Source of the DNA: Burkholderiales bacterium
GTDB taxonomy: Bacteria; Pseudomonadota; Gammaproteobacteria; Burkholderiales; Burkholderiaceae_C
Length of the DNA stretch: 45,601 nucleotides
Direction of reading: 5' to 3'
NCBI GenBank assembly: GCA_003963005.1
Contig: RXJW01000102.1
Span: 1-45,601, forward strand
The notes below the pieces were generated by a model. That model searched no databases. It was not told the origin of the DNA and was given only the letters and a program-made list of their open reading frames with translations. The translations under genes were made by a program, and so were the position numbers. Below, piece by piece: positions 1 to 45,601 of the stretch. Every line of letters starts with the position of its first letter. The first letter of the stretch is position 1.

Positions 1-1
1 C

Positions 2-1408
<1,407 letters not shown>

Positions 1409-1415
1409 TCTGGCG

Positions 1416-2162
1416 ATGCGCGCCGACCAGCTCCTCGTGGCCCAGGGCCTGGCGCCCACGCGGTCGGCGGCGCAGCGCCTCATCCAGCACGGCGTGGCCG
1501 AGTGGGCCTCGCCCACCGGTTGGGCCGTGCTGAAGAAGGCCGGCGAGGACCTGCCTGAGACCGCGCAGCTGCGCGTCACCGACGACGCGGAGCTGCGTTA
1601 CGTGTCGCGCGGCGGGCTCAAGCTGGAAGGCGCGCTCGCCCGCACCGGCGCCGACGTGAAGGACCTCACCGTGCTGGACGTCGGCCAGAGCACGGGCGGC
1701 TTCACCGACTGCCTGCTGGTGCGCGGTGCCCGCCACGTGGTGGGCCTTGACGTCGGCCACGGCCAGCTGCATGCGCGGCTTTTGGCTGACGCACGCGTCA
1801 CGGCGCTGGAAGGCACGCATGTTCGCGAGCTCGACGGCCTGCGCACCCATGCACCCACGGGGGGCTTCCCGCTCATCGTGGGCGACCTGAGCTTCATCTC
1901 GATGATCGGCAGCCTGCCCGAGCTGCTGCCCTGGCTGGAGGCCCACGGCCACCTGCTGGTGCTGATCAAGCCGCAGTTCGAGCTCGGCCCTCAGGCGCTG
2001 GACAAGCGCGGCCTGGTCAAGGACGAGGCCGACTACCCGCGCCTGGAAGCCCGCACCCGCCTGGCCTGCACGGCCCTGGGCCTGAAGGTGCTGGATTACT
2101 TCGACAGCCCCATCACCGGCGGTGATGGCAACCGCGAATTCTTTTTGTACGCCTCACGATGA
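1416..2162 (+). CDS. tlyA: TlyA-family rRNA methyltransferase (S4 + FtsJ-like domains)
   Basis: Predicted SAM-dependent RNA 2'-O-methyltransferase, 248 aa, of the TlyA/hemolysin-A family, which in actinobacteria methylates 16S and 23S rRNA. The N-terminus (MRADQLLVAQGLAPTRSAAQ) is an S4 RNA-binding domain. The Rossmann methyltransferase domain begins with LDVGQSTGGFTD (about residues 88-99) and later has IKPQFELG. The ATG at 1416 was chosen because it gives the canonical S4 start and lies 7 bp after ahcY; an open frame continues upstream into ahcY but does not look coding. The stop overlaps the metF start (ATGA at 2159-2162). Operon placement between ahcY and metF links a SAM-using enzyme with SAH recycling. 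The target RNA in this organism is unknown; the old name 'hemolysin' should not be read as a toxin function. Confidence 0.88.
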   Translation: MRADQLLVAQGLAPTRSAAQRLIQHGVAEWASPTGWAVLKKAGEDLPETAQLRVTDDAELRYVSRGGLKLEGALARTGADVKDLTVLDVGQSTGGFTDCLLVRGARHVVGLDVGHGQLHARLLADARVTALEGTHVRELDGLRTHAPTGGFPLIVGDLSFISMIGSLPELLPWLEAHGHLLVLIKPQFELGPQALDKRGLVKDEADYPRLEARTRLACTALGLKVLDYFDSPITGGDGNREFFLYASR

Positions 2163-2998
2163 CCACCGCCGTTTCGTTTGAATTCTTCCCGCCGAACACG
2201 CCGGTGGGCGTCGAGAAGCTCAAGGGCGTCGTGCAGCAGCTCGGCGAGCTCTCGCCGCAGTACTTCAGCGTCACCTACGGCGCCGGCGGCTCCACGCGGG
2301 ACAAGACGCTGTCGGCCGTGATGGACATCGCCGCGGCGGGCTTCGAGGCTGCGCCGCACCTGTCCTGCGTGGGCTCGACGCGCGAGAACATCGCCGAGAT
2401 CCTGGCCACCTACCGCGCGCAGAACATCCACCGTGTGGTGGCCCTGCGCGGCGACCTGCCGAGCGGCACGGCCACGGCAGGTGAGTTCCGCTATGCGTCC
2501 GAGCTGGTGAGCTTCATCCGCGAGACGCAAGGCGCCGACTGGCACATCGAGGTGGCGGCCTACCCCGAGGTCCATCCGCAGCAGCGTTACGCCGCGAAGG
2601 ACCTCCAGCACTTCGCCGACAAGATGAAGGCCGGCGCCGACGGCGCGATCACGCAGTTCTTCTTCAATGCCGACGCCTACTTCCACTTCGTGGAGGAGGC
2701 CCGCAAGCTCGGCGTCACCCAGCCCATCGTGCCGGGCATCATGCCCTTCCACAACTATGCCCGCATCGCGCAGTTCGCACAGCGCGACGGCATCGACATC
2801 CCGCGCTGGGTGCAGCTGAAGATGGAAGGCTTCATGGACGACGCGGCCAGCATCCGCGCCTTCGGCCTGGACGTCATCACGCGGCTGTGCGAGCGGCTGA
2901 TCGCTGGCGGCGCGCCGGGCATCCACTTCTACACGCTCAACCAGTCGCCGCTGGTGCTGGAGTTGTGCAAACGCCTCGGCCTCGGCGCACAAGTTTGA
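2159..2998 (+). CDS. metF: Methylenetetrahydrofolate reductase
   Basis: Cytosolic flavoprotein, 279 aa, reducing 5,10-methylene-THF to 5-methyl-THF, the methyl donor for methionine synthesis. It starts with the family hallmark SFEFFPPNTP, where the Glu is the catalytic acid residue, and continues with SVTYGAGGS and HLSCVGSTR, an ALRGDLP loop, and the C-terminal IHFYTLNQSP. Length fits bacterial MetF. Its start overlaps the stop of the upstream tlyA-like gene by 4 bp, so it is the last gene of the ahcY-tlyA-metF operon; all three act around methionine, SAM and SAH. Inverted repeats follow immediately at 3001-3069. Confidence 0.96.
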   Translation: MTTAVSFEFFPPNTPVGVEKLKGVVQQLGELSPQYFSVTYGAGGSTRDKTLSAVMDIAAAGFEAAPHLSCVGSTRENIAEILATYRAQNIHRVVALRGDLPSGTATAGEFRYASELVSFIRETQGADWHIEVAAYPEVHPQQRYAAKDLQHFADKMKAGADGAITQFFFNADAYFHFVEEARKLGVTQPIVPGIMPFHNYARIAQFAQRDGIDIPRWVQLKMEGFMDDAASIRAFGLDVITRLCERLIAGGAPGIHFYTLNQSPLVLELCKRLGLGAQV

Positions 2999-3000
2999 TG

Positions 3001-3069
3001 CAACACAAAACCACCCGCTGATCGCGGGTGGGGCGCCGGGCGACTTTGTGTTGCCTCAAAGTCCGGCGC
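3001..3069 (+). promoter_or_regulatory. Overlapping inverted repeats between metF and ompW
   Basis: Three pairings are visible. CCACCCGC(3011-3018)/GCGGGTGG(3024-3031) forms a perfect 8-bp hairpin. CAACACAAA(3001-3009)/TTTGTGTTG(3045-3053) encloses it. GACTTTG(3042-3048)/CAAAGTC(3057-3063), extended by GCGCCG(3033-3038)/CGGCGC(3064-3069), uses some of the same bases as the second pairing, so the two cannot form together. No T-run follows. It may be the metF terminator, or a leader of the downstream ompW-like gene with alternative folds. Confidence 0.45.
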
Positions 3070-3129
3070 GCTCTGACGGATTGCAATGGCTCCATCGGGT
3101 TTCAACCCATTCACCAGGAGCCATTGACC

Positions 3130-3744
3130 ATGAAGTTCTCGACCACCCTGTGCCTTGCCGCCCTTGCTGCCGCCGCACTCACCCTGCAACCCGCCTTCGC
3201 CGACGAAGGCCCGCTGCTGGTGCGCGTGCGTGCCCTGCACCTGGATTCGGCCAACAAGGACAGCACGGGCCTGGGTCTGTCCGTCAACAACAAGACCTTT
3301 CCGGAAGTCGACTTCAGCTACTTCGTCGCCCCGAACATCGCGGCCGAGCTGATCCTGACCTACCCGCAAAAGCACACGATCTACGCCAACGGCACCGCCA
3401 TCGGCTCGCTCAAGCACCTGCCGCCGACGCTGACGCTGCAGTACCACTTCAACCCGACCGGCACCGTGCGCCCCTACGTCGGTGCGGGTGTGAACTACAC
3501 GAACTTCTCGTCGGTGGAATTCGCCCCGGCCGTCGCCACGGCGCTCAAGCCCGGCATCAAGCACAACAGCTTCGGTGCCGCCTTCCAGGTCGGTGCCGAC
3601 GTCGAGATCAGCAAGGGCACCTACCTGAACTTCGACCTGAAGAAGGTCAGCCTGGGCACGACCGTCTATTCCAACGGTGCCTCGGCCGGCAAGTTCAAGG
3701 TGAACCCGACGCTGGCCAGCGTGGGCCTCGGCTGGCGCTTCTGA
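3130..3744 (+). CDS. ompW: OmpW-family outer-membrane beta-barrel protein
   Basis: Predicted small outer-membrane channel, 204 aa. The signal peptide is MKFSTTLCLAALAAAALTL followed by QPAFA and cleavage before DEGPLLVR. The mature part opens with VRVRALHLDSANKD, has the family pattern FPEVDFSYFVAPNIAAEL, a central LPPTLTLQYHF and RPYVGAGVNYTNF, and ends in the aromatic outer-membrane insertion signal GLGWRF. The ATG at 3130 was chosen for the signal peptide and for the AGGAG at 3115-3119; the frame is open further upstream but without a plausible start. OmpW proteins form narrow hydrophobic channels and often respond to stress or iron; substrate is unknown here. Stands alone between metF and a phosphatase gene. 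Confidence 0.85.
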   Translation: MKFSTTLCLAALAAAALTLQPAFADEGPLLVRVRALHLDSANKDSTGLGLSVNNKTFPEVDFSYFVAPNIAAELILTYPQKHTIYANGTAIGSLKHLPPTLTLQYHFNPTGTVRPYVGAGVNYTNFSSVEFAPAVATALKPGIKHNSFGAAFQVGADVEISKGTYLNFDLKKVSLGTTVYSNGASAGKFKVNPTLASVGLGWRF

Positions 3745-3751
3745 TCGCGTA

Positions 3752-3779
3752 GCACCGCGCGGTGCCCGCCTCGACGGGC
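3752..3779 (+). terminator. GC-rich hairpins after ompW
   Basis: Directly after the stop of the ompW-like gene lies the perfect palindrome GCACCGCGCGGTGC (3752-3765), overlapping a second hairpin GCCCG-CCTCGA-CGGGC (3764-3779). No uridine tract follows, so this is at best a weak intrinsic terminator or a 3'-end stabiliser. Confidence 0.35.
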
Positions 3780-3820
3780 GCCTGAGGCCTGCCGCCCTCA
3801 TGACCGCGCCCCCTCGCGCC

Positions 3821-3841
3821 CGCGCGCCAGGGGGGCGCGCG
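3821..3841 (+). promoter_or_regulatory. Strong GC hairpin upstream of the phosphatase gene
   Basis: CGCGCGCC (3821-3828), loop AGGGG, GGCGCGCG (3834-3841): a perfect 8-bp stem ending 24 bp before the phosphatase start codon. It could act as a terminator of leftward or rightward read-through or as a 5'-leader structure; there is no T-run. Confidence 0.3.
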
Positions 3842-3865
3842 TCCCTGCCTGGCCACAATGCGCGC

Positions 3866-4333
3866 ATGACACGCCGCATCCTCTTCTTCTGCATGGGCAA
3901 CATCTGCCGCAGCCCGACGGCCGAAGGCGTCATGCGCGCCAAGCTGGCCGCCGCCGGGCTGGCGGGCCACGTGGAGGTCGACTCCGCCGGCACCCATGGC
4001 TACCACGTCGGCGCCCCGCCCGACGACCGGGCCCAGGAACACGCCCTGCGCCGCGGCTACGACCTCAGCGCCCTGCGCGCCCGGCAACTGGTGGCGGAGG
4101 ACTTCACCCGCTTCGACCTCGTGCTCGGCATGGACGGCGACAACATCGCCCGCGCCGCCAAGCTCTGCCCGCCCGGCGAACGGCATCGGCTGAAGCTGCT
4201 GCTGGACTACGCGCCACAGGCCGGCAAGCGGCATGTGCCGGATCCGTACTACGGCGGGGACGCGGGGTTCGAGGAGGTGCTGGATCTGGTGGAGGCGGCG
4301 TGCGAGGGACTGATCGCGTCGATCAGGCGTTGA
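3866..4333 (+). CDS. Low-molecular-weight protein-tyrosine phosphatase
   Basis: Cytosolic phosphatase of the LMW-PTP family, 155 aa, the usual length. The active-site P-loop CX5RS is FFCMGNICRSPTAEG: nucleophile Cys9 and phosphate-binding Arg15. The general acid Asp126 is in the VPDPYYGG motif. The ATG at 3866 places Cys9 where the family expects it; the frame is open upstream across a GC-rich hairpin with no convincing start. There are no capsule or exopolysaccharide genes next to it, so it is more likely a housekeeping arsenate-reductase-like or tyrosine phosphatase than a Wzb/Ptp regulator of polysaccharide export. Single gene, followed by a GNAT gene on the same strand 54 bp downstream. 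Confidence 0.92.
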   Translation: MTRRILFFCMGNICRSPTAEGVMRAKLAAAGLAGHVEVDSAGTHGYHVGAPPDDRAQEHALRRGYDLSALRARQLVAEDFTRFDLVLGMDGDNIARAAKLCPPGERHRLKLLLDYAPQAGKRHVPDPYYGGDAGFEEVLDLVEAACEGLIASIRR

Positions 4334-4387
4334 AGCACCGTCTCGTCGCATGATGCTGCCGTCCAGGTGATCCGCTAGGCTGGCCTC

Positions 4388-4840
4388 ATGAACATCGAGA
4401 CCACCCACTGCCCGAGCGAGGCCGACGAGGCCTTTGTGATCGCGCAGACCCGCGCCTTCAATGCCGCTTTCACAACACACGACGTTCAGCCGTTGTGCAG
4501 CTTTGCCCGCTTGAGCAATGGCCGGATCGTGGGCGGGCTGACGGCCAAGACCTACTGGAATTGCCTCGACCTGGCCTTTCTGTGGGTAGAGGCATCCCAT
4601 CGCCGCACAGGCTTGGGGCGCCGCCTCGTGCTGGCCGCGGAAGCCGAAGCGGTCCGGCGCGGTTGCCGCTTCGCACTGGTGGACACCTTCAGCTTCCAGG
4701 CGCGCCCGTTCTACGAACGACTGGGTTACCGGCAATTTGGCGCGCTGGGAGGATTCGACCGTGGCCACGTGCGCCACTACATGACCAAGGAGCTGGCCGA
4801 AGCCGGTGGCTCGTCATCTCCGGGCGAAGGACTTCCGTGA
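4388..4840 (+). CDS. GNAT-family N-acetyltransferase
   Basis: Predicted acetyl-CoA-dependent acetyltransferase, 150 aa. The GNAT core is recognisable: beta4 LAFLWVEASHRRTGLGRRL with the acetyl-CoA pyrophosphate loop R-R-T-G-L-G at residues 72-77, helix AAEAEAVRRGCR, then LVDTFSFQARPFYERLGYRQFG, the standard motif B, and the C-terminal HYMTKEL. Substrate cannot be read from sequence. It sits 54 bp after the phosphatase gene and 73 bp before a cupin gene on the same strand, so the three may be loosely co-transcribed. Confidence 0.88.
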   Translation: MNIETTHCPSEADEAFVIAQTRAFNAAFTTHDVQPLCSFARLSNGRIVGGLTAKTYWNCLDLAFLWVEASHRRTGLGRRLVLAAEAEAVRRGCRFALVDTFSFQARPFYERLGYRQFGALGGFDRGHVRHYMTKELAEAGGSSSPGEGLP

Positions 4841-4913
4841 TCCGCCGTCCGCGATAGCGCCTATCGCTGTCATCGGACATTCCTTCTTGCCGCGCCTGCC
4901 GGAAGACACGAGC

Positions 4914-5207
4914 ATGCCGGGCATGACTGACGCTCCACATCCCTTGCCCCTGCCCTCCTTCGAGACCTTCCGAACGCAGATGCTCGCCGCTGGCCATGAC
5001 GAGGTGCTGGTGCGCCCCTGGGCGCCAGGCACGGTGGTCGAGCGCCACACGCACCCGTTCGCGGCCGAGGCGCTGGTGGTCGAGGGAGAGATGTGGCTGG
5101 CGATCGAAGACGCCCCGGCGCAGCACCTGCGGCCGGGCGACCGGTTCCGCCTGGCGGCGAACCAGCCGCACAGCGAACGCTACGGGCCCGAGGGCGCGAC
5201 CTACTAG
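4914..5207 (+). CDS. Small cupin-domain protein
   Basis: Single-domain cupin, 97 aa. The metal-binding cupin motif 1 is APGTVVERHTHPFAAEALVVEG (residues about 38-59; His47 and His49 visible plus Glu53) and motif 2 is LRPGDRFRLAANQPHSE with a His near residue 88. This is enough for a metal-dependent sensor or isomerase-like fold, but no specific function can be named. The ATG at 4914 is preferred; ATG 4923 is an alternative, and the frame is open upstream into the acetyltransferase gene without coding character. An inverted repeat spans its stop codon. Confidence 0.75.
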   Translation: MPGMTDAPHPLPLPSFETFRTQMLAAGHDEVLVRPWAPGTVVERHTHPFAAEALVVEGEMWLAIEDAPAQHLRPGDRFRLAANQPHSERYGPEGATY

Positions 5208-5214
5208 GTCGCGC
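5194..5214. terminator. Inverted repeat across the cupin stop codon
   Basis: GCGCGACC (5194-5201), loop TACTA, GGTCGCGC (5207-5214): a perfect 8-bp stem lying between the convergent cupin and pepQ genes and containing the cupin TAG stop. A likely bidirectional transcription end, though no T-run is present on either strand. Confidence 0.4.
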
Positions 5215-5244
5215 GCAAGGCGCCCTGAACCGGCCAGCCCGGGA

Positions 5245-6576
5245 TCAGGCGCCCAGGGCGGCGAAGGCGTCTCGCGTGAGGTTCTCCGGCGGCTCGCCGC
5301 CCGCACGACAGGCCACGTCGTCTTCGATGCGGATGCCGCCGAAGCGTGACAGCCGCTCGACGGCTGCCCAGTCGACCTGGGCCGCATGCGGCGAGGCCCG
5401 CAGTTCGTCCAGCAGCATCGGGATGAAGTACAGCCCGGGCTCGATGGTCACCACCATGCCAGCCTGCAGCGGGCGCGTGAGCCGCAGGTAGCGGTGGCCT
5501 TCGGGCTTGTCGGCCACGCCGCCGTCTTCGCTGGCCATGAAGCCGCCCACGTCGTGCACTTGCAGGCCCAGCAGGTGGCCGATGCCGTGCGGGAAGAAGG
5601 GCTTGGTGACCCCTTCGGCCACCATCGCTTCCTCGCTCAGGCGCACCACGCCAGCCTCCCGCAGCACGCGGGCCACGCGGCGGTGGGTGCTGAGGTGGAT
5701 GTCGCGGTAGTCCACGCCCTCGCGCACTTCGTCGACGAGGGCCAGTTGTTCGCGCTCCATCGCCGCGATCAGCGCGGCGAAGTCGTCATGCCCCGGCGCC
5801 ACCCAGGTGCGGGTGATGTCGCTCGCATAACCCGCCACCTGGGCGCCGGCATCGATGAGGAAGCTGCGCGAGTCGGCGGGCGCCTCCTCGTCCTGGTACT
5901 GGTAGTGCAGCACCGCGGCATGCTCGTTCAGGCCGATGATGTTGGTGTAGGGCAGGTCGCGGTCGGTGTGGCCGGTGGCCCGCAGGTAGGCACGGTGGAT
6001 GCCCGCCTCGCTCTCGCCGCGCAGAAAGGCCTCGCGCGCGGCGAGGTGGCCTGGCACGGCGCGGCGTTGCGCGGCGCGCATCTGGGCCAGCTCGTAGGGC
6101 GTCTTCACGCCACGGGCCCAGTGCAGCAGGTTCAGCAGCCGCTCGGGGTTGTTGGGCACCACACCCGGCAGCGCGGCGTCGGCTTCGCCCAGGATGGCGG
6201 TGTGATTCGTGACGATGTCGGCCAGCGCCGGTGCGGCCTGCTCGGGCTCGCGGATGATGACGAGGTCCACCGCATCGACCCACTCGCCGCTGGGTGCGCT
6301 GGGTGGCACATGCCAGTAGTCGTGCGGCTGGTAGTAGACGACCCGAGGCTTGTGGCCCGGCCGCACGGCGATCCACGAGTGCGGGTGGTTCGTCAGCGGC
6401 AGCCAGTGCTTGAAGTGCGGGTTGGCTTGAAAGAGGTAGGGCCGGTCATCGAGGAAGGCGTACTTCTCGATGCCGGCGGCGATGACGAGCGCATCGTGGC
6501 CGGTGCGCGCCAGCGCGGTGTCAGCCTGGCGCTGCAGCGTGGCGAGGTGGTCCAGGTACAGGGACGGTGCGCTCAT
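5245..6576 (-). CDS. pepQ: Xaa-Pro dipeptidase (M24B metallopeptidase)
   Basis: Cytosolic dipeptidase cleaving Xaa-Pro dipeptides, 443 aa, the same length as E. coli PepQ. The pita-bread fold dinuclear metal ligands are all present: Asp242 (LIDAG), Asp253 (SDITRTW), His334 (GIGHLLGLQVHD), Glu379 (TIEPGLY) and Glu418 (IRIEDD). The N-terminal domain has the PepQ-type DDRPYLFQANPHFKHW segment, which separates it from aminopeptidase P. It starts 10 bp after the stop of the DUF1161 gene on the same strand, so the two are probably co-transcribed. Convergent with the cupin gene. Confidence 0.95.
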   Translation of the reverse strand: MSAPSLYLDHLATLQRQADTALARTGHDALVIAAGIEKYAFLDDRPYLFQANPHFKHWLPLTNHPHSWIAVRPGHKPRVVYYQPHDYWHVPPSAPSGEWVDAVDLVIIREPEQAAPALADIVTNHTAILGEADAALPGVVPNNPERLLNLLHWARGVKTPYELAQMRAAQRRAVPGHLAAREAFLRGESEAGIHRAYLRATGHTDRDLPYTNIIGLNEHAAVLHYQYQDEEAPADSRSFLIDAGAQVAGYASDITRTWVAPGHDDFAALIAAMEREQLALVDEVREGVDYRDIHLSTHRRVARVLREAGVVRLSEEAMVAEGVTKPFFPHGIGHLLGLQVHDVGGFMASEDGGVADKPEGHRYLRLTRPLQAGMVVTIEPGLYFIPMLLDELRASPHAAQVDWAAVERLSRFGGIRIEDDVACRAGGEPPENLTRDAFAALGA

Positions 6577-6586
6577 CGGCGGGGCC

Positions 6587-6820
6587 TCACTTGCGGACGT
6601 AGGTCAGCTTCTTGGTGCCGCCGTCGCAGCTGCCGATGACCTTGGCGTCGCCGACCTTGTCGTTCTCCACCGCGGTGATCTCGTAGCCCTTCACGCCCTT
6701 GGCGTCGAGCTTGGCGGCGATCTCGGACTTGAGTTCATCGCAGGCCTTGGGGGCGGCGTGGGCGGTGGTGGTGAGGAGGGTGGCGGCGGTGGCCAGGAGG
6801 GTGAGGGTGGTCTTGGTCAT
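6587..6820 (-). CDS. DUF1161 small periplasmic protein
   Basis: Small secreted protein, 77 aa. A signal peptide (MTKTTLTLLATAATLLTTTA, cleavage after HAA) is followed by the DUF1161 pattern CDELKSEIAAKLDAKGVKGY and KVIGSCDGGTKKLTYVRK, with two cysteines likely to form a disulfide in the periplasm. The function of DUF1161 proteins is not established. It lies 10 bp upstream of pepQ on the same strand and about 55 bp from the end of a large inverted repeat. Confidence 0.82.
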   Translation of the reverse strand: MTKTTLTLLATAATLLTTTAHAAPKACDELKSEIAAKLDAKGVKGYEITAVENDKVGDAKVIGSCDGGTKKLTYVRK

Positions 6821-6943
6821 GGTCTGTGCGGTGGGTGTTGAAAGCGGTGGGATTGTGGAGCAATCGGTTGTGGCGGGTGGCTTTTGCTGGGAGCCTTAGC
6901 GCCTCGATGCACCGTGCCGGGAGTCCGCCCCGGCGGGCGGGTA

Positions 6944-6971
6944 ACTTTTCTCTGCTGCGCCAGAGAAAAGT
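6944..6971 (+). other. Left-arm hairpin of the inverted repeat
   Basis: ACTTTTCTCTG (6944-6954), loop CTGCGC (6955-6960), CAGAGAAAAGT (6961-6971): perfect 11-bp stem. Compared with the right-arm copy, two stem positions are swapped (TC to CT) and the partner bases are changed to match, which preserves pairing. Confidence 0.85.
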
Positions 6972-7378
6972 CACCAAAAGAGAGGCGCTGAACCGCACAC
7001 CAGCGGGATCGCGGCACGGCTCGCGCGCGAGAACTTCCGCCCGTGGTGTTCGCCGAAGCGACCCGCTGCGCTCTCGCTGCTGTCCCTGTCACGAGCGTCA
7101 CTGATCGGACCGTCACCCCGGTAAACGCCGGCTGCACGCCGGGCTCACCAAGAAATGCACCACACGCCACGACGCGCCGTCGACGGCGCTTGTTTTCAAC
7201 TCGTGAGTTCGGCGTGCAGCCGACGTTAGGCGCACGGACGGTGGGTGAGTTCGGGCCGTGACAAGGACAGCAGCGAGAGCGCAGCGGGTCGCTTCGGCTG
7301 AGGATCCGAGCGCACGTTTTCGCGCGCCGCCCTTCGCAGGCTCTGGTCGACTTGCGGTTCAGCGCCTCTTCTTTGGTG

Positions 7379-7406
7379 ACTTTCTTCTGGCGCAGCAGAA
7401 GAAAGT
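7379..7406 (-). other. Right-arm hairpin of the inverted repeat
   Basis: On the plus strand ACTTTCTTCTG (7379-7389), loop GCGCAG (7390-7395), CAGAAGAAAGT (7396-7406): perfect 11-bp stem. Read on the minus strand its loop is CTGCGC, identical to the left copy, while the stem differs at two pairs in a compensatory way. Confidence 0.85.
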
Positions 7407-7503
7407 TACCCCGCTGCCGGGCGGGACTCCCGGCACGGTGCATCGAGGCGCTAAGGCGCCATGCAAAAGCCACCAAAACCCAACAGCGCAGTGCCGCGCC
7501 CCA

Positions 7504-8073
7504 TCACCCCTCCCGATCCCACACCACCCCCTCCTCCGTCAACATCGCATCCAGCGCCACATCCAGCGCACTCGCCTTCAACAACGGCAGGAAGCCATGC
7601 GCGTATCCGATGCCCACCGCCGCCGGCCGCGGCTGCATCTCGGACAGCGTGCGGTCCATGAAGCCCCCGCCGTAGCCCAGCCGCAGGCCGCACGGCCCGA
7701 AGCCCAGGCAGGGCACGAGCATCAGCTGCGGCTGGAACTCCTCCGTGTCTTTCGGCTTCGGGATGTGGAAGGCGTCTTCCTCCATCGGGCAGCCGGGGTA
7801 CCAGACGTGAAAGCGCAGCGTGCGGTGCACCTTGTCGACCACCGGCAGGCCGATGCGGCGCTCGGGGTGGTCCTCGCTCCAACGGTAAAGCGCGGGCAGC
7901 GGGTCGAACTCGCCCTTGATCGGCCAGTAGGCGCCGATCGTGGTCTCCTTGCGACGCAGGAGCCACACCCGCAACACCTCCTGCAGATCGGCCGCGCGCG
8001 CGAGGCGGTCCGGCAGGTTCAGGCGTTGCTCGATCAGCTTGTGCCGCAGCGCGGCGCGGTCGTTGGCGTCCAT
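7504..8073 (-). CDS. 5-formyltetrahydrofolate cyclo-ligase family protein (copy 1)
   Basis: Predicted ATP-dependent enzyme converting 5-formyl-THF to 5,10-methenyl-THF, 189 aa. Family signatures are GAYWPIKGEFDP (residues about 47-58), LMLVPCLGFGPCGLRLGYGG and GGFMDRTL; the last differs from the usual GGGYYDR, having Phe-Met where Tyr-Tyr is common. The ATG at 8073 gives a normal N-terminus (MDANDRAALRHKLIEQRL); the frame remains open upstream but there it would run into the divergent TfoX-domain gene. A second family member is at 11497-12042; this one is the more divergent and may have a different substrate or be a supplementary copy. It lies 26 bp from the divergent gene start, so promoters must be compressed. 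Confidence 0.85.
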   Translation of the reverse strand: MDANDRAALRHKLIEQRLNLPDRLARAADLQEVLRVWLLRRKETTIGAYWPIKGEFDPLPALYRWSEDHPERRIGLPVVDKVHRTLRFHVWYPGCPMEEDAFHIPKPKDTEEFQPQLMLVPCLGFGPCGLRLGYGGGFMDRTLSEMQPRPAAVGIGYAHGFLPLLKASALDVALDAMLTEEGVVWDREG

Positions 8074-8098
8074 GACCCCGGAGCTTACAGTCGCTCGC

Positions 8099-8521
8099 AT
8101 GCCGGATGCCTTCACCGAACTCTGCATCGAGATGCTGTCGCCGCTCGGGCCGGTGCGCGTGCGGCGCATGTTCGGTGGCCAGGGGCTCTACATCGACGGC
8201 CTGTTCGTGGCGATCATCGATGACGGCCAGTTGTTCCTGAAGTCGGATGACGTGAACCGCACCCGCTTCGACGCGGCGGGCTGCGCGCATTTCACGTTTC
8301 CGAAGGACGGCGAAGACGTCATCACCAGCTACCGCCGCCCACCCGAGGAGGCGCTGGAATCGCCGCCGCTGATGCTGCCGTGGGCGCGCCTGGCGCTGGA
8401 GGCGGCGCTGCGCGCAGCCAATGCGAAGGCGGCCAAGGCCGCGGCGACCGCGGCCCGAAGGTCAGCGGCTCAGCAGCGCGCCGCCCAGAAGAAAGCGCCG
8501 GCCCGCCCGCGCCGGGCGTGA
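8099..8521 (+). CDS. TfoX N-terminal domain protein
   Basis: 140-aa protein consisting of a TfoX/Sxy N-terminal domain: ELCIEMLSPLGPVRVRRMFGGQGLYIDG, then FVAIIDDGQLFLKSDD and TFPKDGEDVITSYRR. It lacks the C-terminal helical domain of competence regulator TfoX/Sxy; instead it ends in an Ala/Lys/Arg-rich tail (from about residue 104), perhaps nucleic-acid binding. The function of stand-alone TfoX_N proteins is not established; competence should not be assumed. The ATG at 8099 is chosen because the domain begins immediately afterwards. Its last 60 bp overlap the convergent DUF2917 gene. Confidence 0.82.
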   Translation: MPDAFTELCIEMLSPLGPVRVRRMFGGQGLYIDGLFVAIIDDGQLFLKSDDVNRTRFDAAGCAHFTFPKDGEDVITSYRRPPEEALESPPLMLPWARLALEAALRAANAKAAKAAATAARRSAAQQRAAQKKAPARPRRA

Positions 8522-8776
8522 GGCCACGGCCGTGGGCGGCACCAGCAGCTCGAAGTCGGCCGCCGGCCAGCCTTCCAGCACCGCCACCTGGCCCGGCGCC
8601 AGCGCCACGGCCTGGCCGGCTTCCAGCCAGGTGTCCTCGGCCGGCTGATCGGTCGTGCCGGACAGCGTCAGCCAGACCCGGCCGCGCGCGACCGACAAGC
8701 GGCGCGCCTCGGCGCCCGCGGCCAGGGTCAGGGCCCGGCCGCCGTCCAGATGCCATGTGGATTGCGCATCGCTCAT
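8462..8776 (-). CDS. DUF2917 domain protein
   Basis: 104-aa cytosolic protein with the cupin-like DUF2917 pattern: RLSVARGRVWLTLSGTTDQ, then WLEAGQAVALAPGQVAVLEG. No function is established for the family. Divergent from a LysR regulator with 90 bp between the start codons; a small DUF2917 gene beside a LysR gene is an arrangement I recall from other Burkholderiales, which suggests that the regulator controls it. The last 60 bp overlap the 3' end of the TfoX-domain gene on the other strand. Confidence 0.8.
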   Translation of the reverse strand: MSDAQSTWHLDGGRALTLAAGAEARRLSVARGRVWLTLSGTTDQPAEDTWLEAGQAVALAPGQVAVLEGWPAADFELLVPPTAVASRPARAGRRFLLGGALLSR

Positions 8777-8794
8777 GATGTTGCTCCTGCGTTG

Positions 8795-8816
8795 ATGTCA
8801 GGGATTCTCCTGATAT
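8795..8816. promoter_or_regulatory. Candidate LysR operator between DUF2917 and LysR genes
   Basis: ATGTCAGG (8795-8802), spacer GATTCT, CCTGATAT (8809-8816): an 8-6-8 inverted repeat with one mismatch. LysR regulators usually bind a partial dyad in the divergent intergenic region, and this is the only clear dyad in the 90 bp. Inferred, not demonstrated. Confidence 0.45.
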
Positions 8817-8866
8817 CACCCAGAACGGTCCAATGAGTCCTCGGCTCGGATTGATACCATCCGCTC

Positions 8867-9814
8867 ATGAATCAACCCATCCGGCAACGGCCGCTCTCGG
8901 TCGGCCCCCTGCGCGCCTTCGAGGCCGTGGCGCGGCTGCTGTCCTTCCGCGCCGCGGCCGAGGAGCTGAGCCTGACCCAGTCGGCCATCAGCCGGCAGAT
9001 CCAGTCGCTGGAGGAGGAAATCGGCTGCACGCTCTTCCTGCGCGGCACCCGCAAGGTGGAGCTGTCGGTCGACGGGGCCGTGCTGCTGCCGACCGCAGTG
9101 GCGGTGCTGTCCAAACTCGACCAGACCGTGCGCCAGATCCGCCGCACGCGCGGGCGGCGGGTCATCAATGTCAGCACATTCGCGTCGTTCGCATCGCTGT
9201 GGCTCATCCCTCGACTGGAGGCCTTCCAGCGGGCGCACGAGGACATCGACATCCGCGTGTCGGCCTACGACCGCAAGGTCGACCTGGACGACGGCGAGAG
9301 CGACCTGGCCCTGCGCTACGACGATGCGCCCTCGGTGCCGGCGGACGCCGAGCAGCTGTTCGAGGAGCTGCTGTCGCCCTGCGTCAGCCCCTGGTACCTG
9401 AAGAAGCCGCCCGCGCCGCTGCGCCGCCCGGCCGACCTCGCCGGCCACGCGCTCGCCGAGGAGGACGACCCCCGCCCGAGCGCGGAGTACCTGAGCTGGC
9501 GCCGCTGGCTCACCACCCAGGGCGAGTCCGATCTGCAGCCGCGCCGCTGGCTGTACATGAACTTCACCTACCAGCAGGTGCAGGCCGCGCTCACCGGCCA
9601 GGGCGTGGCGCTGGCCCGGCTGCCGCTGGTGCACGAACACCTGGAGCGCGCCGAACTGGTGGAGCCCTTCGGCAAGGCCGGTCGGCTCGGCAGCCCGTTC
9701 AGCTACTGGCTGATCACCGGGCCGAATGCCGCCCGCCGACCGGAAGTGCAGCAGTTCACCGACTGGGTGCGGGCGCAGGCTGCCATCACGCGTGAGCAGC
9801 TGGCGGGGGTGTGA
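8867..9814 (+). CDS. LysR-family transcriptional regulator (GcvA-like)
   Basis: 315-aa regulator. The winged helix-turn-helix spans residues about 12-75 (LRAFEAVARLLSFRAAAEEL, then LTQSAISRQIQSLEEEIG, TLFLRGTRKVELSVDG). The effector domain starts near residue 100 with INVSTFASFASLWLIPRLEAF and contains DDGESDLALRYDD, typical of the GcvA-like subgroup. The effector cannot be deduced. Divergent from the DUF2917 gene; the stop is only 6 bp from the 3' end of the convergent YbaL-type antiporter gene. Confidence 0.92.
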   Translation: MNQPIRQRPLSVGPLRAFEAVARLLSFRAAAEELSLTQSAISRQIQSLEEEIGCTLFLRGTRKVELSVDGAVLLPTAVAVLSKLDQTVRQIRRTRGRRVINVSTFASFASLWLIPRLEAFQRAHEDIDIRVSAYDRKVDLDDGESDLALRYDDAPSVPADAEQLFEELLSPCVSPWYLKKPPAPLRRPADLAGHALAEEDDPRPSAEYLSWRRWLTTQGESDLQPRRWLYMNFTYQQVQAALTGQGVALARLPLVHEHLERAELVEPFGKAGRLGSPFSYWLITGPNAARRPEVQQFTDWVRAQAAITREQLAGV

Positions 9815-9820
9815 GCCTCC

Positions 9821-11482
9821 TCACGCCGACACCACCCTGGCCAGCGCCTCCGCGAGCGCGTGTTGTGAACGCAGCACGTGGCTCACGCCCGATTCGGCGA
9901 GCCAGTGCTCCTCCTCGTCGGTGTGCGCCAGCACCGCGCAGCGCAGTTGCGGATTGAGCTCGCGCGCCAGGGCCAGCAAGGCCGGCACGCCGCCCACATC
10001 GGCCAGGGCCACGACAAGCCAGGCCGCGTGGGCGATATGGGCCTGCACGAGGGTCATGGCCTCGGCGGCGTCGCCCAGCACGGCGGCCTGGCCGCTCGCA
10101 CGCAGCTGCTCCACGACGTCGCGGTCCCGGTCGATGACGACCACCGGCCGGTCGCCCAGCAAGGTGTGCAGCGCCGTGCCCAGCGTGCCGTGGCCCACCA
10201 GCACGATCTGCCCGGCGAGCGAGGTGCTGGGCGTGTCGGCGGGCAGCTCGGCCAGTGGGTCGTCCCGCGCTTCGAGCTGGCGCGCCCAGGCCGAGCGCGC
10301 AAGCACCCAGCGCCGCAGCGGCTCCACCCCCGAGAACAGCAGCGGGTTCAGCGCAATCGACACGATGGCGCCCGCCACCACCAGGCTGGTCGCCTCGGCC
10401 GGCACCAGGCCCAGGCTCTGGCCCAGGCCCAGCAGGATGAAGCTGAACTCGCCGATCTGCGCGAGGCTCACCGCCACGGTGAGCGCGGTGGACAGCGGGT
10501 AGCGCAACAGCAGCACGAGTGCGCCGGCAGCGATCGTCTTGCCGACCAGGATGACCGCCACGGTGGCCAGCACCGCCAGCGGCTGCTGGAGAAGGATCTT
10601 GGGGTCGAACAGCATGCCGACCGCCACGAAGAAGAGCACCGCGAAGGCATCGCGCAGCGGCAGGCTCTCGTGCGCGGCGCGCTCGCTGAAGGCCGACTCG
10701 CGCAGCACGAGGCCGGCGAAGAAAGCCCCCAGCGCCACGCTAACGCCGAAAAGCGCCGCCGCGCCCACGGCCAGGCCCACGGCCGCCGCCACGGTGGCGA
10801 GCGTGAACAGCTCGCGCGAGCCGGTGCGGTTGACCTGCCAGAGCAGCCAGGGCAGCAGCCGCCGCCCGGCGATCAGCATCACGGCCACGAACGCCGCCAC
10901 GGCCAGCAGCGTCGTGACGATGGTGACGGCGAGGTTGCCGCTGTCACCCCCTTCGCCCTTGCCGCCAAGCACCGGCATCAGCACGAGCGCCAGCACCATG
11001 GCGAGGTCTTCCACGACCAGCCAGCCGACCGCGATGCGACCGTTGCCGGTGTGCAGCAGCTCGCGAGACTCCAGCGCCCGCAGCAGCACGACCGTGCTCG
11101 CCACCGACAAGGCCAGGCCGAACACCAGCGACGCGCCCACGTCCCAGCCCCACCAGTAGTGCGCCAGGCCAGCGCCCATCGCGGTGGCTGCCCCCATCTG
11201 CACGATGGCCCCGGGCAGCGCGATGCCCTTCACCGACATCAGGTCGCTGACCGAGAAGTGCAGGCCCACGCCGAACATCAGCAGCATGACGCCCACCTCG
11301 GACAACTGCTGTGCCAGATGCACGTCGCCCACGAAGCCCGGCGTGTAGGGCCCGATCAGCACGCCGGCGAGCAGGTAGCCCACCAGCGCCGGCAGGCGCG
11401 CCCACTGCGCCAGCAGCCCCAGCACGAGGGCCAGACCGAAGGCAGCCGCCAGCGTCGAGATCAGGGTCATGCCTTCATGCAT
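9821..11482 (-). CDS. ybaL: YbaL-type CPA2 monovalent cation:proton antiporter with TrkA-N domain
   Basis: Inner-membrane antiporter, 553 aa. The N-terminal ~390 residues are a Na+/H+ exchanger fold with about 12 hydrophobic helices. Diagnostic segments are GYLLAGVLIGPYTPGFVGD, the GRIAVGWLVVEDL motif characteristic of YbaL, and SLAQIGEFSFIL. A cytoplasmic RCK/TrkA-N Rossmann domain follows (IVLVGHGTLGTALHTLL, from about residue 425), expected to bind nucleotide and gate transport. KefB/KefC are close relatives; the VED-containing motif and length favour YbaL. It starts 14 bp after the stop of the cyclo-ligase gene upstream on the same strand, so these two form an operon. Confidence 0.9.
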   Translation of the reverse strand: MHEGMTLISTLAAAFGLALVLGLLAQWARLPALVGYLLAGVLIGPYTPGFVGDVHLAQQLSEVGVMLLMFGVGLHFSVSDLMSVKGIALPGAIVQMGAATAMGAGLAHYWWGWDVGASLVFGLALSVASTVVLLRALESRELLHTGNGRIAVGWLVVEDLAMVLALVLMPVLGGKGEGGDSGNLAVTIVTTLLAVAAFVAVMLIAGRRLLPWLLWQVNRTGSRELFTLATVAAAVGLAVGAAALFGVSVALGAFFAGLVLRESAFSERAAHESLPLRDAFAVLFFVAVGMLFDPKILLQQPLAVLATVAVILVGKTIAAGALVLLLRYPLSTALTVAVSLAQIGEFSFILLGLGQSLGLVPAEATSLVVAGAIVSIALNPLLFSGVEPLRRWVLARSAWARQLEARDDPLAELPADTPSTSLAGQIVLVGHGTLGTALHTLLGDRPVVVIDRDRDVVEQLRASGQAAVLGDAAEAMTLVQAHIAHAAWLVVALADVGGVPALLALARELNPQLRCAVLAHTDEEEHWLAESGVSHVLRSQHALAEALARVVSA

Positions 11483-11496
11483 CGTGCGGGGGCCTT

Positions 11497-12042
11497 TCAG
11501 TCGGGGGCGATGAGCTCGCGCTCGGTGAGGATGAGGGTCAAGGGGCGGTCATGCGCCTCGACGGGGAAACGGGTCTCGGCGCCCGACCAGGCCAGGCCGA
11601 CGGCCGTCACGCCGGGGTGCTCGGCCAGCCAGCGGTCGAAGTAGCCGCCGCCGTAGCCGAGCCGAAAGCCCTCGCGCGTGAAGCCCACGCAAGGCACCAG
11701 CACGACGTCGGGCACGGCCACCGCGCCGTTGGCGGTCAGGATGCCGCAGTCGTCCTTCGCCGTGGGCTCGCTGCCGTCCCAGCGCCGGTACTGCATCGAC
11801 GGCGGCTCGCGACGAGCATGCGGCAATGCGCGCGGCCCGGCCCAGGCGCCCGGATCGAACTCGCCCGACAGCGGCCAATACACGCCGAGCAACTCCGGCT
11901 CGAGCTGATCCAGCAAGGGCCCCAAGGCTTGAAGCAATGCGGCCTGAGCGCCGCTGAAGGCCGGAGACGCCGCAAACTCACGCCGTGCGGCCAGCAGGCT
12001 GCGGCGCAGGGTGCTTCGGTCGGGGGCAATGGGGTCGGGCAT
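11497..12042 (-). CDS. 5-formyltetrahydrofolate cyclo-ligase (copy 2, canonical)
   Basis: 181-aa cytosolic enzyme of folate one-carbon metabolism. Family motifs are VYWPLSGEFDP, VVLVPCVGFTREGFRLGYGG and GGYFDRWL followed by VGLAWSGAE, closer to consensus than the copy at 7504-8073. It begins with a basic helix (STLRRSLLAARREF). It is first in a minus-strand pair with the YbaL-type antiporter (14-bp gap) and is divergent from the lytic transglycosylase gene, a context I recall for this gene in other Burkholderiales. Probably the housekeeping 5-FCL. Confidence 0.9.
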   Translation of the reverse strand: MPDPIAPDRSTLRRSLLAARREFAASPAFSGAQAALLQALGPLLDQLEPELLGVYWPLSGEFDPGAWAGPRALPHARREPPSMQYRRWDGSEPTAKDDCGILTANGAVAVPDVVLVPCVGFTREGFRLGYGGGYFDRWLAEHPGVTAVGLAWSGAETRFPVEAHDRPLTLILTERELIAPD

Positions 12043-12135
12043 CGGGCACGGACGTCATCCAGGAGGCCCGATTAAAACCTAGGGTGCCGCCCGGGCGCGG
12101 CATGCCCTTACGCAGCGTTCGGGCGGCATTGCCAC

Positions 12136-12159
12136 GCCGGCAGCGCCCAGGCTGCCGGC
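12136..12159. promoter_or_regulatory. Perfect GC stem-loop in the divergent cyclo-ligase/slt intergenic region
   Basis: GCCGGCAGC (12136-12144), loop GCCCAG, GCTGCCGGC (12151-12159). It lies in the 248-bp region 12043-12290 that must hold promoters for both divergent genes. Could be an operator or a leader structure of slt; no clear sigma-70 boxes were identified nearby. Confidence 0.35.
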
Positions 12160-12290
12160 ACCCGGGCATCTTGGAGCCAAGACGTGGGCCCGACCCGCCC
12201 CAAGGTCCAGGTGAACGCCCCCAGGGCCTCGCCCGGGCATGGCCTGGGGTAAATTGACCGGCCAGGCAGTACACACGGGCATCGACAGAC

Positions 12291-14318
12291 ATGAGCAGGG
12301 GCGTTCGGGAGATCTTCAGCCGCAAGCGGTGGACGGCGGCGCTGTTCGCGCTCAGCCTGGGCGGCACCAGCCCCGTCGTGATGGCGGCACCGACGCCGGA
12401 CACCGACCTGGTCGTGCAGGCCCGCGAGGCCTGGGTCAAGCGCGACCGCAAGCGCCTGGCCACGCTGGCCGACACCGCCCGAAGCCAGAGCCATCCGCTG
12501 GCCGGCTGGGTGGACTACTTCGAGCTGAATGCGCGCCTGGCCGAAGTGCGCCAGCCCGAGATGGACGCCTTCTACGCCCGATACGCCGGCAGCTACGTCG
12601 AGGACCGTCTTCGCAACGACTGGCTGCTGGAGCTCGGCCGCCGCCGCGACTGGGCCAATTTCCGGCGTGACCATGCCAGCTACCAGATGCGCGACGACCG
12701 CGAGGTCGCCTGTTACGCGCTGCTGGCCGATCACCTCGCCGGCACCAAGGTGGCACCCGAAGCCGCTCGGGCAGCCTGGTTCGCCCAGAAGGACGGCGAT
12801 GACGGTTGCAACCAACTCGCCACGGCCATGGTCGACGCCGGTGCTTTCAAGCACGACACGCTCTGGGCCCGAGCGCGCAACGCCGCCGAGCAATCGCGCC
12901 CGCGCGCTGCTCGCCAGGCGGTGGCCTTGCTCAACGACAAGGTGGTCGAACAACAGTTCGCCGCGCTGCAGGACAACGCCGGCCGCTACCTCACGCGCGT
13001 AGCCCGCAGCGCTCCGCGCCCCTTCGCCGAACTGACGGCCCTAGCCCTGGCCCGCGTGGCGGCCAACGACCCCGACCAGGCCGGCTCCCTGCTGCGCGAG
13101 AAGTGGAGCCGGCTGCCAGACGACCTGCAGGCCTGGGTCTGGGTGCAGGTCGGCCGCCAACAAGCCTTGCGCCTGCAAGACGGTGCCGTCGCGGCCTACG
13201 AACGCGCTGAGAAGCTGGCCCCTGACCTCACCTGGACGGACGAAGCCCTCGCTTGGGCCGCGCGCGCCGCGCTGCGGGCGAAGTCACCGACCCTGGCGCT
13301 GCGATCCATTGAACGCATGTCGCCGAACGAGCAGCGCGATCCGGCCTGGGTTTACTGGAAGGCCCGTGCCACGCGCCTGCAAGGCGATCAGGCTGCCGCC
13401 CGCGCCCAGCTCACCGCCCTGGCGACAGGGTCGCCGGGTGCCACGCTGAACTTTTTCGGCCGCCTCGCCGCCGAAGAAATCGCGCTGCCCACGCCGCTGC
13501 CGCCCGCTCCGGCCCCCCTCACCGCCGACGAGCGCCGCGCTGCGCGCAGCCACGCCGGCCTCGCCCGTGCGCTGCAGCTCATCGACCTGGGCCTGCGCAA
13601 CGAAGGCGTGCGCGAATGGAACTTCTCGCTGCGCGGCATGAACGACCGCGCGCTGCTGGCCGCCGCCCAGGAGGCCTGCGACCGCGAGGTGTGGGACCGC
13701 TGCATCAATACCAGCGAGCGCACCAAGGCCGAGATCGACATCGCCCAGCGCTACCCGCTGCCCCACCGCGCCGAGCTGCAGCGCGAGGCGCAGGCGGCCG
13801 GCGTGGATGCCGCCTACGTCTACGGCCTCATCCGCCAGGAGTCCCGCTTCGTGCTGGATGCGCGCTCGCACGTCGGCGCGGCCGGTCTGATGCAGGTCAT
13901 GCCCGCCACGGCCCGCTGGACGGCGCGCAAGGTCGGCCTGGACTACTCGGCCGAACGCATGCACGACCGCGACTTCAACCTGCGCATCGGCACGCAATAC
14001 CTGAAGCTCGTGCTCGACCGCTTCGACGGCGCGCAGGCGCTGGCTGCTGCGGCCTACAACGCCGGCCCGGGGCGCCCTGCCCGCTGGCGGGACGGCCCCG
14101 TGCTGGATGCCGCGATCTGGGCGGAGAACATTCCGTTCAACGAGACCCGTGACTACGTCCGCAAGGTGCTGATCGGTGGCGCGGTCTACGCCCAGGTGAT
14201 GGGCCTGCCGGCCACGTCGCTGCGCGAGCGGCTGGGCACCAGTGTGGGCCCCGCGGGTGCGCGCGGCGGTGATGTCAGCGATGTGCCGCCGGCAGCGGCG
14301 GGAGAGGCCAAGTCATGA
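12291..14318 (+). CDS. slt: Soluble lytic murein transglycosylase (Slt70-like)
   Basis: Periplasmic enzyme, 675 aa, cleaving peptidoglycan glycan strands to 1,6-anhydro-muropeptides. N-terminal export signal with a basic start (RKR) and hydrophobic core AALFALSLGGTSPVVMAA. About 450 residues of alpha-solenoid repeats, rich in Ala/Arg, form the superhelical U-domain. The C-terminal family-23 lysozyme-like domain has the catalytic Glu517 in IRQESRF, then GAAGLMQVMPATA and AAAYNAGPGR. The stop overlaps the ATG of the following gene by 4 bp, so they form an operon. Length matches the Slt70 family. Divergent from the cyclo-ligase gene. Confidence 0.93.
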   Translation: MSRGVREIFSRKRWTAALFALSLGGTSPVVMAAPTPDTDLVVQAREAWVKRDRKRLATLADTARSQSHPLAGWVDYFELNARLAEVRQPEMDAFYARYAGSYVEDRLRNDWLLELGRRRDWANFRRDHASYQMRDDREVACYALLADHLAGTKVAPEAARAAWFAQKDGDDGCNQLATAMVDAGAFKHDTLWARARNAAEQSRPRAARQAVALLNDKVVEQQFAALQDNAGRYLTRVARSAPRPFAELTALALARVAANDPDQAGSLLREKWSRLPDDLQAWVWVQVGRQQALRLQDGAVAAYERAEKLAPDLTWTDEALAWAARAALRAKSPTLALRSIERMSPNEQRDPAWVYWKARATRLQGDQAAARAQLTALATGSPGATLNFFGRLAAEEIALPTPLPPAPAPLTADERRAARSHAGLARALQLIDLGLRNEGVREWNFSLRGMNDRALLAAAQEACDREVWDRCINTSERTKAEIDIAQRYPLPHRAELQREAQAAGVDAAYVYGLIRQESRFVLDARSHVGAAGLMQVMPATARWTARKVGLDYSAERMHDRDFNLRIGTQYLKLVLDRFDGAQALAAAAYNAGPGRPARWRDGPVLDAAIWAENIPFNETRDYVRKVLIGGAVYAQVMGLPATSLRERLGTSVGPAGARGGDVSDVPPAAAGEAKS

Positions 14319-15268
14319 GTCTGTCAGTGTTGATCCTGGGCGGCAGCGGCTTCGTCGGCCGTGCGCTGTGCGAGCAGCTGACGCGCCAGCTCGGCGCCGA
14401 CGTGCGCATCACGGTGCCCACGCGCCGACTCGCCCACGGCAAGTCGGTGCAGAGCCTGCCGGGCGTGACGGTGGTGCAGGCCGATGTCTTCCACGACCTG
14501 CCGCGCCTCGTGCCCGGGCATGACGCCGTGGTCAACCTGATCGCGATCCTGCAAGGCAGCGCGGCCGCCTTCGAGCATGTGCATGTCGAGCTGCCCCGGC
14601 GCATCGCCGCGGCACTCGCCGGCAGCCCGGTGCGCCGACTGGTGCATGTCAGTGCGCTGGGTGTCGGCGACCAGGCCCCGTCGCGTTACCTGCGCAGCAA
14701 GGCGGCCGGCGAGGCCGTGCTGCAAGTCGCGGCGCAGACCCACGACCTCGCGCTGACGCTGGTGCGGCCGTCGCTCATCTTCGGCGAGGGCGACGCCAGC
14801 GTGAACCTGTTTGCCCGGCTGCAGGGCCTGTTCCCGCTGATGCCGCTGGCGGGCGCGTCAGCCCAACTGCAACCGGTGTGGGTGCAGGACGTGGCCCGCG
14901 CGCTGACCCAGGTGCTGCTGAGCCGCGAGGCCATCGGCCAGACCTACGAGATCGCCGGCCCGCGCGTGCTGACACTGGGCGACCTGGTGCGCCTGGCGGG
15001 CCAGGTCGCCGGGCACCCGCGTCCCGTGCTGCCCCTGCCCGGGCCGCTCGCCACGCTGCAGGCGCTGGCGATGGAATGCCTGCCGGGCGAGCCACTGATG
15101 TCGCGCGACAACCTCGGCTCGCTGAGCGTGCCCAACGTGGCGAGCGGCCGGCTACCCGGCCTCGCCGAGCTCGGCATCACGCCGGCCTCGCTGGAGGCGG
15201 TGCTGCCCACCTACCTGGGCTCGGGCGGGGGCGTGTCACGCCTGGATGCCTGGCGCGCCAGGCATTGA
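14315..15268 (+). CDS. NDUFA9-like NAD(P)-binding SDR protein
   Basis: 317-aa atypical short-chain dehydrogenase. The Rossmann glycine motif is at the N-terminus (VLILGGSGFVGRAL); HDAVVNLIAIL, HVSALGVG and a YLRSKAAGE segment (YxxxK-type) follow, then TLVRPSLIFGEGD and QPVWVQDVARAL. This set is characteristic of the NDUFA9 / 'complex I NAD(P)-binding' group often found next to slt in Burkholderiales. A respiratory role in bacteria is not proven. Its start overlaps slt by 4 bp, implying translational coupling. Confidence 0.85.
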   Translation: MSLSVLILGGSGFVGRALCEQLTRQLGADVRITVPTRRLAHGKSVQSLPGVTVVQADVFHDLPRLVPGHDAVVNLIAILQGSAAAFEHVHVELPRRIAAALAGSPVRRLVHVSALGVGDQAPSRYLRSKAAGEAVLQVAAQTHDLALTLVRPSLIFGEGDASVNLFARLQGLFPLMPLAGASAQLQPVWVQDVARALTQVLLSREAIGQTYEIAGPRVLTLGDLVRLAGQVAGHPRPVLPLPGPLATLQALAMECLPGEPLMSRDNLGSLSVPNVASGRLPGLAELGITPASLEAVLPTYLGSGGGVSRLDAWRARH

Positions 15269-15340
15269 TCCCTTGCGGATTGCTCAACACTGAACGCGCG
15301 GCACGGCCCTAAGCTCGGCCTTCATGGCAAGGGAGGCCCT

Positions 15341-16021
15341 TTGAAGCTCTACATCGGCAACAAGAACTACTCGTCGTGGTCCATGCGCAGCGGCGTGCTG
15401 CTGACCGCGTTCGGCATTCCGTTCGAGGAGGTCAAGCTGCGCTTCGACTTCAGCGAGGGGTCGGCCTGGCACCGCACCATCGGCGCCGTGTCGCCCACGC
15501 GGCGAGTGCCGGTGCTGATCGAGGACGACGGCTTCGCGGTGTGGGACACGCTGGCCATTGCGGAGTACGTGGCCGATCGCCATCCCGAGCAGGCCATCTG
15601 GCCGCGTGCCCCGCGCGACCGGGCTCGTGCCCGCAGCCTGTGCGCGGAAATGCACGCCGGCTTCACGCGGCTGCGCACCGTGTGCCCGATGAACATCGAG
15701 GCTTTCTTCCCGGACGTGGGCGCCCGGCTCTGGGCCGAGGATGCGGCGCTGCGTGCCGACGTGGCCCGCATCGACGCCGCCTGGGCCGATGCACTGGCCG
15801 GCAGCGGCGGGCCCTTCCTGTTCGGCGCCTTCAGCGCGGCCGACGCCTACTTCGCGCCGGTGGCCGTGCGGCTCAGCCGCTTCAGCCTGCCGCTGTCCGA
15901 CGCGTCAGCCGGCTACCGCGATGCCCTGCTCGCCCATCCGGCGGTGGAGGACTGGGTGGCGGACGCGATGCGCGAGCAGGACTTCATCGTGGAGGACGAG
16001 CCCTATCGCTCGACCCGCTGA
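15341..16021 (+). CDS. Glutathione S-transferase family protein
   Basis: 226-aa cytosolic GST. The N-terminal thioredoxin-like domain begins KLYIGNKNYSSWSMRSGVLL, a family-typical start with Ser at the position of the catalytic residue, then PTRRVPVLIEDD (cis-Pro) and DTLAIAEYVADR. The C-terminal helical domain follows. The start is TTG at 15341, supported by AAGGGAGG at 15329-15336; the ATG at 15324 is in another frame and ends after six codons. The partner substrate is unknown. The window also encodes glutathione synthesis (gshA, gshB) and a glutathione-dependent formaldehyde dehydrogenase, but not in the same operon. Confidence 0.9.
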   Translation: MKLYIGNKNYSSWSMRSGVLLTAFGIPFEEVKLRFDFSEGSAWHRTIGAVSPTRRVPVLIEDDGFAVWDTLAIAEYVADRHPEQAIWPRAPRDRARARSLCAEMHAGFTRLRTVCPMNIEAFFPDVGARLWAEDAALRADVARIDAAWADALAGSGGPFLFGAFSAADAYFAPVAVRLSRFSLPLSDASAGYRDALLAHPAVEDWVADAMREQDFIVEDEPYRSTR

Positions 16022-16029
16022 TGCGTGGA

Positions 16030-16053
16030 TGCCGGCGGGCGCGCCCGCCGGCA
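16030..16053. terminator. 24-bp perfect palindrome between convergent genes
   Basis: A fully self-complementary GC-rich sequence from T16030 to A16053 (half-site TGCCGGCGGGCG) lies in the 40-bp gap between the convergent GST and outer-membrane barrel genes. Probably a bidirectional transcription end; there is no T-run. Confidence 0.45.
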
Positions 16054-16061
16054 GGCCGCCA

Positions 16062-16616
16062 TCAGAACCGGTAGTTGAGACCCACGGTCAGCTGCTGAAC
16101 CTTGATCTTGACCGGGTCGACGCCCAGGCTCTTGTCGCCGAGCTGGGTGCTGCCGAGGTTGGCGTATTCGGCGCGCAGGCTGAAGTTCTTGTCGAAGCGA
16201 TATTCACCGCCCAGCCCCAGCACCGCCTTGGTCTGGCTCGCCGCGATGCTCAGGTTGGTGTAGCCCACCGACACGGTGTTGCGAGCGACACCAAGCCGGC
16301 CGTACAGCGAGAACTCCTTGTTCAGGGGCACCTTGCCGATCAGGGACAGGTTGATGCTGTCGGCATTGGCACGGATGCCGGAGTCGATCTTCCAGCTGCC
16401 GAGGCGGCGGATCTGGTTCTCCAAGGCGAAGTTCTCGTTGAACTGGTAGCCGAAGGAGGCGCCGAGGCTGAGCCTGCGCTCGCTTCCGAGACCATTCACC
16501 TTGAATTGCGTGCTGCCGAGATCGACACCGACATAGCTGCCGCGGTTGTTGTCGTCGGCCAGGGCCGGCAGCGACGCAAAGGCGGCAAGCGCCAGGAAAG
16601 CCATCTTCAATTTCAT
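16062..16616 (-). CDS. Outer-membrane beta-barrel protein (OmpA-like/opacity-type)
   Basis: 184-aa barrel. Signal peptide MKLKMAFLALAAFASLPALA, mature start at DDNNRGSYVGVDLGSTQF. Alternating strands follow (LSLGASFGYQFNENFALENQ, SLYGRLGVARNTVSVGY, AVLGLGGEYRFDKNFSLRAE) and the chain ends in the aromatic signal GLNYRF. This fits the 8-strand PF13505-type barrel. The ATG at 16616 is chosen for the signal peptide; the open frame upstream lacks one. Function unknown. Convergent with GST, separated by a palindrome. Confidence 0.82.
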   Translation of the reverse strand: MKLKMAFLALAAFASLPALADDNNRGSYVGVDLGSTQFKVNGLGSERRLSLGASFGYQFNENFALENQIRRLGSWKIDSGIRANADSINLSLIGKVPLNKEFSLYGRLGVARNTVSVGYTNLSIAASQTKAVLGLGGEYRFDKNFSLRAEYANLGSTQLGDKSLGVDPVKIKVQQLTVGLNYRF

Positions 16617-16918
16617 CGGGGGACCTTGATCCAAGTTGTGGGGGAGGTTGCTCCGGCGCGGCTGCGCGTGCTGCCGGATGACCACGGGATGTGGACCCGA
16701 AAATTCTTTCGACGCCGGCCCGATGGCCGCCGCGCGGGCGCTGAAACGCACGCCCAGGATCTCGAACCGCCCTCTGTGCGACACGAAATGACCTTCACCC
16801 CGCAATCTGCGAGGTCTCTGGCCCCGCACCCCATCCCCTGAAACTAGGGACGGTCTCCCCATCCCGCCCCGGCGCCGCACCCCATGGCTAGACTCCTGGC
16901 GGCAACCCCTCGCCCCTC
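16617..16918. other. Intergenic region, no gene
   Basis: Divergent promoter region of about 300 bp between the barrel gene and an unknown gene. It contains three copies of CCCCAT (within GCACCCCATCCC near 16827, CTCCCCATCCC near 16856 and GCACCCCATGGC near 16877), but no convincing promoter boxes or gene. Confidence 0.5.
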
Positions 16919-17314
16919 ATGTCAGACACCTGTGCAGTCTTCCTCCGGCCGGGCCGGGCCACGCTGGACACCGCAGCGGCATCGCTCCAGGCCTGCGGTC
17001 TCACCGTCGTGAAGACCTCGACGCACCTGGTCGTCCACCGCCCGGGCAGCCCCTCCTTCGCGGTCCGATGGGTGACCGGCCCGCACGTGCCGCGGGAGGC
17101 GATCGAGATCGGATCGGGCACCGCGTACGAGGCCGAGCTGTCGTGGTGCAGCGAGCGCTTCGAGATCCAGATCTCGAACCTGGGCGAGGCGCTCGACGAG
17201 ATCAACACGCTGATGGAAGTCCAAGGGGCCCTGCAAGATGCCTCGGGGGGCTTCCTGTTCCTGCCGTGGAACGGCCACCTGTCAGGCCCGTGGCCGACCT
17301 CGGGCGCCGCTTGA
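16919..17314 (+). CDS. Hypothetical protein, unrecognised
   Basis: 131 aa, cytosolic, no signal peptide or membrane segment. It is rich in short beta-like segments (CAVFLRPG, VVKTSTHLVVHRPG, FAVRWVTG), then a helix-like FEIQISNLGEALDEINTLMEVQ. I do not recognise a family. The coding frame has normal host-like GC-rich third positions, which supports it being real. A GreA/B-like gene follows 33 bp later on the same strand and may be co-transcribed. Confidence 0.6.
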   Translation: MSDTCAVFLRPGRATLDTAAASLQACGLTVVKTSTHLVVHRPGSPSFAVRWVTGPHVPREAIEIGSGTAYEAELSWCSERFEIQISNLGEALDEINTLMEVQGALQDASGGFLFLPWNGHLSGPWPTSGAA

Positions 17315-17347
17315 CCGACGCCATCCGCCACTCGCCGACGACCCGCC

Positions 17348-17833
17348 ATGATCGACAAACGCTGGCTCCAGCAGCAGGTGCTGGACCGACTCGCTGCCGA
17401 CCTGCAGCAGACCGAGCAGGCCGCGCTCACGGCCCACGAGACGGCGACGCACGAGGAAAACATCGCCGAGAACAAGTACGACACCCTCGGCCTGGAAGCG
17501 GCCTACCTCGCCACCGGCCAGGCCCGCCGGGCACAGGCGATGCGGCAGGCCTTGGCCCAGTGGCAGCAGTTTCGCCCCTGCCCCTACGACGCCGGCCAGG
17601 GCATCCAGCTCGGTGCCCGGGTCTGCCTCGTCGATGACGATGACCGCCGGCAATGGGTGTTCCTCGGCCCGGCCGGCGGCAGCATGAAGCTGGCCTGCGG
17701 CGATCAGGCGGTGCAGGTGATCAGCGCCGACGCGCCGCTCGGCCAGGCGCTGCTGGGCAAGTGCGTGGGCGACGACGTGTCCGTCGAGGTGCCACCGCAG
17801 CGACTGAACTTCGAGGTGCTGCAGGTGGATTGA
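17348..17833 (+). CDS. GreA/GreB-family transcription elongation factor-like protein
   Basis: 161 aa. The N-terminal helical half contains ATHEENIAENKYDTLGLEA, characteristic of a short proteobacterial GreA/GreB-like family, followed by a C-terminal FKBP-like domain (VCLVDDDDRRQWVFLGPAGG, then SADAPLGQALLGKCVGDDV, EVPPQRLNFEVLQV) like that of GreA/B. True GreA/GreB rescue backtracked RNA polymerase by transcript cleavage through an acidic coiled-coil tip; the tip is not obvious here, so this paralogue may act on polymerase differently. Convergent with the formaldehyde dehydrogenase gene. Confidence 0.78.
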   Translation: MIDKRWLQQQVLDRLAADLQQTEQAALTAHETATHEENIAENKYDTLGLEAAYLATGQARRAQAMRQALAQWQQFRPCPYDAGQGIQLGARVCLVDDDDRRQWVFLGPAGGSMKLACGDQAVQVISADAPLGQALLGKCVGDDVSVEVPPQRLNFEVLQVD

Positions 17834-17847
17834 CCGCTGCGCACTGC

Positions 17848-17861
17848 GACCGGGCCCGGTC
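17848..17861. terminator. 14-bp palindrome between convergent genes
   Basis: GACCGGGCCCGGTC (17848-17861) lies in the 42-bp gap between the GreA/B-like gene and frmA, which converge. Possible weak bidirectional terminator; no T-run. Confidence 0.35.
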
Positions 17862-17875
17862 AGGCCCGCGCCGGT

Positions 17876-18978
<1,103 letters not shown>

Positions 18979-18982
<4 letters not shown>

Positions 18983-21105
18983 GAGGAGGTTCCTGCAGGG
19001 GGTTGAAGTTGATGAAGGGCGGTGACGAGTTCGCGCGCCTCGCGGCGACACAGGCGCAGGCGGCGCAGCAGCCAGGGGGTGAGGTCGTGCTGGCCGACGT
19101 GTTCGGGCCAGGCGCCGGCATCGGCGTCTGGCGGCTCAACCGGCAGGTCTGCGGTCGCCTCGCCTTTCAGGGCGCGCACGCAGGCGTCGCGCGCCTCGGC
19201 CAGCGCGGGTTCGGCGCGCGACGCATCCAGCCGGTCGCCCCGGCGCTGCACCTGCTGCTGCACGGCCCCGAGCAGGGCCATCAGGCGGTAGCCGTGGCTC
19301 AGTGCGGATTCGATCTCGGTGTCCGGCAGGCGCACGCGCTCGGGCTCCACGCGGGTGCGCTGGGCGGCTGCGGCGAGCGCCGCCAGCGCGCTGTAGGCCT
19401 GCTGGCGGCTCAGGCGCTGGGCGAGCTGGTCCTCCAGCGCCGGCCGCCAGCGCAGCATGTTGCCCGCGTGCCGCGCCAGTGCGCCCCGCAACTGCGCCGC
19501 CAGCCGCGGCAGCGCCGCGCGCTCCCACGAAGGCAGCACGAAGCTGAACAGCCATGCCAGGCCGGCGCCGATGACGGTGTCGGCCAGTCGCTCGACGACG
19601 GCCGGGTCGCTGCCGGGCGCGAGCATCAGCGGCTGCAGCAGAGCCATCAATGTGGCCGCGGTCGCGGCCACCCGGTAGCGGCGGTTCACGTAGGCATGGG
19701 CCGTGCCCACGGCGGCGATGAAGCACAGGCTCAGGAGCGGCACCCACTCCACGTGCGCCAGCAGCAGCACCAGCAGGCAGCCCTGCACGGTGCCGATGAT
19801 CCGCTCGTTGCGGCGCGACAGCGTCTGCTCCAGGTTGCCGCGCAGCACGACCGCCACGCTCAGCATCAGCCAGAACGGGTGAGCCGCCCACGGCAGGAAG
19901 GCCCCCAGGGTGTAGGCCAGCGACAGCGCCAGTGCCGAGCGCAGCGCATGCCGCATGACGCCCGACTGCAGCGTCAGGTGCGGCTTGAGCGCGGCCAGCG
20001 GCCAGCCCTCGGGTGACACGAAAGGTGCCAGCCGCTCGGGCGTCCACGGCGTGTCCGGGTCGTCCGCAGCGGCCTGCCGGGCCACCATGGCGCTCACATC
20101 GTCCAGCATGTGCCCGAGTCGCGATTGCAGGGCCGACACGACATGCACGCGGGAGTCGCCCGGGGGCGGCGTCACCTCCGCCAGGCGTGCGGCGAGTTGC
20201 GACCGCCATGCCTCGGCGGACACCTCGGGCAGCGGCGCGCCAGACACCAGCGTCTCGGACAGTGCCGCGAGCACGTCGGCCAGATGGCGCAGCGTGTCGG
20301 CCAGCGCCGCGCGCCACTGGCGACCGGGGAAGTCCTGGCCGAGCAGCTCGGTGTCGAGCCGGCTGGCCAGCAGCAGGTCGCGCAGCTCGATCAGGCCCAG
20401 CACGAGATCGGTCTGCCGCCGGCTGCGCGGCGAGCGGCGGGCGGCAAAGACCTGGTCGCGCGCGGCCTGCAGCGCGTCGGCCAGCTGCACGTCGTCGGCG
20501 ATGGACGCACGGATGCGCGCCTCGTCGGCGCTGACGGCGAGCGCGATGCGCTGGGCGCGCGAACGCAGCCGTTGCACGGTGGCGCGCAGCGCCTGGGCCA
20601 GTGCCAGTTCGCGCAGACGGTGGCGCAGCACCACCGCAGCCCCACGGGCCCAGAGCGCGTAGACACAGCCGCCCAGCCCCACCCAGCCGGCGTGCGCCCA
20701 CGGCGAGGCCGCACCGGCCGTGCGGTCCCAGGCCATGGCGAACACCATCGCCAGCACCGGCGCGAAGGACAGCGGCCCGGCGCGCAGCCCCCAGGCCAGG
20801 GTCATCAGCGACACGAAGCTCACGGCCGCGATCATCAACACCGTCAGCGCCAGCGAGCCATCGGTCAGGCCGATCAGCAAGGTCACCAGCGCGGCAGCGG
20901 CGGCCGCCGGCAGCACACGGGGCAGCACGCGCTGCGGCGGATTGGGGACGTCAGTCAGGCTCGCGCACACGGCGCCGCCCACGGCGGCCAGGCCCGCCGT
21001 ATCGCCGAACGCGGCCCCCACCAGCGCATGCGTGGCCGCAACACCCAGCGCCACGCTCATCCCGTTGAGGTGAGCGGCCTCCAGCCGGCGCAGCAGCGTC
21101 TTCAC
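18979..21105 (-). CDS. FUSC/YccS-like inner-membrane transporter
   Basis: 708-aa membrane protein with two hydrophobic blocks: residues about 10-160 and, after a soluble domain, about 390-520, with a C-terminal cytoplasmic region. This is the duplicated layout of the fusaric-acid-resistance (FUSC)/YccS/AaeB group. Segments such as HPFWLMLSVAVVLRGNLEQT and RRNERIIGTVQGCLLVLL are diagnostic of the second FUSC block. Probably an efflux component for aromatic acids; substrate unknown, and no membrane-fusion partner is adjacent. The start is GTG at 21105, overlapping the upstream peptidase stop (GTGA), and its stop overlaps the frmA start, so three genes are translationally coupled. Confidence 0.85.
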
Positions 21106-23522
21106 GGCAGCAGCAGCGCCATCACGCGCCGCTCGCTGGCCGGCAGCTCATGGACCGAGAACCAGCCGGACTTCTCCGGCCGGTACACGTACCGTGGCGG
21201 CGTGCCGCTTGCGATGCGCTCGCGCAGGGGCGCCAGCAGCGCCTGAGCGGCCTCGGCCTGCCCCAGCGCCCGGAGCGCCGCAGCATGGACGATGACCGCG
21301 AGGTCACTCCAGGCGCCGCGCTGCAAGGCCTCGGCGCTGTCGCGGCGCGCGGTCGTGGCGTCCCCACCGGCCAGCGCCAGCCAGGCCCGCAGGGCGAGCA
21401 GGTCCGGGTCGATGGGGTCGAGCAGCAGCGCTTCCTTCACCTGGGCACGAGCCGCCTCGACGCGGCCGGCGCGCAGCAGGTCGATCGCATAGTCGCGCCG
21501 CAGCGGCACCAGCCCCGTGCGCAGGCGCAGCACGGCGTCGTACTGGGCGAATGCCTCGTCCCAGCGGCTGGCCAACGCCAGCGTGGCGGCGCGACCCCAC
21601 AGGGCCTCCGGCTGGTCGCCCTGGTAGGCCAGCACCGCGTCGTAGGCCGCCAGGGCCTGGGGCACGTCGCCAAGGCGCCGGTGATGGTCGGCCAGCGCGA
21701 GATCGACGCGGAAGCGGTCTTCGCCCTGCAGCGTGTCCCGGCCCTGCATCAAGGCCGGCAGCACCTCGGTCGCGACCGGCCGGCCGGCATGCCAGAGCGC
21801 ATCGGCCACGCCGACGCGCACCGTGCCGCTGCGCGGGTGCGCCGCCAGCGCGCGGGTGGCGAGGGCCTGGGCGGCGGGCGCCTGGCCTTCGATGGCGGCG
21901 ACGTAGAGCTGGGCGGCCAGCGCGCGCTCATCGGTCGGGGCCAGGGCCAGTGCCCGCGAAAACAGCGGACGGGCGGCGTCGAGCTGGCCGTCTTCCAGTT
22001 TCTGCTGGCCGGCGTTCACGAGCGCCACCGGCAGGCTCGCGCGGGTGTCACGCAAGGCGAAGAAGCGCTGCACCGCGGTGCGCAGCGCCGGGTCCATGGC
22101 GATGAGGCGTTCGCGCACGATCTCGCGGCCGTCGTAGGCGTCGCGCCGCGGCGAGGCCTCGGCATTCGCGCCCTCGGCGAAATACTCCCAGACCGAGCCG
22201 CCGGCATAGCGCGACAGGAAACCGGCCCGGGACTTGTCGGCACTCGCCGCATCGCGCAGCTTGGCCTGCTGGTACAGCGCCTCGATCTCGCGTGACTGAT
22301 CGGCCGTCAGCACGCCGTGCACCTGGTGCGTCAGCTCGTGCAGCACGGTGTTGTACTTGTCGAAGATGCTGCGCTCCACATCCTCGATGCCGGTGACGGT
22401 GAAGTGCCCTCCCATGCCGCGCACGTCGTCCCACAGGCGCGAGTCGTAGTCGATGCGGGCATCCTTCAAGGCATGGGCCTGGGGCGTCTCCGACAGGCGC
22501 ATCCACATCGGCTTGATGAAGTGCGTGGCGCCGCCCTCCACGAGCACCGGGATGAAGGCCTTCCACGGCGCGATGGACAGCGCCACGCGCTTGCGATGCC
22601 GGGGCGACAGCTCGCGCCAGTTCAGCACGTAGCGCTCGATGCCCGGGATGACCGGCATCGGCGTGGCGGCAAAGCGCCGCTCGGCCGCGGCGCGGTGCAC
22701 GTCGATGCGCAGGCGCTGCGACTCCAGGGCCTTGGCGGCGATCGCGTGCGCGCGGCCGAGCTGCGGGCAGCGTTCGAGCACGCTCAGGCTGAGGGCCAGC
22801 GCCCGGTCGAAGTCACCGCGGTCGAAGGCGTCCGACGCCCGCCGCACATCGGCCATCAACGGCGGGAAGGCATCGCCGAGTCGCGCCGCGAGCTGCGTGT
22901 AGTTCTCCCGCGCATAGCCGTTGCCGAGCAGGTAGTGCGCCGTCTCGTGGTGGCGGTTCAGCGCGAGCGCACCTTCGGCGGCGGCAATCGCGTCGTCGGT
23001 GCGACCGAGGCGGATCAAGGTCTCGGCCAGCGCCGACAGGCCATCGGCCGTGCGCTGCGCGGCCAGGCCCTGCTCCAGCTTCTGCACCGACGCATCGAAT
23101 TCCCGCAGGTGATAGTGGCGCTGCCCGAGGCCACGCAGCGCCCCGGCCCGCTCCAGCGGCGAGCGGGCACGCGCCAGGGCACGCTCGAAGCAGGCCTGGG
23201 CGCGGTCGAGGTCGCGCAGGTCCAGCGCCAGCCGGCCGGCGGCCAGCAGGTCGACGGCGTCGGCGGTGTCCAGGGCCAGCACATCGCGGGTCCGGCGGTC
23301 GATGGCGGCCCCGTCGTCACGGGCGAACAACCAGCGGTAGATGAGCGTGCGCTCGGCCACGTCCGGTCGCGGCAGCCGCAGCAGGCCGTCGAGTTCGGCG
23401 CGCGCAGCGGCATAGCGCTGCTCGGTCAGCAAGGTGTTCAGGCGCTGGGCGTCAGGAACCGCGAAGGCGGCCCCGAGCTGCAGACACAGGGCGAGGGCAA
23501 GGGCCGGATGGCGCCAGGGCAT
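21102..23522 (-). CDS. TPR-rich secreted zinc metallopeptidase with lethal-factor-like active site
   Basis: 806 aa. Signal peptide MPWRHPALALALCLQLGAAF with cleavage near FA-VPDA, so periplasmic. Residues about 25-260 and 500-790 are tetratricopeptide-type repeats (ACFERALARARSPLERAGAL, LGRTDDAIAAAEGALALNR, AAYDAVLAYQGDQPEALWGR). Between them is a metallopeptidase domain: His395-Glu396-x-x-His399 in YNTVLHELTHQ, Tyr439 in SRYAGG and Glu446 in WEYFAEG. The spacing Tyr-x6-Glu and the E-Y-F-A-E string parallel anthrax lethal factor (HEFGH, Tyr728, Glu735 in EFFAE). Substrate unknown. First of a minus-strand operon with FUSC and frmA, overlapping by 4 bp. The peptidase call is based on motif geometry, not on a recognised family name. 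Confidence 0.72.
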   Translation of the reverse strand: MPWRHPALALALCLQLGAAFAVPDAQRLNTLLTEQRYAAARAELDGLLRLPRPDVAERTLIYRWLFARDDGAAIDRRTRDVLALDTADAVDLLAAGRLALDLRDLDRAQACFERALARARSPLERAGALRGLGQRHYHLREFDASVQKLEQGLAAQRTADGLSALAETLIRLGRTDDAIAAAEGALALNRHHETAHYLLGNGYARENYTQLAARLGDAFPPLMADVRRASDAFDRGDFDRALALSLSVLERCPQLGRAHAIAAKALESQRLRIDVHRAAAERRFAATPMPVIPGIERYVLNWRELSPRHRKRVALSIAPWKAFIPVLVEGGATHFIKPMWMRLSETPQAHALKDARIDYDSRLWDDVRGMGGHFTVTGIEDVERSIFDKYNTVLHELTHQVHGVLTADQSREIEALYQQAKLRDAASADKSRAGFLSRYAGGSVWEYFAEGANAEASPRRDAYDGREIVRERLIAMDPALRTAVQRFFALRDTRASLPVALVNAGQQKLEDGQLDAARPLFSRALALAPTDERALAAQLYVAAIEGQAPAAQALATRALAAHPRSGTVRVGVADALWHAGRPVATEVLPALMQGRDTLQGEDRFRVDLALADHHRRLGDVPQALAAYDAVLAYQGDQPEALWGRAATLALASRWDEAFAQYDAVLRLRTGLVPLRRDYAIDLLRAGRVEAARAQVKEALLLDPIDPDLLALRAWLALAGGDATTARRDSAEALQRGAWSDLAVIVHAAALRALGQAEAAQALLAPLRERIASGTPPRYVYRPEKSGWFSVHELPASERRVMALLLP

Positions 23523-23552
23523 GCAGGAGGCTCCGTGAGTGGAGCCGGCATG

Positions 23553-24515
23553 CTAATCGTCCGACGAGAAACCCGACGCCTTGACGACCGGGCCCCAGTA
23601 GTCCCGCTCCGCGCCGAGCCGCCTGGCGTAGTCGGCCGGCGCGAGGCCCAGGGGCTCGAAGCCGAGCTTGCCCAGCGCCTCGATGACGCTGGGCTCGCGC
23701 ACCGCGGCGCGGGCGACGTCGGCGAGCTTGTCGACGACGGCCTGCGGCGTCCTGGCGGGCACGAAGAGGCCGTAGCTCTCCACGCCGACGATGCCCTTGA
23801 AACCCTGCTCCTCGAAGGTCGGCACCTCGGGGGCGAAGCGGGAGCGGGCCTTGTCCGTCACGCCGAGCAGCCGCACGCGGCCGGTGGGCAGGTGGGGCAG
23901 GAAGTCGCCGATGGAGAAGCAGCCCGAGGCGATCTGGCCGCCCATCAGGTCCTGCATGCCGGGGGCGGCGCCGCGGTAGGGGGCGTGCGTGAGCTTCAAG
24001 CCGGCGGCGTGCTCGAACTGGTTGCCCAGGAAGTGCGGCATCGCGCCCGCCGCGGGCGATGCGTAGGCGGCCTTGTCGGGATTGGCCTTGGCCCACTCGG
24101 CGAACTGGGCCAGCGTCTTGACGCCGGCCGGCACCATCGGGCCGACGCCGAAGCCGCAGGTCGACAGGGCCAGTGGCGCCACCGGCAGGATGTCGGTGGC
24201 GGGGTTGTAGGCCAGCTTGCGGTAGGCGTGGGGGTAGATCGTGAACATCGACGACGGGCTGATCAGCAGGGTCTGCCCGTCGGGGGCGGCGTCCTTCAGG
24301 CCGGCAATCGCGATGCGCCCCCCGGCACCCACCTTCTGCTCGACGATGACGGTCTCGGCCAGCTTGCCGCGGGCGAACTCGGCGAAGCGCCGGGCGGTGG
24401 TGTCCACCGAGCCGCCCGCCGGGAAGCCGACGAAGATGCGGGGCGGCTGCGCCTGGGCGCGGGCGGCCAGCGGCAAGGCCGCGAGCGCGGCGAGGAGGTG
24501 GCGTCGGTCGATCAT
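23553..24515 (-). CDS. Tripartite tricarboxylate transporter (TctC/Bug) substrate-binding protein
   Basis: 320-aa periplasmic binding protein. The export signal MIDRRHLLAALAALPLAARA contains a twin arginine; the mature protein has the Bug signature IFVGFPAGGSVDTTARRFAE, then VIVEQKVGAGGRIA, KDAAPDGQTLL, and the late VPTFEEQGFKGIVG. Betaproteobacteria encode very many such proteins, usually for organic acids; most are orphans without TctA/TctB nearby, as here. The ATG overlaps the stop of the MarR gene (ATGA at 24512-24515), so the regulator and binding protein are co-transcribed. The context suggests the ligand is the substrate of the neighbouring FAD monooxygenase. Confidence 0.9.
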   Translation of the reverse strand: MIDRRHLLAALAALPLAARAQAQPPRIFVGFPAGGSVDTTARRFAEFARGKLAETVIVEQKVGAGGRIAIAGLKDAAPDGQTLLISPSSMFTIYPHAYRKLAYNPATDILPVAPLALSTCGFGVGPMVPAGVKTLAQFAEWAKANPDKAAYASPAAGAMPHFLGNQFEHAAGLKLTHAPYRGAAPGMQDLMGGQIASGCFSIGDFLPHLPTGRVRLLGVTDKARSRFAPEVPTFEEQGFKGIVGVESYGLFVPARTPQAVVDKLADVARAAVREPSVIEALGKLGFEPLGLAPADYARRLGAERDYWGPVVKASGFSSDD

Positions 24516-25036
24516 GGCTTGCGTCTCCGGGAGGTGTTGTGAGGGACTGTGCTTTGCGCGGTGGCGGCCCAGGCCAGCCGCTCCAGGCCGGCCTTGAGTG
24601 CGGGGCCTTGCTCGCCCAGCGCGGCGATCAGCGCCCGGTCGTGTTCGGCCACGGCGACCTCCAATGTGACGAGCCGGCGCTTGCCGGCGGGCGTGAGGTA
24701 CAGGCCCCAGGCACGGGCATCGCCGGGCGCGTCGCGGCGCTCGGCCCAGCCGTTGTCGGTGAGCCAGTCGGTCAGGCGCAGCGCGCCGCTGCGGTGCAGG
24801 CCCATCGCCTGGCCGAGCAGGCCCTGGCGCATGCCCGGGTTGCGCGAAATCAGCACGAGCGCCGCGAAGCGCTGCGGGCTCACGTCCCACTCAGCGGTGG
24901 CCCGGTAGAAGTCCAGATAGAGCGCGTTCTGTGCGCGGCGCAGCGCGTAACCCAGCAGGTGGTCGAGCAGGCCGTAGTCGACGCCCGGCACAGGCAGCAT
25001 CAGGCCTTCGGGATCGGGGCTGTCGGTCTTGGTCAC
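24512..25036 (-). CDS. MarR-family transcriptional regulator
   Basis: 174 aa if the GTG at 25036 is used; the ATG at 25000 (162 aa) is the alternative. The winged-helix region shows the MarR layout: dimerisation helix LLDHLLGYALRRAQNALYLD, SPQRFAALVLISRNPGMRQG (first helices), LLGQAMGLHRSGALRLTDWL (recognition helix) and the wing RRDAPGDARAWGLYLTPAGKRR. It overlaps the TctC gene downstream and is divergent from the FAD monooxygenase; 54 bp separate the two starts and hold a 7-5-7 dyad. MarR regulators of aromatic catabolism typically repress from such a site until an aromatic acid binds. Confidence 0.88.
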   Translation of the reverse strand: MTKTDSPDPEGLMLPVPGVDYGLLDHLLGYALRRAQNALYLDFYRATAEWDVSPQRFAALVLISRNPGMRQGLLGQAMGLHRSGALRLTDWLTDNGWAERRDAPGDARAWGLYLTPAGKRRLVTLEVAVAEHDRALIAALGEQGPALKAGLERLAWAATAQSTVPHNTSRRRKP

Positions 25037-25052
25037 GGACTCAGCGTAGTTT

Positions 25053-25071
25053 TGGTTGCGCACTGCAACCA
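25053..25071. promoter_or_regulatory. Candidate MarR operator (7-5-7 dyad) overlapping a promoter
   Basis: TGGTTGC (25053-25059), spacer GCACT, GCAACCA (25065-25071), perfect inverted repeat midway between the divergent MarR and FAD monooxygenase genes. A possible rightward promoter TTGCGC (25057-25062), 17 bp, TACCCT (25080-25085) overlaps it, which would suit repression by occlusion. The promoter boxes are weak matches. Confidence 0.6.
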
Positions 25072-25090
25072 TCTCGCATACCCTGAGTTC

Positions 25091-26317
25091 ATGCAGATCA
25101 TCATGGGTGGTGGAGGCATCGGCGGCTTGACGGCCGCTTTGATGCTGCAGGCGCGCGGCCACGACGTGACCGTGCTGGAAGCCGTGCGCGAACCCAAGCC
25201 GCTCGGCGTGGGCATCAACCTGTTGCCGCATGCCGTGGGCGTGCTCACGCAGCTCGGCCTGCTGCCGGCGCTGCGCGAGATGGCGGTCGAGACCGCCGCC
25301 CTCGTCTTCGCCAACCGGCATGGGCAGGCCATCTACCGCGACCCGCGCGGCCTGGGGGGCGGCTACGAGCATCCGCAGTTCAGCATCCACCGCGGCCAGC
25401 TGCAGATGCGGCTCTGGGCCGAAGCAGCAGCGAAGCTGACCGTGATCAGCGGCCAGCGCGTGGTCAACGTCCGCGACGAGGGCGCGCGGGCCATCGCCGA
25501 GATCGAGACGGCTGACGGCCCCCGCGAGCTGGCGGCTGACCTCGTGATCGGCGCCGACGGCATCCACTCCGCGCTGCGCCGGCGCCTGGCGCCCGACGAG
25601 GGGCCGCCGTGCTGGCGCGGCGTCATGATGTGGCGCGGCACGACCTGGGCGCCGCCCTTCCTGGACGGCCGCACGATGGTGCAGGCTGGCCACAGCAAGG
25701 CCAAGTTCGTCGTCTACCCGATCGGCGCGCCACGCGACGACGGCCTGCAACTGATCAACTGGATTGCCGACCGCCGGGTGCGCGAGCCGGTGCCCGGCCT
25801 GACGGCCCCCGACCGCGCCGACTGGAGCCGCCCGGGGCAGCTCGACGACCTGCTGCCCACCTTCGGCCGCTGGCGCTTCGACTGGCTGGACGTGCCCGGC
25901 CTCATCACCCGCGCCGAGCAGATGCTGGAGTGGCCGATGGTGGACCGCGACCCGCTGCCGCGCTGGCGGCTCGGCCGCTCCACGCTGCTGGGCGATGCGG
26001 CGCACCCGATGGTGCCGATCGGCTCCAACGGCGCCACGCAGGCCATCATGGACGCGCAGGCGCTCGCCGACGCGCTGGACGCCACGGCGGATCTCGACGC
26101 CGCGCTGGCGGCCTACGAAGACGAACGCCGACCGCTGTGCGCCCGCATCGTCGAGATGAATCGCCGCGAGGGGCTGGACGCCATCCTGGACCGCGTCGAG
26201 GCGCTGGCACCCGACGGCTTCACGCGGCTGGAGGACGTCATCGACCCCGCCGAGGTGGCCCGCGAGATCAACGGCTACAAGGCCGCTGCCGGCCACCGGG
26301 TCGCGCCCGGCGGCTGA
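25091..26317 (+). CDS. FAD-dependent aromatic-type monooxygenase
   Basis: 408-aa group A flavoprotein hydroxylase. The FAD Rossmann motif GGGGIGGLTAALML is at residues 6-19, followed by EAVREPKPLGVGINLLPHAV; the second flavin motif DLVIGADGIHS is near residue 150 and the ribityl-binding LLGDAAHPM near 300. This is the salicylate/6-hydroxynicotinate hydroxylase-like class using NAD(P)H and oxygen. The ATG at 25091 is the natural start (MQIIMGGGGIGG); an open frame upstream crosses the MarR gene and is not coding. Divergent from MarR-TctC, with which it likely forms an uptake-and-oxidation module for an unknown aromatic acid. Confidence 0.88.
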   Translation: MQIIMGGGGIGGLTAALMLQARGHDVTVLEAVREPKPLGVGINLLPHAVGVLTQLGLLPALREMAVETAALVFANRHGQAIYRDPRGLGGGYEHPQFSIHRGQLQMRLWAEAAAKLTVISGQRVVNVRDEGARAIAEIETADGPRELAADLVIGADGIHSALRRRLAPDEGPPCWRGVMMWRGTTWAPPFLDGRTMVQAGHSKAKFVVYPIGAPRDDGLQLINWIADRRVREPVPGLTAPDRADWSRPGQLDDLLPTFGRWRFDWLDVPGLITRAEQMLEWPMVDRDPLPRWRLGRSTLLGDAAHPMVPIGSNGATQAIMDAQALADALDATADLDAALAAYEDERRPLCARIVEMNRREGLDAILDRVEALAPDGFTRLEDVIDPAEVAREINGYKAAAGHRVAPGG

Positions 26318-26329
26318 CGGCCGTGCGGC

Positions 26330-26782
26330 TTACTGCAGCCGCGACGCGCAAGCGAGGCCGACCTCCATGCCCAGGCGCTCGATGCCAGCCGCGTCCTTGC
26401 GCAGGTACATCTCCTTGATCTTGTCGACCTGGGGCATGACGCCATCGGCCGTGCATTCGCAGAACGAGCGGAACTTGCGCGGCTGCTCGGCGGCCAGGCG
26501 CGACATCGCCGGCGTGCTGCGCGAGGCGCCGCCCAGGCAGTTGGCGATCACGGCCTGACGGATCTCCGAGGCCGAGCCGATGCCGGAGAGCGTCGGCAGG
26601 GAGGACACGGAACGCACGTCCACCTGCGAACTTTTCGTGGACTCCGGGCAGGGCTGCGACTGGTAGGCCGTCTTGCCGGAGGCGTCGACGCACTTGAAGA
26701 CCTGCGCGCCGGCGGAAGCCGCGAGGGCCATCAGCAGCAGGGCAGCCAGACGGGGAAAGAAGGCATGAAGGGCATTGCGCAT
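26330..26782 (-). CDS. DUF4124-containing secreted protein
   Basis: 150 aa. Signal peptide with hydrophobic core LAALLLMALAASAGAQ. The start of the mature chain VFKCVDASGKTAYQSQPCPE is the DUF4124 motif seen in many small betaproteobacterial periplasmic proteins. The C-terminal half contains three more cysteines (ANCLGG, FCECTADG, LACASRL), suggesting disulfides. Function unknown. Convergent with the FAD monooxygenase (12-bp gap). The 159 bp upstream (26783-26941) hold nothing I can assign. Confidence 0.78.
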   Translation of the reverse strand: MRNALHAFFPRLAALLLMALAASAGAQVFKCVDASGKTAYQSQPCPESTKSSQVDVRSVSSLPTLSGIGSASEIRQAVIANCLGGASRSTPAMSRLAAEQPRKFRSFCECTADGVMPQVDKIKEMYLRKDAAGIERLGMEVGLACASRLQ

Positions 26783-26941
26783 GGTGAGGTCGTGCAGTCA
26801 GGACGAAGTGCCGCCTGACGCTGTCGCCAAACGATGCGGCCCGGTCATGCTAGCCATGCTGGACGCCGCGCGGCCCATCCCGGGGCGCGAAACGGTGCGC
26901 TATCGCACACTCGCCCGGTGGCTGAAGGCCGGGCGACCGGG

Positions 26942-28627
26942 TCAACCGAGCATCTCTGCCGCGATCAGCCGCACCGGCGCGTTGCCATAACCGAGGAACT
27001 GCTCGTGGAAGGCTTTCAGGCTGAAACCCGGCCGGGCCTTGAGCTGCTCGCGCAACGCGAAGATCTCGCTGTAGCCGCTGAAATAGCTGGTGAGCTGGAC
27101 CGAGGTGAGCTGCACGCGGCGCCATTTCTCCTTGGCCTCGCGCTCGGTCTGGAAGGCCTGGCGCACGAGCAGGTCCAGCGCGTCGGCCTCGGACATGCCG
27201 AGCACGTGCACGCTGTAGTCGAGTACGGTGTTGGTGACCGAGCGCAGATGCCACTTGCCCCACATCAGCGTCATCTCCGGCGAGGCGCCGTAGCCGCTTT
27301 CGATCATCATGCGCTCGCCGTACACGGCCCAGCCCTCGACCATCGCCCCGTTGCCGAACAGGGCCTTCACCTTGCTCGGTGAGCGGTTGGCATGCACGAG
27401 CTGGGTGTAGTGACCCGGAATGGCCTCGTGGATGTTGAGGATCTGCAGGATCCAGTGGTTGTACTCACGCAGCGAGCTCTCGGCCTCCTCAGGCGTGAGG
27501 TCGTCCAGCGGCGTGACGTTGTAGTAGGTCTTGTCCTGCGGCCGGTAGGGGCCGGGGGCCTCGATGCTGGCACCGGCCACGCCGCGCTGGTACTCGGGCG
27601 TCTCGCGCACGGCCAGCGGCTTGCTGACGTCCTGGCTGAGCAGGTCGTGGTCGCGCACCCAGGCTTCAAGCTGCGGGATCTGCGCGCGGATCTCGTCGAC
27701 GAAGCGCTCGCGGGCCACATGCCGCGCGCTGAGCTTGTCGATGACCCGGCCGATCAGTGCGAAGCGGTCGCTCGGCGGCGGCTCGCTGCCCATCACGGTC
27801 GGCCAGAGCTGCGCGGCCTGGGCCTGCATGCTGGCCAGCACCTCCTCGCGGCGCTGCTGGGCCAGTTCGTAGGTGTCGCGCGCGGACCGGGCCGACTGGA
27901 TGTCATGCCGGAACTTGGGCTCGTACAGCGCCGCGCCGAGGCGGAAGCCGCGCGTCGGCTTGAGCTGCCTGAGGTGCGCCACGTAGCCGTTGACGGCGGC
28001 CCGCGCGGCGGCGAGGCGCGGCTTGAACGCGGCCGCTTGACCGGCTTCGTCGGCGCGCTTGGCGATGTCGTCCAGCACGGCCAGCACGCCGGGCGCCTGC
28101 TGGATGGCCAGCTCGGTGTGCTCGCGTGTCACACCGGCAAGGCTGGCCTGGGCGGCGCGGTAGTAAGCGGGCAACGCGGCGACCCGCGGCTGCAGCGCCT
28201 TGAGCCGTGCAGGCAGCGGCGCGTAGTCGGTGTTGAGCAGCAGGTCGAGCGCGGCCGCCGGGTTGTGTTCGGCCGGGTTCCAGGACCATTCGCGCAGCTC
28301 ACCGAGCCGCCACAGGTCGCTCCTGAGCTTGCCGATGACGATCGCCCGGTCCATGCGCTCGCTGACCGACAGCTGCGCCTCGGGCACGGCCTCGAAGCGA
28401 CGCAGCCAGTCGCTGCAGAACGACCTGGCGCGCTCGCGCTGCGCGGCCGTCGGCAGCGTGACACGGCCGGCGAACTCGAAGCGGCCGGCGGCCACGGCGG
28501 CATCCGGGTCGAGCTGCCAGAGGGCTTCGAGGAAGCGCTCGGTCAGCGGGCCGAAGGCAGGGCTCGTGGCCCAGGCCGGCAGGGCCAGCGGCGCTGCTGC
28601 CAGCGCGGCGAATTGACGGCGCTTCAT
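26942..28627 (-). CDS. DUF885-family secreted metallopeptidase-like protein
   Basis: 561 aa. The N-terminus MKRRQFAALAAAPLALPAWA is an export signal with a twin-Arg start. The DUF885 hallmark HEAIPGH lies at residues 400-406 (an HExxxGH zinc-site variant), preceded by TPEEAESSLREYNHWILQI and followed by NGAMVEGWAVYGERMM, which supplies the distal Glu. The family is thought to be metal-dependent carboxypeptidase-like, but substrates are mostly unknown. The ATG overlaps the gshB stop by 4 bp (ATGA), so it is coupled to gshB; a role in glutathione- or gamma-glutamyl-peptide turnover is a tempting but unproven inference. Confidence 0.85.
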   Translation of the reverse strand: MKRRQFAALAAAPLALPAWATSPAFGPLTERFLEALWQLDPDAAVAAGRFEFAGRVTLPTAAQRERARSFCSDWLRRFEAVPEAQLSVSERMDRAIVIGKLRSDLWRLGELREWSWNPAEHNPAAALDLLLNTDYAPLPARLKALQPRVAALPAYYRAAQASLAGVTREHTELAIQQAPGVLAVLDDIAKRADEAGQAAAFKPRLAAARAAVNGYVAHLRQLKPTRGFRLGAALYEPKFRHDIQSARSARDTYELAQQRREEVLASMQAQAAQLWPTVMGSEPPPSDRFALIGRVIDKLSARHVARERFVDEIRAQIPQLEAWVRDHDLLSQDVSKPLAVRETPEYQRGVAGASIEAPGPYRPQDKTYYNVTPLDDLTPEEAESSLREYNHWILQILNIHEAIPGHYTQLVHANRSPSKVKALFGNGAMVEGWAVYGERMMIESGYGASPEMTLMWGKWHLRSVTNTVLDYSVHVLGMSEADALDLLVRQAFQTEREAKEKWRRVQLTSVQLTSYFSGYSEIFALREQLKARPGFSLKAFHEQFLGYGNAPVRLIAAEMLG

Positions 28628-29571
28628 GCCAAGGCCTCCTCGAGCGCGTCGACGAACATCTTGGCGACGTCGAACCCGCTCTGGTCGGTGATTTCCTGAA
28701 AGCAGGTCGGGCTGGTGACGTTGATCTCGGTGACGTTCTCGCCAATCACGTCCAGGCCCACGAGCAGCAGCCCGCGCGCGGCCAGGATGGGGCCGAGGTA
28801 CTCGGCGATCTCGCGGTCCCGCGCGGTCAGCGGGCGGGCCACGCCCTTGCCGCCGGCCGCCAGGTTGCCGCGCACTTCGCCGCCCTGCGGGATGCGCGCC
28901 AGGCAGTGCGGCACCGGCTTGCCGCCGATGATCAGGATGCGCTTGTCGCCCTCGGCGATCGCCGGGATGAAGCGCTGCACCATCACCGTCTGCGCGCCGT
29001 CCTTGTTCAGCGTCTCGATGATGGCGCCGAGGTTCAGGCCGTCGTCCTTCACGCGGAAGATGCCCATGCCGCCCATGCCGTCCAGGGGCTTGAGGATGAT
29101 GTCGCGGTGCTCGGCGTGGAAGGCGCGGATCTCGGCCGGGTCGCGGGTCACGACGGTCGGCGTGATGAACTGCGGGAACTCCAGGATGGCGAGCTTCTCG
29201 GGATGCTCGCGCAGGGCGCTGGGCTTGTTGAACACGCGCGCGCCCTCACGCTCGGCCTGGCTCAGCAGGTGGGTGGCGTAGAAGAACTCGGGGTCGAAGG
29301 GCGGGTCCTTGCGCATCAGCACCGCGTCGACGTCGGCGAGCGCCACGTCGGTGGTGGCCGTGACCGTGTACCAGGCGTGGGCGTCACCGGTCAGCGTGAT
29401 CTGCACGGCCCGGCGCGCCGTCACGCGCCCGCCGCGCACCCAGACGAGCTGCTGCGGCTCGCAGGCGAGGAGGTCGTGCCCGCGGCGGGCAGCCTCGCGC
29501 ATCATCGCGAAGGTGGAGTCCTTGTAGGTCTTGAAGGTGTCGAGAGGGTCGGCAACGAAAAGCAGCTTCAT
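28624..29571 (-). CDS. gshB: Glutathione synthetase
   Basis: 315-aa cytosolic ATP-grasp enzyme joining gamma-glutamylcysteine and glycine. Family motifs: KLLFVADPLDTFKTYKDST at the N-terminus, LMRKDPPFDPEFFYATH, NKPSALREHPEKL, then LKPLDGMGGMGIF (ATP-grasp loop), RGNLAAGGKG and the C-terminal EINVTSPTCFQEI. Upstream of and overlapping the DUF885 gene. gshA is on the same strand but 8.8 kb away (38328-39593), with unrelated transport genes between. Confidence 0.97.
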   Translation of the reverse strand: MKLLFVADPLDTFKTYKDSTFAMMREAARRGHDLLACEPQQLVWVRGGRVTARRAVQITLTGDAHAWYTVTATTDVALADVDAVLMRKDPPFDPEFFYATHLLSQAEREGARVFNKPSALREHPEKLAILEFPQFITPTVVTRDPAEIRAFHAEHRDIILKPLDGMGGMGIFRVKDDGLNLGAIIETLNKDGAQTVMVQRFIPAIAEGDKRILIIGGKPVPHCLARIPQGGEVRGNLAAGGKGVARPLTARDREIAEYLGPILAARGLLLVGLDVIGENVTEINVTSPTCFQEITDQSGFDVAKMFVDALEEALA

Positions 29572-29628
29572 GGTGGTCAGGCCCGGTCAATGCGGGCAGT
29601 GTTGCACAGGGTCGGCGGCCCTGCCCGC

Positions 29629-30807
29629 TCAAGGCTGCGGGCGCCGCCAGCGGGCGGCGACGGTCGCCACGCCACCGGCCACCACGCCCCAGAAGGCCGC
29701 GCCGATGCCGAAGGCACTCACGCCGGACAGGCAGACGAGGAAGGTCAGGATGGCCGCGTCGCGATGCCCTTCCTCCTTCAGCGCGGTGGCCAGCGCGCCG
29801 GCAATGGTGCCCAGCAGCGCCAGGCCCGCAATGGCGGCCACGAGCTCGCGCGGAAAGGCCGACAGCAACACGGCCACCGCACCGCCGGCCAGCCCCAGCA
29901 GCACGTAGAACACGCCCGCGGCGATGGCGGCGGTGTAGCGGCGCGCGGGGTCTTCGTGCGCCTCGCGCCCCATGCAGATGGCCGCGGTGATGGCCGCCAG
30001 GTTGAACGCATAGCCGCCAAACGGCGCGAGCAGCGTCGTCGCGGCACCGGTCACGGCGATGCTGGCCGACACCGGCGTCTGGTAGCCGCTGGCACGCTGC
30101 GCCGCCACGCCGGGCAGGTTCTGCGAGGCCATCGTCACGATGAAGAGGGGCAGCGCCACGCCGATGGCGGCATGCCAGGTGAAGTGGGGCATCGTCCAGA
30201 CCGGCTGCGCGAGCAGCTGCGAGGTGTCGACGCCGGCAAAGCTCAGCCGCCCCTGCGCGAGCGCCACGATCACGCCGGCCACCAGCACGCCGGGCACCGC
30301 ATAGCGCGGCCACAGGCGCCGCCCGAGCAGGAAAGCCGCCGCCATCGCGAGCACCAGCCCGGGCGCGGTCTTCACGCTGGCCACCGCGTCCAGCCCGAAG
30401 CGCGCGAGCACGCCGGCCAGCAGCGCCGAGGCGATGGCCACGGGGATGCGGTCCATCAGCTTCTCGAACACGCCACTCGCGCCGGCCAGCGTGATCAGCA
30501 GCCCGCAGACGATGAAGGCCCCGATGGCCTCGGGCATCTCCACGCCCGCGGTGGACGCCAGCAGGGCGGCGCCGGGCGTGGACCAGGCGGTGAGTACCGG
30601 CTGGCGCGTCCACAGGCTCAAGGCGAGGCTCGTGAGCCCCATGCCCAGGCCCAGCGCCCACAGCCACGAGGCGGTCTGCGCCGGCGTGGCGCCCAGCGCC
30701 ACGGTGGCCTGGAAAATGATGGCCACCGAGCTGGTGTAGCCCACCAGCACCGCCACGAAGCCCGCAACCACGGTCGAGGGCGAAAAGTCTTGCAGCAAAC
30801 GCCTCAT
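29629..30807 (-). CDS. benE: BenE-family benzoate/aromatic acid:proton symporter
   Basis: 392-aa inner-membrane transporter with about 12 hydrophobic segments. The N-terminus STVVAGFVAVLVGYTSSVAI, ARFGLDAVASVKTAPGL, FIVTMASQNLPGVAA and the helix-9 region LLAPFGGYAFNLAAITAA are BenE signatures. Benzoate uptake is the family activity; no ben catabolic genes lie near, so the substrate is inferred only. The ATG at 30807 is chosen because it gives the standard BenE start; the frame is open a further 180 bp upstream across the divergent gene's start. It ends 57 bp before gshB on the same strand. Confidence 0.9.
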   Translation of the reverse strand: MRRLLQDFSPSTVVAGFVAVLVGYTSSVAIIFQATVALGATPAQTASWLWALGLGMGLTSLALSLWTRQPVLTAWSTPGAALLASTAGVEMPEAIGAFIVCGLLITLAGASGVFEKLMDRIPVAIASALLAGVLARFGLDAVASVKTAPGLVLAMAAAFLLGRRLWPRYAVPGVLVAGVIVALAQGRLSFAGVDTSQLLAQPVWTMPHFTWHAAIGVALPLFIVTMASQNLPGVAAQRASGYQTPVSASIAVTGAATTLLAPFGGYAFNLAAITAAICMGREAHEDPARRYTAAIAAGVFYVLLGLAGGAVAVLLSAFPRELVAAIAGLALLGTIAGALATALKEEGHRDAAILTFLVCLSGVSAFGIGAAFWGVVAGGVATVAARWRRPQP

Positions 30808-30850
30808 GCGGCCAGCATAGCTGCGAGAACCATGACGACGAGGGTGAGGA

Positions 30851-31618
30851 ATGTGCCGCTTCCTGGCGTATTCGGGTGAGTCCATCTTCCTGGAGGACCT
30901 GGTATGCAAACCGCGCCATTCACTGGTGCGGCAGAGCCTGCAGGCGGCCGAGGCCAAGGCCGTGACCAATGGCGACGGCTTCGGCATCGGCTGGTACGGC
31001 GAGCGCGAGACACCCGGCGTCTACCGCGAGGTGATGCCGGCCTGGAGCGACGACAACCTGCTGGCCCTGTGCGCCAACGTGCGCTCGCACCTGTTCATGG
31101 CGCATGTGCGCGCCGCGACGGGCGGCGGGGTGTCGCGGCTGAACTGCCACCCGTTCTCGCTCGGGCGCTACCTCTTCATCCACAACGGCCAGGTGGGCGA
31201 CTTCGCCCGGGTGCGTCGGCGCCTGGAGGCCCAGTTGCCGGACGAGCTCTTCGACGAACGCCGCGGCTCGACCGACTCGGAGCTGCTGTTCCTGCTGATC
31301 ATGGCGCGCGTGCGGGCCGGTGCCACGGTGGAAGACGCCGTCTGCCAGGCCCTGCACGACACCACCGACGAGATGGAGGACCGCGGCGTGACCGCGCCGC
31401 TGCGCTTCTCGGCGGCGCTGTCCGACGGTGAACAGCTGTGGGCCATCCGCTGGGCCAGCGATCACAAGCCGCCGAGCCTCTACCTCAAGCCGCAGCGCGG
31501 TGGCTGGGCCATCGCCTCAGAGCCGCTGGGCGACGACGCCCAGGCCTGGACGCCCATCACCGGCGGGCAGCTCGTGCACGTGCGCGGCACCGAGCTGGAT
31601 CAGCGCGACGTCTGCTGA
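30851..31618 (+). CDS. Class II glutamine amidotransferase (YafJ-like)
   Basis: 255 aa. Removal of Met1 exposes the N-terminal nucleophile Cys2 in MCRFLAYSGESIFLED, as needed for Ntn-hydrolase amidotransferases. Other motifs: NGDGFGIGWYGE, AHVRAATGGGVSRLNCHPF, FIHNGQVGDF and GSTDSELLFLL, which match the YafJ/YafJ-like group. No synthase domain is fused, so the acceptor of the released ammonia is unknown. Divergent from benE with 43 bp between starts; its last 19 bp overlap the convergent APC transporter gene. Confidence 0.9.
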   Translation: MCRFLAYSGESIFLEDLVCKPRHSLVRQSLQAAEAKAVTNGDGFGIGWYGERETPGVYREVMPAWSDDNLLALCANVRSHLFMAHVRAATGGGVSRLNCHPFSLGRYLFIHNGQVGDFARVRRRLEAQLPDELFDERRGSTDSELLFLLIMARVRAGATVEDAVCQALHDTTDEMEDRGVTAPLRFSAALSDGEQLWAIRWASDHKPPSLYLKPQRGGWAIASEPLGDDAQAWTPITGGQLVHVRGTELDQRDVC

Positions 31619-32949
31619 CGCCACCGTCCGTGGCCCCACAGCAGGGCCGCCCCCACCGCCAGCACCGCCACGCCGACGACCGCGCCGGCCTTCACGTAGA
31701 CCACGCTGGACCACAGCACATAGGCACTGCTGGCCGCGAACAGCAGCGGCAGCCAGGGGTACAGCGGCACGCGCACCGGCCGAGGCTGATCGGGCTCGCG
31801 CCAGCGCAGCACGATGACGGCCAGCGCGCTGAGCGTCATGAAGAACCAGTAGACCGGCGAGAGGTAGTCGACCATCGTCGAGAAGCCGCCACGGGTGAAG
31901 TCGCCGAAGGCCACCAGGGCGAGGGCCACGGCGGAGGTCGCCAGCACCGCGCCGGTCGGCGTGCCGCGCGCGTGGTTCCAGCGGGCGAGATGCCATTCGG
32001 AGGCCAGATCGCGCGCCGCGGCGTAGGTGGTGCGCGGGCCGGCGATGAGCAACGCATTCATGACCGACAGCGCGGTGAGCGTGACCACGCCCACCATCAG
32101 CAGCTCGGCCCCGCGGCCGAAGGCGATGCGCATCAGGGCCGCCGCCGGCGCCTCGGCAGCCGCGAGCCCGGAGACGCCCAGCACCCGCAGGTAGGCCCAG
32201 TTGGCCAGCAAATAGAGCGCCATGACCAGGCCCAGGCCCAGCAGCAGCGCCCGGCGGATGCCGCGCTCGGGGTCGCGCATCTCGGCCGAGAGCGTGGCGG
32301 CATCGCTCCAGCCCCCGTAGGCCAGGAAGACGAAGACCAGGGCCAGGCCCCAGTCCTGCCCCGGCAGCGGCGGCGGCGGCGTGGCCGGCGGCGTGCCGGC
32401 GAGCACCTGCGCACCGGCCCCGAGGCCCAGCAGCACCAGCCCGCCGAGCACCGCCGCACTCAAGCCGAGCTGCGTGCCCAGGCCGACCCGCACGCCCAGC
32501 AGGTTCAGGCCCGTCAGCGCCACGATGAGCAGCGCCGCCAGCAGCGCACTGGCGTGCGCGCCCAGCCAGGGGCTGAGATCCACCACCTGGGCGAGATAGT
32601 CGCCGAACACGAAGCCCAGCAGCGCCATCGACCCGGTGTGGATGACCGCGAAGCGCGACCAGGCGAACAGGAAGCCCAGCCGGTGCCCGTAGGCGCGGCG
32701 CAGGAAGTGGTAGTCGCCACCGGTGTCCGGGAAGGCGGCGGCCAGTTCGGCGAAGCACAGCCCGCCCACGAGCGACAGCACGCCGCCCAGTGCCCAGGCC
32801 AGCAGCAACTGCGTCGGGTCGCCCAGCGCCTGGGCCGCCAGCGGGGACGTCTTGAAGATGCCGGCACCGATCACCATGCCGACGCACAGCGCACCGGCGT
32901 GGCGGACGCCGAGGCGACGTTCGGGCAAAGCGGGGGGTGGGGATGACAT
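31600..32949 (-). CDS. APC-superfamily amino acid permease
   Basis: 449-aa inner-membrane transporter with about 12 membrane helices. The first helix motif GMVIGAGIFKTSP is the unwound substrate-binding G-x-G segment of APC transporters; AFPDTGGDYHFLRRAYG and the Trp/Gly-rich AYGGWSDAATLSAEMRDPER are characteristic of the LAT/APA branch. Substrate not determined. The 3' end overlaps the amidotransferase gene by 19 bp; the promoter region 32950-33081 is shared with the divergent TonB receptor. Confidence 0.9.
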   Translation of the reverse strand: MSSPPPALPERRLGVRHAGALCVGMVIGAGIFKTSPLAAQALGDPTQLLLAWALGGVLSLVGGLCFAELAAAFPDTGGDYHFLRRAYGHRLGFLFAWSRFAVIHTGSMALLGFVFGDYLAQVVDLSPWLGAHASALLAALLIVALTGLNLLGVRVGLGTQLGLSAAVLGGLVLLGLGAGAQVLAGTPPATPPPPLPGQDWGLALVFVFLAYGGWSDAATLSAEMRDPERGIRRALLLGLGLVMALYLLANWAYLRVLGVSGLAAAEAPAAALMRIAFGRGAELLMVGVVTLTALSVMNALLIAGPRTTYAAARDLASEWHLARWNHARGTPTGAVLATSAVALALVAFGDFTRGGFSTMVDYLSPVYWFFMTLSALAVIVLRWREPDQPRPVRVPLYPWLPLLFAASSAYVLWSSVVYVKAGAVVGVAVLAVGAALLWGHGRWRQQTSR

Positions 32950-33081
32950 CGGCGACGCGCGTGCAAAGCGGGCGATCCTAGCGGCGCGCGCGGGGCATGT
33001 GCATATGCGTAACTTGTCTGAGGCACGGCCCCCCGGGGACCGTAGGCTGTCGGGCTGTCCCGCCGTTCACCCTGCCCTCGC

Positions 33082-35463
33082 ATGCCCCAACTCCGCGCCA
33101 TCGCCCTCGCTGCCGCCCAGGCTCTCGTGGCCACCGCTGCCTTCGCCCAGTCCGCACCCACCGCGCTGGATGCCGTCGTCGTGACCGGCACGCGCGCCAA
33201 GGACCGCACGCTGGCCGACACCGCCGTGCCGGTGGATGTGCTCGGCCGCGACGAGCTGCTGCGCGCCGCCGGCCCCGACGGCAACCTCGCCGCCGCGCTG
33301 CAGGCGCTGCTGCCGTCGTTCAACTTCCCGCGCCAGTCCAACTCCGGCGGCGCCGACCACGTGCGGGCGGCGCAACTGCGTGGCCTGTCGCCTGACCAGG
33401 TGCTGGTGCTGGTCAACGGCAAGCGCCGGAACACCTCGGCCGTGGTGAACCTGGAGTCCAAGACGGGCAAGGGCACCAACCCGGTGGACTTCAACACCCT
33501 GCCGCTGTCGGCCGTGGCACGCATCGAGGTGCTGCGCGACGGCGCGGGCGCGCAGTACGGCTCCGACGCGATTGCCGGCGTCGTCAACATCATCCTGGAC
33601 GAACGCCGCACCGGTGGCGAACTCACCACCGAGGCCGGCAGCTTCCACACGAAGTTCGCCCCGACCGGCGAGCGCCTGACCGACGGCCAGACGCAGTCCG
33701 CCAGCCTCACGCAGGGCTGGACCCTGGCAGGCCAGGGCTTCGTGCGGGCCGGCCTGGAGGGCCTGCACCGCAACCCGACCAACCGCGCCGGCCTGGACGA
33801 ACTGCCACCCTGGGAAGACCAGAGCCCGGCGAATCTCGCCACCGTGGGCAAGCGCAACTACGCGCCCGGCGAACCGGCCACCCACCAGTGGCAGGCCTGG
33901 TTCAATGCCGGCGCCGAACTCGCGCCCGGCACACGCGGCTACACCTTCGGCACCTGGCAGGAGCGCCGCACGCTCGGCGCTGCGTACTTCCGCTACCCGG
34001 ACAGCAGCGCCAACGTGAAGGCGCTCTACCCCAACGGCTACCGCCCGCAGACGACCGGCGACAACCGCGACCTGCAGCTCGTCGCCGGCCTCAAAACGAC
34101 CTGGGCTGACTGGGATGTCGACGTGGCCCTGAACCACGGCCGCAACGACTTCGACTACGGCGTTCGGCGCACGCTGAACGCGTCGCTGGGTGCGGCGAGC
34201 CCGCGGGAGTTCCACCTCGCCGACTTCGGCAGCCGGCTGACCGCGCTCAACCTCGACCTGAGCCGCGAACTGCCCGTGGCCGGCCTGGCCCGCCCGCTGA
34301 ACCTCGCCTGGGGGATGGAAGTCCGGCGCGACGGCTTCGTGACCGGAGCGGGGGACGCCGCCTCCTACCAGGTCGGTCCGCTGGACGCTCCGGCCGGTGC
34401 GCAGGCCGGCCCGGGCCTGCAGGCCGGTGACGCCACCCGGCGCAGCCGCCGTGTCGTGGGCGCCTACCTCGACCTGAGTGCTGACCTCACGCGCGACTGG
34501 CAGGGCAACCTCGCGCTGCGGCATGACGACTTCAGCGACTTCGGCAGCGCCACCACCGCCAAGCTGTCCACGCGCCTCGCGCTGGACCGCACGCTGGCGC
34601 TGCGCGGCGCCGTGTCCACCAACTTCCGGGCGCCGTCGCTGGCCCAGCAGGGTTTCGCGTTCACCGTGACCGACCGCGGCGACGGCGGCGCCCTCAGCCA
34701 GGTGCGCACGCTGCCGGTGGACCATCCCATCGCCCGCTACCTGGGCGCGCAGGACCTGAAGGCCGAGACCTCCCGCAATGCCAGCCTCGGCCTGACCTGG
34801 CAGCCGGGCAAGGCCTGGTCGACGACGCTGGACGCCTACGACATCCGCGTGAAGAACCGCATCACGCTGTCGCAGCGCATCAGCCGCGACGGGCTGGCCG
34901 CCGAGCTCGCCGCGAAGTTCGGCACGCCGGGCATCGACGGGGTCAACTTCTTCACCAACGCGCTGGACACCCGCACCCGCGGGGCCGATCTGGTCACGCA
35001 ATTCACGACGCCCGCGCTGGGCGGCGAGCTTCGCCTGGGCTGGACGGCCTCGGTGAACCGCACCACGGTGCGCGGCGGGCAGAGCGTGGGGCTGGAAGAG
35101 ATCAACACCCTGACCGACGCCTCACCGCGCCAGCGCCACATCCTGAGCGCGAACTGGCAAGGCGGCATCTGGGGCCTGCAGGGCCGCCTGACCCGGCACG
35201 GCAGCACGACCCGCGTGTTCGACTTCGGCGACGGCTTCGTGCCGACCCAGACCTACGCCGCCGTCTGGCAGCTCGACCTGGAAGCGCAGGCTCAGGTGAC
35301 GAAGGCCCTGAACCTGAGCGTGGGCGCCGTGAACGCGACCGACCGGTACCCGACCCGCTCCATCCCCGACATCAGCTACTTCGGCAACTTCCCGTACGAC
35401 GTGCTGTCGCCGGTGGGTTTCAACGGGGCCCACTTCTACGTACGGGCGCGGCTGAGCTTCTGA
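33082..35463 (+). CDS. TonB-dependent outer-membrane receptor
   Basis: 793 aa. Signal peptide AIALAAAQALVATAAFAQ. The TonB-box-like segment LDAVVVTGTRAKDR is followed by the plug domain with AQLRGLSPDQVLVLVNGKRR and RIEVLRDGAGAQYGSDAIAG (the diagnostic plug motif), then VVNIIL. The rest is a 22-strand barrel ending in the insertion signal HFYVRARLSF. It belongs to the large receptors without an N-terminal signalling extension, so there is no ECF sigma partner. No siderophore or vitamin genes nearby hint at the ligand. Confidence 0.93.
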   Translation: MPQLRAIALAAAQALVATAAFAQSAPTALDAVVVTGTRAKDRTLADTAVPVDVLGRDELLRAAGPDGNLAAALQALLPSFNFPRQSNSGGADHVRAAQLRGLSPDQVLVLVNGKRRNTSAVVNLESKTGKGTNPVDFNTLPLSAVARIEVLRDGAGAQYGSDAIAGVVNIILDERRTGGELTTEAGSFHTKFAPTGERLTDGQTQSASLTQGWTLAGQGFVRAGLEGLHRNPTNRAGLDELPPWEDQSPANLATVGKRNYAPGEPATHQWQAWFNAGAELAPGTRGYTFGTWQERRTLGAAYFRYPDSSANVKALYPNGYRPQTTGDNRDLQLVAGLKTTWADWDVDVALNHGRNDFDYGVRRTLNASLGAASPREFHLADFGSRLTALNLDLSRELPVAGLARPLNLAWGMEVRRDGFVTGAGDAASYQVGPLDAPAGAQAGPGLQAGDATRRSRRVVGAYLDLSADLTRDWQGNLALRHDDFSDFGSATTAKLSTRLALDRTLALRGAVSTNFRAPSLAQQGFAFTVTDRGDGGALSQVRTLPVDHPIARYLGAQDLKAETSRNASLGLTWQPGKAWSTTLDAYDIRVKNRITLSQRISRDGLAAELAAKFGTPGIDGVNFFTNALDTRTRGADLVTQFTTPALGGELRLGWTASVNRTTVRGGQSVGLEEINTLTDASPRQRHILSANWQGGIWGLQGRLTRHGSTTRVFDFGDGFVPTQTYAAVWQLDLEAQAQVTKALNLSVGAVNATDRYPTRSIPDISYFGNFPYDVLSPVGFNGAHFYVRARLSF

Positions 35464-35515
35464 CCGCGGCGAAAACCGCACCGCGCCAAGGCCATGCGCG
35501 CGGCGTCCTGCAAAC

Positions 35516-35555
35516 GGTGCCGTGGCTTGGCACCATCCGCAATCTTTGCTTTTTT
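35516..35555 (+). terminator. Candidate terminator after the TonB receptor
   Basis: GGTGCC (35516-35521)/GGCACC (35529-35534) forms a 6-bp stem, and a small GCAA-TCT-TTGC hairpin (35539-35549) is followed at once by six T residues (35550-35555). The short stem makes it a weak candidate; it ends 7 bp before the nitroreductase start. Confidence 0.35.
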
Positions 35556-35562
35556 GCCTCCC

Positions 35563-36198
35563 ATGACCACCCTGATCGACAAGCTGCAGTGGCGCTATGC
35601 CACCAAGAAGATGAACCCCGCCCTGCCGGTGCCGCAGGACAAGCTCGACCGCATCCTGGAAGCCGTCCGCCTGACGGCCACGTCCAGCGGCCTGCAGCCC
35701 TACGAAGTGCTGATCGTGCAAGACCCGGCCCTGCGCCAGCGCATCCGCGAGCACGCCTGGAACCAGGCCCAGGTGACCGATGCTTCGCACCTGCTGGTGT
35801 TCGCCGCCTGGGACCACTACACCGCCGAGCGCATCAACCAGATGTTCGACCTGACCAACGAGGTGCGCGGCTTCAAGAACGAAGGCTGGGAGGCCTACCG
35901 CCAGAAGCTTCTGGCGACCTACCCGCAGCGCAGCGCCGAAGAGAACTTCCAGCACGCGGCCCGCCAGGCCTACATCGGCCTGGGCACCGCGCTGATCGCT
36001 GCGGCCGAGGAGCAGGTCGACGCGACGCCGATGGAGGGCTTCGACCCCGCCCAGGTCGACGAGATCCTGAACCTGCGCGCGCGCGGCCTGCGCTCGGTGC
36101 TGCTGCTGCCGCTGGGCTATCGCCAGCCGGACGGTGACTGGCTCGTGAACCTGAAGAAGGTGCGCCGCAGCCGGGAGGCCTTCATCTCGACGATCTGA
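35563..36198 (+). CDS. Nitroreductase-family NAD(P)H-dependent oxidoreductase
   Basis: 211-aa flavoprotein of the nitroreductase fold. The N-terminus has the family pattern KLQWRYATKKMNPALPVPQD, then RLTATSSGLQPYEVLIVQD (FMN phosphate-binding Arg and the SS-LQP segment typical of NfsB-type enzymes), and the later FQHAARQAYIGLGTALIAAA and GLRSVLLLPLGYR. Likely reduces quinones or nitro compounds; physiological substrate unknown. The ATG at 35563 fits the family; the frame is open upstream into the intergenic region. Transcription ends at the hairpin 36220-36241. Confidence 0.88.
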   Translation: MTTLIDKLQWRYATKKMNPALPVPQDKLDRILEAVRLTATSSGLQPYEVLIVQDPALRQRIREHAWNQAQVTDASHLLVFAAWDHYTAERINQMFDLTNEVRGFKNEGWEAYRQKLLATYPQRSAEENFQHAARQAYIGLGTALIAAAEEQVDATPMEGFDPAQVDEILNLRARGLRSVLLLPLGYRQPDGDWLVNLKKVRRSREAFISTI

Positions 36199-36219
36199 GC
36201 GCCCGCTGCGCCACGAAAC

Positions 36220-36241
36220 AACGGCCCCGAGGGGCCGTTTT
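36220..36241 (+). terminator. Intrinsic terminator of the nitroreductase gene
   Basis: AACGGCCC (36220-36227), loop CGAG, GGGCCGTT (36232-36239) followed by TTTTCTT. A textbook rho-independent terminator reading rightward; it also separates the convergent kup gene and may act weakly in that direction. Confidence 0.85.
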
Positions 36242-36259
36242 CTTCGTCCGCTGAACCGC

Positions 36260-38191
36260 TCAGATCTCGACCTTGCTGCCGAGTTCCACGATGCGGTTGG
36301 TGGGCAGGTGCAGGAAATCAGCGGCTGCCGAGGCATTGCGATGCATGCTGGCGAAGAGCTTCTCGCGCCACAGTGCCATGCCCGAGCCGATGGTCGGGAT
36401 GACGATGTCCCGGCTCAGGAAGTAGCTCGTCTCCATCTCGTCGAGCTGAACCCCGTGCGACTTGAGGAGTTCCAGCGCCTCGGGCACGTCGGGCTCGTTC
36501 TTGAATCCGAAATGCAGGGCCACCTGCCAGCAGCTGTGCCCGAGGGCCTCGACCTCGCAGCGATTCTCGGCGCTGACCCAGGGGACTTCGTGGTGCTTGA
36601 CCGTCACGAATATGTTCTGCTCGTGCAGCACCTTGTTGTGCTTGAGGTTGTGCAGCAGCGCGTTCGGTGTCGTGCCTTTCTCCGCGGAAAGGAACACGGC
36701 CGTCCCGGCCACGCGCGTCGGCGGGTTGATGAACACGGCGCCCAGGAAGGCATCCAGCTCGATCGCGTCCTCGCGCAGCTTCTCGGAGAGTTGCCGGCGC
36801 CCCTGCTTCCAGGTCAGCATCAGCGTGAACATGCCGATGCCGATCAGCAGCGGGAACCAGCCCCCCGCCGCCAGCTTGAGCAGGTTGGACGCCAGGAAGG
36901 TCGCATCGATCAGGAAGAACAGGCCCGTGGCGGCCACGCACAGCGCCAGCGGGAACTTCCAGCCGAATCGGATGACGAAGAAGGTCATGACCGTGGTGAT
37001 GGTCATGTCGATCGTGACGGCCACGCCATAGGCGCCGGCCAGCTTGCTCGACGAGCCGAAAAACACCACCGCCACGACGACCAGCACGTACAGGCCCCAG
37101 TTCACGAAGGGCACGTAGATCTGGCCGGTGTCTCGCACGCTGGTGTGCAGGATGCGCAGGCGCGGCAGGATGCCGAGCTGGATGGCCTGCTTGGTGACCG
37201 AGAACGCCGCCGTGATCAGCGCCTGCGAGGCCACGATGGCGGCTGCGGTGGCCAGGAGGAACAGCGGGATCTCGGCCCAGTCGGGGGCCAGCAGGAAGAA
37301 CGGGTTCTTCACGCCTTCGGGGTTGTCCAGCAGCATGGCGCCCTGGCCGAAGTAGTTCAGCACGAGGGCCGGCATCACGACGCCGTACCAGGCAATGCGG
37401 ATGGGTTGTTTGCCGAAGTGGCCCAGGTCGGCGTAGAGCGCCTCGCCGCCCGTCACGACCAGCACCACCGCGCCCAGCGCCACGAAGGCCACCCAGCGGT
37501 GCTCCAGGCAGAAGTGCAGCGCATACACCGGGTTGACGGCGACCAGCACGTGCGGGTTGTCGAGGATGTGGGGCAGGCCGAGTGCGGCCAGCACCAGGAA
37601 CCAGGCCAGCATCACCGGCCCGAAAGCCTTGCCGATGCCGCCGGTGCCAAAGCGCTGCACGGCAAACAGGCCGGTCAACACGATCAGCGTGATCGGCAGG
37701 ATGGCGTCGTGCAGTTGCGGCTCGTACACGTCGATGCCTTCGACCGCGCCGAGCACGGTCATGGCCGGCGTGATGACGGCGTCGCCGAAGAAGATGGCCG
37801 TTCCGAACAGGCCCACCAGCATCAGCGAACGGCGCAGCGCGGGCTTGTCGTTCACGGCGCTGGTGGCCAGGGCCAGCATGGCGATCAGGCCGCCTTCGCC
37901 GTTGTTGTCGGCGCGCAGGATCAGCAGCACGTACTTGATCGAGACGACGACGGTCAGCGTCCAGAACAGCAGGGACAGCACGCCGAGGATGTTGTCGGGC
38001 GTGGTGGCGACATGGCCGCCATGGAAGACTTCTTTGAGGGCGTACAGCGGACTCGTGCCGATGTCGCCGTAAACGACCCCGAGAGCCCCGAGGGTCAGGC
38101 CTGCCAGCGCTGAAGGGCTGCGGGCCGCATGCGAAGAACTCACTTCACGAAGGCCACCGACTTGGGGTGGCATTGGTTCGAAAGTGGGCAT
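36260..38191 (-). CDS. kup: Kup-type low-affinity potassium uptake protein
   Basis: 643-aa inner-membrane K+:H+ symporter. The N-terminal signature [20 protein letters not shown] is the Kup hallmark, followed by about 12 helices and a C-terminal ~150-residue cytoplasmic domain. [20 protein letters not shown] and [18 protein letters not shown] are further family motifs. The start is ATG 38191 or ATG 38173; the first lies in the loop side of a perfect 9-bp inverted repeat, and neither has a strong ribosome-binding site. Last gene of a likely GGDEF-gshA-kup run. K+ and glutathione are linked in other bacteria through KefB/C-type exporters, but that is only context here. Confidence 0.95.
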
Positions 38192-38284
38192 TCTGCGCCC
38201 ACTTTTGGTGTTTTGTGCGGTGCAGCAAAGCCACGTAAGCGAGGCTTGACGCCATCAGGCGACGGGCGTATTCGCCACCCCAAG
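38161..38284 (-). promoter_or_regulatory. Nested inverted repeats over the kup start (structured leader candidate)
   Basis: Outer arms CTTGGGGTGGC (38161-38171) and GCCACCCCAAG (38274-38284) are perfect 11-bp complements. Inside them AAAGTGGGC (38181-38189) and GCCCACTTT (38197-38205) form a perfect 9-bp stem whose arm and loop include the first kup ATG (38191-38189). A small AAGCC/GGCTT pairing lies between. In kup mRNA this would sequester the start region. Regulation by the fold is inferred. Confidence 0.5.
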
Positions 38285-38327
38285 CCACCCGCAAGGGCCG
38301 GGCAACGCCCGCCAGGCCGGCCGGTGC

Positions 38328-39593
38328 TCAGGCGGCTTCGGCTTCGGCCAGCGGGTCGGTGGCTTCCAGCTCGTAGCTTGCGGCGAGCATCGCCAGGCGC
38401 CCGATCACGCCGTACATGTAGAAGCGGTTGGGTGCACTGGCGCCCGGTTTTTCGCCCGGGCGGGGCAGGTGCGGCGACTCGGCGAAGGCCAGCGGCACGT
38501 AGCTCGCACCCGGCGCGTTCAGGTTCTCGTCGATGCCGCGGTGGGCATGGACGCGGTAGTAGCCGCCGACGACGTAGCGGTCCATCGTGTAGACGACCGG
38601 CTCGGCCACCGCCTCGTGCACGCGCTCGTGCGTGGGCACCCCCTCCTGCACGAGGATCTCGCTGCCCAGGCTGTCGGGCAGCCGTTCGGCCAGCGTCTCG
38701 ATGTCCTTGGCGTCGCGGATGGTCATCACGCCGCGGCCGTGACTGCCGATGTCGCTCTTGATGACGACGAAGGGTTTCTCGTTGATGCCGTACTCCTTGT
38801 ACTTGCGGCGCACCTTGGTGAGCTGGGCGTCGGCAGCGGCCTGGAGCAGGTCCAGGCTCTTCTTGCCCTGCAGGTCCACGGTCTGGAACATCGGCGTGAT
38901 GAGCCAGGGGTCCATGCCGAGCAGCTTGCCGAAGCGCTTGGCCACTTCCTCGTAGGCGCGGAAATGCTGGCTCTTGCGCCGCACCGTCCAGCCCGCATGC
39001 AGCGGCGGCAGCAGGTATTGCTCGTGCAGGCCCATCAATTGCGGCGGCGTGCCGGCGGCGAGGTCGTTGTTGAGCAGGATGGTGCAGGGGTCGAAACCCT
39101 TGAGCATCAGCCGCCCGCGCTTGCGCACGAGCGGCTCGAGCGTGATGGACCCGCCACTGGCCAGCGCCAGCGCCGTGGGCTCGGTGATTGACGTGTCCAA
39201 TGTGCCGAAGCGCACGTTCAGGCCGGCCTGCGTGAAGATGCGCGCGAGGGTCGCCAGGTTCTCCAGGTAGAAGGTGCAGCGCTCACCGGTCTCGGGAATG
39301 ACCAGCAGGTTGCGGGCCTCCGGGCAGATCTTCTCGATGGCAGCCATCGCCGCCTGCACGGCCTGGGGCAGCATCTGGGCGGTGAGGTGGTTGAAGCCGC
39401 TCGGGAACAGGTTCGTGTCCACCGGTGCCAGCTTGAAGCCGGCATTGCGCAGGTCCACCGAGGCGTAGAAGGTCGGCGTGTGCTCCATCCATTCCAGCCG
39501 GAACCAGCGTTCGGTGGCCGGCATGGACTCCAGGATGCGGGCCTCCAGCTCGTTGATGGGGCCGTTCAGGGCGGTGATCAGATGAGGAACCAT
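38328..39593 (-). CDS. gshA: Glutamate-cysteine ligase (beta/alphaproteobacterial type)
   Basis: 421-aa enzyme making gamma-glutamylcysteine, the first and rate-limiting step of glutathione synthesis. It is of the type found in betaproteobacteria, unrelated in sequence to E. coli GshA. Recognisable segments: MVPHLITALNGPINELE, DTNLFPSGFNHLT, LLVIPETGERCTFYLENLA, IKSDIGSHGRGVMTI, and the C-terminal FYMYGVIGRLAMLAASYE. It lies 53 bp after the GGDEF gene and 136 bp before kup on the same strand, and is separated from gshB by 8.8 kb. Confidence 0.95.
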   Translation of the reverse strand: MVPHLITALNGPINELEARILESMPATERWFRLEWMEHTPTFYASVDLRNAGFKLAPVDTNLFPSGFNHLTAQMLPQAVQAAMAAIEKICPEARNLLVIPETGERCTFYLENLATLARIFTQAGLNVRFGTLDTSITEPTALALASGGSITLEPLVRKRGRLMLKGFDPCTILLNNDLAAGTPPQLMGLHEQYLLPPLHAGWTVRRKSQHFRAYEEVAKRFGKLLGMDPWLITPMFQTVDLQGKKSLDLLQAAADAQLTKVRRKYKEYGINEKPFVVIKSDIGSHGRGVMTIRDAKDIETLAERLPDSLGSEILVQEGVPTHERVHEAVAEPVVYTMDRYVVGGYYRVHAHRGIDENLNAPGASYVPLAFAESPHLPRPGEKPGASAPNRFYMYGVIGRLAMLAASYELEATDPLAEAEAA

Positions 39594-39646
39594 GGCCGAA
39601 TGATCGCAAACTTGTCGATCGGGCGATGTGAGGGCGACTCAAGCCA

Positions 39647-40771
39647 TCACAAGACGCCCGCCGCGCAACAGGTCCGGCCCCGGCCGGCGTGCTTGGCGCG
39701 GTAGAGCTGGTCGTCCGCGCGCTGGATGGCCGCCGACAGCGATTCGCCCGGTACCACGCGCACCGCACCGGCGCTGAAGTCCACCGGGAAGCCCAGACTC
39801 GCCTCGCACCGCCGTCGCAGGGCCTGATGCAGTCGACTGTCGAGCCGGCCGAAGGCCTCGGGGTCGCACTGGCGCAGCAGCAGGCAGAACTCCTCGCCGC
39901 CGTAGCGCCCGACCAGGTCACTCGCGCGCAGCTCGCCGCGCAGCACCTCGCCGGTGAGCTTGAGCACTTCATCACCCACCGGGTGGCCGCGCTCGTCATT
40001 GACGCGCTTGAAGTGGTCCAGGTCCAGCATCAGCAGCACCGCGCCCGCATCCGCCGCTCCCAGCGCCCGACCTGCCCGCTGCATCCACTCGCGCCGGTTG
40101 AGCAGGCCGGTGAGGTTGTCCAGCGACGCCAGCCTCACCAGGGCCTGCTCGGCGGCATCGCGGTGTGCGAGCAGGAAGCCCATCGTGCCCAGCACGAGGC
40201 TGGCATTGAGCAGCATCAGGTGGGCGATATTGAGCGGATGCGGCACCAGGAAGCGCGGGTAGATCTCGGGCCAGCCCAGCACCAGCGTGCCGCGGGCGAA
40301 GGTCAGCACCGCATTGGCCAGCGCCGCCGTTCCGCACAGCCAGCGCCAGCGCACGCGGCCGACACCCGCCAGCAGCAGCCAGCTCGCCCAGCCGATCTGC
40401 AGGCCGATGGTGAGGTTGGTGACGCCGGTGGTCTGCTTCAGGTCCGGGAACAGGAAGACATGCACGACGCCCAGCGCCAGCGGCGGCGCCCACAGCACCC
40501 GGCGCGACACGGGCAAGGCCAGGAAGCGCCCGACCGCCAGCGTCATGGCCGAGGCTGACCCGCTCAAGGCCATGACGCCCAGCGTGGCCATCAACAGCGG
40601 CAGCGCCCGAGTCGCGGTGATCAGCAGCCCGAAGCCCGCGGCTTGGCCCAGCAGCATCAATTGCCAGGCCTGCAGACCGCCTCGCGCGCGCACACCGACG
40701 CTGACCGCCAGCGCCAGGAGCATCAGCAGCGCATTGACCAGCACCGCCACCAGGAGGGTGATGACGTCCAT
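39647..40771 (-). CDS. Membrane-anchored diguanylate cyclase (GGDEF)
   Basis: 374 aa. Residues 1-200 contain six to seven hydrophobic helices (a MASE-like sensor), and the C-terminal ~165 residues form a GGDEF domain: LDNLTGLLNRREW, LDLDHFKRVNDERGHPVGDE and the active-site GGEEF. The inhibitory I-site RxxD (RASD) lies exactly five residues before GGEEF (LVGRY), so product inhibition by c-di-GMP is expected. All catalytic features are intact. It lies between the amtB terminator and gshA; if co-transcribed with gshA, it would link c-di-GMP and glutathione genes, but no function for that is known. Confidence 0.92.
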   Translation of the reverse strand: MDVITLLVAVLVNALLMLLALAVSVGVRARGGLQAWQLMLLGQAAGFGLLITATRALPLLMATLGVMALSGSASAMTLAVGRFLALPVSRRVLWAPPLALGVVHVFLFPDLKQTTGVTNLTIGLQIGWASWLLLAGVGRVRWRWLCGTAALANAVLTFARGTLVLGWPEIYPRFLVPHPLNIAHLMLLNASLVLGTMGFLLAHRDAAEQALVRLASLDNLTGLLNRREWMQRAGRALGAADAGAVLLMLDLDHFKRVNDERGHPVGDEVLKLTGEVLRGELRASDLVGRYGGEEFCLLLRQCDPEAFGRLDSRLHQALRRRCEASLGFPVDFSAGAVRVVPGESLSAAIQRADDQLYRAKHAGRGRTCCAAGVL

Positions 40772-40811
40772 GGCGAGCCAGCATAACGGTCCACCACCCA
40801 GACCACGAAAA

Positions 40812-40842
40812 AGCCGCCCCGGGGACGGGCCCCGGGGCGGCT
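40812..40842 (-). terminator. Intrinsic terminator of the TorF-glnK-amtB operon
   Basis: A perfect 13-bp stem (arm AGCCGCCCCGGGG at 40812-40824, loop 40825-40829, complementary arm 40830-40842). On the minus strand the stem is followed by TTTTT (plus-strand AAAAA just before 40812), which is correct for terminating amtB transcription coming from the right. Confidence 0.9.
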
Positions 40843-40886
40843 GTGCGTGAAATACGCCCGGCCTGCGGCCGCAGCGTCGGTTCAGA

Positions 40887-42428
40887 TCACTTGTGGTAGG
40901 CCGTCTCGCCGTGCGACGAGATGTCCAGGCCTTCGCGCTCTTCCTCTTCGGTCACGCGCAGGCCGATGGTGAGGTCGACCAGCTTGTAGGCAACGACCGA
41001 CACGACACCCGACCAGGCGATGGTCACGAGGATGGCCTTGGCCTGGATCCAGACCTGGCTGGCGATGGAGTAGGCGTCCGGGGTGACCATGGTGGCCGTG
41101 ACCCAGTCACCGACGGCGCTCGGGCCACCCAGGTTGGGGCTGTTGAACACACCGGTCAGCAGCGCGCCGACGATACCGCCCACGCCGTGGACGCCGAAGA
41201 CGTCCAGCGAGTCGTCCGCACCCAGCAGCTTCTTCAGGCCCGACACGCCCCACAGGCAGGCGAAGCCGGCGACGAAGCCGATGACCAGGCCACCGCCGAT
41301 GCCGACGTTGCCGGCGGCCGGGGTGATGGCCACCAGGCCGGCGACGGCGCCGGAGGCAGCACCCAGCATCGACGCCTTGCCCTTGAGCAGCGCCTCACCG
41401 ATGCACCAGGCCAGCACGGCAGCGGCCGTGGCGGCGAAGGTGTTGATGAAGGCCAGGGCGGCGAAGCCGTTGGCTTCCAGCGCGGAGCCGGCGTTGAAGC
41501 CGAACCAGCCCACCCACAGCAGCGAGGCACCGACCATCGTCAGCGTCAGGCTGTGCGGCGTGAAGGCTTCCTTGCCGTAGCCGATGCGCTTGCCGACCAT
41601 GAAGGCACCCACCAGACCTGCCACGGCGGCGTTGATGTGCACCACCGTACCGCCGGCGAAGTCGAGCGCACCCCATTGCCAGATCAGGCCGGCCTTGGCG
41701 TTGGTCTCATCCACCACGGCGGCAGCCGTGTAGGCGTCCGGACCGGCCCAGAACCACACCATGTGGGCGATGGGCAGGTAGCTGAAGGTGAACCACAGCA
41801 CCAGGAAGGCCAGCACGGCGGCGAACTTGATGCGCTCGGCGAAGGCACCAATGATCAGGCAGGCGGTGATGCCGGCGAAGGTCGCCTGGAAGACCGCGAA
41901 CACGATCTCGTACATCGGCACACCCTTGCTGAAGGTGGCGCCGTTGGCGAAGGTGCCGGCGACGTTGTCCCAGATGCCCTTCATGAACAGGCGATCGGTG
42001 CCCCCGATGAACTTCGCGGTCGCGCCGGCCCCTTCGGTGAACGCAAAGCTGTAGCCGTACAGGAACCACAGCACGACGATCAGAGAGAAGCCGACCATCA
42101 CCTGCATCAGCACCGACAACATGTTCTTGCTGCGCACGAGGCCGCCGTAGAACAGGGCCAGGCCCGGCACCGTCATCAGAATGACGAGCAGCGTGGACAG
42201 CAGCATCCAGGAGGTGTCGCCCTTGTTGGGCGCCGGAGCGGGTGCGGCGGCCGAAGCGGCATCGGCCGCCGCCGAGGCGGCTGCGGCAGGCGCGGACGCC
42301 GCATCAGCGGCAGGTGCGGTGACCGCGGCGGCAGCCGCGGACGCGGGTGCCGAGGCCGGGTCCTGGGCCCAGGCAGCCGGTGCGAGCAGGCCGGCGGCAA
42401 GCGCGAGGCCGGCGAGGAGTTTCTTCAT
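40887..42428 (-). CDS. amtB: Ammonium transporter
   Basis: 513-aa inner-membrane Amt/Rh channel. The signal peptide KLLAGLALAAGLLAPAAWAQ is followed by an unusually long Ala/Pro-rich low-complexity stretch (about residues 25-68) before the first channel helix (TSWMLLSTLLVILMTVPGLA). Amt motifs include LALFYGGLVRSKN, the DFAGGTVVHINAAVAGL region with the twin-His system, and DDSLDVFGVHGVGGIVGALLTG. The ATG at 42428 is preferred over one 15 bp upstream because it is preceded by GGAG at proper spacing and gives a clean signal peptide. Directly downstream of glnK in a nitrogen-regulated operon; GlnK is expected to block the channel in high nitrogen. Confidence 0.95.
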   Translation of the reverse strand: MKKLLAGLALAAGLLAPAAWAQDPASAPASAAAAAVTAPAADAASAPAAAASAAADAASAAAPAPAPNKGDTSWMLLSTLLVILMTVPGLALFYGGLVRSKNMLSVLMQVMVGFSLIVVLWFLYGYSFAFTEGAGATAKFIGGTDRLFMKGIWDNVAGTFANGATFSKGVPMYEIVFAVFQATFAGITACLIIGAFAERIKFAAVLAFLVLWFTFSYLPIAHMVWFWAGPDAYTAAAVVDETNAKAGLIWQWGALDFAGGTVVHINAAVAGLVGAFMVGKRIGYGKEAFTPHSLTLTMVGASLLWVGWFGFNAGSALEANGFAALAFINTFAATAAAVLAWCIGEALLKGKASMLGAASGAVAGLVAITPAAGNVGIGGGLVIGFVAGFACLWGVSGLKKLLGADDSLDVFGVHGVGGIVGALLTGVFNSPNLGGPSAVGDWVTATMVTPDAYSIASQVWIQAKAILVTIAWSGVVSVVAYKLVDLTIGLRVTEEEEREGLDISSHGETAYHK

Positions 42429-42464
42429 TTGAGGTTTCTCCAAACGGTAGTTGTGAGCGCGCTT

Positions 42465-42827
<363 letters not shown>

Positions 42828-43556
42828 TTAGAAGGTCTTCTTCAGGCCGACGACCAACGTGGTCTTGCCGAGGAACTTGCCGTTGGCCGGGCTGGCGTAG
42901 GCCGTCTTGTTCGCGTCGGTCCCGACGACGGCACCGCTGAGCACCAAGCCGGAGAAGTCCTTGGCCAGGGTCAGCGAATAGTCGGTGTAGGACGCGGCGG
43001 AGTTGTGCTTGACCGTCTGGTGGCCGACGTGCGGCGACAGGGTCAGGCCGTCGCCCAGGTCGAAGTTGGCGGTGACGTCGAAGTAGCCGGAGCTCTTGCT
43101 GTCCGTGAAGCCGAACAGGTTCGTGGTGCTCTGCGAGTACTTGGCCGTGACCGGGCCGTAGGTCAGCGCGCCGTAGACCTCCAGCGTGTTGGCGCTCGGC
43201 TTGAGCTTGTTGCTCGGGTAGTAGTACTGCAGCAGGCCGACGTCCAGCGTCAGGCCCTTGGCGACTTCGGTCTTGTAGCCCCCGTAGATGTCGATCTCGA
43301 CCTGCGCATCGCCCCCGGCGTCCTTGATCCACTTGATGGTCGAAGCCCAGGTGCCGATGTAGAAGCCGCTCGGGTCGGCGTAGTCGGCGCCGCCCTGCAG
43401 GGCCGGCTTCATGCGCGACTGGGAGATGCCACGGTAACGGTACTCGGTGAACCCGCCGATGTTGAACGACAGCGGGTCCGGCGCCGGCTCGTCAGCCGCC
43501 GCAGGCAGGACGACGGCGGCCAGGGCCAGAACGAGCAGCGAAGGGGACAACTTCAT
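42828..43556 (-). CDS. TorF-family putative porin
   Basis: 242-aa outer-membrane protein of the family formerly named by model TIGR02001. Signal peptide MKLSPSLLVLALAAVVLPAA, mature start near DEPAPDPLSFNIGGFTEYRY. The motif FTEYRYRGISQSRMKPALQGG is diagnostic. Strands such as VEIDIYGGYKTEVAKGLTLD and the C-terminal KTTLVVGLKKTF (aromatic end) fit a barrel. An AGGAG lies upstream of the ATG. First gene of the operon with glnK and amtB under a sigma-54 promoter, so it probably helps nitrogenous solutes cross the outer membrane. Confidence 0.9.
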   Translation of the reverse strand: MKLSPSLLVLALAAVVLPAAADEPAPDPLSFNIGGFTEYRYRGISQSRMKPALQGGADYADPSGFYIGTWASTIKWIKDAGGDAQVEIDIYGGYKTEVAKGLTLDVGLLQYYYPSNKLKPSANTLEVYGALTYGPVTAKYSQSTTNLFGFTDSKSSGYFDVTANFDLGDGLTLSPHVGHQTVKHNSAASYTDYSLTLAKDFSGLVLSGAVVGTDANKTAYASPANGKFLGKTTLVVGLKKTF

Positions 43557-43604
43557 GGCGGTATCTCCTGATTCAGGTGTTGGAAAGGGCAGTCCGGCGG
43601 GTTA

Positions 43605-43622
43605 TTGCAGCTTCCGTGCCAA
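43605..43622 (-). promoter_or_regulatory. Sigma-54 (RpoN) promoter of TorF-glnK-amtB
   Basis: Minus strand TTGGCACGGAAGCTGCAA: the -24 GG and -12 GC doublets are separated by 10 bp exactly as in the consensus TGGCACG-N4-TTGC, and the site points at the TorF gene start about 50 bp downstream. Nitrogen-limitation control through NtrC is expected for glnK-amtB. Confidence 0.85.
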
Positions 43623-43681
43623 GGCCTGACCCGCCCCGCTTGCACAAAACTGGCCCAAGCACGCCCTGGCGCCACGCAGAC

Positions 43682-43696
43682 GCACCAACTTTGCAC
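43682..43696 (-). promoter_or_regulatory. Candidate NtrC-binding enhancer
   Basis: GCACCAACTTTGCAC on the plus strand, 60 bp upstream of the -24 element. One half (GCACCAA) equals the NtrC half-site; the other is degenerate. Position and half-site fit NtrC; a second site was not found. Confidence 0.4.
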
Positions 43697-43806
43697 ACGC
43701 CCCACCTCAGGAACGCACCGCGACGGTGCTCCGCCGGCAATTCATCACGGGGTGAGGCTGGGGTGACCGCTGGACGACGTGGGCGCTGCCCCCCTACCGT
43801 GACCCG

Positions 43807-44043
43807 ATGAGCCTTGCCACCGTCCACTCCCGGGCCCTCGACGGCCTGGCCGCTGCCCCGGTCACCGTCGAAGTCCACCTGGCCAACGGTCTGCCGTCGT
43901 TCACGGTCGTGGGCCTGGCGGACACCGAGGTCAAGGAAGCCCGCGAACGGGTTCGGGCCGCGCTGCACAACAGCGGGCTGTCCTTTCCTGCCAACAAGCG
44001 CATCACGGTGAACCTCGCGCCGGCCGACCTGCCGAAGGAGTGA
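43807..44043 (+). pseudogene. comM: comM (YifB Mg-chelatase-like helicase) 5' fragment, interrupted at codon 78
   Basis: Encodes only the first 78 residues of ComM, a hexameric helicase that promotes branch migration during natural transformation. Residues 1-78 ([12 protein letters not shown]..., [52 protein letters not shown]) match the ComM N-terminal domain and stop at PKE where every intact homologue continues GGR(F/Y)DLPIA. The host sequence ends at 44040 and foreign DNA begins at 44041 with TGA, which closes the frame at 44043. The ATPase core is absent, so the product cannot function. comM is a known integration target (AbaR/Tn6022 elements in Acinetobacter). The rest of comM should lie beyond the element, outside the window. 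Confidence 0.9.
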
Positions 44044-44199
44044 CAACAGGTTCGCTATTTGCGAAGTTGTCAGTTAAACGCTAGATGGGAACAATATTTG
44101 CGAGGAAACGATCCAATAATTGTTGGTAATTCTCGATAATCGCGCGCCGCCGGACAGGTCAACGAGCGTTCAGTTGCGACCTTCAGGTCAAGTTGCGAC
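44041..44199 (+). repeat. Transposon-end hairpin and four TTGCGA motifs (putative transposase-binding sites)
   Basis: Terminal hairpin: TGACAAC (44041-44047), 3-nt bulge, TTCGC (44051-44055), loop TATTT, GCGAA (44061-44065), GTTGTCA (44066-44072). Direct repeats: TATTTGCGA at 44056-44064 and 44095-44103 (39 bp apart) and AGTTGCGAC at 44172-44180 and 44191-44199 (19 bp apart). All four share TTGCGA in the same orientation within 160 bp of the junction, as in the spaced TnsB sites of a Tn7 left end. Confidence 0.6.
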
Positions 44200-44424
44200 T
44201 TAGACCTGTGGAGGCTCACCGATCCCATCGGCTCGATGGCGTGCTTCTTTTGACGATGCCGTTGGGCCAAGCCGGCTGTCAGCGTCGGCGTTAGGGGTCA
44301 GGTCTTGTCGCGCGATGATCCGCCGCCTTGCCATTCCTCCGGCTCGTTGCGTCACCGCCACTTCTGAGCGAGTCAGCATGCGGCCCGGGCGCATCCGTGA
44401 TTTTGTTGGCCGGATCGTCGAATC

Positions 44425-45600
44425 GTGCGTGAGAGAGTTGGCACGCACTGGAGCGCCTGCTGTCGGCGCATGCATTACCGGACCTTGGCAAGAACGCACC
44501 GACTCCCGCTTCATCTTCCTTCCGGCCGCTGGCTGGTCCTGTGGTTTGGCAAGCTCGCGGAAATGGCCGAAGCGGCGTCTGTACTGGGCATCCATACCTA
44601 CTTCCTGCTGACGGACGTGCCTCGAGCGGAGCAGCGCGTAGAACGGCGTCTGGTTTCGCTGGCGCACATGCACCTGCTTCACCTCGGGGCACACATGGAT
44701 GGAGACAGCGGGTTGATCAGGCCGGCCACTGCATCAGACAAGCTGGTGCGGCAAACCGTGACCCTCGATCTCAGTCCAGGGAACACGTCGAGGATCGACC
44801 GGGCGGCCCTGAACCTCTCTCGGTTCACTGCGACGCTGGCGCAGACGCCCGAGTACAACTCGCAGCTCATCCGGGTCAAGGCGACGGCCGGCATGCCTGA
44901 GGTTCTGATCCCGTCCGCGACCCTGTTCCTGTTTTTCTGGGGCATCTCCACGACGCTGATCAACGCTGTCACCTCGGATCACCTGCACAACCCCGAGATG
45001 CACCTCTACAACCCGGCAAACAGCGACCTGCACGCAGATCCCGTCCGGATCGAGGTGCGGCGCCAGTGGACCGATGACGAGGCCCTTTATCTGGCGGCGC
45101 TGCTCAAAGAGCCCGACGCCATCGACATCGGACAGCAGATCTTCAAGGCCATCACCGCGTCCCGGATGCACCAGCCCCGGGCGCCGATCCCTTTTGACGT
45201 CTGGCCGCCTTTCGCCAGACCTTTGCAGGTGAGCGGGCTTTTCCGGCAGGTCGGCGACTACCTGTTGTTGACTCACATCCTCTCGGTCGACCTCGCACAG
45301 GACTGGAGCGCCCTGGAAATCTACCGTGAGGGTGGACGCCGCATCAGGACGGTCACGCAGTACGACGACACGGACGAGCCGCCGCCGGAACCGCCGCCCC
45401 CGAACGGCGGCAGCGGCATCGCTCCGACCGGCGATGTCGAGGTAAAAGAAACACCCGGGGGGTGGAGCCCCGGGGCCGCGGAGATTCCGGCCGTCGCGGC
45501 GCTCAAGGCATGTTGGCGCCGACCGAACTTTGACCACCCGCGCCGATTGAATCTTGACCAGGGGGCGGAGGCCGTCGCGATGACGGCCATTTGTGGATAA
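44425..45600 (+). CDS. Unrecognised element-borne protein, possibly TnsE-like N-terminal half, 3' end disrupted
   Basis: Open frame of 391 codons from GTG 44425; ATG 44470 is a likelier start, though neither has a clear ribosome-binding site. A neighbouring frame (44383-44535) also looks coding and a frameshift near 44535 is possible. Visible features: GRWLVLWFGKLAEMAEA, a hydrophobic VLIPSATLFLFFWGISTTL, WTDDEALYLAALLKEPDAID, then PFDVWPPFARPLQVSGLF and DYLLLTHILSVDL, followed by an acidic/proline-rich linker (YDDTDEPPPEPPPPNGG). Compared from memory, this order resembles the N-terminal half of Tn7 TnsE (EWRIFVWFNP, IP...ARSLFLINSYF, FDPPP...W.LHVKG, YLVEEIVGLEI). The host-independent part ends at about 45510, where an IS21-like end begins; the stop at 45598 lies in that IS. 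Function assignment is tentative. Confidence 0.4.
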   Translation: MRERVGTHWSACCRRMHYRTLARTHRLPLHLPSGRWLVLWFGKLAEMAEAASVLGIHTYFLLTDVPRAEQRVERRLVSLAHMHLLHLGAHMDGDSGLIRPATASDKLVRQTVTLDLSPGNTSRIDRAALNLSRFTATLAQTPEYNSQLIRVKATAGMPEVLIPSATLFLFFWGISTTLINAVTSDHLHNPEMHLYNPANSDLHADPVRIEVRRQWTDDEALYLAALLKEPDAIDIGQQIFKAITASRMHQPRAPIPFDVWPPFARPLQVSGLFRQVGDYLLLTHILSVDLAQDWSALEIYREGGRRIRTVTQYDDTDEPPPEPPPPNGGSGIAPTGDVEVKETPGGWSPGAAEIPAVAALKACWRRPNFDHPRRLNLDQGAEAVAMTAICG

Positions 45601-45601
45601 G
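45511..45601. mobile_element. Putative IS21-family insertion sequence end
   Basis: From TGTTGGCGCC at 45511 the sequence carries two direct repeats of the form GAAYYTTGACCA (45525-45536 and 45549-45560, 24 bp apart), like the multiple TTGACC-containing terminal repeats of IS21-family elements, followed by a hairpin GGCCGTC-GCGAT-GACGGCC (45570-45588). It interrupts the unknown coding frame, whose codons change character at this point. The istAB genes would lie beyond the window, so this remains a hypothesis. Confidence 0.35.

Follow-up and report, generated by a model that had tools for sequence, protein, structure and literature searches.

Structure of the comM locus

The window analyzed here is the entire contig C77, which has a length of 45,601 bases and belongs to a draft genome of 6.24 Mb in 236 contigs (G000; 99.5% complete, 5.76% contamination). 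From its ATG at position 43807, the comM gene is normal over 78 codons, after which inserted DNA follows from position 44041 (TGACAACAGGTTCGC...). Because the opening bases of the inserted DNA, TGA, form a stop codon directly after codon 78, ComM is truncated at 78 residues. This is the split described in the original prediction, and the hairpin and the AT-richer sequence that it placed at the junction are both borne out. The hairpin at positions 44041–44073 folded as single-stranded DNA with –9.9 kcal/mol, compared with –2.3 kcal/mol (SD 1.4) for shuffled sequences (z = –5.55; 0 of 200 shuffles folded as well), and the GC content of positions 44041–44140 was 38%, compared with 70% for the window, a value as low being reached by 1 of 2276 sliding 100-base windows.

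We searched the genome for ChlI domains and obtained four matches, two of which were the halves of comM (E = 2.2e-20 and 3.9e-15); the remaining two were much weaker and lay in other frames (E = 4e-7 and 2.2e-5), and no intact comM was found in the genome by this search. The remainder of comM, expected to begin with GGRFDLP, is present in the same genome, on contig C190, and the five bases preceding position 44041, expected to be duplicated, recur exactly before it. Accordingly, the left junction in the window reads ...CCGA AGGAG followed by TGACAACAGG, and the right junction on contig C190 reads ...CCTCCTGTCA followed by AGGAG GGCGGCCGC. The AGGAG duplication is perfect, and this second junction rules out a decaying comM or a plain frameshift. 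The features are listed in Table 1.

Table 1. Features of the split comM gene and of the inserted element (positions in the window unless a contig is named)
Feature	Location	Strand	Basis or remark
5' comM fragment, codons 1–78, ending ...ADLPKE	43807..44040	+	Sequence; PF13541 match in own genome; 3' fragment on C190
3' comM fragment	G000:C190:5922-7202		ChlI-domain search of genome
5-bp target-site duplication AGGAG	44036..44040	+	Repeated at right junction on contig C190
Left end and left part of Tn7-like element	44041..45510	+	1470/1470 bases identical to Roseateles puraquae element
Terminal inverted repeat/hairpin, left end (TGACAAC...GTTGTCA)	44041..44073	+	Folding
End repeat 1, probable TnsB site, TATTTGCGAAGTTRTCAG	44054..44075	+	Same register as right end
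End repeat 2, probable TnsB site, AATATTYGCGAGG	44092..44106	+	
TnsE-like gene, N-terminal part (362 codons), pointing inward from left end	44425..45510	+	Weak family link
Repeated sequence, probably an insertion sequence end, interrupting the TnsE-like gene and closing the contig	45511..45601		Repeats; R. puraquae comparison
tnsA	C190, 5883-5005		
tnsB	C190, 5045-3075		
tnsC	C190, 3053-2073		
tniQ	C190, from 2068		

Transposition genes and ends of the element

The transposition genes predicted to accompany a second junction adjoin it: tnsA, tnsB, tnsC and tniQ lie on a single strand and run inward from the right end. Together with the second junction and the 5-bp duplication, they establish the Tn7-like element that had been proposed to lie in comM. 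TnsA matched PF08722 above the cut-off (1.5e-11) and PF08721 under it (3.5e-4; 21.4 bits compared with a cut-off of 23.4). For TnsB, the Mu-transpos_C match was above the cut-off and the rve match slightly under (29.2 compared with 32.6 bits; 32.8 bits with its neighbours in a separate search), and its relatives in the PDB were the TnsB proteins of Tn6677, V-K and Tn7 (best 3.2e-44). TnsC matched the Pfam family TniB (4.2e-44) and TniQ its own (7e-25), and all five Foldseek matches of the TniQ fold at E <= 0.001 were TniQ chains. A search of NCBIfam with the tns proteins contributed little. In the window's genome, an IS21-type element (IstB) with an 8-bp duplication lies inside tniQ after residue 405 of 421 and replaces the last 16 residues only.

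The ends of Tn7-like elements are inverted, carry repeated TnsB sites and terminate in TGT...ACA. Here the termini are inverted as TGACA...TGTCA, and relatives show TGT..., TCTGA... or others. End repeats 1 and 2 follow one another in register at both ends, and they are probably the expected kind of TnsB site.

A possible TnsE-like gene had also been predicted, and the left-end gene does look distantly TnsE-like. It is complete in the R. puraquae element described below, where it encodes 634 residues at the left end on the strand opposite to the tns genes, again with a weak family link. Neither the left-end protein nor its relative, nor alignments of them, yielded anything useful when searched against the PDB. 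The 91 bases that interrupt the gene in the window also adjoin the ends of two other contigs (100% identity), and the R. puraquae gene continues without them. The TnsE-like protein probably provides a route into plasmids.

An identical transposon in Roseateles puraquae

By using a TnsB alignment to scan a collection of named genomes, we found a TnsB that was 100% identical to that of the window's genome in R. puraquae CCUG 52769. In this strain, the complete element (27,760 bp) is located on a single contig inside comM and is flanked by the duplication AAGGT; the order of the contigs carrying the element in the window's genome (C190, C227, C223, C77) was taken from it. The two copies agree at every position over 1470 bases of the left end and 5062 of the right, and likewise over 8733 on C227 and 7918 on C223, so that 23,183 of the element's 27,760 bases were compared and found identical. 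The chromosome flanks, compared with those of R. puraquae, are 88.5% identical upstream (4219 bases) and 89.1% identical downstream (1188 bases). The element is identical over ~23 kb between chromosomes that have diverged by ~11%, and it moved recently. The duplications occupy comM nucleotides 233–237 in R. puraquae and 230–234 in the window's genome, 3 bp apart; from these different positions we conclude that the sequences record one transposon inserted independently in two species.

When a 5.1-kb query from the element was compared with 399 genomes of the family, 73 gave some match, mostly short, and a full-length match was obtained only in the window's genome and in one other, which is listed in the same genus and whose contig number and coordinates are those of the hit in R. 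puraquae. The host of the window is most likely a Roseateles.

The cargo in R. puraquae comprises NicO, Nramp, OprB, MgtC and cation-efflux proteins, a methyltransferase, and an ORC-CDC6-like ATPase with a DEAD helicase of a candidate defence type. Among 10 ORFs submitted to PADLOC, two had matches, namely the methyltransferase and a helicase of the PDC-S28 type. In the same strain, an island of ~13.6 kb (L227, G399:C42 117959-131527) breaks comM a second time, at about codon 35; it starts with a serine recombinase-like frame (by eye), and it also encodes a C5 methylase and a DUF4420 nuclease.

Recurrent insertion at codon 78

We surveyed the best 80 of 368 loci obtained by the TnsB scan, plus further loci, and found 10 insertions at the codon-78 site of comM. 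In all of them (10/10), the tnsA end faces the 3' part of comM, and in several elements comM resumes at residue 75–77 beside tnsA. Duplications of 5 bp were present in all eight insertions with both junctions readable, within comM nucleotides 227–237, with one register ambiguous. Besides the two copies above, the duplications are CAAGG in the genome G028, in a Hydrogenophaga bin and in Methylovorus menthalis, CAAAG in Variovorax sp. PCZ-1, CCAAG in Pseudomonas fluvialis and AAGGA, or one base earlier, in a Deltaproteobacteria bin. In P. alcaligenes and in a bin named Bacillota (a 5-kb contig), the right side only was read; an apparent insertion at codon 38 of P. alcaligenes was a spurious alignment extension, and its junction is the codon-78 site.

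The site encodes a conserved K-x-[GS]-G-R-[FY]-D-L, with G-A-A-Y in one bin. Third codon bases around the site showed no signal of conservation (0.65 for 7 codons compared with 0.64 for 25 codons).

Among 399 genomes of the order, at least 347 had a comM match. We viewed 47 of the genomes closely (46 and the window's own, picked by eye according to how many matches they had and how these scored), and two of these, G000 and G028, showed codon-78 splits. A third apparent case at about codon 70 (G184) was rejected as a contig break, the two comM pieces overlapping and ending at contig ends. G028 has a further break in comM at about codon 220, close to Walker A, where ~7 kb of other DNA (L122, about 5925-12952) is bordered at both ends by the short direct repeat GTTGATGGT.

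In Methylovorus, tniQ is cut to a 93-residue fragment beside a Mutator-type transposase (L174, 12779-14498), and in Variovorax, TniQ was not found beside tnsC (L143, 12800-14700); thus, elements may often lose tniQ once they have inserted. In the window's genome, more TniQ genes occur on contigs C22 (two in tandem, the contig also bearing a TnsB-like stretch), C51 (accompanied by an rve transposase) and C90, and these are probably remnants of other Tn7/Tn5053-like elements.

Phylogenies and search for TnsF

In a TnsB tree of 97 proteins (quick search, SH-aLRT support, no bootstrap), all nine codon-78 rows fell in one clade of 12 with an SH-aLRT value of 100; the other three members are the elements of plasmid pPUV-6, Azonexus and Deefgea. 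The codon-78 label, set by hand with P. alcaligenes included and confirmed by reading the junctions, requires four changes on this tree. The tree left out 11 of 108 loci, nine of them duplicates, fragments or loci without tns genes and two without a matching frame. In the TniQ tree, the codon-78 TniQs formed two supported sets, R. puraquae with Hydrogenophaga and the rest with three others.

To search for TnsF, the ORFs for a profile were chosen by the published description of TnsF (zinc fingers, ~500 residues, beside a short TniQ) rather than from a named TnsF, and the profile was seeded by a 517-residue protein of G058 with a weak double-zinc-ribbon match, located beside tniQ. This profile matched 10 loci, of which seven were labelled Walker B, two other and one an Acinetobacter plasmid. 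Among the ORFs analyzed for the codon-78 clade, those in the element from R. puraquae included, it matched none. Comparison of 14 stretches, mostly parts of elements, by blastp at 1e-5 showed that the genes common within the clade are TnsA, TnsB, TnsC, TniQ and the TnsE-like gene only, besides frames overlapping the tns genes.

Among the rows labelled Walker B, 7 of 36 had a TnsF by this profile, the automatic label having missed at least L070 and L073, which are both split near codon 284. Walker B elements at L069, L071, L072, L079, L149, L178, L190, L208 and L216 have a long TniQ of 509–547 residues and no match to the TnsF profile; therefore, TniQ alone may also reach the Walker B site, unless TnsF is too diverged for the profile. 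In a Sedimenticola bin (L214, 12703-15624), a frame of 973 residues matches both the TniQ and the TnsF-candidate profiles and is an apparent TniQ-TnsF fusion.

Comparison with known systems

Tn7 uses one chromosomal site and a plasmid route, as the present element probably does. The present element shares with Tn7 a core with a TnsA endonuclease and a fixed orientation, in which the tnsA end points toward the presumed recognized sequence. However, Tn7 inserts downstream of glmS without damage, whereas the present element breaks its target gene from inside, and the TnsD of Tn7 (508 residues) is longer than the TniQ of R. puraquae (421 residues).

Both halves of comM were split near codon 284 in at least 16 of the 399 genomes of the order, all among the 47 viewed closely, with an LFLDE motif ~15–20 codons downstream (by eye). 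These splits fit the Walker B region of comM, which Tn6022 recognizes through TnsF (PMC10293859). In the elements near codon 284 at L169, L173, L193, L198 and L204, comM residues 1 to ~286–295 adjoin tnsA, which is the reverse of the orientation seen in the others. In view of the codon-284 splits, comM as such is not a new target in this order, contrary to the original prediction.

Tn6022/AbaR elements resemble the present element in having TnsA, TnsB, TnsC and TniQ and in inserting into comM with a target-site duplication. They also encode TnsE on the opposite strand (PMC10293859), where the left-end gene of the present lineage is TnsE-like by a weak link. However, Tn6022/AbaR elements rely on TnsF and insert at the Walker B region, here about codon 284, whereas the present clade is found at codons 76–79, with no detectable TnsF and in another TnsB clade. 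The assignment to the Tn6022/AbaR site and branch in the original prediction was thus incorrect, membership of the branch being rejected on the separate TnsB clade and the lack of a match to the TnsF-candidate profile. Type I-B1 CAST elements also use comM independently as an attachment gene, targeting it by crRNA (PMC11406308). Unlike these, the R. puraquae element contains no guide-like match to comM above 15 exact bases and, by Pfam, no Cas family in its 10 larger ORFs. Tsy tyrosine-recombinase transposons of Zoogloea likewise insert into comM in Betaproteobacteria (PMC10293859), but they do so at the Walker B region, by means of tyrosine recombinases and a homologue of TnsF.

Targeting of comM by Tn7-like elements is already known for Tn6022 with TnsF and for type I-B1 CAST with a crRNA; the present lineage has a comM site of its own and lacks a detectable TnsF. 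A search of the open literature, with supplementary tables and subscription papers outside its scope, found no account of the codon-78 site.

Selection of the codon-78 site

We consider it likely that these elements form a Tn7-like lineage (TnsABC, TniQ and a TnsE-like protein) with its own comM attachment site at codons 76–79 to which TniQ directs insertion. The support comes from sequence: the junctions, the 5-bp duplications, the operon, the ten insertions, the identical element in two species and the absence of a detectable TnsF. TniQ would recognize comM DNA on the right-end (3') side via a predicted C-terminal winged helix and recruit TnsC and TnsAB, which would then cut and paste the element, and the TnsE-like protein would serve as a second route, into conjugative plasmids. 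We lean only slightly toward the further proposal that the lineage evolved comM targeting independently of TnsF and CRISPR guides, with TniQ alone reading the conserved PKxGGRFDLP motif close to the beginning of comM.

A second selector of the element, either a protein or an RNA, could pick the codon-78 site in place of TniQ. TniQ has just 421 residues in R. puraquae, and partners of TniQ can choose comM in Tn6022 and in type I-B1 CAST (PMC10293859, PMC11406308). However, at the blastp threshold used, the clade shares only TnsABC, TniQ and the TnsE-like gene apart from frames overlapping the tns genes, the profile gave no TnsF match, and the R. puraquae element has no comM match above 15 exact bases; a second selector is rather unlikely.

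Two other explanations are very improbable. Contig number and contamination, and the repeated or insertion-sequence DNA at both contig ends, might suggest that assembly or binning joined comM halves and tns genes of different organisms; however, each junction is internal to a contig, both flanks are alike in their identity to R. puraquae, and an independent genome has the same ends within a single contig. An ordinary Tn6022/AbaR member that struck comM off target would account for the shared target gene and Tns core and for the TnsE-like gene lying on the opposite strand, but is contradicted by the recurrence of ten insertions at one place, and the TnsB clade and TnsF results also oppose it. 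Inheritance of a single old insertion together with the host gene, which the single TnsB clade might suggest, is hardly credible: the duplications vary in position (nucleotides 227 to 237) and sequence, 10 of 11 other genomes of the same family have a single near full-length comM among the matches listed (the one in G294 being counted with a TGA inside it), and the identical element lying 3 bp apart in two species with diverged flanks contradicts it.

Implications for the host

ComM helps to recombine transforming DNA, and with ComM truncated to 78 residues, host recombination of such DNA should fall. In the original prediction, the island would in this way block its own removal by transformation. 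A ComEC match is present in the window's genome, although the same model matches 10 of 14 control genomes. Transformation of Acinetobacter is lowered when AbaR occupies comM, and removal of AbaR raised it ~300- to 1,000-fold (PMC7508600); it has also been proposed that ComM loss may hamper the removal of mobile elements (PMC11472951).

If the lineage did evolve comM targeting independently in this way, unrelated targeting modules strike the same competence gene at separate sites, which suggests that mobile elements favour breaking comM itself. A separately evolved second comM site would make the question of why comM is chosen testable, since two targeting solutions for one gene could be compared. 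In addition, a compact TnsABC-TniQ system that inserts at a single conserved coding motif, with neither a guide RNA nor TnsF, would offer a useful model for DNA reading by TniQ/TnsD proteins.
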